Assembly: GCA_029067355.1 (NCBI GenBank)
Contig: JAIEEQ010000076.1
Location: 1 to 47,809, forward strand
DNA from: Anaeroplasmataceae bacterium
GTDB taxonomy: Bacteria; Bacillota_I; Bacilli_A; Acholeplasmatales; Anaeroplasmataceae
DNA length: 47,809 bases
Direction of reading: 5' to 3'
The translations under genes were made by a program, and so were the position numbers. The notes under the pieces are model-generated. The model ran no database searches and was not told the origin of the DNA. It saw only the letters and a program-made list of their open reading frames with translations. Within the stretch, counting starts at the first letter, position 1, and each line of letters begins with the position of its first letter. Positions 1 to 47,809 of the stretch are shown piece after piece.

Positions 1-567
1 GGTGAAGAGCAAACAGCCATTCTTGCGATTTATGGAGTAGTTTGTAATATTGTTGCCCTAGTTCAGTCCTTAGGCTATGCAGTGGGGCAGGCAAGTCAAC
101 CCTTGATAGCTGAAAATTTTGGAGCAAATCAATTTCATCAAGTAAAAAAGTTTTTAAAGTATGGGATTTTGGCAAGTGCCTTAATTTCTTTAATTGCAGT
201 TTTGTTTTTAGAACTCTTCCCTTCTGAAATTTTACAAATTTTTTTAAAGGTGGAAGAAGGGTCTTTGATTTTACTTCTATGCAATTCTATTGAAAGACGA
301 TACTTTTTTAGCTTTATATTTTTGGGCTTTAATGTATTTACTACATATTATTTTCAATCCATATTAAAGGCACGTTATGCTTTCATTGTTTCTTTGCTAC
401 GAGGTGTTGTTCTAGCCTTTTCTTTCTTATTTCTTTTGCCTTTTCTTTTTGGGTTTTCTGCAATATGGTACACTATGCTGGTAACAGAAGGTATTATTTT
501 TGTCATTAATTTGATTTTAGTAATAAGAACCTATCAAAACTTAGAGCTTAAAGAGGTTCATGATTAA
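1..567 (+). CDS. MATE family efflux transporter, C-terminal part (5' truncated by window edge)
   Basis: The frame is open from base 1 and ends with TAA at 567, so this is the last 188 codons of a longer gene; the GTG at 82 is internal and not a start. The visible part begins with a hydrophobic stretch and an AVGQASQPLIAENFGA segment of the kind found at the start of the second half of MATE (multidrug and toxin extrusion) proteins, followed by four or five membrane helices. These are Na+- or H+-driven antiporters of the cytoplasmic membrane that export drugs or metabolites. Full-length family members have about 450 residues and 12 helices, so roughly the first 60% lies outside the window. Substrate unknown. 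A less likely alternative is another MOP-superfamily flippase. Confidence 0.8.
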   Translation, partial: GEEQTAILAIYGVVCNIVALVQSLGYAVGQASQPLIAENFGANQFHQVKKFLKYGILASALISLIAVLFLELFPSEILQIFLKVEEGSLILLLCNSIERRYFFSFIFLGFNVFTTYYFQSILKARYAFIVSLLRGVVLAFSFLFLLPFLFGFSAIWYTMLVTEGIIFVINLILVIRTYQNLELKEVHD

Positions 568-689
568 ATCTCCATGCTTTATAAAATGGTATCGCTTTTT
601 AAAAAAATCAAGTCTGAGTAATAATTTTAAAATGTAAATCATAAAATAATTTCAACATAAGTAAGATATTAAAGAGGATGATTGAAATT

Positions 690-1916
690 ATGAAGACATT
701 AGTTCTAGGAAAAGGTGTAGCCAATGATGGCGTAGTGATGCTGTTAGAAGAAGAGAATATGGAGTATGATTATTTAAATTTAGATGAAATTAAGCATTAT
801 GAATATGATTATGTCATTAAGGCTCCTGGGATTCCCTATACAGAAGAGCATATTCAGAAATTTTTAAATTTGAAAATAAAAGTAATCACTGATATTGAGC
901 TAGCCTTTCTGCTCCGCAAGAAATTTTATATTGGAGTGACAGGGAGCAATGGGAAAACCACAACAGTTTCTTTAATTCAGCATATTTTATCTGCAAAATA
1001 TCAGGTTGTAGCTTGTGGGAATATTGGGTATAGTATTTGCCGAGCTTTAGTAGAACATAAGGAAGCAGATATTTTTGTTGTTGAGCTTTCTAGCTTCCAA
1101 CTTGAAAACGCGTATATTGATCTTAATATTGGTGTTCTTTTGAATGTGCATCCATGCCATTTAGACCATCACAAGGAATATAAGGATTATATTTTGAGTA
1201 AGGCAAATTTATGTAAGAATCAAAGTGCTTCTCATTATTGTGTATACCATATGGATGATCCGCTTTTAAGAGATATAGTTAAAAACGTAGAATGTCAAAA
1301 GATATCGTTTTCTAAAAGCTCCTATTTGGCTAAATGCTATATTCATGAAGGTTATATTTATTATCAGAAAAGTAAAATTTTAAAAATTGATGAAAATCTT
1401 GCAAGCCGACCTTATTTATTAGAGGATGCAATGGCTTCTATTAGTGCAGTATCCTTGGTAAATAAAATAACGCCTAAAATCATTAAAGAGCAATGGAAAA
1501 CATTTCAGCAAATTGAATATCGTTTAACAAAAATTAATGATTATATTTATAATGATGCAAAAAGTACAAATCCCTATTCAACTTTAGCTGCATTAGATTG
1601 CTTTACATCTGTGGAGCTCGTTTGTGGTGGTTATGATAGGCATGAGAATTTAGCTTGTCTTAAAGGAGCCTTATCTAAAATAAAGCGAGTATATGCTTAT
1701 GGTCAAACGAAGGAAAAGATAAAGGCTTTTATGGAAGAAAATGCAGTTGAATGCTTTACCTTTGAGGACTTAGATACTGCTTTTTTAAAGGCCTATCAGG
1801 ATCGAACCTCAGAAACCATTTTATTTTCTCCAATGTTTGCAAGCTTTGATCATTTCAAAAATTATATGGAAAGAGGCAAATATTTTAACGAAATTGCAAA
1901 GAAACTTATAGAATAG
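690..1916 (+). CDS. murD: UDP-N-acetylmuramoylalanine--D-glutamate ligase (MurD)
   Basis: Cytoplasmic ATP-dependent ligase that adds D-glutamate to UDP-MurNAc-L-Ala in peptidoglycan precursor synthesis. The protein (408 aa) starts with a Rossmann-like segment (MKTLVLGKGVANDG), carries the Mur-ligase P-loop GVTGSNGKTTT at about residues 82-92, a HLDHH motif corresponding to the usual HLDRH, and NDAKSTNPYST matching the DSKATN motif of MurD. It is somewhat shorter than the usual ~450 residues, the N-terminal domain being compact. An upstream in-frame ATG at 678 directly abuts the AAAGAGG ribosome site (671-677), so the ATG at 690 is preferred. It stands alone, with no other mur gene adjacent. 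The assignment within the Mur ligases is good; MurC or MurE is less likely because of the short length and the N-terminal sequence. Confidence 0.9.
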   Translation: MKTLVLGKGVANDGVVMLLEEENMEYDYLNLDEIKHYEYDYVIKAPGIPYTEEHIQKFLNLKIKVITDIELAFLLRKKFYIGVTGSNGKTTTVSLIQHILSAKYQVVACGNIGYSICRALVEHKEADIFVVELSSFQLENAYIDLNIGVLLNVHPCHLDHHKEYKDYILSKANLCKNQSASHYCVYHMDDPLLRDIVKNVECQKISFSKSSYLAKCYIHEGYIYYQKSKILKIDENLASRPYLLEDAMASISAVSLVNKITPKIIKEQWKTFQQIEYRLTKINDYIYNDAKSTNPYSTLAALDCFTSVELVCGGYDRHENLACLKGALSKIKRVYAYGQTKEKIKAFMEENAVECFTFEDLDTAFLKAYQDRTSETILFSPMFASFDHFKNYMERGKYFNEIAKKLIE

Positions 1917-1927
1917 AAATAAATTCC

Positions 1928-1956
1928 TTGCAAAATCCTTTCTTTTAGAGTAAAAT
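1928..1956 (+). promoter_or_regulatory. Sigma-A-type promoter of first degV gene
   Basis: TTGCAA (1928-1933), 17-bp spacer, TAAAAT (1951-1956), about 38 bases before the start codon at 1995. Good spacing and near-consensus boxes. Confidence 0.6.
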
Positions 1957-1994
1957 ATGTAAGAAATTGATATATTTTACAAGGAGAAAAGATT

Positions 1995-2861
1995 ATGAAC
2001 AAATATGTCATTATGATGGATGTTTCTGGTGATATTGACCCTGCATCCTTAGAAAAGTGGGATTTGAAATTCATTCCTATGCAGTATTCTCTAGGCGATG
2101 AAATGAGAACATCTGTTGGACCCGAATCTAAAGAGGTTTTGAAGTTGTTTTATGATGGACAAAGGAAAGGCGATTTGACGAAAACTTCGCAGATTACGCC
2201 CTTTCAGTATGAAGAATATTTTGAACCCTATTTAAAGGATGGGCTTTCTATTATTTATCTTTGCTTATCTAGTGGCCTTTCCTCAACGTATAGTGCGGCT
2301 TGTCTGGCTAGTGAAGCTTTAAAGGAAAAATATCCTAATGTTGATGTTTATCCTATTGATACCTTAGCAGCAACTGGAGGTATGGGAATTTTAGCTGAAG
2401 AAGCTTTGAAAAACCGCGATAATGGCTTAACTGTCTTAGAAAATAGAGATGCTTTGTTATCTTTTATTCCTCGTTTAAAGAATTGGTTTTTGGTACAGGA
2501 TTTGAATTATTTAAAGCGTGGTGGAAGAATTAGTGCAACTACTGCGGTTCTTGGATCTATGCTTAATATTAAACCAATATTGAAAATTGATGAGCATGGA
2601 AGGCTTGCTACAATTGGGAAAAAGCGTGGCAATAAAATGGCAATTCAAGCTCTTTTAGGTTATTTTAAAGAACATTTTGATTCTACTGCTCCAAGCACAG
2701 TGTATTTGTGCAACGCTGATTGTAAGGAGTTAGGCGATCAGTTGGCTGAGCTTTTGAAAAAGGACTATCCTCAAATTGAGGTAAAACAGGCAACCTTATC
2801 TCCAATTATTGGAGCTCATACGGGGCCTGGAATGCTGATTTTAAGCCATATTGGAAAATAG
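1995..2861 (+). CDS. DegV family protein (fatty-acid-binding, FakB-like), copy 1
   Basis: DegV/FakB proteins bind a fatty acid and present it to the kinase FakA for phosphorylation, feeding exogenous fatty acids into phospholipid synthesis. The 288-residue length is typical. Visible family signs are the N-terminal VIMMDVSGDI strand, the TSQITPFQYEEYF segment, the YLCLSSGLSSTY loop with conserved serines near residue 95, the D-T/S-LAATGGMG motif, and the C-terminal IIGAHTGPGM motif. The start has a clean AAGGAG ribosome site. It has its own promoter and is followed by a hairpin, so it is probably monocistronic. The next gene is a close paralogue. No fakA is in the window, and the bound lipid cannot be read from the sequence. 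Confidence 0.9.
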   Translation: MNKYVIMMDVSGDIDPASLEKWDLKFIPMQYSLGDEMRTSVGPESKEVLKLFYDGQRKGDLTKTSQITPFQYEEYFEPYLKDGLSIIYLCLSSGLSSTYSAACLASEALKEKYPNVDVYPIDTLAATGGMGILAEEALKNRDNGLTVLENRDALLSFIPRLKNWFLVQDLNYLKRGGRISATTAVLGSMLNIKPILKIDEHGRLATIGKKRGNKMAIQALLGYFKEHFDSTAPSTVYLCNADCKELGDQLAELLKKDYPQIEVKQATLSPIIGAHTGPGMLILSHIGK

Positions 2862-2863
2862 AG

Positions 2864-2892
2864 AATAGCCTATGATTCCCTCATAGGCTATT
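2864..2892 (+). terminator. Hairpin terminator after first degV gene
   Basis: Perfect 12-bp inverted repeat AATAGCCTATGA / TCATAGGCTATT with a 5-base loop; the following T-run is weak, so termination may be partial. Confidence 0.6.
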
Positions 2893-2936
2893 TAATTTCT
2901 GTAATAAATAAACATAAGAATAATTAGGAGTGTATT

Positions 2937-3803
2937 ATGAGTGATTATGTAATTTTAATGGATGTATCTGGTGATATTGTGGATGAATCCATAAAGAACT
3001 GGGATTTGAAGTTTATCCCTATGCAATATTCCTTAGGAGAAGAAATGCGTACCTCAGAAGGGCCTGAGGATGAGGAAGTATTGAAGCGATTTTATGATGG
3101 GCAAAGAAATGGAGATTTGACAAAGACCTCTCAGATAACCCCTTTTCTTTATGAAGAGTATTTTGAGCCTTATTTAAAAGCTGGACATTCTATTTTATAT
3201 TTGTGCTTGTCCAGTGGACTTTCCTCAACATATAGTGCGGCTTGCTTAGCAAGTGAAACCTTGAAGGAGAAATATCCTGATTTAGATATTTATCCAGTGG
3301 ATTCTTTAGCGGCAACTGGAGGTATGGGGGTTTTAATAGAAGAAGCCTTAAAAAATAGAGCAAATGGAATGTCCTTAATTGAAAATAAAGAGGCGCTTGA
3401 GGCATTCGTACCAAAGATTAAGCATTGGTTTTTAGTGCAGGATTTAATGTATTTAAAACGAGGCGGAAGAGTCAGCTCAGCAACGGCAGTTGTGGGATCT
3501 ATGCTAAATATTAAGCCGATTTTAAAAATTGATGAAAATGGAAAGCTTGCAACTATTGCTAAAAAGCATGGCAATAAGGCAGCTGTACATGCTTTGTTTG
3601 ATTATTTTAAGGAAAGCTTTGATGAACAGCTTACTCACACAGTTTATATATGTGATGCGGATGCAAAAGAGCTAGCAAAAACTTTGGCTCTAGAGGTACA
3701 AAAAGCATTTCCACAGGTAACTATAAAGCATACGACTTTATGTCCTATTATTGGGGCACATACAGGACCAGGTATGGTTGCTATTTGTCATTTAGGAAAA
3801 TAA
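2937..3803 (+). CDS. DegV family protein (fatty-acid-binding, FakB-like), copy 2
   Basis: Same length (288 aa) and very similar along the whole length to the protein encoded just upstream: VILMDVSGDI at the start, TSQITPFLYEEYF, YLCLSSGLSSTY, SLAATGGMG and IIGAHTGPGM at the end. It is therefore a second FakB-type fatty-acid carrier produced by tandem duplication. The copies differ most at the C-terminal half (for example the SFDEQLTHTVYICDAD region), which may reflect different lipid preference, as with FakB1 and FakB2 in staphylococci (known for the family; not shown here). Ribosome site TAGGAG before ATG 2937. Terminators lie on both sides, so each copy can be expressed separately. Confidence 0.9.
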   Translation: MSDYVILMDVSGDIVDESIKNWDLKFIPMQYSLGEEMRTSEGPEDEEVLKRFYDGQRNGDLTKTSQITPFLYEEYFEPYLKAGHSILYLCLSSGLSSTYSAACLASETLKEKYPDLDIYPVDSLAATGGMGVLIEEALKNRANGMSLIENKEALEAFVPKIKHWFLVQDLMYLKRGGRVSSATAVVGSMLNIKPILKIDENGKLATIAKKHGNKAAVHALFDYFKESFDEQLTHTVYICDADAKELAKTLALEVQKAFPQVTIKHTTLCPIIGAHTGPGMVAICHLGK

Positions 3804-3826
3804 TGCCAGAAATGGCATTTTTTTTT
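3802..3826 (+). terminator. Rho-independent terminator after second degV gene
   Basis: AATGCCA-GAAA-TGGCATT hairpin overlapping the stop codon, followed by a run of T to 3826. Confidence 0.8.
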
Positions 3827-3920
3827 GACAAAAAATGGATATTTTCATTTTTGTTTTATGAAAGGATTTCAATTTCTAAAAAAAATCTGATTTTTTGTTC
3901 TTTTACTTATGTAAAATCTA

Positions 3921-3929
3921 TGGTATAAT
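3921..3929 (+). promoter_or_regulatory. Extended -10 promoter of the hydrogenase operon
   Basis: TGG-TATAAT, i.e. a TGn extension plus a perfect -10 (3924-3929); no good -35 is visible at the right distance. The predicted transcript start near 3936 precedes the hydC start. Confidence 0.5.
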
Positions 3930-3972
3930 TACCTCGTATGTTGTAAGATATTTAAAAAAATTAAAGGATGTG

Positions 3973-4461
3973 TTGAATTTGAAATTAAGACATGATGCTG
4001 TAAAGCTGATTGAAAGCATTTGTGATCGGTATAAGGATGAGCCGACACCACTTATGCTTGTTTTAAGCGACATTCAAAAGGAGTATGGATATATTCCTTT
4101 GGAGGTTCAGGAAATTGTTTCAGCTAAACTGGGAATGCCAGTTTCTGAAATCTATGGCGTGGTTACTTTTTATTCATTTTTCTCTTTAACGCCAAAGGGA
4201 AAATATGTAGTTGGTGTGTGCCTAGGTACAGCCTGCTATGTAAAGGGTGGTCAGAATGTATTGGATAAGTTTTCCACCCTATTAGGCATTAAATCAGGAG
4301 AAACAACAGAGGATGGTCTATTTACTTTGGATTCCTTAAGATGTATTGGTGCCTGTGGTATTGCTCCTGCTGTGTCTATCAATGGAAAGGTTTTTTCTAA
4401 GGTAACCGTAGATGAGGTTGCAAGAATTATTGAAACTTACCGAAAGGAGGCCTCACTATAA
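3973..4461 (+). CDS. hydC: Electron-bifurcating hydrogenase subunit HydC (NuoE-like, [2Fe-2S] thioredoxin fold)
   Basis: Small subunit of a trimeric NADH/ferredoxin-dependent [FeFe] hydrogenase. It carries a thioredoxin-like [2Fe-2S] domain with the family cysteines: C in VVGVCLGTACYVKGG (CX4C) and in LRCIGACGIAP (CX3C), plus the YGVVTFYSFFSL segment of NuoE-like proteins. The reading frame is open further upstream to 3895 but that region contains the promoter; AAAGG at 3963-3967 supports TTG 3973 (GTG 3970 and TTG 3979 are alternatives). Length about 162 aa, usual for the family. It overlaps the next gene by one base (TAATG), showing translational coupling with hydB. Confidence 0.9.
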   Translation: MNLKLRHDAVKLIESICDRYKDEPTPLMLVLSDIQKEYGYIPLEVQEIVSAKLGMPVSEIYGVVTFYSFFSLTPKGKYVVGVCLGTACYVKGGQNVLDKFSTLLGIKSGETTEDGLFTLDSLRCIGACGIAPAVSINGKVFSKVTVDEVARIIETYRKEASL

Positions 4462-6329
4462 TGGAACAAATAAAAACACCAAAGCAGTTAAATGAGCATA
4501 TTTCCCATTGTACTGCTTGCTTAAATAAAAAATTAACCTCTAAGGAAAAGCGTTCTGTATTAATTTGTGGAGGTACTGGATGCTTGGCAAATGAATCTAA
4601 GGAAATCTTGGAAAAGATTCGAGAAGAAATTAAAGCTAATGGTTTAGAGGATACCATAGAAGTCAATCAAGTTGGATGCTTCGGGTTCTGTTCTCAGGGA
4701 CCTTTTGTTAAGATTATGCCTGAGGATACACTATATCGTACAGTAACCGTTGCTGATGTAGAAAAGATAGTCAAAGAGGATTTAATTAACCATACTATTG
4801 TAGAGGATTTATTATATGTTGATCCTGCAACCCAAAAGAAGGTTGCAAAGCAGGATGACATCAATTTCTATAAGAAGCAAAAGCGTATTGCATTACATGG
4901 ATGCTCAGTAATTGATCCTGAGAATATTGAAGAGGCTTTAGGATATGGAGGCTTTAAGGGATTACTTCAGGCTTTATCTATGAAACCACAGGAAGTCATC
5001 AATGAGGTTTTAACTGCTGGACTTCGTGGTCGTGGAGGTGCAGGCTTCCCTACTGGTAAGAAGTGGCAATTTGCACATGATGTTACTAGTGAGATTAAAT
5101 ATGTTGTTTGTAATGGTGATGAGGGAGATCCAGGTGCCTTCATGGATCGTTCAATTTTAGAGGGAAATCCTCTTGCGGTTATTGAGGGTATGATGATTGC
5201 TGGATATGCCATTGGAGCTTCTCAGGGATATTTTTATGTACGTGCTGAATATCCAGTTGCCATAGATCGTTTAAAAATTGCCATTAAACAGGCAGAAGAT
5301 TTAGGACTTTTAGGAGATAATATTTTAGGAACAGGATTTACTTTCCGAATTGGTATCCGTTTAGGTGCTGGTGCGTTCGTTTGTGGTGAGGAAACTGCCC
5401 TATTAAACTCTATTGAGGGTGAACGTGGAAATCCACGTCCAAGACCACCATTCCCAGCTGTAAAGGGCTTATGGGGGAAACCTACTATTATTAATAATGT
5501 TGAAACTTTAGCTTGTGTACCTTACATTTTACGCGAAGGCGCAAAGGCCTTTAATTCTATTGGTACAGAGGGCTCTAAGGGTACAAAGGTATTTGCTTTA
5601 GGTGGAAAAGTGAATAATGTTGGCTTAGTAGAGGTTCCAATGGGAACAACTCTAAGAGAACTAATTTATGATATTGGTGGTGGAATTCCAAACGATAAAG
5701 CCTTTAAGGCCATTCAAACTGGAGGTCCATCTGGTGGATGTTTAACAAAGGATGATTTAGACACTCCAATTGACTATGATAACCTAGTAGCTGCTGGATC
5801 TATGATGGGATCTGGTGGTGCAATAGTTATGGATGAAGATAACTGTATGGTTGACGTTGCCAAATTTTATATGGAATTCATTTGTGATGAATCCTGTGGA
5901 AAGTGTACACAATGTCGAATTGGTACAAAGCGTTTACTAGAATTCTTAAATAAAATTACAGAAGGAAATGGTGAGCTTGCTGATATTGAAAAGCTTGAAA
6001 GTCTTTCAAGCACAATCAAGGTTGGAGCGCTTTGCGGATTAGGTAAGACAGCTGCAAATCCAGTATTATCCACCCTCCTAAAATTTAAGGATGAGTATAT
6101 TGCTCACATTGAAGAAAAAAGATGTCCTGCTGGTGTATGTAAGAGCTTAATTGATTATCATATTAATCCAGAAAGATGTAAGAAATGCTCTATGTGTGCT
6201 CGTGTTTGTCCTACTAATGCGATTACAGGCGTTCCTGGTAAAGAGCCATACGTGATTAATATTAATAAATGTATTAAGTGTGGTACCTGTCTGGCTACAT
6301 GTAAATTTAATGCAATATATAAAGGATAA
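4461..6329 (+). CDS. hydB: Electron-bifurcating hydrogenase subunit HydB (NuoF-like, FMN/NAD(H) site)
   Basis: 622-residue flavoprotein subunit that binds FMN and NAD(H) and is the proposed site of electron bifurcation or confurcation. Domains in order: N-terminal thioredoxin-like [2Fe-2S] domain (ICGGTGCLA and VGCFGFCSQGP, about residues 34-80); NuoF core with GLRGRGGAGFPTG (FMN/NADH site), GDEGDPGAFMD and GAGAFVCGEETAL; the [4Fe-4S] motif CGKCTQCRIG; and a C-terminal two-cluster ferredoxin domain (CKKCSMCARVCP and CIKCGTCLATC). This layout is that of HydB in HydABC enzymes and not of complex I. It lies between hydC and hydA with 12 bases to hydA. Confidence 0.95.
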   Translation: MEQIKTPKQLNEHISHCTACLNKKLTSKEKRSVLICGGTGCLANESKEILEKIREEIKANGLEDTIEVNQVGCFGFCSQGPFVKIMPEDTLYRTVTVADVEKIVKEDLINHTIVEDLLYVDPATQKKVAKQDDINFYKKQKRIALHGCSVIDPENIEEALGYGGFKGLLQALSMKPQEVINEVLTAGLRGRGGAGFPTGKKWQFAHDVTSEIKYVVCNGDEGDPGAFMDRSILEGNPLAVIEGMMIAGYAIGASQGYFYVRAEYPVAIDRLKIAIKQAEDLGLLGDNILGTGFTFRIGIRLGAGAFVCGEETALLNSIEGERGNPRPRPPFPAVKGLWGKPTIINNVETLACVPYILREGAKAFNSIGTEGSKGTKVFALGGKVNNVGLVEVPMGTTLRELIYDIGGGIPNDKAFKAIQTGGPSGGCLTKDDLDTPIDYDNLVAAGSMMGSGGAIVMDEDNCMVDVAKFYMEFICDESCGKCTQCRIGTKRLLEFLNKITEGNGELADIEKLESLSSTIKVGALCGLGKTAANPVLSTLLKFKDEYIAHIEEKRCPAGVCKSLIDYHINPERCKKCSMCARVCPTNAITGVPGKEPYVININKCIKCGTCLATCKFNAIYKG

Positions 6330-6341
6330 GGAGGAATTATT

Positions 6342-8117
6342 ATGGCATTAGTTAATATTAAAATAGAAGGCTTTTCCTATTTGGTTGATGATTCTTTAAC
6401 TGTGTTACAGGCTTGTCGTAAATGTGGATATAATATTCCTTCTTTATGTTCATTTAAAAATGGTAAATGCTCTGTTGCGAGCTGTCGTGTATGTTTAGTT
6501 CGTATTGATGGCGTTCGTGATTTAGTTGCTTCCTGTGTTTATCCTGTACGTGATGGTATGAGTATTCATATCTCAGATCCTGATGCAGTCATTGCTAGAA
6601 GAACAAGTGTTGAGCTATTATTATCTAATCACAATCGTAGCTGTCAGGAATGCTATAAAAATGGAGATTGTGAGCTGTTAGAGGTTGCCCATTTGGTTAT
6701 GGCAAGACCTCACTTCTATGGAGGAAGTCAAACTCCTGCAACCTATGATAAGGTAGCCCCATCTATTATTCGTGATACCTCAAAGTGTATTTTGTGTGGT
6801 AGATGTATTGAGGCTTGTAAGGAAGCTCATGGAATTGGTATTTTAGGCTTTGAAAATCGAGGCTTCAATACGATTGTTGGACCTGCTGGAAATAGAAGCT
6901 TTGCTGATTCTCCTTGTCTACAATGTGGACAGTGTATTAATGTTTGTCCAACTAGTGCTTTAATGGAGCATAGTCAGATTGATCGTTTGGATGAGGCATT
7001 AAAGGCTGGTAAAAAGGTTATTGTTCAGGTGGCTCCTGCGGTACGTGCTGCGATTGGAGAAGAGTTTGGCTTGCCAATTGGTACGCCTTGTACAGGTAAA
7101 ATGGTAGCTGCCCTTCATCGTTTAGGCTTCTATCGTGTATTTGATACAAACTTTGGTGCTGATTTGACAATTATGGAAGAGGCAAGTGAGCTTTTAGAAC
7201 GGTTGACAAAGAATACAGGACCAATCCCTATGATTACCTCCTGTTCTCCAGGCTGGATCAATTATTGTGAATATTTCTATCCAGAGCTTATTCCTAATCT
7301 TTCTACATCTAAATCTCCTCAGGCTATGGTGGGAGCCATTATAAAGTCCTATTATGCTGAGAAGAATAACATTGATCCAAAGGATATCTTTGTAGTATCC
7401 ATTATGCCTTGTACTGCAAAGAAGTATGAGGTGGAGCGTCCAGCATTACAAAATGGTGATTTGCCAAATGTGGATATTTCCATTACAACTCGTGAGCTTG
7501 CACGTTTAATTCGTAGAAATGGTATTGACTGGAAGAAGCTTCCTGATGAGGAATTTGACCATGATTTAATTGGCGATTATACAGGTGCAGGTGTAATCTT
7601 TGGTGTTACTGGTGGCGTTATGGAGGCTGCGATTCGTACAGCATATTATACTCTGACTGGTGAAGAAATGGAGCCTGTTGTGTTAACACCTTGTCGTGGA
7701 TTAGAAGGTGTTAAGGAAGCAACAGTTAAAATCAATGGTACTACCTTGAATATCGCTATGGCATCTGGTATGAAGCAGGCAAAGCCATTATTAGAGGATA
7801 TCAAAAATGGCAAGTCTAAATATCAATTCATTGAGATTATGTGCTGTCCTGGTGGATGCATCAATGGTGGCGGTCAACCATTTGTTAAGCAGGTATTCCT
7901 TCCAAATGAAGAGGATGAAATTCTAGACACCTACATTGAAAAGCGTGCTAAGGTATTGTATCATGAGGATGAAAATAGACCGCTTCGTCGTTCTCATTTA
8001 AATCCACAGATTCAAAAGCTTTATGCAGATTATTTAGGAAAACCTTTATCTCATAAGGCAGAAGAACTATTACACACATCTTATAATGCAAATAGAGAAA
8101 AATATCCAACAAAGTAA
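6342..8117 (+). CDS. hydA: [FeFe] hydrogenase catalytic subunit HydA
   Basis: 591-residue catalytic subunit making or consuming H2 at the H-cluster. Domains: N-terminal plant-type [2Fe-2S] domain (cysteines in CRKCGYNIPSLC and CSVASCRVC); a His-ligated [4Fe-4S] cluster (HNRSCQECYKNGDC); two [4Fe-4S] clusters (CILCGRCIEAC, CLQCGQCINVCP); and the H-cluster domain with its three signatures, TSCSPGW (L1), MPCTAKKYE (L2) and CCPGGCINGGGQP (L3). All four H-cluster cysteines are present. The second position of L1 is Ser where the textbook motif is TSCCPGW. The C terminus lacks the extra [2Fe-2S] domain seen in Thermotoga HydA. Good ribosome site (AAGGAGG). The maturation genes hydE/F/G are not in the window. 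Confidence 0.96.
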   Translation: MALVNIKIEGFSYLVDDSLTVLQACRKCGYNIPSLCSFKNGKCSVASCRVCLVRIDGVRDLVASCVYPVRDGMSIHISDPDAVIARRTSVELLLSNHNRSCQECYKNGDCELLEVAHLVMARPHFYGGSQTPATYDKVAPSIIRDTSKCILCGRCIEACKEAHGIGILGFENRGFNTIVGPAGNRSFADSPCLQCGQCINVCPTSALMEHSQIDRLDEALKAGKKVIVQVAPAVRAAIGEEFGLPIGTPCTGKMVAALHRLGFYRVFDTNFGADLTIMEEASELLERLTKNTGPIPMITSCSPGWINYCEYFYPELIPNLSTSKSPQAMVGAIIKSYYAEKNNIDPKDIFVVSIMPCTAKKYEVERPALQNGDLPNVDISITTRELARLIRRNGIDWKKLPDEEFDHDLIGDYTGAGVIFGVTGGVMEAAIRTAYYTLTGEEMEPVVLTPCRGLEGVKEATVKINGTTLNIAMASGMKQAKPLLEDIKNGKSKYQFIEIMCCPGGCINGGGQPFVKQVFLPNEEDEILDTYIEKRAKVLYHEDENRPLRRSHLNPQIQKLYADYLGKPLSHKAEELLHTSYNANREKYPTK

Positions 8118-8123
8118 GAAACT

Positions 8124-8148
8124 GCCACTTTTCAAAAGTGGCTTTTCT
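8124..8148 (+). terminator. Terminator of the hydCBA operon
   Basis: GCCACTTTT / AAAAGTGGC perfect 9-bp inverted repeat followed by TTTTCT. Confidence 0.75.
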
Positions 8149-8255
8149 ACTTTATGGATTAAATCATAGAGATATTGTTGTCATTTTGTTTGTTTTTTGA
8201 TAAAATAAAATAATAATATAAAGGCTTTGAAGCAAAGGAAAAGAGGTAGTTTGAT

Positions 8256-9929
8256 ATGAAAAGAAAAGGATGGGGCTTTTTTTTGATTGGGCTTGTTTTA
8301 TTTACCATAACAGCGTGTAGTACAAAAGCAGAGTCAAAATTAGATGATGTAATCCAAACCCTAGAAATTAAAGAAACTGGAAATAAGATTACTAATGATT
8401 TTTATGTTCCAAAAATCATGCAGTATGAGGATGATTTTTATCCTATTGTATGGAGCACAAGTTTGAATATAATCACAATAAAAGTGGAAAATCAGTTGGT
8501 TTTCATTGATATTGATTTTTCTACACTAGATATAGGAACTCATGATGCAAGTATTATGGCTACTATAAAAAATGCTAACAACCAGGCTAGTAAGACCTTC
8601 GATTTCTTTATTCTTAAAGAAGAAAATGGATCTAATGGTGGTAACACGGGAGATACTCCTGCAAAAGATATATCCTTTACTAAAAAGGAATTTTCCAATC
8701 GCTTAAGTGAGGATGGGCCTTTGACTGAAAGAGCATTTCCATCCATAGGAAATCCTAAAATGCTAGTTATTCCAGTGAATTTAAAATCTTCAGAGGCAAC
8801 TCCTAGAAATTTACGTGAAATCAAGACGGCTTTTACGGGTACTAGTGAAAGTACAGGCTGGGAGAGTGTTCAATCCTATTATCAAAAGAGCTCCTACGGA
8901 AAGATGAATATGGAAATTACAGTTTTGAATGAATGGTTTACTCCAAGCAAATCGGCTTCATATTATAATTCCTATTCCAATGGAAGTAGTGATGGATCAA
9001 CTTTAATTTTACAGGAAGCGTTAGAATATTATGATAGTAAGATAGACTTTACTGAATATGATTATGATAAGGATGGATACATTGATGGGGTTTGGCTGAT
9101 TTATAATTATGATGTTAATTATGAAAACTCAGACTCTCTTTTCTGGGCATTTACCTATTGGAATTATGAGGAAAATGAGTATGATGGTGTTAAATCCTAT
9201 TATTATGCTTGGGCAGGTATAGACTTTATGCATCCAACAAAAGAGGATGCTGGATACTACGATCCAACGGATATTACAATAGATGCTCATACCTATATTC
9301 ATGAAACTGGGCATATGCTGGGGTTAGATGATTATTATGATTATGATGAAAATGCGGGCGTAAATTCTTATGGCTTTTATGGTTGTGATATGATGGATTT
9401 TAACATTGGGGATCATAGTGCAATTTCAAAGCTGTTATTAGGATGGGTTGCTCCTATTGTAGTAGAAGGGAAGGGGACTGGATCAATTGATTTGGCATCC
9501 TTTACAACCACTGGAGAATTTATTATTATTGCAGACCATACCTTAAACTCAATATATGATACCTACTGGACAATAGAATTTTATACAAACGATGGCTTAA
9601 ATGCACATGATAAGCCCTATGACTCAAATCAAAATGCTTATGGTATTCGCATTATGGAAATTCATGCAGAAAAGAATATAGTTAATGGAATGGTCACAGA
9701 GAATTCAGGAACGTATCAAACAGGATTTAAATATGATAATTCAGATGAAAGTATTATGTTTGCAGATGGTATTTATGAAAAAGCCCCATCCGCATATAAT
9801 GATTATTCAGTAGATGCAGATTGTTTATATCAGGCAAACGAAATAATGAAAAATGCCTCTGTTCCATTTGAATTAGCAGTTAATTCAATGACTAGTGAAA
9901 AGACTAATATTACTATCACTATAAAATAG
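8256..9929 (+). CDS. Lipoprotein M6 family zinc metalloprotease
   Basis: 557-residue exported protease. The N terminus is a lipoprotein signal: charged start, hydrophobic core, lipobox ITAC with C21 as lipidation site. Residues ~25-125 form an immunoglobulin-like domain, then a short Gly/Asn linker. The catalytic M6 domain carries the zinc motif HETGHMLGLDD at residues 349-359 (HExxHxxGxxD, third ligand probably D359) and a DYDKDGYID calcium-loop-like segment around residue 270, both usual for immune-inhibitor-A-type peptidases. It would be anchored on the outer face of the membrane and degrade extracellular proteins. Single gene between two terminators, next to the secreted nuclease cluster. 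Ribosome site AAAGAGG before ATG 8256. A weak promoter may lie around 8186-8214. Confidence 0.88.
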   Translation: MKRKGWGFFLIGLVLFTITACSTKAESKLDDVIQTLEIKETGNKITNDFYVPKIMQYEDDFYPIVWSTSLNIITIKVENQLVFIDIDFSTLDIGTHDASIMATIKNANNQASKTFDFFILKEENGSNGGNTGDTPAKDISFTKKEFSNRLSEDGPLTERAFPSIGNPKMLVIPVNLKSSEATPRNLREIKTAFTGTSESTGWESVQSYYQKSSYGKMNMEITVLNEWFTPSKSASYYNSYSNGSSDGSTLILQEALEYYDSKIDFTEYDYDKDGYIDGVWLIYNYDVNYENSDSLFWAFTYWNYEENEYDGVKSYYYAWAGIDFMHPTKEDAGYYDPTDITIDAHTYIHETGHMLGLDDYYDYDENAGVNSYGFYGCDMMDFNIGDHSAISKLLLGWVAPIVVEGKGTGSIDLASFTTTGEFIIIADHTLNSIYDTYWTIEFYTNDGLNAHDKPYDSNQNAYGIRIMEIHAEKNIVNGMVTENSGTYQTGFKYDNSDESIMFADGIYEKAPSAYNDYSVDADCLYQANEIMKNASVPFELAVNSMTSEKTNITITIK

Positions 9930-9940
9930 GAAAAACAAAG

Positions 9941-9971
9941 CACTTAGATACGAAATCTAGGTGTTTTTTTT
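9941..9971 (+). terminator. Terminator after the M6 protease gene
   Basis: CACTTAGAT / ATCTAGGTG hairpin (one G-T pair) followed by eight T. Confidence 0.8.
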
Positions 9972-10031
9972 GCAATTAAATTAGAAAAACGTTATCAAAA
10001 GTAGATTGTTGTAAAAAAAATAAAAAATAGG

Positions 10032-10061
10032 TTGACAAAAAGGTTTAGGGGGGGGTACAAT
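10032..10061 (+). promoter_or_regulatory. Promoter with G8 tract in the spacer, upstream of the secreted-protein cluster
   Basis: Perfect -35 TTGACA (10032-10037) and -10 TACAAT (10056-10061) separated by 18 bp, of which the last eight are an uninterrupted run of G (10048-10055). Loss of one G would give the optimal 17-bp spacer. Such G tracts are very rare in this AT-rich sequence. Slipped-strand changes of spacer length are the known switch of Neisseria porA, so this promoter may be phase variable (inference). Confidence 0.7.
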
Positions 10062-10071
10062 CATATTGTAC
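10055..10071 (+). repeat. Palindrome over the -10 box (candidate operator)
   Basis: Perfect inverted repeat GTACAAT-CAT-ATTGTAC. Its left arm contains the -10 hexamer and its right arm lies over the expected transcription start, the position expected for a repressor operator. A further TACAAT hexamer is at 10069-10074. Confidence 0.55.
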
Positions 10072-10143
10072 AATAGTGATAAAAATGAATTGCTAAAGTA
10101 TAAGAGAAGTTTTAAAAAAAGAAAAGGGAAGGTATATTTGTAA

Positions 10144-12336
10144 ATGAAAAAAATTGTTTCAATGTTTTTATTACTTTGTGGTTTTTTAACATTGAGTGCT
10201 GTATTGGTAGAAGTCTATGCGGCAGAAATTATCAGTTACCGACTTGTAACTGATGCGTCAGAATTGACTTTGGGGTCAACCGTAATTATAACAGATACGA
10301 ATTCAAAATTTGCTTTGGGAACAACTCAAAATTCTAATAATAGAGTAGCTGTTGCAATTACTACCTCTCCAGATGGAAGCATTCCTCAAACAGCTGATGT
10401 ACAAGATATCATAATAGGAGAAGGAACTCAAGCAGATACTGTGGCCTTTAATGTTGGTAATGGCTATTTGTATGCTGCAAGTAGTAGTGGGAATCAGTTA
10501 AAAACAGCAACTGCAAAAACTGAAAATTCTGATTGGAAAATCACAATTGATCCAACAACATATGATGCTGAAATAAAAGCACAGGGTGCAAACACAAGAA
10601 ATTTATTAAGAAAAAATTCCAGCAGTGCTTTATTTGCTTGCTATGGTTCAGGACAAACTGCTGTTAAAGTTTATAAAAAGCATGTTGAAAGTGCAGGAGT
10701 AGATGAAGTAGCTACGGTTAAATTTTATATGAATAATGGTACAGATGCCATAGTAAAGGAAGATACTGTATCTAAGGGAACTCCTATTTTGTTTCCGGAA
10801 AATCCATCTAGACTAGGATATGTATTCTTGGGATGGTTTGATGCCGCTGAAAATGGAAACAAGGTTGAAACTTTAGCACCAACTGAAAATACAAATTTAT
10901 ATGCTCATTGGGAAGTAGATGTATATCACCATTTAAGAATTGATAGTACAGAGCTTAATAAACTTCCTAATGCCAGTGGAAGTGGGTATGCACCATACAA
11001 TGGATCCCATACTACATCAACTGGAGAAGAATTTTCTTCTAATCAGGTTATGGTCTCAACAGATGTTTTGCAATTCCAAAAAGATACAGGCTACATTTTC
11101 AATTCGTCTGCAATTTCTGGTACGATTGCCTATATTGCATTAGATATTGAGGAAGGAAGCTTTGTAGTTTCTACATCCGCTTCTATATTAAGCTCTAATG
11201 GAGAAAATGCACAAACAATAACTTCTGCAAATAATAAACTAGTTGTTACAAGTACAGATCACGCTTATTTCTATATTAAGAATAATACCTCTGGATCAGG
11301 TAAAGTGAAAGCTATTGATATTGCATATAATTATGTAGAACGTACTACTTATTCCATTACCTTTAATGCTGGAGATGGTGTTTCCTTTAAAGAAGGCAAG
11401 GGAACTACAATTGTAGCAAACAAAGGAGAGTCCACCACTATTGTTTTGCCAACGGCAGATGATTTGGTTCAAACACTTTATAAATATTCTATCTTGTCTT
11501 TATGGAATGGTCGTATCAATCGTCATCCAGGAGAGAGTGTTACTTTAGATGATGATATTACCTTTACTGCTATGTATGTAGCTCCTGAAAACTTAACTGT
11601 TGCTCAGGCGATAGAGGTGGCTGATATAACTGGAACAGCTGCTACAACCATTTCATTTTCAACTAGAGCAACAATTTCAGCAATTAATGGTAGAAATGTT
11701 TTAATATCTGATGAGAGTACTTCAGAAACTTTCGTAGTATATAATCCAAGTAATCTTTCTACATTAGCTGTTGGTGATATAATCACTGCAACAGGTAAGA
11801 TTAAGACTTATAATGGTACAAAAGAATATGATGCACCTAAAGTAGTTGTAAATAAGCCTGCTTCTGCAAGTGTTTTTGAAACTCTGCAAACAAAAGCAAG
11901 TTTAAAATTAATGAACGACACTGTTTCAATCCGTTTTGGTAATTTGATTTCAGCAGAAGCATATAATTCCGCAGCAACTTATGGCGTAGTTGTTTCCTTA
12001 GATGGAGCTGCTTTGACAAACCTGACTGCTGAGGCAATAGAGGCATTAAAGGAAGCAGGACAGGGAGCTGTTTGTGTTCCTGTTAGAGTAAATGCTCAGG
12101 GTGTGGCTGATGCAAATGGAGAGTATTATCAATTTGCATTAGTTTTAAATGATGTGCCTAATACAGATTATAATGTAGAAATATTTGCTACGATGTATAT
12201 GATTGTTGATGGAAATGTATATACTGCACAGATGAAATCAGCGTCTGTTAAAAGTGTTGCTTCTGCATATTTAGAGGGAGATACTTCTAAATTCTCAGCA
12301 AGTACAATAGAAATTTTAAATAGTTTAGTTGCATAA
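10144..12336 (+). CDS. Secreted multidomain protein (two InlB-type repeats, OB-fold, shared C-terminal domain)
   Basis: 730-residue exported protein with a Sec signal peptide (residues 1 to about 28, ending VYAAE). Visible parts: an N-terminal beta-rich domain of unknown family (~30-180); a Listeria-Bacteroides/InlB B-type repeat (~190-258, with GYVFLGWFD and LYAHWE); a Ser/Thr-rich beta domain (~260-400); a second, divergent InlB-type repeat (~403-480); an OB-fold-like domain (~485-575, GRNVLISDES and VGDIITATGKI) of the kind attached to extracellular nucleases; and a C-terminal domain (~585-720, PVRVNAQGVADANGEYYQFA) that recurs in the two nucleases downstream. No catalytic motif is recognised, and no LPXTG or membrane anchor. 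It is first in the cluster behind the G8 promoter. Probably an adhesin or a nuclease partner; function unknown. Confidence 0.75.
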   Translation: MKKIVSMFLLLCGFLTLSAVLVEVYAAEIISYRLVTDASELTLGSTVIITDTNSKFALGTTQNSNNRVAVAITTSPDGSIPQTADVQDIIIGEGTQADTVAFNVGNGYLYAASSSGNQLKTATAKTENSDWKITIDPTTYDAEIKAQGANTRNLLRKNSSSALFACYGSGQTAVKVYKKHVESAGVDEVATVKFYMNNGTDAIVKEDTVSKGTPILFPENPSRLGYVFLGWFDAAENGNKVETLAPTENTNLYAHWEVDVYHHLRIDSTELNKLPNASGSGYAPYNGSHTTSTGEEFSSNQVMVSTDVLQFQKDTGYIFNSSAISGTIAYIALDIEEGSFVVSTSASILSSNGENAQTITSANNKLVVTSTDHAYFYIKNNTSGSGKVKAIDIAYNYVERTTYSITFNAGDGVSFKEGKGTTIVANKGESTTIVLPTADDLVQTLYKYSILSLWNGRINRHPGESVTLDDDITFTAMYVAPENLTVAQAIEVADITGTAATTISFSTRATISAINGRNVLISDESTSETFVVYNPSNLSTLAVGDIITATGKIKTYNGTKEYDAPKVVVNKPASASVFETLQTKASLKLMNDTVSIRFGNLISAEAYNSAATYGVVVSLDGAALTNLTAEAIEALKEAGQGAVCVPVRVNAQGVADANGEYYQFALVLNDVPNTDYNVEIFATMYMIVDGNVYTAQMKSASVKSVASAYLEGDTSKFSASTIEILNSLVA

Positions 12337-12354
12337 GTATAGGAGGATATGAAA

Positions 12355-12486
12355 ATGAAAAAAAATTATGAAGCACCAGTAATTGTAGAAGAAGTAATAA
12401 GTGTAGAGGATATTGTTGCAGTATCCGTTGATTTAGGAGAATTACCTGGTGATGTGAATCAGGGATATCCTTGGGGCAAAGAATAA
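12355..12486 (+). CDS. 43-residue peptide of unknown function
   Basis: Short gene between two secreted-protein genes, with a perfect AGGAGG ribosome site (12341-12346) at 8 bases from ATG 12355; ATG 12349 is too close to it. The peptide begins MKKNYEAPVIVEE, is acidic (about eight Glu/Asp) and hydrophobic in the first two thirds, and ends in a Pro/Gly-containing segment, LPGDVNQGYPWGKE. No signal peptide, no cysteine, no membrane segment. The M-K-K-x-Y-E-x-P beginning is, as I recall, seen in small unannotated peptides of gut Firmicutes. It starts 18 bases after the stop of the large secreted protein and is followed by a hairpin, so it is co-transcribed with it. A peptide signal, a peptide precursor or a secretion helper are all possible; no modifying enzyme is nearby. 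Confidence 0.7.
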   Translation: MKKNYEAPVIVEEVISVEDIVAVSVDLGELPGDVNQGYPWGKE

Positions 12487-12492
12487 TAGAAT

Positions 12493-12517
12493 GGCACTAC
12501 GCAAGTAGTGCCTACTT
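12493..12517 (+). terminator. Hairpin (terminator or attenuator) after the small peptide gene
   Basis: GGCACTAC-GCAA-GTAGTGCC, a perfect 8-bp stem with a GNRA-type tetraloop, followed by TACTTTT. No convincing promoter follows before the next gene, so it may be a partial terminator or RNA-stabilising hairpin inside the operon. Confidence 0.65.
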
Positions 12518-12549
12518 TTGCTTATTATAAAATATATGAGGTGATGCTT

Positions 12550-14580
12550 TTGAAAAGGTTTGTTAAGCTGATTCTAGTTTTTACAACATTATTAACACTA
12601 TTTTCTGTTAATATTATTACAGGTCGTGCTATTTATGATAGTTCTAAAGCGACCAATGATGCTACCTTACTTGAATCATATTACAGAAATGTTAATACGA
12701 ATCTAAGTGGAGAAGATTTTAGAAGAAATCTAAGTGAGGTTATTTCTGCTGGCTATCAACGTCATCCTTACAGTGGTGGTTCTTCAGATGTGGCTACCAT
12801 TTTAAGAGAAAGTGATGCAGACCCTAGTGGAAATGGAAATGTTATTTGTATTTATACAGGATTGTCTATGCCATCTTCTCAGACTGGTGGTGCCTATGAA
12901 TGGGATAAAGAGCATGTATGGGCGAAATCTCATGGTTTTCCAAACGATTCAGGTGTGATGAAGGAAGCCTTTAGTGATGCTCATAACTTACGACCCGCTT
13001 TGGCCTCTGTTAATAGAAGTCGATCAAATAAGGATCATGGAATTGTAACAAATCCTACTCGTACAGATTACGGAAATAAACAGAATGAAACTACATTTGA
13101 GCCTAGAGATGAGTCAAAAGGTGATGTAGCACGTATTATGTTTTATATGGCTACACGATATGGGTTTGATGAGGTTAGTTTAGCTTTAGTAGATGACACA
13201 ACTACCTCAGCTTCTAGTCTAAATGGACGTTTTGGAAATTTGCAAACTTTAATTCAGTGGCATTATGACGATCCTGTTAGCCAAAGTGAGATATATCGAA
13301 ATAATGTTGTATATGGTTATCAAAACAATCGAAATCCGTTCATTGATCATCCAGAGTATGTAGCTTTAGCTTATCCAAATGCACAGGGGGGCACAACAGT
13401 AGATGAAACGAAAGTAGATGCAGTTAAGCAAGCGATTTCTCGTTTGCCAGATGTCATAACTCTAGAGGATGCAGATGCTATTAATTCTGCAAAAGCAATG
13501 TATGATGCCCTAAATTCTTTAGAAAAAGCTAAAGTAGATAATTATGATACATTAAAAAATGCTTTAAATACCTTAAAGGCCTTACAAGAGCCAATTACTG
13601 AAACTCCAGATTATACTTATAGTGTGACCAGTAAAATATTTTCTAACGTGAATCAAACGACGGATTTAAATGGCTTAAGCTGGACTTTAGAGGGTACACC
13701 AACAAATCAAGAGGGATATATTGGGTTTTATCAAAATGCAAAGGGGATTCAGTTAGGTTCAGCCTCAAAGCCCTTTAGTAGAATTAAACTGACTTCATCA
13801 AAGCTTACTAAAATAACAAAAGTTGTGCTTTATGCATCAGGAGCCACAGGAATTAATGCCTCCTTAAGCTGTAATGTAGGGAATCAAACAGCAAGTGAAG
13901 CCTATTCACTCACCAAAGATAACGCAGCATATGAATTTATGTTTGAACAATCGAATGGTGCTGTATCCTTTTCAATAATAAATAATAGCGCTAAAGCAGT
14001 TTATGTTCAGCGAATGGATATTTATTACACAGAAGTAGATTTAGTTCCAGAAACCTTAATTTTGACAGAAACTCATTCTAGCTTAAAAGTAAACTATGAT
14101 TCTGCAACCTTAGAAGCTACTGAGGTTAATTTGCGATTTGGTGTGAAGATGCTTGAGGATGCTTATCATCCTGATGCAAAATATGGAATAGTTATTGTAG
14201 ATAGTAGCTTATCTAATCGTCTTGTTAGTGGTGAACAGAATTTTACAACAATAAATGATTTTGTTTCCAAAGAAAATTATCTTGAGATTTCTCCAGTTCG
14301 AGTAAATGAATCTGGAGAAGAGGATGCAAACGGAGCATATTACCAATTTGCATGGGTAATTACAAATATGGAGGGTCATTATGAGGACACTCTTTCAGCA
14401 GTAATATATATGGAATATAACAATAAGGTTTATTTTGGAATATCTGAAACAAATTCTTTAGTTAATGTAGCAACAAATTATTTAGAAGAAGATTTAATTC
14501 AAAATGAAGATTTGAAAATTGTACTACAAAAAATAATAAAAGGAAGCGAACAAGATTCTTCTTGGCTTCCATGGGTTTAA
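12550..14580 (+). CDS. Secreted endonuclease I family protein, copy 1
   Basis: 676-residue exported nuclease. The TTG at 12550 is chosen because GAGGTGAT lies just upstream and the resulting MKRFVKLIL start matches the paralogue downstream. Signal peptide to about residue 27. The nuclease domain (~30-285) has the Endonuclease_1 (His-Me finger) motifs YEWDKEHVWAKSHGF with the likely catalytic His near residue 121, SDAHNLRPALASVNRSRSN and FEPRDESKGDVARIMFYMATRYG. Then a three-helix module (~290-350, LEDADAINSAKAMYDALNS), a beta-sandwich domain (~355-500), and the C-terminal domain shared with its neighbours (PVRVNESGEEDANGAYYQFA). The family cleaves DNA and RNA non-specifically; here outside the cell. 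It probably serves nucleic acid scavenging or breakdown of extracellular DNA. Confidence 0.85.
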   Translation: MKRFVKLILVFTTLLTLFSVNIITGRAIYDSSKATNDATLLESYYRNVNTNLSGEDFRRNLSEVISAGYQRHPYSGGSSDVATILRESDADPSGNGNVICIYTGLSMPSSQTGGAYEWDKEHVWAKSHGFPNDSGVMKEAFSDAHNLRPALASVNRSRSNKDHGIVTNPTRTDYGNKQNETTFEPRDESKGDVARIMFYMATRYGFDEVSLALVDDTTTSASSLNGRFGNLQTLIQWHYDDPVSQSEIYRNNVVYGYQNNRNPFIDHPEYVALAYPNAQGGTTVDETKVDAVKQAISRLPDVITLEDADAINSAKAMYDALNSLEKAKVDNYDTLKNALNTLKALQEPITETPDYTYSVTSKIFSNVNQTTDLNGLSWTLEGTPTNQEGYIGFYQNAKGIQLGSASKPFSRIKLTSSKLTKITKVVLYASGATGINASLSCNVGNQTASEAYSLTKDNAAYEFMFEQSNGAVSFSIINNSAKAVYVQRMDIYYTEVDLVPETLILTETHSSLKVNYDSATLEATEVNLRFGVKMLEDAYHPDAKYGIVIVDSSLSNRLVSGEQNFTTINDFVSKENYLEISPVRVNESGEEDANGAYYQFAWVITNMEGHYEDTLSAVIYMEYNNKVYFGISETNSLVNVATNYLEEDLIQNEDLKIVLQKIIKGSEQDSSWLPWV

Positions 14581-14599
14581 AAAGGGGAGGGAATAGAGT

Positions 14600-16657
14600 A
14601 TGAAACGATTCAGTAAAGTAGTTATTACATTTGTAATGTTTTTAACATTGATTGGTGTAGCCGTTATACAAGGTAATGCCAGACCATCCACATATTTTGA
14701 TGCAACATATTATACACAGAATATTCCAAGTGGATATTATGATGATGTTGATACATCATTAACAGAGGATGATTTTAGAAGAAATCTGAGTACGATTATA
14801 TCAAGAGGATATGTAAAGCATTCTTATTCAACGAATAATGAGGTATTAACGTACACAGATCCAGATCCTAGTGGAAATGGCAAAATCATTTGCTTATATA
14901 CGGGTCAGTCTTTAAGTAGTGGATCATGGAATAAAGAGCACGTTTGGGCAAAATCACATGGTTTTGGCACAGAATCATGGGAGCCTTATTCTGATGCTCA
15001 TCATTTAAGACCCACGTTAAATTCAATTAATTCCAGCAGAAGTAATTCAGATTTTGGAGAGGTTTCTAATCCAACAGGGAAAGATAGCTATGGGAATCGT
15101 TGGACAAGCAATACCTTTGAGCCTCGCGATGAGGTGAAGGGAGATGTTGCTCGTATGATGTTTTATATGGCAACACGGTATGGCTATGTAGCCCCTTATA
15201 ATCTAAAGCTTGTAAATGATTCAAATACTTCAATTTCCAAAGAAGGGAATGGACGCTTTGGAAATTTACAAACATTATTAAAATGGCATTATCAGGATCC
15301 AGTGAGCAAGGAAGAAATTTATCGGAACAATATTATTTATCAATTTTATCAAAAGAATCGTAATCCTTACATTGATCATCCTGAATATGTTGATTTTGCA
15401 TATCCAAATAGTTATTCTTCCTCAATGGAAGTAGACGAGGCAAAGGTAAACAATGTTATCAGTTTGATTGGAAGCCTACCTACGATAGTCACATTAGAGC
15501 ATAAGGATCAAATTAATGCTGCCCAAACAGCATATAATGCTTTAAATAGTCTTGAAAAACAAAGAATTGTTAATTATGCAGAGCTTGAAAGATGTTTATC
15601 TGCAATTCGTGACTTAGAAGGAGGAAGTACAACGCCACCTGATGTGCCAACAACTCAAGGCGATATTGTAATTGATTTTGAAACAGCTTTAGGAGTACCA
15701 AATTCATACAAAGCGGATGTTACCTTTACTGCAAGCGAAAAAGAGTTTTTTGCCTCTTATGCGTATTGTGGTGGTGCAAAGGATTTTCGATTAGGATATA
15801 ATAAAACAGATCATGCATTAGATTCTAAATTAGGGATTACAGGGAATGGAGCATATTTAGAACCGCAATTTGATGTTGAGAATCTAAAATCTATGAATCT
15901 GTCTGTAACAGGAAAATATGGTACAACAAATTCTTGGTATGTGTTATTTAAGGCAAGTGGGTCAAATGCCTATACACAGGTAGCAACAGGAAATCCTGGT
16001 AGTGCTAGTTCTTATGATATAACTGCATCCCTTTCAACTCCTGCAAATGGACGATTTGTCATTGTAATTGTTGGTTCTCTTCCTAGAATTGTTATTTCAA
16101 AGCTATCCTTATATACTGGAACAGGAGGCAGTTCATCTAATCCAGGTGATTCTTTCCTTACCTCCTTCATTGCAGAACAAACATCAGCTAGTATCAAATT
16201 AGATTATAATGAAACAACAGGCGATGTTTTAGAAGCCAATTTACGATTTGGTGGAAGAATTAAGTCATCCTCATACAACAGCAATGCTACATATGGTGTG
16301 ATTGTTTTTGATGCGGAATATGCAAGCTTGTTTGAACCAGGAGAACAACTAAATGAGTCAACTGCTTCTCATTTCGTGGGAGCTGAAAACTTTATTGAAA
16401 TGACTCCTGTAAGAGTGAATCAATATGGAAAAGTGGATGCAAATGGAGCATATTATCAATTTGCATGGTCTATTACGAATATGGAAGGTCATTATTCAGA
16501 TCAGCTTGTAGGTGTGATTTATGTTGAATATAATGGAAAATTATATTTAGGAAATTCAATAACTGCTTCATTGGCTTCACTTGCGAAAGGATATATAGAC
16601 CAAAGCATTTTTACAGATCCAATAACAAATGTAGCCTTAAAAAGCTTATATCAATAA
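14600..16657 (+). CDS. Secreted endonuclease I family protein, copy 2
   Basis: 685-residue paralogue of the preceding gene, 19 bases downstream with ribosome site GGGGAGG. Signal peptide MKRFSKVVITFVMF... ending about residue 27 (GNA). The nuclease domain has WNKEHVWAKSHGF, SDAHHLRPTLNSINSSRSN and FEPRDEVKGDVARMMFYMATRYG, so the active-site set is kept. A similar helical module follows (~270-335), then a Thr/Pro linker and a beta-rich domain (~345-510) that differs clearly from that of copy 1, and the same C-terminal domain (PVRVNQYGKVDANGAYYQFA). The two nucleases thus share both ends but have diverged in the middle, suggesting different binding targets. No surface-anchor motif is seen. Confidence 0.85.
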   Translation: MKRFSKVVITFVMFLTLIGVAVIQGNARPSTYFDATYYTQNIPSGYYDDVDTSLTEDDFRRNLSTIISRGYVKHSYSTNNEVLTYTDPDPSGNGKIICLYTGQSLSSGSWNKEHVWAKSHGFGTESWEPYSDAHHLRPTLNSINSSRSNSDFGEVSNPTGKDSYGNRWTSNTFEPRDEVKGDVARMMFYMATRYGYVAPYNLKLVNDSNTSISKEGNGRFGNLQTLLKWHYQDPVSKEEIYRNNIIYQFYQKNRNPYIDHPEYVDFAYPNSYSSSMEVDEAKVNNVISLIGSLPTIVTLEHKDQINAAQTAYNALNSLEKQRIVNYAELERCLSAIRDLEGGSTTPPDVPTTQGDIVIDFETALGVPNSYKADVTFTASEKEFFASYAYCGGAKDFRLGYNKTDHALDSKLGITGNGAYLEPQFDVENLKSMNLSVTGKYGTTNSWYVLFKASGSNAYTQVATGNPGSASSYDITASLSTPANGRFVIVIVGSLPRIVISKLSLYTGTGGSSSNPGDSFLTSFIAEQTSASIKLDYNETTGDVLEANLRFGGRIKSSSYNSNATYGVIVFDAEYASLFEPGEQLNESTASHFVGAENFIEMTPVRVNQYGKVDANGAYYQFAWSITNMEGHYSDQLVGVIYVEYNGKLYLGNSITASLASLAKGYIDQSIFTDPITNVALKSLYQ

Positions 16658-16660
16658 CAA

Positions 16661-16696
16661 AAAAAGCAAATGTCAGTAGTTTGGCATTTGCTTTTT
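16661..16696 (+). terminator. Bidirectional terminator between converging genes
   Basis: AAAAAGCAAATG / CATTTGCTTTTT, 12-bp stem with a T-run on both strands. It ends the secreted-nuclease operon and the converging ABC-F gene. Confidence 0.85.
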
Positions 16697-16704
16697 ATTA
16701 TCTT

Positions 16705-18252
16705 TTATGAGATGTTTACTTGTTCAAGTCCATCTGGTGTAAGCTCATAAGCTTCGTCAGCAATCTCTTCAATGAGCTTTCGATCATGAGTTACACATAT
16801 AATCGCGCCTTTAAATTCCTTTAGGATTGAACGAATTACAGGGTTAGATAGAGGAGATAAGTTTCTTGTTGGCTCGTCTAATAACAGGACTGTTCTTTCC
16901 GTTAAAATCATTTTTGCTAAGAGAAGCTTAGCCTTTTGTCCACCTGAAAGATCTTTAATCTTAGCTTGCATTTCATGGTTTTGAAAATTCATAGCGCCCA
17001 ATGTAGACATGATTTTTGATTTTATGATATTATCATATCCTAATTCCTCTTGAAGGTAAGCGACAGTAGATAGTTCTATATTCAGTTCATCTTCATAGCA
17101 TTGTGGCATATATCCTAACTTGATTTCTGTCTTTTCTTTTATTTTAGCATATATATGCTTTAAAAGAGTTGTTTTTCCGCACCCATTTTTTCCAATAATG
17201 CATATATGCTTTGGACCAACAATCTTTAAATTGATTTTTTCTGCTAGAATCTGATTATTCATACCTAGTGTGAAATCTTGAAGATGAATTATGGTTTTTC
17301 CATTTGGAAAAATGATAGAAGGAGTAAAAAAGATATGAATTGCCTCTTCAGGCTGAGCATAATCAATGATGGGAATATGCTCTAGCTTTTTTTCCATGGC
17401 TTTGATGTTTTTCATTTTCTTTGCAAGAATTCTGCCCCAGGTTGGATCTCGAACGGCTCTGTCTAAATCATTTTCAACAAGGAGATGCAGATGCATTAAA
17501 TTTTGTTTTTTTTCTTCCTTTTCCTTTCTTGTACGATAGGCATCTCTATTTTGCTGTTCAAGTTGTCTTGCTCTTAATTGAATGTAGGAAGAATAGTCCA
17601 TTTTTATTAGAGTAAATTTCATCTCTGTTTTTCTTTTTATCTGCTCTAGATGAAGAATGATAGTAGCAGTATTAGAAAGAAGTGTTTCATCATGACTGAC
17701 ATATATGATAGGTGTAGAAATGCTTAAAATACATTCCTCAAAAAGTTTTAGTGTTTCTAAATCTATATCATTTGTAGGCTCATCTAGTAAAATAAGCTCT
17801 GGCTGATAGAAAAGAATTTTAATGAATTGTAGTTTTAGCTTTTCTCCTCCAGATAGGGTATTTATTTTTCTATTTTCGTCTAATATATTTAAATCCAAAT
17901 TAAATTTTTTACAAAGTGTCTCAATTTCATAAATTTGATTATATATCTCGTATTGTGGAGTTTCCTCTGGCTGTCTAGTTATTAAATAGTCCATGGCTCC
18001 AAAGGAATACCATTCAAAAGAAAAAGTCTGCTCTAAATAACCAATACTATCCTTAGATATATCAGTATTTCCACTAAAATAGCAGTAGTCCTTGATTAAA
18101 TTTTTATCATAAATGAATTTGATAAGTGTGGATTTACCATTGCCTTCTTCGCCAATAATTGCTAACTTATCCTGCTGTGATAAAGTGAATGTTAAGTGCT
18201 CTACTATCTTTCTACCACTTTTTAAGGATAAAGTAATATCATTAAATTTCAT
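16705..18252 (-). CDS. ABC-F family ATPase (possible ribosome-protection protein)
   Basis: 515-residue protein with two ABC ATPase domains and no membrane segment, i.e. an ABC-F translation factor acting on the ribosome. Walker A motifs GEEGNGKST (~35-43) and GKNGCGKTT; signatures LSGGEKLKL and LSGGQKAKL; Walker B LILLDEPTN and VLLLDEPTR. A charged linker rich in Lys, Glu and Arg (~residues 215-300) connects the domains, as in antibiotic-resistance ABC-F proteins (Vga/Lsa/Msr type). Start ATG 18252 with GAGGTG 8 bases upstream; that ribosome site is covered by a predicted hairpin next to a leader peptide gene. An inducible leader favours a role in resistance to ribosome-targeting antibiotics over housekeeping, but the drug class cannot be told. 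Confidence 0.82.
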   Translation of the reverse strand: MKFNDITLSLKSGRKIVEHLTFTLSQQDKLAIIGEEGNGKSTLIKFIYDKNLIKDYCYFSGNTDISKDSIGYLEQTFSFEWYSFGAMDYLITRQPEETPQYEIYNQIYEIETLCKKFNLDLNILDENRKINTLSGGEKLKLQFIKILFYQPELILLDEPTNDIDLETLKLFEECILSISTPIIYVSHDETLLSNTATIILHLEQIKRKTEMKFTLIKMDYSSYIQLRARQLEQQNRDAYRTRKEKEEKKQNLMHLHLLVENDLDRAVRDPTWGRILAKKMKNIKAMEKKLEHIPIIDYAQPEEAIHIFFTPSIIFPNGKTIIHLQDFTLGMNNQILAEKINLKIVGPKHICIIGKNGCGKTTLLKHIYAKIKEKTEIKLGYMPQCYEDELNIELSTVAYLQEELGYDNIIKSKIMSTLGAMNFQNHEMQAKIKDLSGGQKAKLLLAKMILTERTVLLLDEPTRNLSPLSNPVIRSILKEFKGAIICVTHDRKLIEEIADEAYELTPDGLEQVNIS

Positions 18253-18260
18253 TTTTATAA

Positions 18261-18280
18261 CACCTCATTTCTATGAGACA
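18261..18280 (-). promoter_or_regulatory. Hairpin hiding the ABC-F ribosome site (translational attenuator)
   Basis: In the transcript, UGUCUCAU-AGAA-AUGAGGUG forms an 8-bp stem (three G-U pairs) whose 3' arm contains the whole GAGGUG Shine-Dalgarno of the ABC-F gene. The stem begins directly after the stop codon of the leader peptide. Confidence 0.5.
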
Positions 18281-18343
18281 CTATGAAAATAAAATTGGAA
18301 TTGAATATATTATAGGCTTTAAATGCGCATTGTAAATCAGCAC
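18281..18343 (-). CDS. 20-residue leader peptide upstream of the ABC-F gene
   Basis: Small open frame inside the 5' leader of the ABC-F transcript: GTG start at 18343 with AAGGA five bases upstream, reading VLIYNAHLKPIIYSIPILFS, TAG stop at 18281-18283. It has a ribosome site of its own and ends just before the hairpin that covers the downstream ribosome site. Leader peptides of this kind control several resistance genes (erm, ABC-F genes) by ribosome stalling when the drug is present. That mechanism is inferred here from layout only. Confidence 0.5.
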   Translation of the reverse strand: MLIYNAHLKPIIYSIPILFS

Positions 18344-18361
18344 CCCTTTCCTTGTAAACGT

Positions 18362-18390
18362 ATTATAGCACAAACAAACTTTACATTCAA
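18362..18390 (-). promoter_or_regulatory. Promoter of the ABC-F gene
   Basis: On the minus strand TTGAAT, 17-bp spacer, TATAAT, with a TGC extension before the -10. It gives a leader of about 100 bases before the ABC-F start. The 369-base gap 18253-18621 holds this promoter, the leader peptide, the palindromes at 18372-18398 and 18563-18587, and otherwise AT-rich sequence without recognisable features. Confidence 0.7.
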
Positions 18391-18398
18391 GTTTGTTT
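18372..18398. repeat. Perfect 10-bp inverted repeat over the ABC-F -35 box (candidate operator)
   Basis: AAACAAACTT-N7-AAGTTTGTTT, perfect in both arms, covers the -35 element and part of the spacer of the minus-strand promoter. Size and position fit an operator for a dimeric repressor; which regulator binds is unknown. Confidence 0.6.
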
Positions 18399-18562
18399 AA
18401 AATAGAATTAAATAGTCATATTTTTAGAAGAACGCATAAAAAATTAAATTTTTCATGTACATACAAATCTTCATAAATTTTTCTTATTTTCCCTACATTT
18501 TGATAAAAAAGAAGAAAAACACTTAAAAAGAAAGAAAATGTCAAGTTTTTTTCTAAAATATG

Positions 18563-18587
18563 AGGTTAACATCGTGGAGTTTAACCT
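18563..18587. repeat. Inverted repeat upstream of the XRE regulator (candidate operator)
   Basis: AGGTTAA-N11-TTAACCT, 35 bases before the start of the XRE gene. It may be the autoregulatory site of that protein. Confidence 0.4.
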
Positions 18588-18621
18588 AAAGTTATAAGAT
18601 AATTAGTATGGGTGATAAAAA

Positions 18622-18879
18622 TTGAGCATTATTAATTATACAGAAGAAGAATTTAGACATAAACAGGTTTTAGGAAAAAGGATAGTAGAATTAAGGAGAG
18701 AAAAGAATTTAACTCAAGAGGAATTAGCAGATAAAATAAAAATTGCACCAAGGTCTTTAAGCGACATAGAAACTGGAAAGTGTTCACCTAATGCAATTAT
18801 TATTTATAGAATAGCAAAGGTATTAAGTATTACCTTGACTGAATTTTATTCTTTTAATGAAAAGATTTCTCAAAAGTAG
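18622..18879 (+). CDS. Small XRE-family HTH regulator
   Basis: 85-residue protein that is essentially one Cro/CI-type helix-turn-helix domain: GKRIVELRREKNLTQEELADKIKIAPRSLSDIETGKCSPNAIIIYRIAKVL (residues ~19-69). TTG start at 18622, supported by GGTGAT at 18611-18616. It has no sensor domain. It is divergent from the ABC-F gene across a 369-base gap that contains two palindromes, so it may regulate itself or the ABC-F gene. Its tail (FYSFNEKISQK) is short. Target genes cannot be deduced. Confidence 0.8.
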   Translation: MSIINYTEEEFRHKQVLGKRIVELRREKNLTQEELADKIKIAPRSLSDIETGKCSPNAIIIYRIAKVLSITLTEFYSFNEKISQK

Positions 18880-18892
18880 AATATTGAATTTT

Positions 18893-18917
18893 AAAGCATA
18901 GTCTTTCTATGCTTTTT
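18893..18917 (+). terminator. Terminator after the XRE gene
   Basis: AAAGCATAG-TCTTT-CTATGCTTT hairpin followed by a T-rich stretch; it lies between converging genes. Confidence 0.7.
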
Positions 18918-18922
18918 ATATT

Positions 18923-20815
18923 TTATCCCAGATAAAGAAGGATAGAATCACCTTCTTTTATTTTTTCTCCTGCATCAGGAGATTGATATATAACCTGATC
19001 TCCTTCTCCATAAAAGATATATTTGTAAAAAGAGGAGGATTTAATTTCTTTTTTTGTTTTTCCAATGTAATTTTCTACCTTATAGGTTGGCGTATCTAAA
19101 AACCATCTTAAATTTTTTTCGATTTGATTTTCGTAATCACGTTCTATTCCTAAATAATTTAAGGATTGTTCTATAATTTCTCCTACAAGAGGGGCTGCAA
19201 CTGTACCACCATATTGTACACAATTTTTTGGATGATCTATGGCTAAATATACTGCAATTCTAGGATTGTTCATAGGAGCTAACCCTAAAAAGGACAGAAT
19301 ATATTCTCCACTTATATATCCACCAATAGAGGAGATTTTTTGTGCTGTACCTGTTTTGCCTCCTACTCTGTATCCTTCTATGAAAGCATTTCTACCTGTC
19401 CCTAAGGCACATACATTTTCTAAAGCGTATCGCATAAGACTAGAAGTCTTTTCACTGATTACCTGCCGCTTTACTTTTTTTTGATTGGTATATAATATTT
19501 CATCAGTATAATTATGAATTTCTTTTAGAAGGTAAGGCTCTAGAAGATTGCCTCCATTGGTAGCAGTGATAGCAGCCATAACAAGCTGAATGGGGGTGTA
19601 GGCACTGGTTTGTCCAAAGCTTTGAGTGGCAAGCTCCACAGGTCCACAATTCTTTTGACTCATAACGATTCCTTTTGATTCTCCTGCGATATCTATTCCT
19701 GTTTTTTCTGTAAAGCCATAAAGGTTTAGATATTTATAGAAGTTTTCAACTCCAATTCTGCGACCTAACTCCATGAATCCTGGATTACAGGAGTTTTGGA
19801 TAACCTCTAAAAAGGTCTGAGAGCCATGACCTCCAGCCTTCCAGCATCGGATTTTTCTATCAGCCACAGTTGTGCTTCCTCCACAATAGAAGAAGTCATT
19901 CATATCAAATAAACCAAGCTCTAGTGCAACGCTATACGTAAATACCTTAAAGGTAGAGCCTAATTCAAAGGAATAAAAAATAGGAAGAATTCGATTATAA
20001 ATGCTAGGATCATAATCCTGATAATGACTTGGTTCAAAGAAGGGATAGGAGGTCATCGCTAAAACCTCACCTGTCTGTGTATCAACAATAAGTCCCATTA
20101 CCTGATCAGGATCATATTGCTCAATTGCATTATGAATTACACCATCAAGAATCAACTGAAGATTCATATCAATTGTCAAATACAGATTCATTCCAGGAGT
20201 TGATGCCTTATAAATGGAGGTTGTATCATGCATAAGATTTCCTTTGGCATCAGTATAAATAGATAATGCTCCTGTTTGACTAGTCAAATAGTCGTTATAT
20301 TGATATTCTATTCCAGATAACCCTTGCATATCAATGCCACAGAAGCCTAGCACCTGTCCTAGTGTTGAACCATATGGATAGTATCTTTGAGAGTCAGCAG
20401 TTAAATATATTCCTGGTAATCCCAAGGAGTTAATTTTCTTTGCTTGCTCATCTGTAATTCGTCTTCCCTCAGGCTTAATAATTTCTAAGCTATTATTCTT
20501 ATTTAAATGAGAAAGAATATCGCTAGTCTTGCAATTCAAGATTTCGGCAAGTGTTTTAGCAGTACTCTCTTTGTCCTTTACTTGTCTATTGATGGAGGCA
20601 ACGGTATAGGCTAATTTGTTTCCTACGATAACTGTGCCATTGCGATCATAAATTAGTCCTCGACTGCTTTGAACAGGAATATCTCTTTTCCATAGTTCAT
20701 TGGCTAAAATATTAATTTTATTGGAATCAATAAAGGTAATAAAGCCTAATTTGATAACTAAAGCTGAGAACAGAAGAATAAAAAAAATCATAATCATAAA
20801 AATTCTTTTTTTCAA
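18923..20815 (-). CDS. Class B penicillin-binding protein with C-terminal PASTA domain (PBP2B/SpoVD-like)
   Basis: Peptidoglycan transpeptidase of about 630 residues. An N-terminal membrane anchor (~5-27) is followed by a dimerisation domain (SSRGLIYDRNG around residue 50) and the transpeptidase domain with STFK (active Ser ~287), SCN (~342) and KTGTAQK (~487). The C terminus is one PASTA repeat (VENYIGKTKKEIK to the end), as in SpoVD and division PBPs. TTG 20815 is preferred because AGGTGA lies five bases upstream; a GTG at 20824 falls inside that ribosome site. Division PBP (FtsI/PBP2B) and sporulation PBP (SpoVD) cannot be separated without a tree. It is not next to ftsW here, which lies at 32.5 kb. 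Confidence 0.9.
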   Translation of the reverse strand: MKKRIFMIMIFFILLFSALVIKLGFITFIDSNKINILANELWKRDIPVQSSRGLIYDRNGTVIVGNKLAYTVASINRQVKDKESTAKTLAEILNCKTSDILSHLNKNNSLEIIKPEGRRITDEQAKKINSLGLPGIYLTADSQRYYPYGSTLGQVLGFCGIDMQGLSGIEYQYNDYLTSQTGALSIYTDAKGNLMHDTTSIYKASTPGMNLYLTIDMNLQLILDGVIHNAIEQYDPDQVMGLIVDTQTGEVLAMTSYPFFEPSHYQDYDPSIYNRILPIFYSFELGSTFKVFTYSVALELGLFDMNDFFYCGGSTTVADRKIRCWKAGGHGSQTFLEVIQNSCNPGFMELGRRIGVENFYKYLNLYGFTEKTGIDIAGESKGIVMSQKNCGPVELATQSFGQTSAYTPIQLVMAAITATNGGNLLEPYLLKEIHNYTDEILYTNQKKVKRQVISEKTSSLMRYALENVCALGTGRNAFIEGYRVGGKTGTAQKISSIGGYISGEYILSFLGLAPMNNPRIAVYLAIDHPKNCVQYGGTVAAPLVGEIIEQSLNYLGIERDYENQIEKNLRWFLDTPTYKVENYIGKTKKEIKSSSFYKYIFYGEGDQVIYQSPDAGEKIKEGDSILLYLG

Positions 20816-20956
20816 GAAAATCACCTAATATAAAATATGGTATTGCTTAAATTTTCATAACAGGATAAAGAAAAAAGAGCCTTCAAAATGAAAAAATATT
20901 TTATATTTATGAACTATAATTTCATTTAAAAAGGATAGAAATGAAAAGAAATCTAT

Positions 20957-20984
20957 AAAAAAGGGTCTAGGCAGTTCCTAGACC
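20957..20984 (-). terminator. Terminator of ispG
   Basis: On the minus strand GGTCTAGG-AACTG-CCTAGACC followed by T-run; the left arm contains the ispG stop codon. Confidence 0.8.
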
Positions 20985-22033
20985 TCATCAGCTGTAAATA
21001 AATCAATTTCTTGTTTTAATTCCTCTAAAATATTTTCCTCTTTTATTTTTCTTATTATTACTCCCTTTTTGAAAAGAATTGCCTCATGGTTTCCTCCAGC
21101 AACACCTAAATCAGCTTCCTTAGCCTCTCCAGGACCATTCACTGCACAGCCCATAACAGCCACATGAATTTTTTTATTTATTGTGCTAAGGTACTCTTCA
21201 ATTTCTTTAGCGATTGGTATCATATCATAAGCTGTTCTACCACAGGTAGGACAAGAGGTAAGTGTAGGTATATTTTCTAAATAGTGTAATTCCTTTAATA
21301 TTTCTTTTGCTGCAATAACCTCTTTTTTTGGGTCGTCTGTAAGAGAAACACGAATTGTGTTCCCAATTCCTAAATCTAGTATCTTAGATAATCCGATGCT
21401 GGATTTAATTAACCCTTTAAAGGAAGTTCCTGCTTCAGTTATGCCAATATGTAGTGGGTATGGGAAAACCTCACTTGCAAGCTGATAGGACTGTAAGGTT
21501 AAATCAATAGAAGAGCACTTTAAGGATAAACAGATATTATGAAAGTCAAGCTCCTCTAAGATGGAAATATGACGTTTTGCAGCCTCTATCATATGCTCTG
21601 GAGTTGGTTTAGCAATATCCTTTGGAAGAGAACCACCATTGACTCCAATACGTATTGGAATGTTTTTTTCTTTACATAGCTTTACAATTTCTATAATCTT
21701 TTCTTTATTGGAAATGTTGCCTGGATTTAATCTGATCTTATCAACTCCCTGATGAATTGCTGTAATAGCTAGCTCAGGATCAAAGTGTATATCAGCTACT
21801 AGAGGAATATGAATTTGCTCCTTAATTTTTGCTATACTTAAGGCATCTTGCTCATCTAATATAGCAACACGAATGATTTCACAGCCAAGTTTCTCTAATT
21901 CTAGGATTTGTGCAACTGTTTCCTTGACGTTTTTCGTTTTTGTATTACACATACTTTGTATATAGATATGATTATTGCCACCAAATTTTAGATTTTTCAC
22001 CATAAATTGGTTTGTTTTTGTACGATTCAGCAT
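20978..22033 (-). CDS. ispG: 4-hydroxy-3-methylbut-2-enyl diphosphate synthase (IspG/GcpE)
   Basis: [4Fe-4S] enzyme of the MEP isoprenoid pathway that converts MEcPP to HMBPP, cytoplasmic. The N-terminal TIM-barrel part has IQSMCNTKTKNV and PLVADIHFDPELA; the C-terminal part has the cluster cysteines in TSCPTCGRTAYDM and VMGCAVNGPGEAKEADLGVAGG. 351 residues, typical for the short bacterial type. ATG 22033 is taken as start, with AAAGGTGAT just upstream, in place of the GTG inside that ribosome site. No other MEP gene is nearby. Its presence means that isoprenoids are made by the MEP route. Confidence 0.96.
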   Translation of the reverse strand: MLNRTKTNQFMVKNLKFGGNNHIYIQSMCNTKTKNVKETVAQILELEKLGCEIIRVAILDEQDALSIAKIKEQIHIPLVADIHFDPELAITAIHQGVDKIRLNPGNISNKEKIIEIVKLCKEKNIPIRIGVNGGSLPKDIAKPTPEHMIEAAKRHISILEELDFHNICLSLKCSSIDLTLQSYQLASEVFPYPLHIGITEAGTSFKGLIKSSIGLSKILDLGIGNTIRVSLTDDPKKEVIAAKEILKELHYLENIPTLTSCPTCGRTAYDMIPIAKEIEEYLSTINKKIHVAVMGCAVNGPGEAKEADLGVAGGNHEAILFKKGVIIRKIKEENILEELKQEIDLFTADEV

Positions 22034-22049
22034 TTTTATCACCTTTTAT

Positions 22050-22055
22050 ATTATA
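22050..22055 (-). promoter_or_regulatory. Possible -10 of ispG
   Basis: On the minus strand TGA-TATAAT, seven bases before the ribosome site; no clear -35. Confidence 0.3.
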
Positions 22056-22082
22056 TCAAAGGTAAGAAAAGAAAAAAAGTAG

Positions 22083-22111
22083 TTGCATAAAATAATTTTA
22101 TTTGGTATAAT
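22083..22111 (+). promoter_or_regulatory. Promoter of rpmG
   Basis: TTGCAT (22083-22088), 17 bp, TATAAT (22106-22111) with TGG extension. Confidence 0.7.
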
Positions 22112-22150
22112 TCTAAAGGAAGTAATCTTTAAGTCTGGAGGGAAAGAAGA

Positions 22151-22300
22151 ATGCGTGATTTAGTAAAACTCGTTTGTTCTGAATGTAAGAACGAAAATTA
22201 CTATACAGACAAAAATAAGAAGACAACTCCTGAAAGAATGGAGATTAAAAAATATTGTCCTTTTTGCCGTAAGCATACAACACATAAGGAAAAGAAATAA
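22151..22300 (+). CDS. rpmG: 50S ribosomal protein L33 (zinc-ribbon type)
   Basis: 49-residue ribosomal protein of the large subunit, starting [18 protein letters not shown] and ending HTTHKEKK. Two CxxC pairs (CSEC, CPFC) form the zinc ribbon of the C+ form of L33, which is usually the copy used when zinc is sufficient. Ribosome site GGAGGG before ATG 22151. A strong promoter precedes it and a terminator follows directly at the stop codon, so it can be a single-gene unit. Too short to be noticed by length filters, but the sequence is unmistakable. Confidence 0.95.
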
Positions 22301-22319
22301 GCTTTTAGAAGCTTTTTTT
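22299..22319 (+). terminator. Terminator of rpmG
   Basis: AAGCTT-TTAG-AAGCTT hairpin followed by T-run, 10 bases before the next start codon. Confidence 0.65.
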
Positions 22320-22328
22320 CTTTATATA

Positions 22329-22931
22329 ATGATAGAAACAATTGTTACAGGAGAATTTCAAACCAATACTTACATCATATCAAATCAGGGTAAATGCGTT
22401 ATTGTAGACCCAGGTCTGGATTTTGCATATGCGGCAGCAAAATTGAAAGAAAAGTATAAGGTTGAAGCAATCCTTTTAACTCATGGACACATTGACCATA
22501 TTGATGGAATAAGATACTTTGATGTTCCAATTTATATTCATGAAGCAGAACTTGCATTTTTGGAAGATGCAAGTCTTTCCTTGTATCAGATGTTTGGAAG
22601 TAAAATGCCATTCCAAAAAGAAAATTTACAAGTCATACCTATCCAAGATGGAATGGAACTAAGGCTCATAGGATACACCTTTAAGGTTACACATACTCCA
22701 GGTCATACAAGAGGTAGTGTTATTTATAGCTACAATAATAAAATTTTAAGTGGAGATACTCTTTTTCACATGAGTATGGGAAGGACGGATTTTCCAACAG
22801 GAGATTCCTTGAAAATGAGATACAGTTTAAAAAGAATTCTTGAAGATTTCAAGGGAGATTATGATGTGTATCCAGGTCATGATTCTAAAACGACTCTTGG
22901 GCTTGAAAGAAGATATAATCCTTATTTATAA
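22329..22931 (+). CDS. MBL-fold metallo-hydrolase (glyoxalase II-like)
   Basis: 200-residue metallo-beta-lactamase-fold hydrolase. Metal ligands are visible: THGHIDHIDG (HxHxDH, about residues 54-59), HTPGHTRGS, SGDTLF and the last His in YPGHDS. The N-terminal GEFQTNTYIISNQGKCVIVDPG is typical of the YcbL/GloB-like subgroup, which hydrolyses thioesters such as S-lactoylglutathione analogues; the actual substrate is not known. There is no recognisable ribosome site before ATG 22329, since the rpmG terminator and a T-rich stretch lie directly upstream. Expression may depend on read-through from rpmG or on a leaderless transcript. Own terminator downstream. Confidence 0.85.
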   Translation: MIETIVTGEFQTNTYIISNQGKCVIVDPGLDFAYAAAKLKEKYKVEAILLTHGHIDHIDGIRYFDVPIYIHEAELAFLEDASLSLYQMFGSKMPFQKENLQVIPIQDGMELRLIGYTFKVTHTPGHTRGSVIYSYNNKILSGDTLFHMSMGRTDFPTGDSLKMRYSLKRILEDFKGDYDVYPGHDSKTTLGLERRYNPYL

Positions 22932-22961
22932 AGCTTAAGTTAAATATACTTAAGCTTTTTT
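22931..22961 (+). terminator. Terminator after MBL hydrolase gene
   Basis: AAGCTTAAGT / ACTTAAGCTT perfect 10-bp stem followed by six T. Confidence 0.8.
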
Positions 22962-23033
22962 GCAACTATGAATTGCGTGTATCTTTTGTTCATATATGAT
23001 ATACTGATTCTGTAAGGAAAGGAGAGATATAAA

Positions 23034-23252
23034 ATGATTGATTTTAATCTTGTCGGAAAAAAACTTACAAAATATCGTAAAGAGTTTGGACTTACACAGG
23101 ACGAAGTTGCAGAGCATCTATATGTTACTAGGCAATTGGTGTCAAAATGGGAAAAGGGGATTGGAGTTCCCTCAATAGATTGTCTTTTAGAGCTTTGTAG
23201 GCTTTATCAAACTAGCTTTGAAGATATCTTATGCCTAGATGAGTCAAATTAA
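23034..23252 (+). CDS. Small XRE-family HTH regulator
   Basis: 72-residue protein consisting of one Cro/CI-type HTH domain (GKKLTKYRKEFGLTQDEVAEHLYVTRQLVSKWEKGIGVPSIDCLLELCRLY). ATG 23034 with GGAGAG upstream and an extended -10 (TGA-TATACT ending at 23005). The 104 bases to the following gene contain an inverted repeat (23303-23321) but no terminator, so both are probably one unit. In related Firmicutes such HTH domains are often fused to a C-terminal part with short helical repeats; here that part seems to be a separate gene. Confidence 0.85.
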   Translation: MIDFNLVGKKLTKYRKEFGLTQDEVAEHLYVTRQLVSKWEKGIGVPSIDCLLELCRLYQTSFEDILCLDESN

Positions 23253-23302
23253 GTCTTAAGAACAATGCTAGCTAAACTCTCTTAGGATTTACAAGTCCAT
23301 CT

Positions 23303-23321
23303 ATGTGAAGTAGAATCACAT
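23303..23321. repeat. Inverted repeat between the XRE gene and its partner (candidate operator)
   Basis: ATGTGA-N7-TCACAT, 36 bases before the start of the helical-repeat protein gene. Confidence 0.4.
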
Positions 23322-23356
23322 GATATGAAATGAATTAAAGTAAAGGAGATTTTAAA

Positions 23357-23908
23357 ATGATTTATAAAAAAGTAGAGAAGGAAAATTGTATTGAGTTAGA
23401 GGAAATATCTTTTGAAGAAGCGGTAAAGCTTGCTTGGTCAAATGAGTTACATTTTGATTCAGAAATAGAAAGTATGAATTTTTACAAGGAAGTTCTTAAA
23501 AAGAGTCCAAAATCCAAACACGAGGAAAGAAAAAAAGATTCTGAAATTTATGAAATGCTCCCTTATCTTGCGGATGAGGATCTTCATGAAATCGTATCTT
23601 CTATAATTGATGAAGAAGATGGAAGTCTATATAAGACGATAGATATAAATGAACTATTGCCTTATCTAAGTGAAAAGGATGTAGATTTATTATTGATGAA
23701 GTCAGTTTCTGAGAATGATTTAAACCTTCCTTTTACAGAACTATTAACTTTTGCTTCTTCTAAAAGTTTATCAGGCTTAGTAGATGAATATGTGAAAGGA
23801 AACCTTCAGAATATAAATATGAATGAAATGTATCCTTATTTAGATAGTCAGGATATAAAAAGAGTCTTCCAATACTACTTATCTAAGAAGAAGGGGAGGG
23901 GAATATAA
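23357..23908 (+). CDS. Acidic helical-repeat protein of unknown function
   Basis: 183-residue soluble, acidic protein without signal peptide or membrane segment. Residues 1-60 form a charged helical part. Then four related segments follow at about 30-residue spacing: MLPYLADEDL (67), LLPYLSEKDV (100), LLTFASSKSL (129) and MYPYLDSQDI (158), each followed by an amphipathic helix. This resembles the small repeats found in C-terminal parts of some Firmicute HTH and membrane-stress proteins (PF/LS-x-x-x-L-D-x-L pattern). The neighbouring XRE gene supports a regulatory partnership. Ribosome site AAAGGAG. The family is not known to me; function unknown. Confidence 0.65.
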   Translation: MIYKKVEKENCIELEEISFEEAVKLAWSNELHFDSEIESMNFYKEVLKKSPKSKHEERKKDSEIYEMLPYLADEDLHEIVSSIIDEEDGSLYKTIDINELLPYLSEKDVDLLLMKSVSENDLNLPFTELLTFASSKSLSGLVDEYVKGNLQNINMNEMYPYLDSQDIKRVFQYYLSKKKGRGI

Positions 23909-23929
23909 GTTATAGGATTACTCATTTTT

Positions 23930-23959
23930 GAAGAGGATAACTATCCTCTTCTATTTTTT
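23930..23959 (+). terminator. Terminator before the heat-shock operon
   Basis: GAAGAGGATA / TATCCTCTTC perfect 10-bp stem followed by T-run. Confidence 0.85.
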
Positions 23960-23986
23960 TGGAAAAAAATAACAAAAATATATTTT

Positions 23987-24013
23987 TTAGCACTTTTTAA
24001 TTGACAGTGCCAA
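23987..24013 (+). promoter_or_regulatory. CIRCE-like operator 1 (HrcA site)
   Basis: TTAGCACTT-N9-CAGTGCCAA: 15 of 18 arm positions match the CIRCE consensus TTAGCACTC-N9-GAGTGCTAA, with the exact 9-base spacer. Its right arm overlaps the -35 box. Confidence 0.8.
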
Positions 24014-24029
24014 ACGAATGAGATATAAT
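24001..24029 (+). promoter_or_regulatory. Promoter of hrcA-grpE-dnaK-dnaJ
   Basis: Perfect TTGACA and TATAAT with a 17-bp spacer; embedded between two CIRCE-like sites. Confidence 0.85.
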
Positions 24030-24032
24030 AAT

Positions 24033-24059
24033 GTTGCACTAGGGAAAGAAGAGTGCAAA
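24033..24059 (+). promoter_or_regulatory. CIRCE-like operator 2 (HrcA site)
   Basis: GTTGCACTA-N9-GAGTGCAAA: 14 of 18 arm positions match CIRCE, core GCACT/AGTGC intact. Located between the -10 and the hrcA start. Confidence 0.75.
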
Positions 24060-24073
24060 ATTGAGGTGAAGAA

Positions 24074-25087
24074 ATGTTAACGGATCGTCAAAAATTAATC
24101 TTAAAAGCAATTATTGAGGATTACGTTAGTAGCAATGAGCCTGTTGGATCTAAATCCTTAACAGAAAAGCCCTATTTGGATTTTTCATCAGCTACTATAC
24201 GCTATGATATGCAGGATTTAGAGGAAAAGGGTTATTTGGAAAAGACCCATACCTCTTCAGGAAGAATTCCTTCTGAAATAGGCTATCGGTATTATGTTGA
24301 TCATCTCATTATTAGGGATGAAACAGTTCTTGAGTATTTTAAATATTTGGATGAAATTTTTGATAATAAGCATCTTGTAAAAGAGGACGCTTTAAAAAAG
24401 ATTGCAGATTTTTTAAGTGAGCTTACAGGCTACTATTCCATTATATTGGGATCTAGTGCTGATTTTGCAAAGGTAATGAAAATGGAAATTGTTCCTCTTT
24501 CTAATAAAGAAGCTGTTATGCTGATAGTAACAAATACAGGGCAAGTCCAATCCCAGAAAATTACAATCCCAGATGGCTATAATCAAGATGATTTATTAAA
24601 GATTATTCAAATGTTTGATAATGCGATGTATGATCATTCTGTATTTGAGATTAGAGAGATTCTTTCTAAGGAAGCAGCTAAGCCAAGGATTCGGCAAATG
24701 GTTGATTTCAGAGATGATATTTTAAATTTTATGATTAAAGGCTTTTCCAGATTCTTAAATACTGAAACATATGATTCTGGACTTTCTCGTTTATTTAATC
24801 AGCCAGAATTTCAGGATTATCAAATTATGCAGAAAATTCTTAAGGCAATTGATGATGAGGCTATCATTGATTTTGCTCAAAGCTCTGCTGGAAACTTGAA
24901 AATCCATATTGGAAAAGAAAATTCCCACGGACTTGAAAGTTGCTCAATAGTTACAGTTCCTTACTATATTGATGATAATGAGTATGGAACAATCATTTTA
25001 GTAGGGCCTACTCGTATGAATTATCGAGGAGTTGTTCCACTTTTAGAATATGTGGCTAAAAGTATGCCAAAATTATATAATAGGTAG
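24074..25087 (+). CDS. hrcA: Heat-inducible transcriptional repressor HrcA
   Basis: 337-residue repressor that binds CIRCE operators and shuts off chaperone genes in unstressed cells. The N-terminal winged helix begins LTDRQKLILKAIIEDYVSSNEPVGSKSL, with the SSATIRYDMQDLEEKGYLEKTHTSSGRIPSEIGYRYYVDHL block that is a family signature; the C-terminal part is GAF-like. ATG 24074 with TTGAGGTGA upstream. First gene of the operon, behind two CIRCE-like sites, so autoregulation is clear. HrcA activity is normally modulated by GroEL; groES/groEL are not in the window. Confidence 0.96.
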   Translation: MLTDRQKLILKAIIEDYVSSNEPVGSKSLTEKPYLDFSSATIRYDMQDLEEKGYLEKTHTSSGRIPSEIGYRYYVDHLIIRDETVLEYFKYLDEIFDNKHLVKEDALKKIADFLSELTGYYSIILGSSADFAKVMKMEIVPLSNKEAVMLIVTNTGQVQSQKITIPDGYNQDDLLKIIQMFDNAMYDHSVFEIREILSKEAAKPRIRQMVDFRDDILNFMIKGFSRFLNTETYDSGLSRLFNQPEFQDYQIMQKILKAIDDEAIIDFAQSSAGNLKIHIGKENSHGLESCSIVTVPYYIDDNEYGTIILVGPTRMNYRGVVPLLEYVAKSMPKLYNR

Positions 25088-25090
25088 GTA

Positions 25091-25693
25091 ATGAAATTGA
25101 CTGAAGAAATTAAAGAAGAAGTAAAAGAAAAAACAGAAGAAGAGCTTAAGAAAGCTAAAGAGGAATCTTCTAAGGAAGAAAGTAAAATCAAGAAGGAGAA
25201 AAAGGATAAGTATAAGGAGCAGATAGGTAAGCTTGAGGCAGAACTTAAGGACCAGCATAATGAGTATCTGAAGGTTTTTGCAGAGATGGAAAATACAAAG
25301 CGAAGACTTAAGGAAGAGGCAATTAAGGATAGAAAATATGCTTCTCAGAAGGTTATTGGAGAATTGATTAATCCAATTGATATGCTCTGTAAGATTGTAT
25401 CTTCTCCAGCACCAACCCCCGAAATAGCTAATTATTTGATTGGTTTTCAGATGATAACAAATCAATTAATGGATATTTTAAAGGCTGAGGGTCTAACTGA
25501 GATAGAAGCATTGCATAAGGAATTTGATCCAAATCTTATGCAGGCAATGTCTACTGAATCCATAGAGGATGTAGAGGACAATATGGTAACCAAGGTAATG
25601 CAAACGGGTTATATGTATAAGGATCGCATTTTACGACCTGCAATGGTTGTAGTAAATAAAAAAAATAATGAGGAGAAACAGGAGGAAAAGTAA
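25091..25693 (+). CDS. grpE: Nucleotide exchange factor GrpE
   Basis: 200-residue co-chaperone that releases ADP from DnaK. The first ~60 residues are extremely rich in Lys and Glu, followed by a coiled-coil ([30 protein letters not shown]) and the C-terminal beta domain with [16 protein letters not shown] and [16 protein letters not shown], all typical of GrpE. Starts 3 bases after hrcA, ribosome site within its end (AGGTAGGTA). Placed between hrcA and dnaK as in most Gram-positive bacteria. Confidence 0.95.
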
Positions 25694-25695
25694 TT

Positions 25696-27513
25696 ATGTC
25701 AAATAAGGTTATTGGTATCGATTTAGGTACAACAAATTCATGTGTAAGTGTTATGGAGGCTGGAGAGGCTAAGGTTATTACAAATGCTGAGGGTGTAAGA
25801 ACTACACCATCTGTTGTAGCCTTCAAGGGAGAAGAAATTCAGGTTGGAGATGTCGCAAAGCGTCAGGCGATTACAAATCCAAATACAGTAAGCTCTATTA
25901 AGCGTCATATGGGTGATTCTAGCTATCGTGTGGATATTAATGGGAAAAAATATACACCACAGGAAATTTCAGCTATGGTTCTTCAAAATTTAAAGAAGAC
26001 AGCAGAAAGCTATTTAGGAGAAACAGTAGATAAGGCTGTAATCACAGTTCCAGCATATTTTAATGACTCTCAGCGTCAAGCTACAAAGGATGCAGGTAAG
26101 ATTGCAGGTTTAGAGGTTTTACGTATCATCAATGAGCCAACTGCTGCTGCACTTGCATATGGTATTGATAAAACAGATAAGGAACAGACCGTTTTAGTAT
26201 TTGATCTTGGTGGTGGTACATTTGACGTTTCTATTTTATCCTTAGCTGATGGAACCTTTGAGGTTTTAGCAACAGCTGGTGATAATGTATTAGGTGGAGA
26301 TGATTTTGATAAGGCTGTTATGGATTGGCTAGTTGCTGAGTTCAAGAGTGAAAGTGGTGTTGATTTAAATCAGGATAAAATGGCTTTACAGCGTTTAAAG
26401 GATGCTGCTGAAAAAGCAAAGAAGGATTTATCAGGAGTTACCTCAGTAGAGATTAGCTTACCATTTATTTCTATGGGAGCTGCTGGACCTCTTCATTTGA
26501 ACAGAACGTTATCAAGAACAAAATTTAATGAATTAACTGCTCATTTAGTAGAGCGTTGCTTAGGACCAGTACGTAGAGCATTAAAGGATGCAAAGCTTAC
26601 GGCAAAGGATTTAGACCAGGTATTATTAGTTGGTGGTTCTACTCGTATTCCAGCTGTTCAAGATTTAGTTAAAAAGGAATTAGGAAAAGAGCCAAATAAG
26701 AGTGTTAACCCAGATGAGGTTGTTGCGATGGGGGCAGCCATTCAGGGTGGAGTTTTAACGGGTGATGTTAAGGATGTATTATTACTTGATGTTACACCAC
26801 TTTCCTTAGGAATCGAAACTTTAGGTGGAGTATTTACAAAGCTTATTGAAAGAAATACTACAATTCCATGCTCTAAGAGTCAGGTATTCTCCACTGCGGC
26901 TGACAATCAGCCTGCTGTTGATATTCATGTTTTACAAGGTGAAAGACCAATGGCTGCTGATAATAAAACCTTAGGACGTTTCCAATTAGGAGATATTCCT
27001 GCTGCACCACGTGGTGTTCCACAGATTGAGGTTAAATTTGATATTGATGCAAATGGTATCGTTAATGTTTCAGCAAAGAACTTAGGTACTGGCAAGGAAC
27101 AAAAGATTACCATTCAGGGAGGCTCTGGTTTATCTGATGCAGAAATTGAAAGAATGGTAAAAGAAGCAGAAGAAAATGCAGATGCAGATAAGAAGCGTAA
27201 GGAAGAGGCTGATTTAATCAATGAAGCAAATCAGTTGATTTTCCAAACAAAGAAAGCTTTAAATGATCTTCAAAATGTTGATCCTACGGAAAAGGAAAAT
27301 GCAGAAAAATTATGTGATGACCTACAAAAGGCATTAGACAAGAATGATATGGCTGATATTAAAGAAAAGAAAGAAGCCTTAGAGAAGGTTGCACAGGATA
27401 TTGCTGTAAAGGCTTATCAGCAAACTCAGGGTCAGCCACAGCCAGAGGACCACACAGAGGAAAATTCTAAGAAGGACAATACAGTAGACGCTGATTTCTC
27501 TGATGTACAATAA
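25696..27513 (+). CDS. dnaK: Molecular chaperone DnaK (Hsp70)
   Basis: 605-residue ATP-dependent chaperone. The nucleotide-binding domain has [14 protein letters not shown] (start), [13 protein letters not shown] and [11 protein letters not shown]; the linker [12 protein letters not shown] precedes the substrate-binding domain; the lid ends in [12 protein letters not shown], a variant of the common EEVDADF tail. The nucleotide-binding domain lacks the insert found in Gram-negative DnaK, consistent with a Gram-positive origin. ATG 25696 two bases after grpE, with AGGAGG at the grpE end. Followed by a hairpin and dnaJ. Confidence 0.97.
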
Positions 27514-27531
27514 TAGAAATATAGAATTTAG

Positions 27532-27553
27532 GAAGGGACCTTTTGGCCCCTTC
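27532..27553 (+). other. Intergenic hairpin between dnaK and dnaJ
   Basis: GAAGGGACC-TTTT-GGCCCCTTC stem with one mismatch and no T-run, so not a terminator. It may protect the dnaK mRNA or mark a processing site. Confidence 0.5.
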
Positions 27554-27572
27554 ATGCTTATGAGGTGAGCAA

Positions 27573-28694
27573 ATGGCTAAGAGAGATTATTATGAGGTGC
27601 TAGGACTATCAAAAGGGGCTAGTCAGGAGGAAATTAAAAAAGCCTATCGACAGCTTGCAAAAAAATATCATCCTGATATTAATAAGGAACCTGGTGCAGA
27701 AGAAAAATTTAAAGAAATAAATGAAGCGTATGATACGCTTTCTGATGAGCAAAAAAAGGCTCGCTATGATCAATTTGGATTTGATGATCCAATGGGTGGT
27801 GCAGGAGCTAGTGGCTTTGGTGGATTCGGTGGAGGCTTTAGTGGCTTTGGCGGATTTGAAGATATTTTTTCCTCCTTTTTTGGTGGAGGCTCAAGAGCAC
27901 AACAGAATGGACCTAAGCAAGGGCAGGATGTTGAAAAAACAATGGTCATTAGCTTTGAGGATGCAGTATATGGTTGTAAAAAGAAAATTCGTTTGACCGT
28001 AGATGATGAGTGTACCTCCTGTGGTGGAACTGGTGCTTATTCTAAAAGTGATATCAAAACTTGTCCAAAGTGTAAGGGACAAGGAAGAGTATTTGTTCGT
28101 CAACAGACCATTTTTGGTCAGTCTACGGTTCAAACAACCTGCTCTGAATGTGGAGGTTCAGGAAAGATTGTAACAAAGAAATGTGATGCTTGTGGCGGAA
28201 AAGGAAGAATTAGAAGAACTAAGGATGTAGAGGTAAATATTCCAGCAGGTATAGATACAGGAATGACTTTGCGTATGGCAGGTTGTGGAGAGGCTGGAAT
28301 AAATGGGGGATCTCCAGGAGATTTATACATTAATTTTACGGTTACTCCTCACAAGAATTTTATTCGTGAAGGGTCTGATATTATTTTAAATATTCCTATT
28401 AGCTTTACACAAGCTGCTCTAGGAGATTCTATTGAAATTCCTACCATTGATTCTCCAGTAATGTTGAAAATTCCTGCGGGGACTCAGTCTGAAACCCGCT
28501 TCCGTCTTCGTGGAAAAGGAACAAAAAATCCAAAATCCTCTTCCTCATCACGTGGTGATCAATTTGTAATTGTCCATGTGGAGACACCAACGAATTTGAC
28601 ACCAGAGGAGAAGGATTTACTAACAAAGTTAGGAAATGTCGAAAAAAAGGAAAAAAAATCTCCTTGGGAAAGGTTTAAAAATTTATTTCAATAA
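27573..28694 (+). CDS. dnaJ: Chaperone protein DnaJ (Hsp40)
   Basis: 373-residue co-chaperone that stimulates the DnaK ATPase. J domain (residues ~4-70) with the HPD motif in KYHPDINK; a Gly/Phe-rich segment (~75-110); a zinc domain with four CxxCxGxG repeats ([32 protein letters not shown]); and C-terminal beta domains ([22 protein letters not shown]). All parts of a class I DnaJ are present. TGAGGTGA ribosome site before ATG 27573. Last gene of the operon. Confidence 0.97.
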
Positions 28695-28703
28695 AAAAGA
28701 AAT

Positions 28704-28733
28704 GGGTAAATTTGATTTTGCCCTTTTTCTTTT
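28704..28733 (+). terminator. Terminator of the heat-shock operon
   Basis: GGGTAAA / TTTGCCC core, flanked by complementary A- and T-rich arms. Confidence 0.7.
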
Positions 28734-28743
28734 GTAAGAAATC

Positions 28744-28772
28744 TTGATAAACTAGAATAAAATTGATATAAT
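28744..28772 (+). promoter_or_regulatory. Promoter upstream of small membrane protein-rsmE-mtaB
   Basis: TTGATA (28744-28749), 17 bp, TATAAT (28767-28772) with TGA extension. Confidence 0.75.
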
Positions 28773-28802
28773 TTATTTGATATTTGCTTGGAGGTAGATA
28801 CA

Positions 28803-29363
28803 ATGAAGGAATTTGAAAAATTATTATTTGAGGATACGAAAAGAAGAGAAACACAAAAGGCTTTAACTGAAATAAAGTTAGGTCTTTTTGAACAAAGGGA
28901 AGAAGAAACTTTTGATTATTCTTTATACACTAAAATGACCTATTCTAAAAAGTATAAGGGACTTTATGACTTATATCAGAATAATGAAACCTTTGAACTT
29001 GTTATGGTATGCCCTCTAGTAGAAAATAATAAAGGGGATTTTAACGAACGTAAGGATTTAACTCCTTATGCTTATGATGTTCTTTATTTAGATTATTTAG
29101 ATGATGAGGCTTATGCTTTAGTTAAGCAGGCAGCTGTTCATGAAAAAAGCAGATTTATTGATGTGTTTTATTATAGCTCAATTGTAGTCTATTTTGTGTT
29201 CTTGGCACTAACCATAGGAGCAACAGCATATGTTTCTTCAACTATGGCTAATGGATTTGAAAATTCATTGATGCTATGTGGTGCTTTATGGGGCTCTTTA
29301 GTTCTATTTACTGCTTTATTACCTATTTTATTGATTCAATATCGCAAATTTAAGGCACAGTAA
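28803..29363 (+). CDS. Small membrane protein of unknown function
   Basis: 186-residue protein. The first ~115 residues are soluble and charged (starting MKEFEKLLFEDTKRRE), followed by two membrane helices (about 120-145, YYSSIVVYFVFLALTIGATA; and about 155-180, LMLCGALWGSLVLFTALLPILL) and a short basic tail. ATG 28803 is chosen since GGAGG lies 8 bases upstream; the TTG at 28788 overlaps that site. It is first in a unit with rsmE and mtaB, with one base to rsmE, so it is co-translated with two RNA-modification genes. I do not recognise a family. Confidence 0.7.
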   Translation: MKEFEKLLFEDTKRRETQKALTEIKLGLFEQREEETFDYSLYTKMTYSKKYKGLYDLYQNNETFELVMVCPLVENNKGDFNERKDLTPYAYDVLYLDYLDDEAYALVKQAAVHEKSRFIDVFYYSSIVVYFVFLALTIGATAYVSSTMANGFENSLMLCGALWGSLVLFTALLPILLIQYRKFKAQ

Positions 29364-29364
29364 G

Positions 29365-30102
29365 ATGCAGAAGTTTTTTATTTCTTTAGAAGAATTTGAA
29401 GCTTTGAGTCTTCCTAAGGATGTCACTTATCAAATCAAAAATGTGTTGAGAGGCCAAGTATCAGATCAGTTTTTGCTTGGGGTAGAGCCTAAGACTTATT
29501 TAGCTGAGATAACAGAAATTGGAAATAAGGAGATAAAATTTCGAGTTGTTAAGGAAATGGCTGGCAATTTTGAATTGCCAGTCTTTGTGTCTTTATTTCA
29601 AGGCTATCCAAAGGGGGATAAGCTTGAATCTATTATCAAATATGGAACACAGCTTGGTATTTCTGAAATTCATCCTACTTTGATGACAAGATCTGTTTTT
29701 AAGCTAGATCCTCAAAAAAAAGAAAATAAGCTGGAACGTTTAAATAAAATTGCTAAGGAAGCTGCTGAGCAATCCTTTAGAAATATTGTTCCAAGAGTTA
29801 AGGACATAGAAAATTTAAAGAACATTGATTTTAAAGAATATTCTATAAAATTACTTTGTTATGAGGAAAGTGCAAAAAAGGGAGAAGAATCTGCATTTAA
29901 AAAAGCAATTCAAGGATTATCTTTCAATGATAGAATTGCTGTTGTTGTTGGACCTGAGGGAGGAATAACTCCAGAGGAGGCTTGTTATCTAGAAAGTCAG
30001 GGCTTCGTTAAAGTAGGATTAGGACCACGAATTATGCGCACAGAAACAGTAATTTATTATATACTTTCAGCAATAAGCTATGAATGGGAATTAGGAAGAT
30101 GA
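29365..30102 (+). CDS. rsmE: 16S rRNA (uracil1498-N3)-methyltransferase RsmE
   Basis: 245-residue SPOUT-fold methyltransferase that modifies U1498 of 16S rRNA. The knot motifs VVGPEGGITPEEA (residues ~192-204) and LGPRIMRTETV near the end are diagnostic; the N-terminal PUA-like part contains a short YQIKNVLRGQVSD segment. Ends in TGA overlapping the start of mtaB by four bases (ATGA). In B. subtilis the homologous yqeU and yqeV lie downstream of dnaJ; that order is kept here, with one extra small gene between. Confidence 0.93.
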   Translation: MQKFFISLEEFEALSLPKDVTYQIKNVLRGQVSDQFLLGVEPKTYLAEITEIGNKEIKFRVVKEMAGNFELPVFVSLFQGYPKGDKLESIIKYGTQLGISEIHPTLMTRSVFKLDPQKKENKLERLNKIAKEAAEQSFRNIVPRVKDIENLKNIDFKEYSIKLLCYEESAKKGEESAFKKAIQGLSFNDRIAVVVGPEGGITPEEACYLESQGFVKVGLGPRIMRTETVIYYILSAISYEWELGR

Positions 30103-31388
30103 AGAAAATAGGATTTATTACATTAGGGTGTAAAGTAAATATTTATGAATCTAATGCATTAAAAAATGAATTGATGAAAAGAGGCTTCCTTGTGGGAGAG
30201 CCAACTGAGGCTTGTGATGCCTATATAATTAATACCTGTTCTGTAACAAATATGGCAGATGCCAAAAGTAGAAAAATGATTCATCGTGTGGCTAAGCTAA
30301 ATCCAAATGCTATCATATGTGTTATGGGATGTTATAGTCAAACGAATCCTGAAGCTATGAATCTTGAAGAGATTGATATTCTTGTTGGAAATGGAAATAA
30401 GCTTGAGCTTATTTCTATGCTAGAGGAAAAATTACTTGATCGTTCCATTCAAAAACAAGTTAAGCTGCTAGATATCTTGAATTATAAAGAGTATGAGCCT
30501 CTTGAGGTTACAACCTATGATCATACAAGAGCCTTTGTGAAAATAGAAGATGGATGTGAGAATTTTTGTACCTATTGCATTATTCCATTTGCTAGAGGTC
30601 CTGTACGGTCAAAGCCAATAGATGAAGTGATTATGGAAATCTCACGTATTGTCCAAGAAGGCTATTTAGAGGTTGTACTTGCTGGAATTCATACAGGAAG
30701 GTATGAAGATCATGGGAAGCATTTATCTGATTTGGTAGAGCGTATTTTAAAAGAGGTTCCAGGGTTAGAGAGGTTGCGACTTTCTTCCATAGAAATTAAT
30801 GAAGTGGATGATCATTTTATTAAGCTTATGAAGAATTCTAGGGTACTGGCTGACCATCTTCATTTGCCCCTTCAAGCAGGAAGCAACCTTGTATTAGAAA
30901 AGATGGAACGAAGATATGATTTAGATTTTTTTGAACAAAAGGTTGAAAAAATAAGACAGGCTCGTCCAGACATTTCTCTTACTACGGATGTTATTGTTGG
31001 CTTTCCTTATGAGACAGATACGGAATTTGAATCCTCCATACAATTCATTAAAAAAATAAAATTCAGCAAGCTTCATGTTTTTCCATACTCAATGAGAAGA
31101 GGAACCAAAGCAGCTACCTTTCCACAGATTCAGGATGGAATCAAAAAAGAACGAGCAACAAGACTTCTATCATTATCAAAGGAGCTAGAGGCAGACTATG
31201 CAAAGCAATTCCTTGGGAAAATTGTAGAGGTTATTGTAGAACAAAGTATATCTGCTGAGCTTATGATGGGACATACCAGTAATTATTTGCAGGTGTATCT
31301 TCCTATAAACGAACAACTTTTAAGAAAGAAAATTTCAGTTCGCATTGAGCGTATTGAGAAAGAAAAGATATTTGGAAGAGTCATTTAA
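30099..31388 (+). CDS. mtaB: tRNA (N6-threonylcarbamoyladenosine37-C2)-methylthiotransferase MtaB
   Basis: 429-residue radical-SAM methylthiotransferase that makes ms2t6A37 in tRNAs reading ANN codons. N-terminal UPF0004 domain with the first cluster cysteines (LGCKVN, NTCSVTN, CVMGCYSQ), radical SAM motif CENFCTYC at about residue 153, and a C-terminal TRAM domain (FLGKIVEVIVEQ). ATG 30099 overlaps the rsmE stop; the upstream GTG at 30084 is unlikely as it lacks a ribosome site. Homologue of B. subtilis YqeV, in the same place behind dnaJ and rsmE. Confidence 0.93.
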   Translation: MKKIGFITLGCKVNIYESNALKNELMKRGFLVGEPTEACDAYIINTCSVTNMADAKSRKMIHRVAKLNPNAIICVMGCYSQTNPEAMNLEEIDILVGNGNKLELISMLEEKLLDRSIQKQVKLLDILNYKEYEPLEVTTYDHTRAFVKIEDGCENFCTYCIIPFARGPVRSKPIDEVIMEISRIVQEGYLEVVLAGIHTGRYEDHGKHLSDLVERILKEVPGLERLRLSSIEINEVDDHFIKLMKNSRVLADHLHLPLQAGSNLVLEKMERRYDLDFFEQKVEKIRQARPDISLTTDVIVGFPYETDTEFESSIQFIKKIKFSKLHVFPYSMRRGTKAATFPQIQDGIKKERATRLLSLSKELEADYAKQFLGKIVEVIVEQSISAELMMGHTSNYLQVYLPINEQLLRKKISVRIERIEKEKIFGRVI

Positions 31389-31461
31389 TGGGTGAAAATG
31401 ATACATTTTTATTTGAATTTTATCTTTTTTACAACATAGCTTGAATTTTTATAAAAAATTC

Positions 31462-31490
31462 TTTACATTTGACATGAGTTTATGTATAAT
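31462..31490 (+). promoter_or_regulatory. Promoter of rpsU
   Basis: TTTACA (31462-31467), 17 bp, TATAAT (31485-31490). A second -35-like TTGACA (31469-31474) could work with a shifted -10 (TATTAT 31490-31495). Confidence 0.6.
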
Positions 31491-31525
31491 ATTATAGGAA
31501 TTCGTCCTTGGAAGGAGGCTTAGTC

Positions 31526-31699
31526 ATGCCAAAAACTGTTGTACGTGAAAAAGAAAGCATCGAAGATGCATTACGTAGATTTAAAAGAGATGTTTCTAGA
31601 TCTGGTAACCTTCAAGAGGCGAAAAAGCGTCAATATTATTTAAAACCTAGTGATGTTCGCAAGCAAAAACGTCAAGAGGCACGCAAGAAGTACAAGTAA
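31526..31699 (+). CDS. rpsU: 30S ribosomal protein S21
   Basis: 57-residue small-subunit protein: [22 protein letters not shown] at the start and a very basic tail ([18 protein letters not shown]). ATG 31526 follows AAGGAGG. It is in the usual position near the dnaJ-rsmE-mtaB group of Gram-positive bacteria. Own promoter and terminator. Confidence 0.96.
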
Positions 31700-31700
31700 G

Positions 31701-31730
31701 AAAAGGGGCATTTTTGCCCTTTTATTTTTT
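31701..31730 (+). terminator. Terminator of rpsU
   Basis: AAAAGGGGCA / TGCCCTTTT stem followed by a T-rich run. Confidence 0.8.
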
Positions 31731-31749
31731 AAACGAAAGGAAAAGTAAG

Positions 31750-32466
31750 ATGAAAAAAATTTTTATGATGGGCGACTCAACAATGAAATATAATAATATT
31801 TATACTTATCCACAGGTTGGATGGGGACAGGTATTACATCTTTTTGCAAAAAATGATTGTTTGATTGAGGACCATGCAGAGAATGGAAGAAGTACCAAAA
31901 GCTTTTTAGAGGAAGGCAGATTTGATTGTATTCTTCGTCGCTTACAGCCTGGAGATTATGTGATTTGTCAATTTGGACATAATGATGAAAAAATACAGGA
32001 TCCAACTCGTTATACAAAACCTTATGGCTCCTATCAAGCCAATCTCAAGCTTTATGCGGATGAAGTAGAAAAAAAAGGTGGACATATTGTCTTTTCAACC
32101 TCAATTACAAGGCATAAGTTTGAAAATGGAGTATGTGTGAATTCTCATCAGGAGTACCCTGCTGCAATGCTTGAGTTTGCTCAAAAGAATGGATATACCT
32201 GTATTGATTTGAATCAACTGACTATGGAACTATATACAAAACTTGGAGAAGAAGCATCAAAAAAATTTCATATGATTTTTCCAGCAGGTACCTATGCATG
32301 TCATCCAGAAGCTAAGGAAGACCATTCTCACCTAGTTATGGAGGGAGCCCTTATGGTTGCAGAACTCTTTGTTCGTGCTTTGGCACAGACTAAGGATCCT
32401 ATCAATGAATGCTTTCTTGATTTGACAACAAAGGATCCTATTGATGAAAAAATGTTAATGGATTAG
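31750..32466 (+). CDS. SGNH/GDSL esterase (rhamnogalacturonan acetylesterase-like)
   Basis: 238-residue hydrolase without signal peptide, so cytoplasmic. The catalytic blocks of SGNH esterases are all seen: GDST with the nucleophile Ser near residue 9, the ENGRSTKSF block, FGHNDEK with the Asn, and DHSHL near residue 200 with the Asp/His pair. The nearest family is rhamnogalacturonan acetylesterase, which removes acetyl groups from pectin oligosaccharides; other carbohydrate esters are possible. AAAGGAAAA ribosome site before ATG 31750. Single gene; no sugar-degradation genes are near. Confidence 0.85.
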   Translation: MKKIFMMGDSTMKYNNIYTYPQVGWGQVLHLFAKNDCLIEDHAENGRSTKSFLEEGRFDCILRRLQPGDYVICQFGHNDEKIQDPTRYTKPYGSYQANLKLYADEVEKKGGHIVFSTSITRHKFENGVCVNSHQEYPAAMLEFAQKNGYTCIDLNQLTMELYTKLGEEASKKFHMIFPAGTYACHPEAKEDHSHLVMEGALMVAELFVRALAQTKDPINECFLDLTTKDPIDEKMLMD

Positions 32467-32492
32467 CACTATGATTTTTCATAGTGTTTTTT
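32467..32492 (+). terminator. Terminator after the esterase gene
   Basis: CACTATGA-TTTT-TCATAGTG stem followed by T-run; the hairpin also covers the end of the converging ftsW frame. Confidence 0.75.
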
Positions 32493-33629
32493 CTTTTTTC
32501 TTTTCCATGGAAGTCTAGGCTCCCAAGGAGCATAAAAGGAAAGATCCTTTTTTGATGTCTTTAGTACATTATAAATAATACCCATCATAAACATAGATAT
32601 AACAAGACTTGAACCTCCATAGGAAACAAAGGGTAAAGTAACTCCTGTAACAGGGATTAGTCCAATAACAACAGCTATATTGATAAAGACCTGAATCATA
32701 AGGAGTGAGGTAAAGCCAAAGACAAGATATCCAGCAAAGGTATCCTTTGTAGATCTTGCAAGCTTATATCCTATAAAGATAAGCACTCCAAATAATCCAA
32801 TCAGTATAATTCCTCCAAAAATCCCTAATTCCTCAACAATAATGGCAAAAATAAAATCATTTCCTGGTTCTGGAAGATAGAAGTATTTTTGTTTAGATTT
32901 AAATAGACCATATCCAAATAAAGAGGCAGGAGATATAGCATATAAGGACTGAATGATTTGAAATCCACTTCCAAGGGGATCCTTCCATGGATCCATAAAG
33001 GAGATAATTCGTTCTAAACGATAAGGTGCGGCTAGAATCATCAAGGTTAATCCTGTTCCTGCTGCTAAAAGCCCTATTAGAATATTCTTTAATTGAAATT
33101 CACCAATAAAAAGAAGAAAGACAATACTTGCTACCATAATTAGACCGCTTCCAAAATCTGGTTGTAAAAGAATTAGTCCAAAAATTATACCTACAAATAG
33201 CATATAAAAATAGAAATAGCGATTCTTCTTAAGAATTCCATAATTTTTAGATAAAAACTTAGCTGTAAAAATGATTAATCCAAGCTTCATAAATTCCGCA
33301 GGCTGAATGGAAAAGTCCCCAATTCCAATCCAAGATCTGGCTCCTCCACGAACAATCCCTATTCCAGGGATTAATACAAGGATTAGAAGGAGTAAGCAAG
33401 CAAAAAAAATCTTGTTGGCATGCTTAAGCCAAAAGGTGTAAGGTATTTTAGCAGCTATGATATAGCCAAAAAGTCCTACCCCAAAAAACAAGGCCTGTCG
33501 TAGAAGATAGTAATATGGGTTTCCTGTCTTGTATTCTGCCCAGATGCTTGAAGCAGAATATATCATTACAAGTCCTAATCCAATGATTGTAAAAAGGATA
33601 CAGTTGTATAAAAGTAGGTATTTTTTCAT
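32469..33629 (-). CDS. ftsW: FtsW/RodA/SpoVE family lipid II polymerase
   Basis: 386-residue SEDS protein with about ten membrane helices, which polymerises lipid II into glycan strands at the septum together with a class B PBP. Family signs: GLGLVMIYSAS near the start, QPAEFMKLGLI, LLQPDFGSG, GFQIIQSLYAISP, YFYLPEPGNDFIFAIIVEELG and the final GVTLPFVSYGGSSLV. The QSLYAI...YFYLPEP pattern is closer to FtsW/SpoVE than to RodA. The open frame runs further up to 33713, but ATG 33629 with GGTGAT upstream is the right start. Division (FtsW) and sporulation (SpoVE) roles cannot be separated. Divergent from the Fur-family gene. Confidence 0.9.
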   Translation of the reverse strand: MKKYLLLYNCILFTIIGLGLVMIYSASSIWAEYKTGNPYYYLLRQALFFGVGLFGYIIAAKIPYTFWLKHANKIFFACLLLLILVLIPGIGIVRGGARSWIGIGDFSIQPAEFMKLGLIIFTAKFLSKNYGILKKNRYFYFYMLFVGIIFGLILLQPDFGSGLIMVASIVFLLFIGEFQLKNILIGLLAAGTGLTLMILAAPYRLERIISFMDPWKDPLGSGFQIIQSLYAISPASLFGYGLFKSKQKYFYLPEPGNDFIFAIIVEELGIFGGIILIGLFGVLIFIGYKLARSTKDTFAGYLVFGFTSLLMIQVFINIAVVIGLIPVTGVTLPFVSYGGSSLVISMFMMGIIYNVLKTSKKDLSFYAPWEPRLPWKRKKKKHYEKS

Positions 33630-33660
33630 AGCATCACCAAAAAATTTTATGCTGAAAGTA

Positions 33661-33688
33661 TTGAATTTATTAGAAAAAGAAGTATAAT
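33661..33688 (+). promoter_or_regulatory. Promoter of the Fur-family regulator operon
   Basis: TTGAAT (33661-33666), 16 bp, TATAAT (33683-33688). Confidence 0.65.
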
Positions 33689-33696
33689 AATAACAA

Positions 33697-33713
33697 TTGC
33701 GAATGAGTCGCAA
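33697..33713 (+). promoter_or_regulatory. Fur/Zur-type palindrome at the transcription start
   Basis: TTGCGA-ATGAG-TCGCAA, perfect 6-bp arms with partly symmetric flanks, beginning 9 bases after the -10 and ending just before the ribosome site of the Fur-family gene. Position fits autorepression. Confidence 0.65.
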
Positions 33714-33726
33714 ATTGAGGTGGAAG

Positions 33727-34110
33727 ATGTATCAGACAAGTCATCAAAAAAAATTATTTCAATATTTTAAATCTCATCCCACAGCTTCCTTTTCAGCTAA
33801 AAGCTTAATTGAGGAATTTAAAGGACAAATAAATAAAGCAACCATATACCGAAAACTCTTATGCTTAGAGGAAGAAAAGCTCATTCATAAGAGCTACAAC
33901 CCAAAAAGCAAGGGGTATGAATATCAATATGCAAAGGATTGTGATCATCACTTTCATCTATTATGCAAGCATTGTGGAAAAATAATGCATTTAAAATGTG
34001 ATGAGGTAAATGGCTTTATTGAGCATCTTTTCTTAAAGCATTCATTTCTTATAGACCAAGGAGAAACACTCCTTATGGGATTATGTGAGGAGTGTAAGAA
34101 GTATGCTTGA
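33727..34110 (+). CDS. Fur family transcriptional regulator
   Basis: 127-residue metal-dependent repressor. The winged helix (~residues 20-75, INKATIYRKLLCLEEEKLIHK) is followed by the dimerisation domain with the metal site HHFHLLCKHCGKIMHLKC and the C-terminal GLCEEC, i.e. two CxxC pairs for a structural zinc. The HHFHLLC pattern is common to Fur, Zur and PerR. ATG 33727 after GAGGTGG. A palindrome sits at its promoter. It overlaps the next gene, a predicted metal exporter, by 8 bases. Pairing with an exporter suggests sensing of zinc, manganese or another metal, but which one is not visible. Confidence 0.9.
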   Translation: MYQTSHQKKLFQYFKSHPTASFSAKSLIEEFKGQINKATIYRKLLCLEEEKLIHKSYNPKSKGYEYQYAKDCDHHFHLLCKHCGKIMHLKCDEVNGFIEHLFLKHSFLIDQGETLLMGLCEECKKYA

Positions 34111-34948
34111 TATTTTTTTAGATGCACTTATTGATAGCTTGAAGGTTTTTGGTATTGCTTTTGTTCTTTATTTCCTTTTCTCCTTTGTGCATGAACGTGT
34201 AACGGCGTCTTTTCAAAAGCATAAGGGTGTATCTCCTTTGCTAGGAGCCAGCTGTGGATTAATTCCAGAATGCGGAATATCTGTGGTGGGTGCGGATATG
34301 TATCATAAAAAGCAAATTAGTATGGGAACGATTCTGGCCATTTTTTTTGCTTGCTCAGATGAAGCACTTTTTATCCTTTGCAGTGATTATAAAAAAATAG
34401 CGTATATGATTCCATTGCTAGCCATAAAATGGATTTGTGGTATGGGAATTGGATATCTAGTAGATGCTATATTTAAAAGGAGGGAAACGATTGAATCTGC
34501 TCTTCTAAAAGTGGATTGCTGTGAGCATCATCACAATCAGGAAGGCTTTTTGTTAAAGCATTTGCTTCACCCTTTTTTGCACTGCTTAAAAATTTTTATG
34601 TATGTTTTGATTGTGAATCTCTTTTTTGGAATTCTTGTGCATTGGATAGGAGAAGAACAAATTATAAGCTTTTTAAGTAGTAATGAAGCTCTTGCACCTC
34701 TTTTTGCAGGCCTCATAGGCTTGATCCCTAATTGTGCAGCAAGTGTTTTAATGAGTGAGCTTTTCTTGTTGAATGGCCTATCCTTTGGTGCTTTAGTAAC
34801 TGGATTAAGCGTAAATGCAGGAGTAGGGTTAATCTACCTATTAAAATTTAAGGAAACTAGAAAGAATGCTTTATGGATGCTTTTGATATTATTTCTTTAT
34901 TCTTTATGCATAGGCTATATCCTGTTTGCTATAATGAAAGGAGTTTAG
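34103..34948 (+). CDS. Predicted metal exporter (ArsP_2 / putative manganese transporter family)
   Basis: 281-residue membrane protein with about eight to ten helices in two repeated halves, each with a similar motif: PLLGASCGLIPECGISVVGADMY near residue 50 and PLFAGLIGLIPNCAASVLMSELF near residue 210. The conserved GLIPxC pairs and a central His/Cys-rich loop (DCCEHHHNQEG) suggest soft-metal binding. This matches the 10-TM putative heavy-metal or manganese exporter family. ATG 34103 lies inside the end of the Fur-family gene, so the two are translationally coupled. Export of a metal under control of its sensor is the natural reading; the metal is unknown. Confidence 0.75.
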   Translation: MLDIFLDALIDSLKVFGIAFVLYFLFSFVHERVTASFQKHKGVSPLLGASCGLIPECGISVVGADMYHKKQISMGTILAIFFACSDEALFILCSDYKKIAYMIPLLAIKWICGMGIGYLVDAIFKRRETIESALLKVDCCEHHHNQEGFLLKHLLHPFLHCLKIFMYVLIVNLFFGILVHWIGEEQIISFLSSNEALAPLFAGLIGLIPNCAASVLMSELFLLNGLSFGALVTGLSVNAGVGLIYLLKFKETRKNALWMLLILFLYSLCIGYILFAIMKGV

Positions 34949-34950
34949 AA

Positions 34951-35268
34951 ATGGAAGAACAATATAATAAGGCCAAGTCCTGTTTTGAAAATAAAGATTA
35001 TGTAGAGGCACTGAGGCTATTTTCAGAAATAGATTATTTAGATAGTAAAAAAATGGAAAATGATTGTATTGATATTCTTGAGGATTTAATCTTCTATTCT
35101 AAACGGAAGGTTTCTTTGGCATATTTAGAAGATCTAGCCTTCTACAAGGATTATTGCTATTTTGAAGATGCTTATAAAAGAAGAAGAGTGAATTTGATTT
35201 CTAAAATATTAATGTTTGGAAGTGCAATTGCGGGCACAATCATTTTAATTATTCTGCTGATAATATAA
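34951..35268 (+). CDS. Small tail-anchored protein with TPR-like helices
   Basis: 105-residue protein. Residues ~1-75 are helical and begin like a TPR unit (YNKAKSCFENKDYVEALRLFSEI); a single membrane helix closes the protein (ILMFGSAIAGTIILIILLII), so the soluble part would face the cytoplasm. ATG 34951 with AAAGGAG upstream, two bases after the exporter stop, so it is the third gene of the Fur-family operon. It could be an accessory subunit of the exporter. Family not recognised; function unknown. Confidence 0.65.
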   Translation: MEEQYNKAKSCFENKDYVEALRLFSEIDYLDSKKMENDCIDILEDLIFYSKRKVSLAYLEDLAFYKDYCYFEDAYKRRRVNLISKILMFGSAIAGTIILIILLII

Positions 35269-35294
35269 AAAAAGAGAATCTAAACAGATTCTCT
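35267..35294 (-). terminator. Terminator of tRNA-Glu (also usable by the converging operon)
   Basis: AGAGAATCT / AGATTCTCT perfect 9-bp stem; on the minus strand it is followed by seven T. Confidence 0.75.
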
Positions 35295-35306
35295 ATCATT
35301 TTTAAA

Positions 35307-35382
35307 TGGTGACCTGTACGGGGTTCGAACCCATAAATGCATGCGTGAAAGGCATGTGTGTTAACCGTTTCACCAACAGGCC
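35307..35382 (-). tRNA. tRNA-Glu (anticodon UUC)
   Basis: The minus strand folds as a full cloverleaf: acceptor stem GGCCTGT / ACAGGTC (one G-U pair), D arm with GGTTAAC, anticodon stem CATGC / GCATG with loop CTTTCAC (anticodon TTC), T arm GGGTTCGAACCCC, discriminator A and encoded CCA. 76 bases including CCA. Single tRNA with its own promoter and terminator. Confidence 0.95.
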
Positions 35383-35403
35383 AGCTTTCTTTGTCGCTCA
35401 TTT

Positions 35404-35431
35404 ATTATAACATAATTCATTTTCAAGTCAA
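35404..35431 (-). promoter_or_regulatory. Promoter of tRNA-Glu
   Basis: Minus strand TTGACT, 16 bp, TATAAT, about 20 bases before the tRNA 5' end. Confidence 0.75.
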
Positions 35432-35493
35432 CCCCTTTTTTTAGAATTTTAGAATTTTCTTTTTGATTTCTTCAAAAAAAATAATGAAAACAC

Positions 35494-35522
35494 TTACATT
35501 TAGCATTGAAAAATGATATAAT
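35494..35522 (+). promoter_or_regulatory. Promoter of the cytidylate-kinase-like gene
   Basis: TTACAT (35494-35499), 17 bp, TATAAT (35517-35522) with TGA extension. Confidence 0.6.
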
Positions 35523-35557
35523 AAAATTAGAAAATAGGAGTGTCAGGAGGAAAAACT

Positions 35558-36148
35558 ATGAAATATGTAATTACGATTAGTCGTGAATATGGCAGTGGTG
35601 GTCGTTTTATTGGAAAGTTGATTGCTGAAAAGTTAGGGATTGCCTTTTATGATTCTGAGCTTTTAACGAAGGCTTCAAACTTATCAGGTATATCAAAAAC
35701 CTGCTTAGAGAACTATGATGAAACTAAGGAAAGTGCCTTTTCCTATGCACAAGGCTTATATGGAATGGATATGTCTTTAGGACAAAAGGTATTTTTAGCT
35801 CAGTTTGAAACTATTAAAAAGATTGCAAGTCAGGAATCCTGTGTAATTGTAGGTAGGTGTGCAGACTATGTGTTGAAAGAAAATCCTAATGTGGTTAAGG
35901 TTTTCATTTGTGCTCCTATTGAGGATAAAATTGAACGTGCAGTAACCTATTACAAAATTAATCCTGCGAAGGCAGCAAGTATTATATCTAAGAAAAACAA
36001 AAAAAGACGCTCTTATTATAATTTCTATACAGACAAAGAGTGGGGAAAGCCAGATTCTTATGATTTATGTGTCAATTCTAAAAATGGGATAGAAACGGCA
36101 GTAGAAGCAATCTGTGCATATACAAAAAGAAGATTTAATCTTGATTAG
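35558..36148 (+). CDS. Cytidylate kinase-like family protein
   Basis: 196-residue P-loop protein. It begins with ISREYGSGGRFIGKLIAEKLG, the family form of the nucleotide-binding loop, then FYDSELL; VIVGRCADYVL and VFICAPIEDKIERA in the middle, and the KNKKRRSYYNFYTDKEWG lid region near residue 150 that is typical of the cytidylate_kin2 family. It is related to CMP kinase but its real substrate is unclear, as many Firmicutes have both. ATG 35558 follows GGAGG; the frame is open a little further up but without ribosome site. Single-gene unit. Confidence 0.88.
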   Translation: MKYVITISREYGSGGRFIGKLIAEKLGIAFYDSELLTKASNLSGISKTCLENYDETKESAFSYAQGLYGMDMSLGQKVFLAQFETIKKIASQESCVIVGRCADYVLKENPNVVKVFICAPIEDKIERAVTYYKINPAKAASIISKKNKKRRSYYNFYTDKEWGKPDSYDLCVNSKNGIETAVEAICAYTKRRFNLD

Positions 36149-36153
36149 ATAAT

Positions 36154-36176
36154 GCTCGCTATAATGCGAGCTTTAT
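36154..36176 (+). terminator. Terminator after the kinase-like gene
   Basis: GCTCGC-TATAAT-GCGAGC stem followed by TTTATTTT. Confidence 0.7.
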
Positions 36177-36205
36177 TTTATATAAAAAAGTAAGGAGAAT
36201 AGAAT

Positions 36206-36640
36206 ATGAGTTTTAGAGCTTTAGATTATAGTGTTAGTGTAATTGCTTTAAAAAAGGATGAGAATTTATATGGAATGACCTGTGCTTGGACAATGCAGGT
36301 GGATTTCGATAAAATGGTTTGTCTGCTAGGAAGTCAGAGTCATACAGGAGCGATTATTAAAAAGGGTGACTTTGTTGGAATATCTGTATTATCTAAAAAT
36401 CAAAAGGAGCTTGCCATCCATTTTGGAGAGAATCATTCTACTGAAAAAAATAAATTTGAGGAAATAAAATATCATATCAAAAATGGAGCTATTATGCTTC
36501 CCTCATCAACTAGAACATTATGTTGCAGAGTTCTTGATGTGCTTCACTTAAAAGGGATAGAGGAGGACTCCTTGATTTATGTTGAAATCTTAGACAAGAA
36601 GGAAAATGGAGATGATTTTCTTCATTATAGTGAACTATAA
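36206..36640 (+). CDS. Flavin reductase-like protein
   Basis: 144-residue FMN-binding split-barrel protein. The N-terminal DYSVSVIALKKDENLYGMTCAWTMQVDFDKMVCLLG and the central IIKKGDFVGISVLSKNQKELAIHFG show the flavin-reductase fold, in which FMN is bound and reduced by NAD(P)H or takes part in electron transfer. It ends one base into the following Smr gene (TAATG), indicating coupled translation. Physiological partner unknown; in anaerobes such proteins can serve as small flavoredoxins. Confidence 0.8.
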   Translation: MSFRALDYSVSVIALKKDENLYGMTCAWTMQVDFDKMVCLLGSQSHTGAIIKKGDFVGISVLSKNQKELAIHFGENHSTEKNKFEEIKYHIKNGAIMLPSSTRTLCCRVLDVLHLKGIEEDSLIYVEILDKKENGDDFLHYSEL

Positions 36641-36969
36641 TGTATAAAGTGGACTTACATCAAAGGAATGAAACCGTTGCTTCTGCTCTTTATAATTTGA
36701 AGGAATCTATTCGCATTGCTAGGAGTAGTAAAGACCATGTTCTATGCTTGGTTGTTGGCTATGGCAGTACAGGAGGGACACATAAAATAAAAACGGCTGT
36801 ATTAGAACAGCTTAGGGAGTATAAATCAAAAAATCAAATTCGAGATTTTATAATAGGCTCTGAAATAGACATATTTAATGCTAACTATCAAAAATTGAAG
36901 GGAAAGGAGTTTCTGGATGAGGACTGTAAAAGAAGAAAAAATCCAGGAGAAATACTTGTTATTTTATGA
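36640..36969 (+). CDS. Smr domain protein
   Basis: 109-residue protein made of a single Smr (small MutS-related) domain: the VDLHQRNETVASALYNL start (DLHxxxxxEA-type motif) and LVVGYGSTGGTHKIKTAVLEQL, corresponding to the GxGxHSxxGxxLK motif with Ser replaced. Smr domains are nucleases or RNA-binding modules associated with DNA repair and with ribosome rescue. Stand-alone short form. Overlaps both neighbours by one to four bases, so it is translated as part of a three-gene unit with a flavin reductase and a GNAT protein. Confidence 0.75.
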   Translation: MYKVDLHQRNETVASALYNLKESIRIARSSKDHVLCLVVGYGSTGGTHKIKTAVLEQLREYKSKNQIRDFIIGSEIDIFNANYQKLKGKEFLDEDCKRRKNPGEILVIL

Positions 36970-37460
36970 AATATAAAACAGAAATTTCAGGATTAGAGCT
37001 ATTTGATGCGACAGAGGAAAATCTTGAGGATATTTTATTTTTGATTCATCAGATTGCTGAATATGAGAAGATGAGCCAGGAGGTCGTTGCGTCAATAGAT
37101 TCTTTAAGAGAATCTCTTTTTGTAAGAAAAAGAGCCTTTGTAATTCTTGCAAAATATCAAGGGAAAATTGTAGGCTATATGCTGTACTTTTATAATTATT
37201 CAACATTTGTTGGAAGAGAAAATATTTATTTAGAGGATTTGTTCCTTTTGGAGGAGTACCGCCATTTGGGGATTGGAAAAGCTTTATTTAAGGTTTTGGC
37301 TGGGATTGCCCTAGATGAGGGATGTAAAAGAATTGACTGGGTTTGTCTACATTGGAATGAGCCTAGTTTAAGATTTTATCAAGCGATTCAGGCAAGTCGT
37401 CATGATGAATGGGTTCTTCACCGACTGGAAGAGGAAGGGATAGCTCTTCTTGCAAAATAA
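36966..37460 (+). CDS. GNAT family N-acetyltransferase
   Basis: 164-residue acetyltransferase with one GNAT fold. The acetyl-CoA loop is LEEYRHLGIGKALFKVL (R/QxxGxG/A pattern, residues ~92-108), preceded by the YLEDLFLL strand and followed by DWVCLHWNEPSLRFYQ. This arrangement resembles the diamine (spermidine/spermine) acetyltransferase branch, but the substrate is not determined. ATG 36966 overlaps the preceding stop by four bases (ATGA). Confidence 0.88.
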   Translation: MKYKTEISGLELFDATEENLEDILFLIHQIAEYEKMSQEVVASIDSLRESLFVRKRAFVILAKYQGKIVGYMLYFYNYSTFVGRENIYLEDLFLLEEYRHLGIGKALFKVLAGIALDEGCKRIDWVCLHWNEPSLRFYQAIQASRHDEWVLHRLEEEGIALLAK

Positions 37461-37472
37461 TACTTCCTAAAG

Positions 37473-37503
37473 CGCTTTAATAGTTTTACTATTAAGGCGT
37501 TTT
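37473..37503 (+). terminator. Terminator before the NAD operon
   Basis: CGCTTTAATAG / CTATTAAGGCG 11-bp stem (one G-T pair) followed by TTTTAT. Its 3' arm overlaps the -35 and spacer of the nad promoter. Confidence 0.7.
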
Positions 37504-37513
37504 ATGTTATAAT
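37485..37513 (+). promoter_or_regulatory. Promoter of nadB-nadC-nadA
   Basis: TTTACT (37485-37490), 17 bp, TATAAT (37508-37513). Confidence 0.6.
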
Positions 37514-37536
37514 GAATTGGTTTAACAAGGAAAGTG

Positions 37537-39051
37537 ATGAAAATGAAGGAAATTAAACAATTTGATGTTGTGATTTTAGGCGGAGGTTTGGCAGGAATCT
37601 ATACAGCCTTATCTTTAGATTCTAGTTTACATATTGGATTATTCATAAAGGATGCGATTGAAAGAGGCTCATCAAATTTGGCTCAGGGCGGTATAGCTGC
37701 TGAGGTAGAATGGGATGAGGAACGGATTAAGGAGCATTATGAGGATACCTTACGTGCAGGTTCTTATTTAAATGATCCTTTAGCAACAAAGATTCTTGTT
37801 GAGGAAGCAGGTAAGCATATCAAGAATTTATTATCTATTGGAGTTCATTTTGATAAGAAGTCAGATGGATCTTTAGTAACCACTTTAGAGGGTGGACATA
37901 GAAGTAGAAGAATCTTACATGCAGGTGGAGATGATACTGGAGCTCATGTGATGAAGGATTTGCGTGAGGCCTTGTATTGTCGTGAAAATATTGACGTTTA
38001 TGAGGATGAAATGGCAATTGAAATTCTTCATAATGAAAATAAGGCTTTGGGTGTCATCGTGATTAACCAACAAAATGAAGAGGTCTATGTTCTTGCAAAT
38101 CGAATTGTTCTTGCTACGGGCGGAATTGGTGGAATTTATAAAAAATCAACAAATGAGAAAATCGCTTGTGGTGATGGAATTGCTATGGCTGCTCGAGCAG
38201 GAGTTATAATTAAAAATATGGAGTTTGTTCAATTTCATCCAACAGGTTTTTATGTGGAGGATCAAATTGGGAAAACCTTTTTGATTAGTGAGGCTGTCCG
38301 TGGAGAGGGAGGAATTTTACGTAATATTGAGGGAGTACGCTTTATGGAAAAATATGATAAGGAGCGTATGGAGCTTGCCCCAAGAGATGTTGTTTCTCAG
38401 GCTATTCATCGAGAAATGTTTGATACATGGAGTGATCATGTCTATTTAGATATCACTCATAAATCTAAAGAATTTTTAATGAATCGTTTTCCTACCATCT
38501 ATCAGCATTGCCTAGAGTATGGCATTGATATTTCAAAGGATTATATCCCCGTAGCTCCCGTAGAGCATTTCTTGTGTGGAGGAATTGATACTGACATCAA
38601 TGGAAAAACAAGTATGGATAACTTATATGCGGTTGGAGAGTGTGCAAATACTGGAGTTCATGGAGCCAATCGTCTTGCCTCCAATTCCTTGCTAGAATGC
38701 ATTGTTTTTGCAGGAAGAATTGCAGAGGTTATCAATCAGGATAAAAGTTCTTTTGGTAAAATTGATGTCATTTTGCCAGATATGGTCTTCACTCATAAGA
38801 AATTTAATTTTAAGGATATTCGTGTAGAGATTAGAGATGTAATGAGCAAATATGGCTTCATCGTTCGTAAGGAGGAAGATTTATTACTTGCTAAAAAGCT
38901 TCTTACGAAGCACTATAATAACTTGAAAAAGATTAATGTATTTTCTAGGTATTATTATGAAACCATTAATATGGTAACTGTTGCTCTTCTTATTATAGAT
39001 CAGGCACTTGAAAGAAAGGAATCTGTCGGCTGTCATTGTCGATTAAATTAA
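37537..39051 (+). CDS. nadB: L-aspartate oxidase (NadB)
   Basis: Flavoprotein that oxidises L-aspartate to iminoaspartate, first step of de novo NAD synthesis. FAD site VVILGGGLAGIYTAL near the start; SNLAQGGIAA; HRSRRILHAGGDDTG; VQFHPTGFY; RGEGGILRN; and the C-terminal NLYAVGECANTGVHGANRLASNSLLEC motif, all typical. 504 residues. ATG 37537 is preferred with AAGGAAA just upstream; GTG 37534 and ATG 37543 are alternatives. In an anaerobe fumarate rather than oxygen is the likely electron acceptor (family knowledge). First gene of a compact nadB-nadC-nadA operon. Confidence 0.95.
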   Translation: MKMKEIKQFDVVILGGGLAGIYTALSLDSSLHIGLFIKDAIERGSSNLAQGGIAAEVEWDEERIKEHYEDTLRAGSYLNDPLATKILVEEAGKHIKNLLSIGVHFDKKSDGSLVTTLEGGHRSRRILHAGGDDTGAHVMKDLREALYCRENIDVYEDEMAIEILHNENKALGVIVINQQNEEVYVLANRIVLATGGIGGIYKKSTNEKIACGDGIAMAARAGVIIKNMEFVQFHPTGFYVEDQIGKTFLISEAVRGEGGILRNIEGVRFMEKYDKERMELAPRDVVSQAIHREMFDTWSDHVYLDITHKSKEFLMNRFPTIYQHCLEYGIDISKDYIPVAPVEHFLCGGIDTDINGKTSMDNLYAVGECANTGVHGANRLASNSLLECIVFAGRIAEVINQDKSSFGKIDVILPDMVFTHKKFNFKDIRVEIRDVMSKYGFIVRKEEDLLLAKKLLTKHYNNLKKINVFSRYYYETINMVTVALLIIDQALERKESVGCHCRLN

Positions 39052-39061
39052 GGTGAAAAAT

Positions 39062-39883
39062 ATGAAGGATTTAATTAAAGAAATCATTGAGCATGCTTTA
39101 AAGGAAGATATGCCTAAGGGAGATATTACAACAGATCATTTAATTCCAAAAAATCATCAATCTAAGGCATATTTTATTGCAAAGGAGAATGGAATTCTTT
39201 CTGGAATTGAGGTAGTTGAGAAGGTTTTTCAAGTTTTAGGGGGGAAGTATCAGCTGTCCTTTACCCTAAAGGATGGAGATTTTGTAAAGGAAAAACAAAT
39301 CTTTGGTACAGTAGAAGGAGATACTCATACGATACTTAAAGCAGAGCGGGTTGCTTTAAATTTGATTCAGAGAATGAGTGGTATTGCTACTACTACGCAT
39401 TCCTATGTAGAAAGGCTTGTTGGAAATTGCAAAATTTTGGATACCAGAAAAACAACGCCTAATTTAAGAATTTTAGAAAAACAGGCTGTTCGAGATGGCG
39501 GCGGTACAAATCATAGATTTTGTCTTTCTGATATGGTGATGATTAAGGATAACCATATTGATGCGGTTGGCTCTATTACAAAGGCTGTTGCTCTTGCAAA
39601 GGAGAAAACAAGTGGTGTTCAAATTGAGGTTGAGGTAGAAACCTATGAGCAATTTTTAGAAGCCTTGTCTACTCCATGCGATATTATAATGCTAGACAAT
39701 ATGCCAAATGAATTAATGAAGAAATGTGTTCTTGCCAATCAGCATCAAAAGAAGCTGGAGGCTTCTGGGAATATGAATTTGGATAGAATTACGGAAGTAT
39801 CTGAGCTGGGGGTTGATTTTATTTCAGTAGGAGCCTTAACTCATTCTGTTAAGTCTTTAGATATTTCATTAAAGTTTCATTAG
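39062..39883 (+). CDS. nadC: Nicotinate-nucleotide diphosphorylase, carboxylating (NadC)
   Basis: 273-residue quinolinate phosphoribosyltransferase: quinolinate and PRPP to nicotinate mononucleotide. Motifs: LKEDMPKGDITTDHL at the start, ERVALNLIQRMSGIATTT, LDTRKTTPNLRILEKQAVRDGGG (PRPP/quinolinate site), MIKDNHI, and the C-terminal VDFISVGALTHSV. ATG 39062 after AAGGTG; the GTG at 39053 overlaps that site. Second gene of the NAD operon. Confidence 0.96.
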   Translation: MKDLIKEIIEHALKEDMPKGDITTDHLIPKNHQSKAYFIAKENGILSGIEVVEKVFQVLGGKYQLSFTLKDGDFVKEKQIFGTVEGDTHTILKAERVALNLIQRMSGIATTTHSYVERLVGNCKILDTRKTTPNLRILEKQAVRDGGGTNHRFCLSDMVMIKDNHIDAVGSITKAVALAKEKTSGVQIEVEVETYEQFLEALSTPCDIIMLDNMPNELMKKCVLANQHQKKLEASGNMNLDRITEVSELGVDFISVGALTHSVKSLDISLKFH

Positions 39884-39895
39884 GAGAAAAAAACT

Positions 39896-40801
39896 ATGAA
39901 TTATGTTTTAGAAATTAATCGTTTAAAAAAGGAAAAGAATGCTGTCATTTTGGCACATTATTATCAAGAACCAGAAATACAGGATATTGCTGATTATTTA
40001 GGAGATAGCTTAAATTTAGCTCAAATTGCTATGAATACCTCTGCTGATATTATTATTTTTTGTGGTGTGCATTTTATGGCGGAAACTGCTAAAATACTCA
40101 ATCCATCTAAGAAGGTTCTATTACCTGTTCTTAAGGCTGGATGCAAAATGGCGGATATGATTTCGCCTACTGCTTTAAAGCGATATAAGGAGGAGCATCC
40201 AAATACGAAGATTATTACCTATGTAAATAGCACAGCTAGTGTTAAGGCTTTAAGTGATTGTATTTGTACTTCTACAAACGCACTTAAGATTATTAGACAT
40301 TATTTGGATCAGGGAGAATCTATACTATATTGCCCAGATCAGAACCTGGGAAAATATGCTATGGCTTTAGAGGGAAGAAACTTTGAGGTATGGAATGGTT
40401 GCTGTCCAATTCACCATTTTTTAGATCCAGAAAAGCTTTTAGAATTAAAGAAAAAAAATCCAAATGCTAAGGTACTAGCTCATCCTGAGTGTCAGCAAAA
40501 AATTTTAAGTCTTGCGGATTATGTAGGTTCTACAAAGCAACTTTTAGAATATGCAGTTAAAAGTGAGGATAAGGCTTTTATCGTTGCCACAGAAAAAGGT
40601 GTTATTCATGCGATGCAGAAGGCTTGTCCAGATAAATCCTTTATTCTTGCGAGTCCCACCCTTTCTTGTAGAAGTATGAAGTACACAAAGCTAGAGGATG
40701 TATATGCTTGCTTAAAGGATGAAACAAATGAAATTATAGTGGAAGAAGAGATTGCTGCATCTGCTAAGAAAGCCTTAGATCAAATGATGAAATTATCTTA
40801 G
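39896..40801 (+). CDS. nadA: Quinolinate synthase (NadA)
   Basis: 301-residue [4Fe-4S] enzyme that condenses iminoaspartate with dihydroxyacetone phosphate to quinolinate. Visible: AHYYQEPEIQDIADYLGDSL at the start, CGVHFMAETAKIL with the first cluster cysteine, VNSTASVKALSDCICTSTNA, AHPECQQ and the last Cys region SCRSMKYTKLEDVY. TAGGAG before ATG 39896. With NadB it channels the unstable iminoaspartate. Last of the three NAD genes; the ABC-F gene starts 16 bases on without a terminator. Confidence 0.96.
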   Translation: MNYVLEINRLKKEKNAVILAHYYQEPEIQDIADYLGDSLNLAQIAMNTSADIIIFCGVHFMAETAKILNPSKKVLLPVLKAGCKMADMISPTALKRYKEEHPNTKIITYVNSTASVKALSDCICTSTNALKIIRHYLDQGESILYCPDQNLGKYAMALEGRNFEVWNGCCPIHHFLDPEKLLELKKKNPNAKVLAHPECQQKILSLADYVGSTKQLLEYAVKSEDKAFIVATEKGVIHAMQKACPDKSFILASPTLSCRSMKYTKLEDVYACLKDETNEIIVEEEIAASAKKALDQMMKLS

Positions 40802-40816
40802 ATTGGAATTATAGAT

Positions 40817-42370
40817 ATGAGTGTATTAAAGGTTACTGATGTTTCCTTTTCCTTTGGAAATAGAACAATTTTGGAGAATGCTAGCTTTGTTTTACAAAAG
40901 GGTGAGCATGTTGGATTAGTTGGGTTAAATGGAGAAGGAAAAACAACATTTATTAAAATGATTACAGGAGCATTGACTCCAGATAGTGGAAAAATTGAAT
41001 GGTGCAAAAGAATAACAACGGGGTATTTAGACCAATATACGACCTTAACTAGGGGAAAGAGCATTCGTGAGGTTTTACGTGAAGCTTTTCAGCATATGTA
41101 TGATTTGGAACAAGAAATGAATCAAATGTATGAGCAAATGGCTTCTTGTTCACCAGAGGAAATGGAAGCATTGTTAGAGGATACAGGAGAAATTCAATCT
41201 GAGCTAGAGGCTTCTGGTTTTTATTCCTTAGAGGCTAAAATAGAAGAGGTTGCCAACGGCTTAGGATTAGGAGATATTGGTTTAGATCGGGATGTCACAG
41301 ACTTAAGTGGTGGACAACGCTCAAAGGTACTTCTAACTAAGCTTTTACTTGCCCAGCCGATGATTTTAATTTTGGATGAGCCAACAAACTTCTTAGATGA
41401 AAATCAGATTACATGGTTAAAAAATTATCTTGCAAACTATGAGAATGCCTTTATTCTTGTTTCTCATGATGTTTCCTTTTTGAACAGTGTCATCAATGTC
41501 ATTTATCATATGGAAGATGGAACTCTTACAAGATATACAGGAAATTATGATGGTTTTATGCAAATGTATGAGCTTAAAAAAAGGCAACAAAACATTGCTT
41601 ATGAGAAGCAACAAAAGGAAATCAAAGATTTAAAGGAATTTATTGCGAAAAATAAAGCCAGAGTTGCGACAACTGATCTTGCTAAATCAAGACAGCGAAG
41701 ACTAGATAAAATGGAGATTATAGATAAAGCCAAGGAGCAGATTAAACCAAATTTCAAATTTAAGGAATGTGGAGCCTCTGGTAAATTTGTAATTACAGCA
41801 AACGACCTTGTGATAGGATATAATGAGCCTTTGTCTGCAAAACTTAATTTCACCATAGAGCGTGGAAAAAAGGTTGTTATTAAGGGAGCAAACGGAATTG
41901 GTAAAACAACTCTTTTAAAAACATTGTTAGGTTTGATTCCCCCTCTATCTGGAGAATGCAAATTAGACTACAATATCCATTATGGTTATTTTGCACAAGA
42001 GGAATCCAATTCAAAAAATACGGCTCATGAAGAAATATGGCAGGAATATCCTGCTATGACGAATGCTGAGGTTAGAGGTGCCTTAGCTGCCTGTGGATTA
42101 AATAAGGATAAAATTGAGTCTTTAATGATGGTTTTATCAGGTGGAGAAGCTGCCAAGGTTAGATTATGCAAGATTATGCTTAAGGAATGTAATACCTTGA
42201 TTTTAGATGAGCCAACCAATCATCTAGATGTACTTGCGAAGGAATCTTTAAAGGAGGCATTGATCGCCTTTAAGGGAACTATTGTACTAGTATGTCATGA
42301 GGCTGAGTTTTATGATGGTCTAGTAACGGATGTGCTAGATGCAGAACAATGGACAACGAAGCTCATATAG
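40817..42370 (+). CDS. ABC-F family ATPase (YbiT/YkpA-like)
   Basis: 517-residue soluble protein with two ABC domains: Walker A GLNGEGKTT (~38-46) and GANGIGKTT, signatures LSGGQRSKV and LSGGEAAKV, Walker B LILDEPTNFLD and LILDEPTNHLD. The linker contains a long helical segment (KKRQQNIAYEKQQKEIKDLKEFIAKNKA) followed by the KSRQRRLDKME block characteristic of the housekeeping YbiT/YkpA branch of ABC-F translation factors. It acts on the ribosome, not as a transporter. It differs clearly from the ABC-F at 16.7 kb, which has a regulated leader. Only a weak ribosome site (TTGGAA) before ATG 40817; probably co-transcribed with nadA. Confidence 0.88.
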   Translation: MSVLKVTDVSFSFGNRTILENASFVLQKGEHVGLVGLNGEGKTTFIKMITGALTPDSGKIEWCKRITTGYLDQYTTLTRGKSIREVLREAFQHMYDLEQEMNQMYEQMASCSPEEMEALLEDTGEIQSELEASGFYSLEAKIEEVANGLGLGDIGLDRDVTDLSGGQRSKVLLTKLLLAQPMILILDEPTNFLDENQITWLKNYLANYENAFILVSHDVSFLNSVINVIYHMEDGTLTRYTGNYDGFMQMYELKKRQQNIAYEKQQKEIKDLKEFIAKNKARVATTDLAKSRQRRLDKMEIIDKAKEQIKPNFKFKECGASGKFVITANDLVIGYNEPLSAKLNFTIERGKKVVIKGANGIGKTTLLKTLLGLIPPLSGECKLDYNIHYGYFAQEESNSKNTAHEEIWQEYPAMTNAEVRGALAACGLNKDKIESLMMVLSGGEAAKVRLCKIMLKECNTLILDEPTNHLDVLAKESLKEALIAFKGTIVLVCHEAEFYDGLVTDVLDAEQWTTKLI

Positions 42371-42403
42371 TATTTTAAATGTTTATAAAATGAGAGAAAT
42401 TAT

Positions 42404-42964
42404 ATGACTGATACCTTAAAATTTGAAAATCGAAGTGAGTTCAGAAGATGGCTTTCTGAAAATTGTCAATTGAATGATGGCATTTGGTTGATATTTGAAA
42501 AAAATGGGAAGACTAATACATTAAAAGCAAATGAGGCACTTGAAGAGGCTTTGTGCTTTGGATGGATTGATGGACAATTGCAGAGACTTGATGATAAGAC
42601 GTATAAAAAATATTTTTCTATGCGTAGAGTAAATAGTAAGTGGTCAGAAAAAAATAAAAACCTTGCTATGCAACTTGAAGAACGTGGACTAATGACAGAC
42701 TATGGCAGAAATAAGATAAGGGAAGCTCAAGCAAATGGTCAGTGGAATGCTTCAAAGACTTTAGTAATCAAAGAAGAACAAATTACCTATGTAGCCTCCT
42801 TACTTCAAGGATATGAGCCTGCTTATACAAACTTCTTGGAGTTTTCAAGGTCTATAAAGAAAACCTATACACGTGCTTATCTGGATGCAAAAACAGAAGC
42901 TGGAAGAGAAAGACGACTTTCATGGATAATAGATAGATGCAATAAAAACCTAAAGCCAATGTAG
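42404..42964 (+). CDS. YdeI/OmdA-like protein
   Basis: 186-residue soluble protein of the YdeI/OmpD-associated family: FRRWLSENCQLNDGIWLIFEKNGK at the start, EALEEALCFGWIDGQLQRLDDKTYKKYFSMRRVNSKWSEKNK in the middle and the C-terminal bundle ending in the REAGRERRLSWI-like segment. The family is widespread, sometimes called bacteriocin-protection or stress proteins, but without a firm biochemical role. ATG 42404 with GAGAGAA upstream. The tail KTEAGRERRLSWIIDRC is typical. Single domain and normal length. Confidence 0.8.
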   Translation: MTDTLKFENRSEFRRWLSENCQLNDGIWLIFEKNGKTNTLKANEALEEALCFGWIDGQLQRLDDKTYKKYFSMRRVNSKWSEKNKNLAMQLEERGLMTDYGRNKIREAQANGQWNASKTLVIKEEQITYVASLLQGYEPAYTNFLEFSRSIKKTYTRAYLDAKTEAGRERRLSWIIDRCNKNLKPM

Positions 42965-43004
42965 GTTATTTTAAAAGCTTATAATAAGGAGGGGAAATAT
43001 ATAT

Positions 43005-44327
43005 ATGCTTAAAGAATTTAAGAATGTGCATGTGAATTATGAGGCAGATGCAATCGTTGAGATAAATAACAAAGAATATAAAATTCATGATTGCATTGAA
43101 GGAGAAGATATTTTAGTAAATTTAGAAGGTAAATATCCATCTCTTGCAAAAATAACTCGTTCAAGTGCACATAGAATAACAAACGGCTGTCCATATCAGC
43201 ATGAATGTGGAGGCTGTCAATTTATGCATATGGAATATCGTTATGAGCTTGAACAAAAGCGAAAATTCTTAAATGACCTTTTTAAGGGAATTAAAAACAT
43301 TCCTCCTATTGAGGTTGTTCCTAGCTTTGAACCCTATCACTATCGAAATAAAAGTCAAATGACCTATAAGCTTTCAAAAACAAGAAAGGTTGTATGTGGA
43401 TTTTATGAGGAATATTCTCATAGACTAGTAACAGTGGAAAATTGTATGCTGCAATCTAAGGCTTCTAATGAAGTGATTGCAAAATTGAATGAAATTCTTT
43501 CAAAACATAAAATTCGCCCTTATGATGAAAAAACAAAAGAAGGAATTCTAAAGCATGTTTTTGTACGATATGGGTATCAAACAAAGGAATTAATGCTAAT
43601 CATTGTTACAAACGGAGAGATGTTTCCAGGTAGAAATAATGTAATTAAGGATCTTCTTAAGCTCAATTTAAATATTAAAACGATTGTACAAAATATAAAT
43701 AGTAGAGATACCTCTATTGTTTTAGGAGATAAAAATAGAGTATTATATGGACCTGGTTTTATTTATGAGAGGGTAGGAAGCTATAAATTCAAAATATCTC
43801 CAAATAGTTTTTTTCAGGTAAATTCTTTAGGTATGAAACAGCTATATACTTTAGCCCTAGAGAAGGCCCAAATAGCAAATACAGACATCGTTTTGGATGC
43901 GTATTGTGGAGTAGGAACAATATCTATATTTGCTTCAAAATATGCAAAAGAAGTCATTGGAGTTGAGCTATCAAAACAGGCTATTGAGGATGCAAAGATA
44001 AATGCTAAAATGAATAATATTACCAATATTAATTTTATTTGTGATGATGCAACAAATTATATGACCCATGCTGCAAAAAATCGAATGAGAATAGATGTGT
44101 TATTAATGGATCCTCCAAGAGAAGGATCTACATCACAATTCATAGAAGCTATTCGTTTCTTACAGCCTAAAAAGGTTGTTTATATATCCTGTAATCCTCT
44201 TACTCTAAAAAGAGATTTAGCTATTTTTAGAGATATAGATTATAAAATAAGCTCTATTACAGGCTATGATAATTTTCCTCGGACAAAGCATTTAGAAGTT
44301 ATCACATTACTAGAATTAAGAAAATAA
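43005..44327 (+). CDS. rlmD: 23S rRNA (uracil-C5)-methyltransferase (RlmD/RlmCD, TrmA family)
   Basis: 440-residue SAM-dependent RNA methyltransferase. The [4Fe-4S] cysteines are in CPYQHECGGCQF, with the last one in NCMLQS; the SAM site is DAYCGVGTISIFASKYAKEVIGVE; the catalytic motif is VYISCNPLTL with the nucleophilic Cys; DPPREG precedes it. The usual N-terminal TRAM domain is short (about 60 residues). Gram-positive members may modify both U747 and U1939. Strong ribosome site AAGGAGG before ATG 43005. Confidence 0.92.
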   Translation: MLKEFKNVHVNYEADAIVEINNKEYKIHDCIEGEDILVNLEGKYPSLAKITRSSAHRITNGCPYQHECGGCQFMHMEYRYELEQKRKFLNDLFKGIKNIPPIEVVPSFEPYHYRNKSQMTYKLSKTRKVVCGFYEEYSHRLVTVENCMLQSKASNEVIAKLNEILSKHKIRPYDEKTKEGILKHVFVRYGYQTKELMLIIVTNGEMFPGRNNVIKDLLKLNLNIKTIVQNINSRDTSIVLGDKNRVLYGPGFIYERVGSYKFKISPNSFFQVNSLGMKQLYTLALEKAQIANTDIVLDAYCGVGTISIFASKYAKEVIGVELSKQAIEDAKINAKMNNITNINFICDDATNYMTHAAKNRMRIDVLLMDPPREGSTSQFIEAIRFLQPKKVVYISCNPLTLKRDLAIFRDIDYKISSITGYDNFPRTKHLEVITLLELRK

Positions 44328-44353
44328 AAACATTTAAAATTGATAAGATATTA

Positions 44354-44378
44354 TATAATTAGATTTAATTAGGGGGGG
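44354..44378 (+). promoter_or_regulatory. -10 box and G7 ribosome site of the membrane protein gene
   Basis: TATAAT at 44354-44359 without a clear -35, followed by a run of seven G (44372-44378) that serves as the Shine-Dalgarno 5 bases before ATG 44384. The tract length would set ribosome-site spacing. Confidence 0.4.
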
Positions 44379-44383
44379 ATAGA

Positions 44384-45094
44384 ATGCATAACTATAACCA
44401 GAAATTTCCTAAAAAAAATTTAATGATTGCTATAATATGTTTGGTAATGATTATTACTTTTCTTTTGATTTTATCTAATGGAAATATTAAAGAAAAATAT
44501 ATTGTAGCCATCTTAGCTGTAATGGTGTTGCTTATGCCTATTTTTCTAGTTGGGATGATTGCCAATACTAAATATTGTTTGAAATACTTTAAATTAAAAA
44601 AAGTAGAACAGTTTGGGACAAATGGAGTTTGTCAGATAGTTGATTTTAAAACTATGACATACAATAAAAAAAGATGGAATATAAGGTATGCATTGATTGT
44701 AAAGTATTATGAAAATAATATAGTGAAGACATATAAAACAGGATATGATTTTTTAGAAGTTGAGTATCACTATCTTGTTAGCTTAGATAAAATCAAATGT
44801 AAATTTAAGGATAATTTATTTTTAATTACAGAAAATATTCCTGATAAAGTCTATGAAAATTTAACTATATATGGCATAGAGAATTCCAAATTTAGACGTG
44901 TCTTTATTGTGATATGGCAAATTATAGGAGGCATTGGAGCTATGCTAATGCTTGCAGGACTTATTGGAACTATTTTAACTGAAGACAGCTTGTATTTAAT
45001 TCTAGGAATTCTTTGTTTATTTATTCCTACTGCAATTTGTGCTATAATTTTTGGTATTCATTTTTTGGTTTTCTTCTTGATCTTAGGTAAATAA
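44384..45094 (+). CDS. Membrane protein of unknown function
   Basis: 236-residue protein with two membrane helices at each end (about 14-34, 40-62, 166-190 and 200-230) and a central soluble beta-rich domain (~75-160, GVCQIVDFKTMTYNKKRWNIRYALIVKYYENN). This plan recalls the DUF3592-type proteins, but the match is not firm. The gene is noticeably AT-richer and richer in ATA codons than its neighbours. Its ribosome site is a G7 run. No partner genes are evident. Confidence 0.6.
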   Translation: MHNYNQKFPKKNLMIAIICLVMIITFLLILSNGNIKEKYIVAILAVMVLLMPIFLVGMIANTKYCLKYFKLKKVEQFGTNGVCQIVDFKTMTYNKKRWNIRYALIVKYYENNIVKTYKTGYDFLEVEYHYLVSLDKIKCKFKDNLFLITENIPDKVYENLTIYGIENSKFRRVFIVIWQIIGGIGAMLMLAGLIGTILTEDSLYLILGILCLFIPTAICAIIFGIHFLVFFLILGK

Positions 45095-45166
45095 GCATAA
45101 TAGATTTATATCAATTTTAGAGAGTTTATTTTTGTAAAATAATTTTATCAAAGAAAGGAGTAAATT

Positions 45167-45730
45167 ATGAATTTATATCAAGAAATAGAGGCGTATAAGC
45201 CATACAATATTCAGGAAGAACATGATAAAAAAATTATGCTAAAATTTATAAGAGAAAATGAGGATTATTTGGATAGAACCAATTTGATTGCTCATTTCTC
45301 TGCTTCTATTTGGACATTAAATAAGGCGCATACAAAAGTTCTAATGGTATATCATAATATTTATGATTCCTGGTCATGGATTGGAGGCCATGCAGATGGG
45401 ATAGAGGATCTACGTTTGGTTGCTTTACGAGAACTTGAAGAGGAAACGGGAATTCATAATGCTAGGCTAATTAGGGAAGAGATTTTTAGTTTGGAAATTT
45501 TAACAGTAAATGGTCATATAAGAAAAGAGAAGTATGTACCAAGTCATTTACATTTAAACATTACCTTTTTAGCAGAAGCGGATGAATTAGAGGAAGTAAG
45601 AATGAAACCAGATGAAAACAAAGGAGTTCAATGGTTTTCTTTAGAGGATGCTTTAAAGTGTCCAAAAGAGGCTTGGATGATTAAGAATGTATATAAAAAG
45701 CTGATTGAACAGAGTAAGATTCAATCATAG
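45167..45730 (+). CDS. NUDIX hydrolase
   Basis: 187-residue pyrophosphohydrolase. The NUDIX box GHADGIEDLRLVALRELEEETGI (about residues 75-97) fits Gx5Ex7REUxEExGU completely, so the metal-binding residues are kept. The N-terminal ~45 residues are an extra helical segment. Substrate unknown, probably a nucleotide or related diphosphate. AAAGGAG before ATG 45167. The following GNAT gene starts 16 bases after its stop, suggesting co-transcription. Confidence 0.92.
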   Translation: MNLYQEIEAYKPYNIQEEHDKKIMLKFIRENEDYLDRTNLIAHFSASIWTLNKAHTKVLMVYHNIYDSWSWIGGHADGIEDLRLVALRELEEETGIHNARLIREEIFSLEILTVNGHIRKEKYVPSHLHLNITFLAEADELEEVRMKPDENKGVQWFSLEDALKCPKEAWMIKNVYKKLIEQSKIQS

Positions 45731-45746
45731 AAAGGGGAAAAAGTAT

Positions 45747-46601
45747 ATGCTTGTAAAATTAAAAAAAGAAGAGATGAATCAGTATATTGATTTTGCATAT
45801 ACGATTTCTTTAGATCTATCTAAAAGCTGTTATCCCACCTATGCTGATGGAATAAAGACAAAAGAGGATTTTATTGACGTAGCTAGGAGCTCCTTTGATA
45901 AGGTAAATAATGAAATCCTTTTGTTTTATTATAAAGATTTGCTTGCTGGATGGATTCATTATTATTTTATACCAGAGGACAATTACTTTACGTGTGAAAG
46001 CTTTGCAGTATCTCATCATATGGATGTTGCGTTAGAAGAGCTTTTGGCTTTGGTAAAGAATCAATTTAAGGGGTATGATTTTTATTTTGGATGTTCTATA
46101 AAAAATATAGAGGCTATTCATTTTTTGAAGAGCAATTCCTTTGAAAAAATAGAAGAATCTAGTGTTTGTTTGTTTCATTTTGATGAATATCAAATTCAAG
46201 AGGAAAGTTCTTTAATCAAACGAATTACAAAAGATAATTTTAGTGATTTTGAACAGCTTCATCACCCCTTTGATGAAGAGATGTATTGGGATTGCAAGCA
46301 TATTTATGAGGATATAGACCATTGGTATATTTATGTTTTATATTTGGATGACAAGCCAATGGCAGCAATTTATTTTGTATGCTGTAAGATGCTATTAGAA
46401 ATCTTTGGAGTTGACTTTAAAAATAAGACTTTTGATTCATATTATTTTGAACTTCTGATGAAAAAGGTATTAAATGAAGGAAAAAAACTTGGAGTAAAGC
46501 CGATATATTATTTTGCTGAGAAGAAAGAGATTACAGCTTTAGAACGCTTAGGGTATCAGCATTTTGATGATTATGTTTGTTATTCCAAGACGATGGAATA
46601 A
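45747..46601 (+). CDS. GNAT-like acetyltransferase protein with two domains
   Basis: 284-residue protein that appears to contain two GNAT-like halves (~1-150 and ~160-284): an N-terminal half with FYYKDLLAGWIHYYFIPED and CSIKNIEAIHFLKSNSFEKIEES, and a C-terminal half with YVLYLDDKPMAAIYFVCC and ERLGYQHFDDYVCYSK. The acetyl-CoA loop is not well conserved in either half, so one or both may be degenerate or bind another ligand. ATG 45747 after AAAGGGG; the frame is open up to 45705, overlapping the NUDIX end without a ribosome site. Substrate unknown. Confidence 0.7.
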   Translation: MLVKLKKEEMNQYIDFAYTISLDLSKSCYPTYADGIKTKEDFIDVARSSFDKVNNEILLFYYKDLLAGWIHYYFIPEDNYFTCESFAVSHHMDVALEELLALVKNQFKGYDFYFGCSIKNIEAIHFLKSNSFEKIEESSVCLFHFDEYQIQEESSLIKRITKDNFSDFEQLHHPFDEEMYWDCKHIYEDIDHWYIYVLYLDDKPMAAIYFVCCKMLLEIFGVDFKNKTFDSYYFELLMKKVLNEGKKLGVKPIYYFAEKKEITALERLGYQHFDDYVCYSKTME

Positions 46602-46684
46602 AAAATGGGAGAGTTCCTCTGAAAAGAAAAAGCCCACCTCATCATAAATTAAATGACCAATGAATATAATGTATTGGTGATATG

Positions 46685-47344
46685 ATGCAATTAAATATAG
46701 AGAAGAATAATTTTTGTCAGCTAGATGGTATTTCCAACATTAAAAATCATTTAGAAAAGCTAAGCAATGTAGTGCTTAATGAATCAAAAGCAAATGGAAT
46801 GGTGGAAATCAATGTTTCCTATAATGACTTTGAGGGATTAGAATGTTTTAAATCCCTAGAGTATCCCTTTGATCTTGATTTAGATTCTTTGAAGATTTTA
46901 GAGGTTCTACTTGGACGGGTTGATGTTTTTCTTGTTGAAGGACAGGGACTAGATATACAATATGAGCTTATTGTTAATTATGTTCCTTTAGAGCCTTCTG
47001 AGGAAATCAAGGTAATAGAAGAGGAGGATATTGAAATCCTGCCAAAACAAGAAGAAAGTAAAACTCTTGAAGAAATTAAAGAAAATATGATGGATTACTA
47101 TGAGGATAAACTGGCAAGTAGCCTAAATAGAGAGGACCAGGTTATAACTACAAAAACGCATGAAACCGTAGAATCATTTCTAAATTTCTTTGATTCTAGG
47201 CAGAGCTTTTATAAATTAAAGTGTTTATATGTAGAATCTGAACAGGATTTAGAACGAATCGCGAAGGAATATAATGTAAAGCTTGAAAAGCTTCTTGCAG
47301 GCTATGATAGACAATCCAACAAGGTCTTATTTAGTCTCGACTAA
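46685..47344 (+). CDS. LysM-domain protein (possibly SpoVID-like)
   Basis: 219-residue soluble protein. The first ~105 residues form a beta-rich domain (VEINVSYNDFEGL, YPFDLDLDSL, LDIQYELIVNYVPLEPSEEI); an acidic linker follows (IEEEDIEILPKQEES); the last ~45 residues are a LysM-like module (CLYVESEQDLERIAKEYNVKLEKLLAG). No signal peptide, so an intracellular or forespore-associated protein is possible. This order, N-terminal beta domain, acidic middle and C-terminal LysM, is that of the spore-coat morphogenetic protein SpoVID, though much shorter. ATG 46685 is preferred over ATG 46682, which touches GGTGAT. The next ORF overlaps its end. Confidence 0.55.
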   Translation: MQLNIEKNNFCQLDGISNIKNHLEKLSNVVLNESKANGMVEINVSYNDFEGLECFKSLEYPFDLDLDSLKILEVLLGRVDVFLVEGQGLDIQYELIVNYVPLEPSEEIKVIEEEDIEILPKQEESKTLEEIKENMMDYYEDKLASSLNREDQVITTKTHETVESFLNFFDSRQSFYKLKCLYVESEQDLERIAKEYNVKLEKLLAGYDRQSNKVLFSLD

Positions 47345-47809
47345 TTTACCTTTCGCCATTGAATCCTGTTCTAGATATAGAGATTATGAATTAATAACAA
47401 CTAAAACAAAAGAAATCTATTTGTGTAGATTTTTAACAACACTGGAATATCAATATTATTTAGATTTATCAACATATACAAAACGATTAAAGCAGGCCAT
47501 CTATGAAACGAAAGTGGCAGATGGCTTTCTTTTGTTTTTTGAGTATGAGGGCTTAACAGAGGATCAGGTTAAGACGGATCGGATTATTCAAATTTTGCGA
47601 GAAATCTATGAGTCCTCTAGCTTTGAGATTACTCTTAAAAAAGAACATCTAGTGAATTTGAATCATATTTATAAGGTTTTAGATAATAAATTTTCATATT
47701 TAGAAATGAGAATTCGTGAGATTGAAACTAATCCCGTGAAAAACGATATTAGCTGGGTAATTCTTTCAAAATATAATATTATCTTAGATGCAAAGCTCTA
47801 TTTATATGA
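47304..47809 (+). CDS. Unfinished ORF at window edge, possibly CotS/YsxE-like
   Basis: A frame different from the LysM gene opens at ATG 47304 (41 bases before that gene's stop) and runs without stop to the end of the window, at least 168 codons: MIDNPTRSYLVSTNLPF at the start, later LFFEYEGLTEDQVKTDRIIQIL. It has no signal peptide or membrane segment. The position directly after, and overlapping, a SpoVID-like gene is where B. subtilis has ysxE, a CotS/YutH-type kinase-fold spore protein, and the N-terminal beta strands (YELITTKTKEIYLCRF) would fit. The ribosome site is weak (GCAGG). Truncated at its 3' end; the identity is a guess. Confidence 0.45.
   Translation, partial: MIDNPTRSYLVSTNLPFAIESCSRYRDYELITTKTKEIYLCRFLTTLEYQYYLDLSTYTKRLKQAIYETKVADGFLLFFEYEGLTEDQVKTDRIIQILREIYESSSFEITLKKEHLVNLNHIYKVLDNKFSYLEMRIREIETNPVKNDISWVILSKYNIILDAKLYLY

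Follow-up and report, generated by a model that had tools for sequence, protein, structure and literature searches.

The window analysed here (the whole stretch of DNA, 47,809 nt, probably from an Anaeroplasma-type genus) contains a gene for a 730-aa secreted protein, preceded by a promoter-like sequence in which a homopolymeric G tract occupies part of the space between the -35 and -10 elements. The gene, its neighbours and the elements of its upstream region are the following.

8256-9929: upstream gene, M6-type metalloprotease, closed by the hairpin and T8
9941..9971, plus strand: terminator-like hairpin followed by T8, at the end of the upstream gene (RNA fold)
10032..10037, plus strand: -35 element TTGACA, 6/6 (sequence and promoter consensus scan)
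10038-10055, plus strand: whole spacer, 18 bp, AAAAGGTTTA plus G8
10038..10047, plus strand: A-rich part of the spacer, AAAAGGTTTA, 10 nt (sequence)
10048..10055, plus strand: G8 tract, proposed length-variable part of the spacer (sequence; the G001 and G009 orthologues have G9 in their promoters)
10055..10071, no strand: perfect palindrome GTACAATCATATTGTAC over the -10 (sequence)
10056..10061, plus strand: -10 element TACAAT, 5/6, adjoining the G tract (promoter consensus scan)
10126..10132, plus strand: Shine-Dalgarno-like GGGAAGG, 11 nt upstream of the start codon (sequence)
10144..12336, plus strand: target gene, 730-aa secreted protein with a signal peptide and one Listeria-Bacteroides repeat
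12508..14580, plus strand: endonuclease I family protein that shares the C-terminal domain of the target
14600..16657, plus strand: second member of the endonuclease I family, also with this C-terminal domain

A secreted product had been predicted behind this promoter, and the target protein agrees with this, both by its signal peptide (simple rule) and its List_Bact_rpt domain and by the class-wide enrichment described below. List_Bact_rpt is the only significant domain; a weak OB-fold-like stretch was also detected (E = 0.04), and the AlphaFold model (mean pLDDT 51.6) is too poor for a structure search. The C-terminal domain of the protein is common to the next two genes downstream. These encode two tandem secreted endonuclease I proteins (12508-16657), and the shared domain suggests a secreted nucleic-acid-degrading cluster; co-transcription of the target gene with the first of them is possible. 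Another observation concerns the minus strand, where a penicillin-binding transpeptidase with a PASTA domain is encoded at 18923-20824 in a genus grouped with the wall-less Mollicutes; peptidoglycan genes have been reported in 40-60% of Anaeroplasmataceae genomes (PMC10868615).

The original prediction had placed TTGACA and TACAAT on either side of an 18-bp spacer whose final eight bases are all G, and the sequence reads exactly so. The -35 element is followed by AAA, a combination common to most sister G-tract sites. Upstream, the hairpin at the end of the metalloprotease gene has a folding energy of -14.1 kcal/mol (z = -4.65 against shuffles, RNA fold) and is followed by eight T; it is absent from the list produced by the consensus scan of the region. 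Because this hairpin and its T8 isolate the target gene from the upstream neighbour, and because only five bases separate the sole other promoter-like match of the consensus scan (10111-10138) from the start codon, the promoter with the G tract is the best candidate for driving its transcription.

A run of eight G had been considered very unusual for this DNA, which proved to be an overstatement. The window holds one G8 run only, where 0.35 are expected and at least one appears in 23 of 100 dinucleotide shuffles. Four runs of G8 or longer were found in the whole genome (1.79 Mb, 89 contigs); one of them, at a contig end, resembles an adapter or poly-G read artefact. The run in contig C35 has TTGACA upstream again, but AAAAAT after the tract, and that in C3 stands before TATATT, upstream of a gene for a HAD-type hydrolase-like protein (named from its own sequence and not by profile search). 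The non-random part is the promoter context, not G8 itself. In addition, stretches of poly-A followed by G12-G17 at contig ends (L055 5765-5800, the end of G000:C16; L265; L249) resemble adapter or poly-G read artefacts and must be left out of G-tract surveys.

The promoter context turned out to be recurrent. The pattern TTGACAN{4,14}GGGGGGGN{0,4}TANNNT gave 42 matches, corresponding to 40 distinct sites (two were reported twice), in 17 of 55 Anaeroplasmataceae genomes from three genera, while neither the backward control pattern nor the C-tract version gave any match in the same 55 genomes. The base skew of the window (G 0.200, C 0.139) amounts to about 13-fold over seven bases and therefore explains part of the preference for the G strand; about three C-tract sites would be expected from this skew alone. 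None of 105 genomes from other families of the same order contained the pattern. Across bacteria, with one genome per species, at least 116 stretches matched, and many of the matches listed come from gut Clostridia and Bacilli, Treponema, Saccharibacteria and Streptobacillus. The possibility that viruses carry these promoters was considered and rejected, with only two matching viral contigs. No earlier description of a poly-G promoter class in Anaeroplasma was found in the literature searched, which covered few subscription journals.

The genes behind these promoters are predominantly those of exported proteins. With a simple gene caller, a signal-peptide rule and paralogues left in, 27 of 36 first downstream genes in Anaeroplasmataceae code for secreted proteins or lipoproteins, as compared with 49 of 150 neighbours (OR 6.2, p = 7e-6); by the same procedure the proportion among the matches listed from other taxa is 52/64, against 69/362 for neighbours (OR 18, p = 7e-22). 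Pfam domains in 35 Anaeroplasmataceae targets include LRR_5 (in six), the Listeria-Bacteroides repeat (in five), Ig-like, fn3 and MBG domains and the prepilin N-methylation motif; one glycosyltransferase and one IclR regulator are also present. As a separate observation on promoters of the genus, TTGACAGTGCCAAA was found at many of them, and TTGACAGTTGANC...TCAACTATAAT promoters contain an inverted repeat inside the spacer; both look like operators of unnamed regulators.

Spacer lengths distinguish the G-tract promoters from the ordinary ones. In the TTGACA/TATAAT promoters of the genus the spacers cluster sharply at 17 bp, the length seen in 57 of 125 distinct promoters, whereas the G-tract promoters have a mode of 18 bp and a range of 11-21 (Mann-Whitney p = 5e-5). 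Among the matches listed from other taxa the modes are 16 and 19 bp, and 17 bp is found in 6 of the 85 spacers of 15 to 20 bp, as if most assembled alleles were in an off state, the baseline for this comparison being borrowed from Anaeroplasma. Broad spacer distributions away from 17 bp fit alleles parked off the optimum; alternatively, the A-form-like DNA of a G tract may move the optimum itself. With 17 bp as the commonest spacing of ordinary promoters in the genus, it is plausible that the loss of one G from the window tract would bring this promoter to the optimum. A compensation of the non-G part of the spacer by tract length was also considered and rejected, the anticorrelation being not significant (rho -0.19, p = 0.26).

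The tract was also looked for upstream of homologous genes, a check proposed with the original prediction, and is present in both relatives with readable upstream DNA, each of which carries G9 instead of the G8 of the window. The G001 homologue is preceded by TTGACT, 10 nt, G9 and TATAAT, with a spacer of 19 bp. The promoter in G009 reads TTGACATA-G9-TATAGT, with a spacer of 11 bp, and with that -35 should be nearly inactive; the homology of the G009 protein to the target lies in the C-terminal part, and its signal peptide looks alike. For the homologues in G005 and G007, the contig stops before or close to the promoter. The 5' leader of the window gene is 78% identical to that of G001 over 132 bp, and beyond the promoter core and this leader the upstream DNA of the two genomes no longer aligns.

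Further differences in tract length were found between close homologues. Near-identical promoters with flanks of 95-98% identity carry G10, G10 and G12; two contigs of one genome (L132 and L152) have G9 and G10 behind an identical segment from the -35 to the tract; and tandem paralogues at L169, 85% identical over 607 bp, also show G9 and G10. One large secreted protein has its G tract inside the coding sequence of the signal peptide, as an in-frame G8 in G004 (L262, G004:C36, 1543) and an out-of-frame G10 in G001 (L245, G001:C98, minus strand, 1443); this locus has the look of a translational on/off switch within the genus. On the other hand, all five tracts paired between G002 and G004 are equal (10/10, 8/8, 8/8, 13/13 and, in a coding region, 8/8), and three species have an unchanged G10 before the HAD-type gene (L054 5534, which is G000:C3:35533-35542; L243; L256). 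Such equality of orthologous tracts makes fast unbiased drift unlikely. The HAD-gene tract stands between TATACT and TATATT, and may lie at the transcription start and not in a spacer. Nine of 34 tracts lie at most 160 bp from a contig end, against 0.8 expected (KS p = 0.04), as expected if assemblies break at tracts of mixed length, although these breaks may also come from the trouble of short reads with G runs or from repeated promoter cassettes. Loss of mismatch repair as a driver of tract variation was rejected, MutS1 being present in 11 of 11 genomes of the genus.

Taken together, these data make it likely, in our judgement, that the window promoter is a vegetative promoter of the sigma-A type with a poly-G tract placed within the -35/-10 spacing and touching the -10, tuned by slippage as a contingency promoter of the porA or Treponema pallidum tp0126 type, and that it is one of several such promoters in Anaeroplasmataceae, driving mostly lipoproteins, BspA-type LRR proteins, Listeria-Bacteroides repeat proteins and Ig-like surface proteins. 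According to this model, replication slippage would add or remove G residues, presumably at an appreciable rate within a population, and each gain or loss would shift both the distance and the rotational phase between the -35 and -10 elements. By analogy with porA and tp0126, the changed spacing would turn transcription of the secreted-protein gene up or down. The assembled allele, with 18 bp one base above the 17-bp norm of the genus, would then represent an intermediate or reduced state, from which one G lost would raise expression and a further G gained would lower it; slippage at the tract would presumably be reversible. The porA-like switch put forward for this locus is in this way upheld in part: its central idea is strongly supported by comparison, namely by the recurrence of a position-specific class before surface and secreted genes and by the lengths that differ between close homologues. 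The length comparisons are mixed, and the equality of several orthologous tracts speaks against fast random drift.

Other explanations have to be weighed against the slippage-tuned promoter. The G run might instead be a fixed cis-element, length-conserved and strand-specific, which labels a regulon of surface proteins without any switching, in the form of an extended -10 contact at -14, of DNA stiffness, or of a site for a poly-G-reading regulator. This is unlikely. In its favour, the tract directly adjoins the -10 at 36 of 41 Anaeroplasmataceae sites and at 87 of 87 among the matches listed from other taxa, a constant contact that pure spacing variation does not require; the 42 G-strand against 0 C-strand sites and the equal orthologous pairs, with G10 before the HAD gene in three species, point in the same direction. 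A fixed element, however, is difficult to reconcile with tract lengths of 8-11 in Anaeroplasmataceae and 8-14 in other taxa (among the matches listed), with spacers of 11-21 bp, and with near-identical homologues that differ in tract length, and base skew accounts for some of the strand bias. A mutational by-product has also been considered, in which slippage, or a T-to-G hotspot on the leading strand, lengthens the runs, and spacers tolerate them with no selection for switching. In gammaproteobacteria, a GnT motif located on the leading strand is a hotspot with strongly elevated T:A to G:C rates (PMC12344412). Since the tract adjoins the -10, the T that follows the run lies in a GnT context, where a T-to-G change would damage the -10. 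Two contig ends of G001, apparently from one site, read G11-ATAAT and G11-TATAAT, the kind of difference that such a change, or a read error, may leave. By this mechanism runs would be expected wherever spacers occur, yet they are found mainly before secreted genes, and within the order the class occurs in only a few genera, all from one family, so we consider the by-product improbable. An ordinary promoter with a chance G run would agree with the one G8 that about a quarter of shuffles of the window contain, but it is very improbable given the 42 matches against 0 for backward controls and the tract in both readable homologues. Finally, runs that resemble poly-G artefacts of two-colour sequencing chemistry or assembly do occur in these assemblies, in the form of poly-A followed by G12 at contig ends (G000:C16, G005:C175); that the window tract is such an artefact is hardly conceivable, as it lies 10 kb inside its contig between coherent genomic flanks, homologues in other assembled genomes carry it, and named isolate genomes show the same design.

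The remaining alternative is built on the palindrome. At 10055-10071 the inverted repeat GTACAAT-CAT-ATTGTAC is present exactly as originally described, and its perfect 7-bp arms lie over the -10, where a repressor operator could exert the main control of the window promoter. This explanation appears quite improbable: as an operator shared by the class, the palindrome did not hold, being seen at 1 of 41 sister promoters and missing at the other 40. The window contains 81 perfect inverted repeats with 7-bp arms, and 13% of shuffles of the promoter's own intergenic region contain at least one. The genome has barely an excess of related sites (12 matches with two mismatches, against nine for the control), and, in the upstream sequences compared, the palindrome is not kept in the orthologous promoter of G001. 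A regulon operator was consequently rejected as a shared feature on the basis of sister promoters, genome scan and G001 orthologue, and the palindrome is probably incidental or at most gene-specific.

A more ambitious extension of the slippage-tuned promoter, which we regard as doubtful, would be a dedicated poly-G system, in which a strand-specific tract locked to the -10 keeps each surface gene at a mostly off-optimal spacing. Such a system would be present in Anaeroplasmataceae and would have independent counterparts in many gut Clostridia, Bacilli, Saccharibacteria and spirochaetes, perhaps with a trans-acting reader of the G tract. If this were true, these gut bacteria, harmless as they appear, would express a large part of their exported proteome stochastically, from one cell to the next. 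The apparent restriction of multi-locus phase-variable genomes to pathogens has been described as an open question, with database bias as one suggested cause (2025 review; PMC11868660). The promoter signature is searchable and indicates multi-locus contingency promoters both in uncultured, apparently commensal relatives of the Mollicutes from rumen and gut and in many other gut anaerobes, so that the question of pathogen restriction becomes directly testable from existing read archives.

In Neisseria meningitidis, the length of the poly-G tract grades the expression of porA, as shown for 11G as compared with 10G and 9G variants (PMC3639595). The likeness lies in the poly-G tract within the -35/-10 spacer of a surface-protein promoter; porA, however, is a single locus of a pathogen, proven in populations, whereas the present class is multi-locus, belongs to uncultured gut Bacillota and is known from sequence. 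Another example is tp0126 of T. pallidum, which encodes an OmpW homologue and has its poly-G between -35 and -10, with transcription being best at 17-bp spacing (PMC7864442). Both tp0126 and tprE/G/J/L resemble the class in having poly-G in surface-protein promoters, although in tprL and its paralogues the tract is just upstream of the transcription start, unlike that of the window promoter; moreover, T. pallidum belongs to a different phylum and its case is backed by expression data. The vlp genes of the Mollicute Mycoplasma hyorhinis encode surface lipoproteins and are switched by the length of a homopolymer next to the -10 of their promoters. In that case the tract is poly-A and the genes form one clustered family, in contrast to poly-G before scattered, unrelated genes. 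Campylobacter jejuni, for its part, possesses a multi-locus poly-G phasome, with tracts that are mainly intragenic and frame-shifting, whereas those of the present class are mainly promoter spacers, with an intragenic minority. Poly-G spacer switching is known as such; what stands out in the present class is how widely its signature occurs in uncultured commensals, an unexpected setting.
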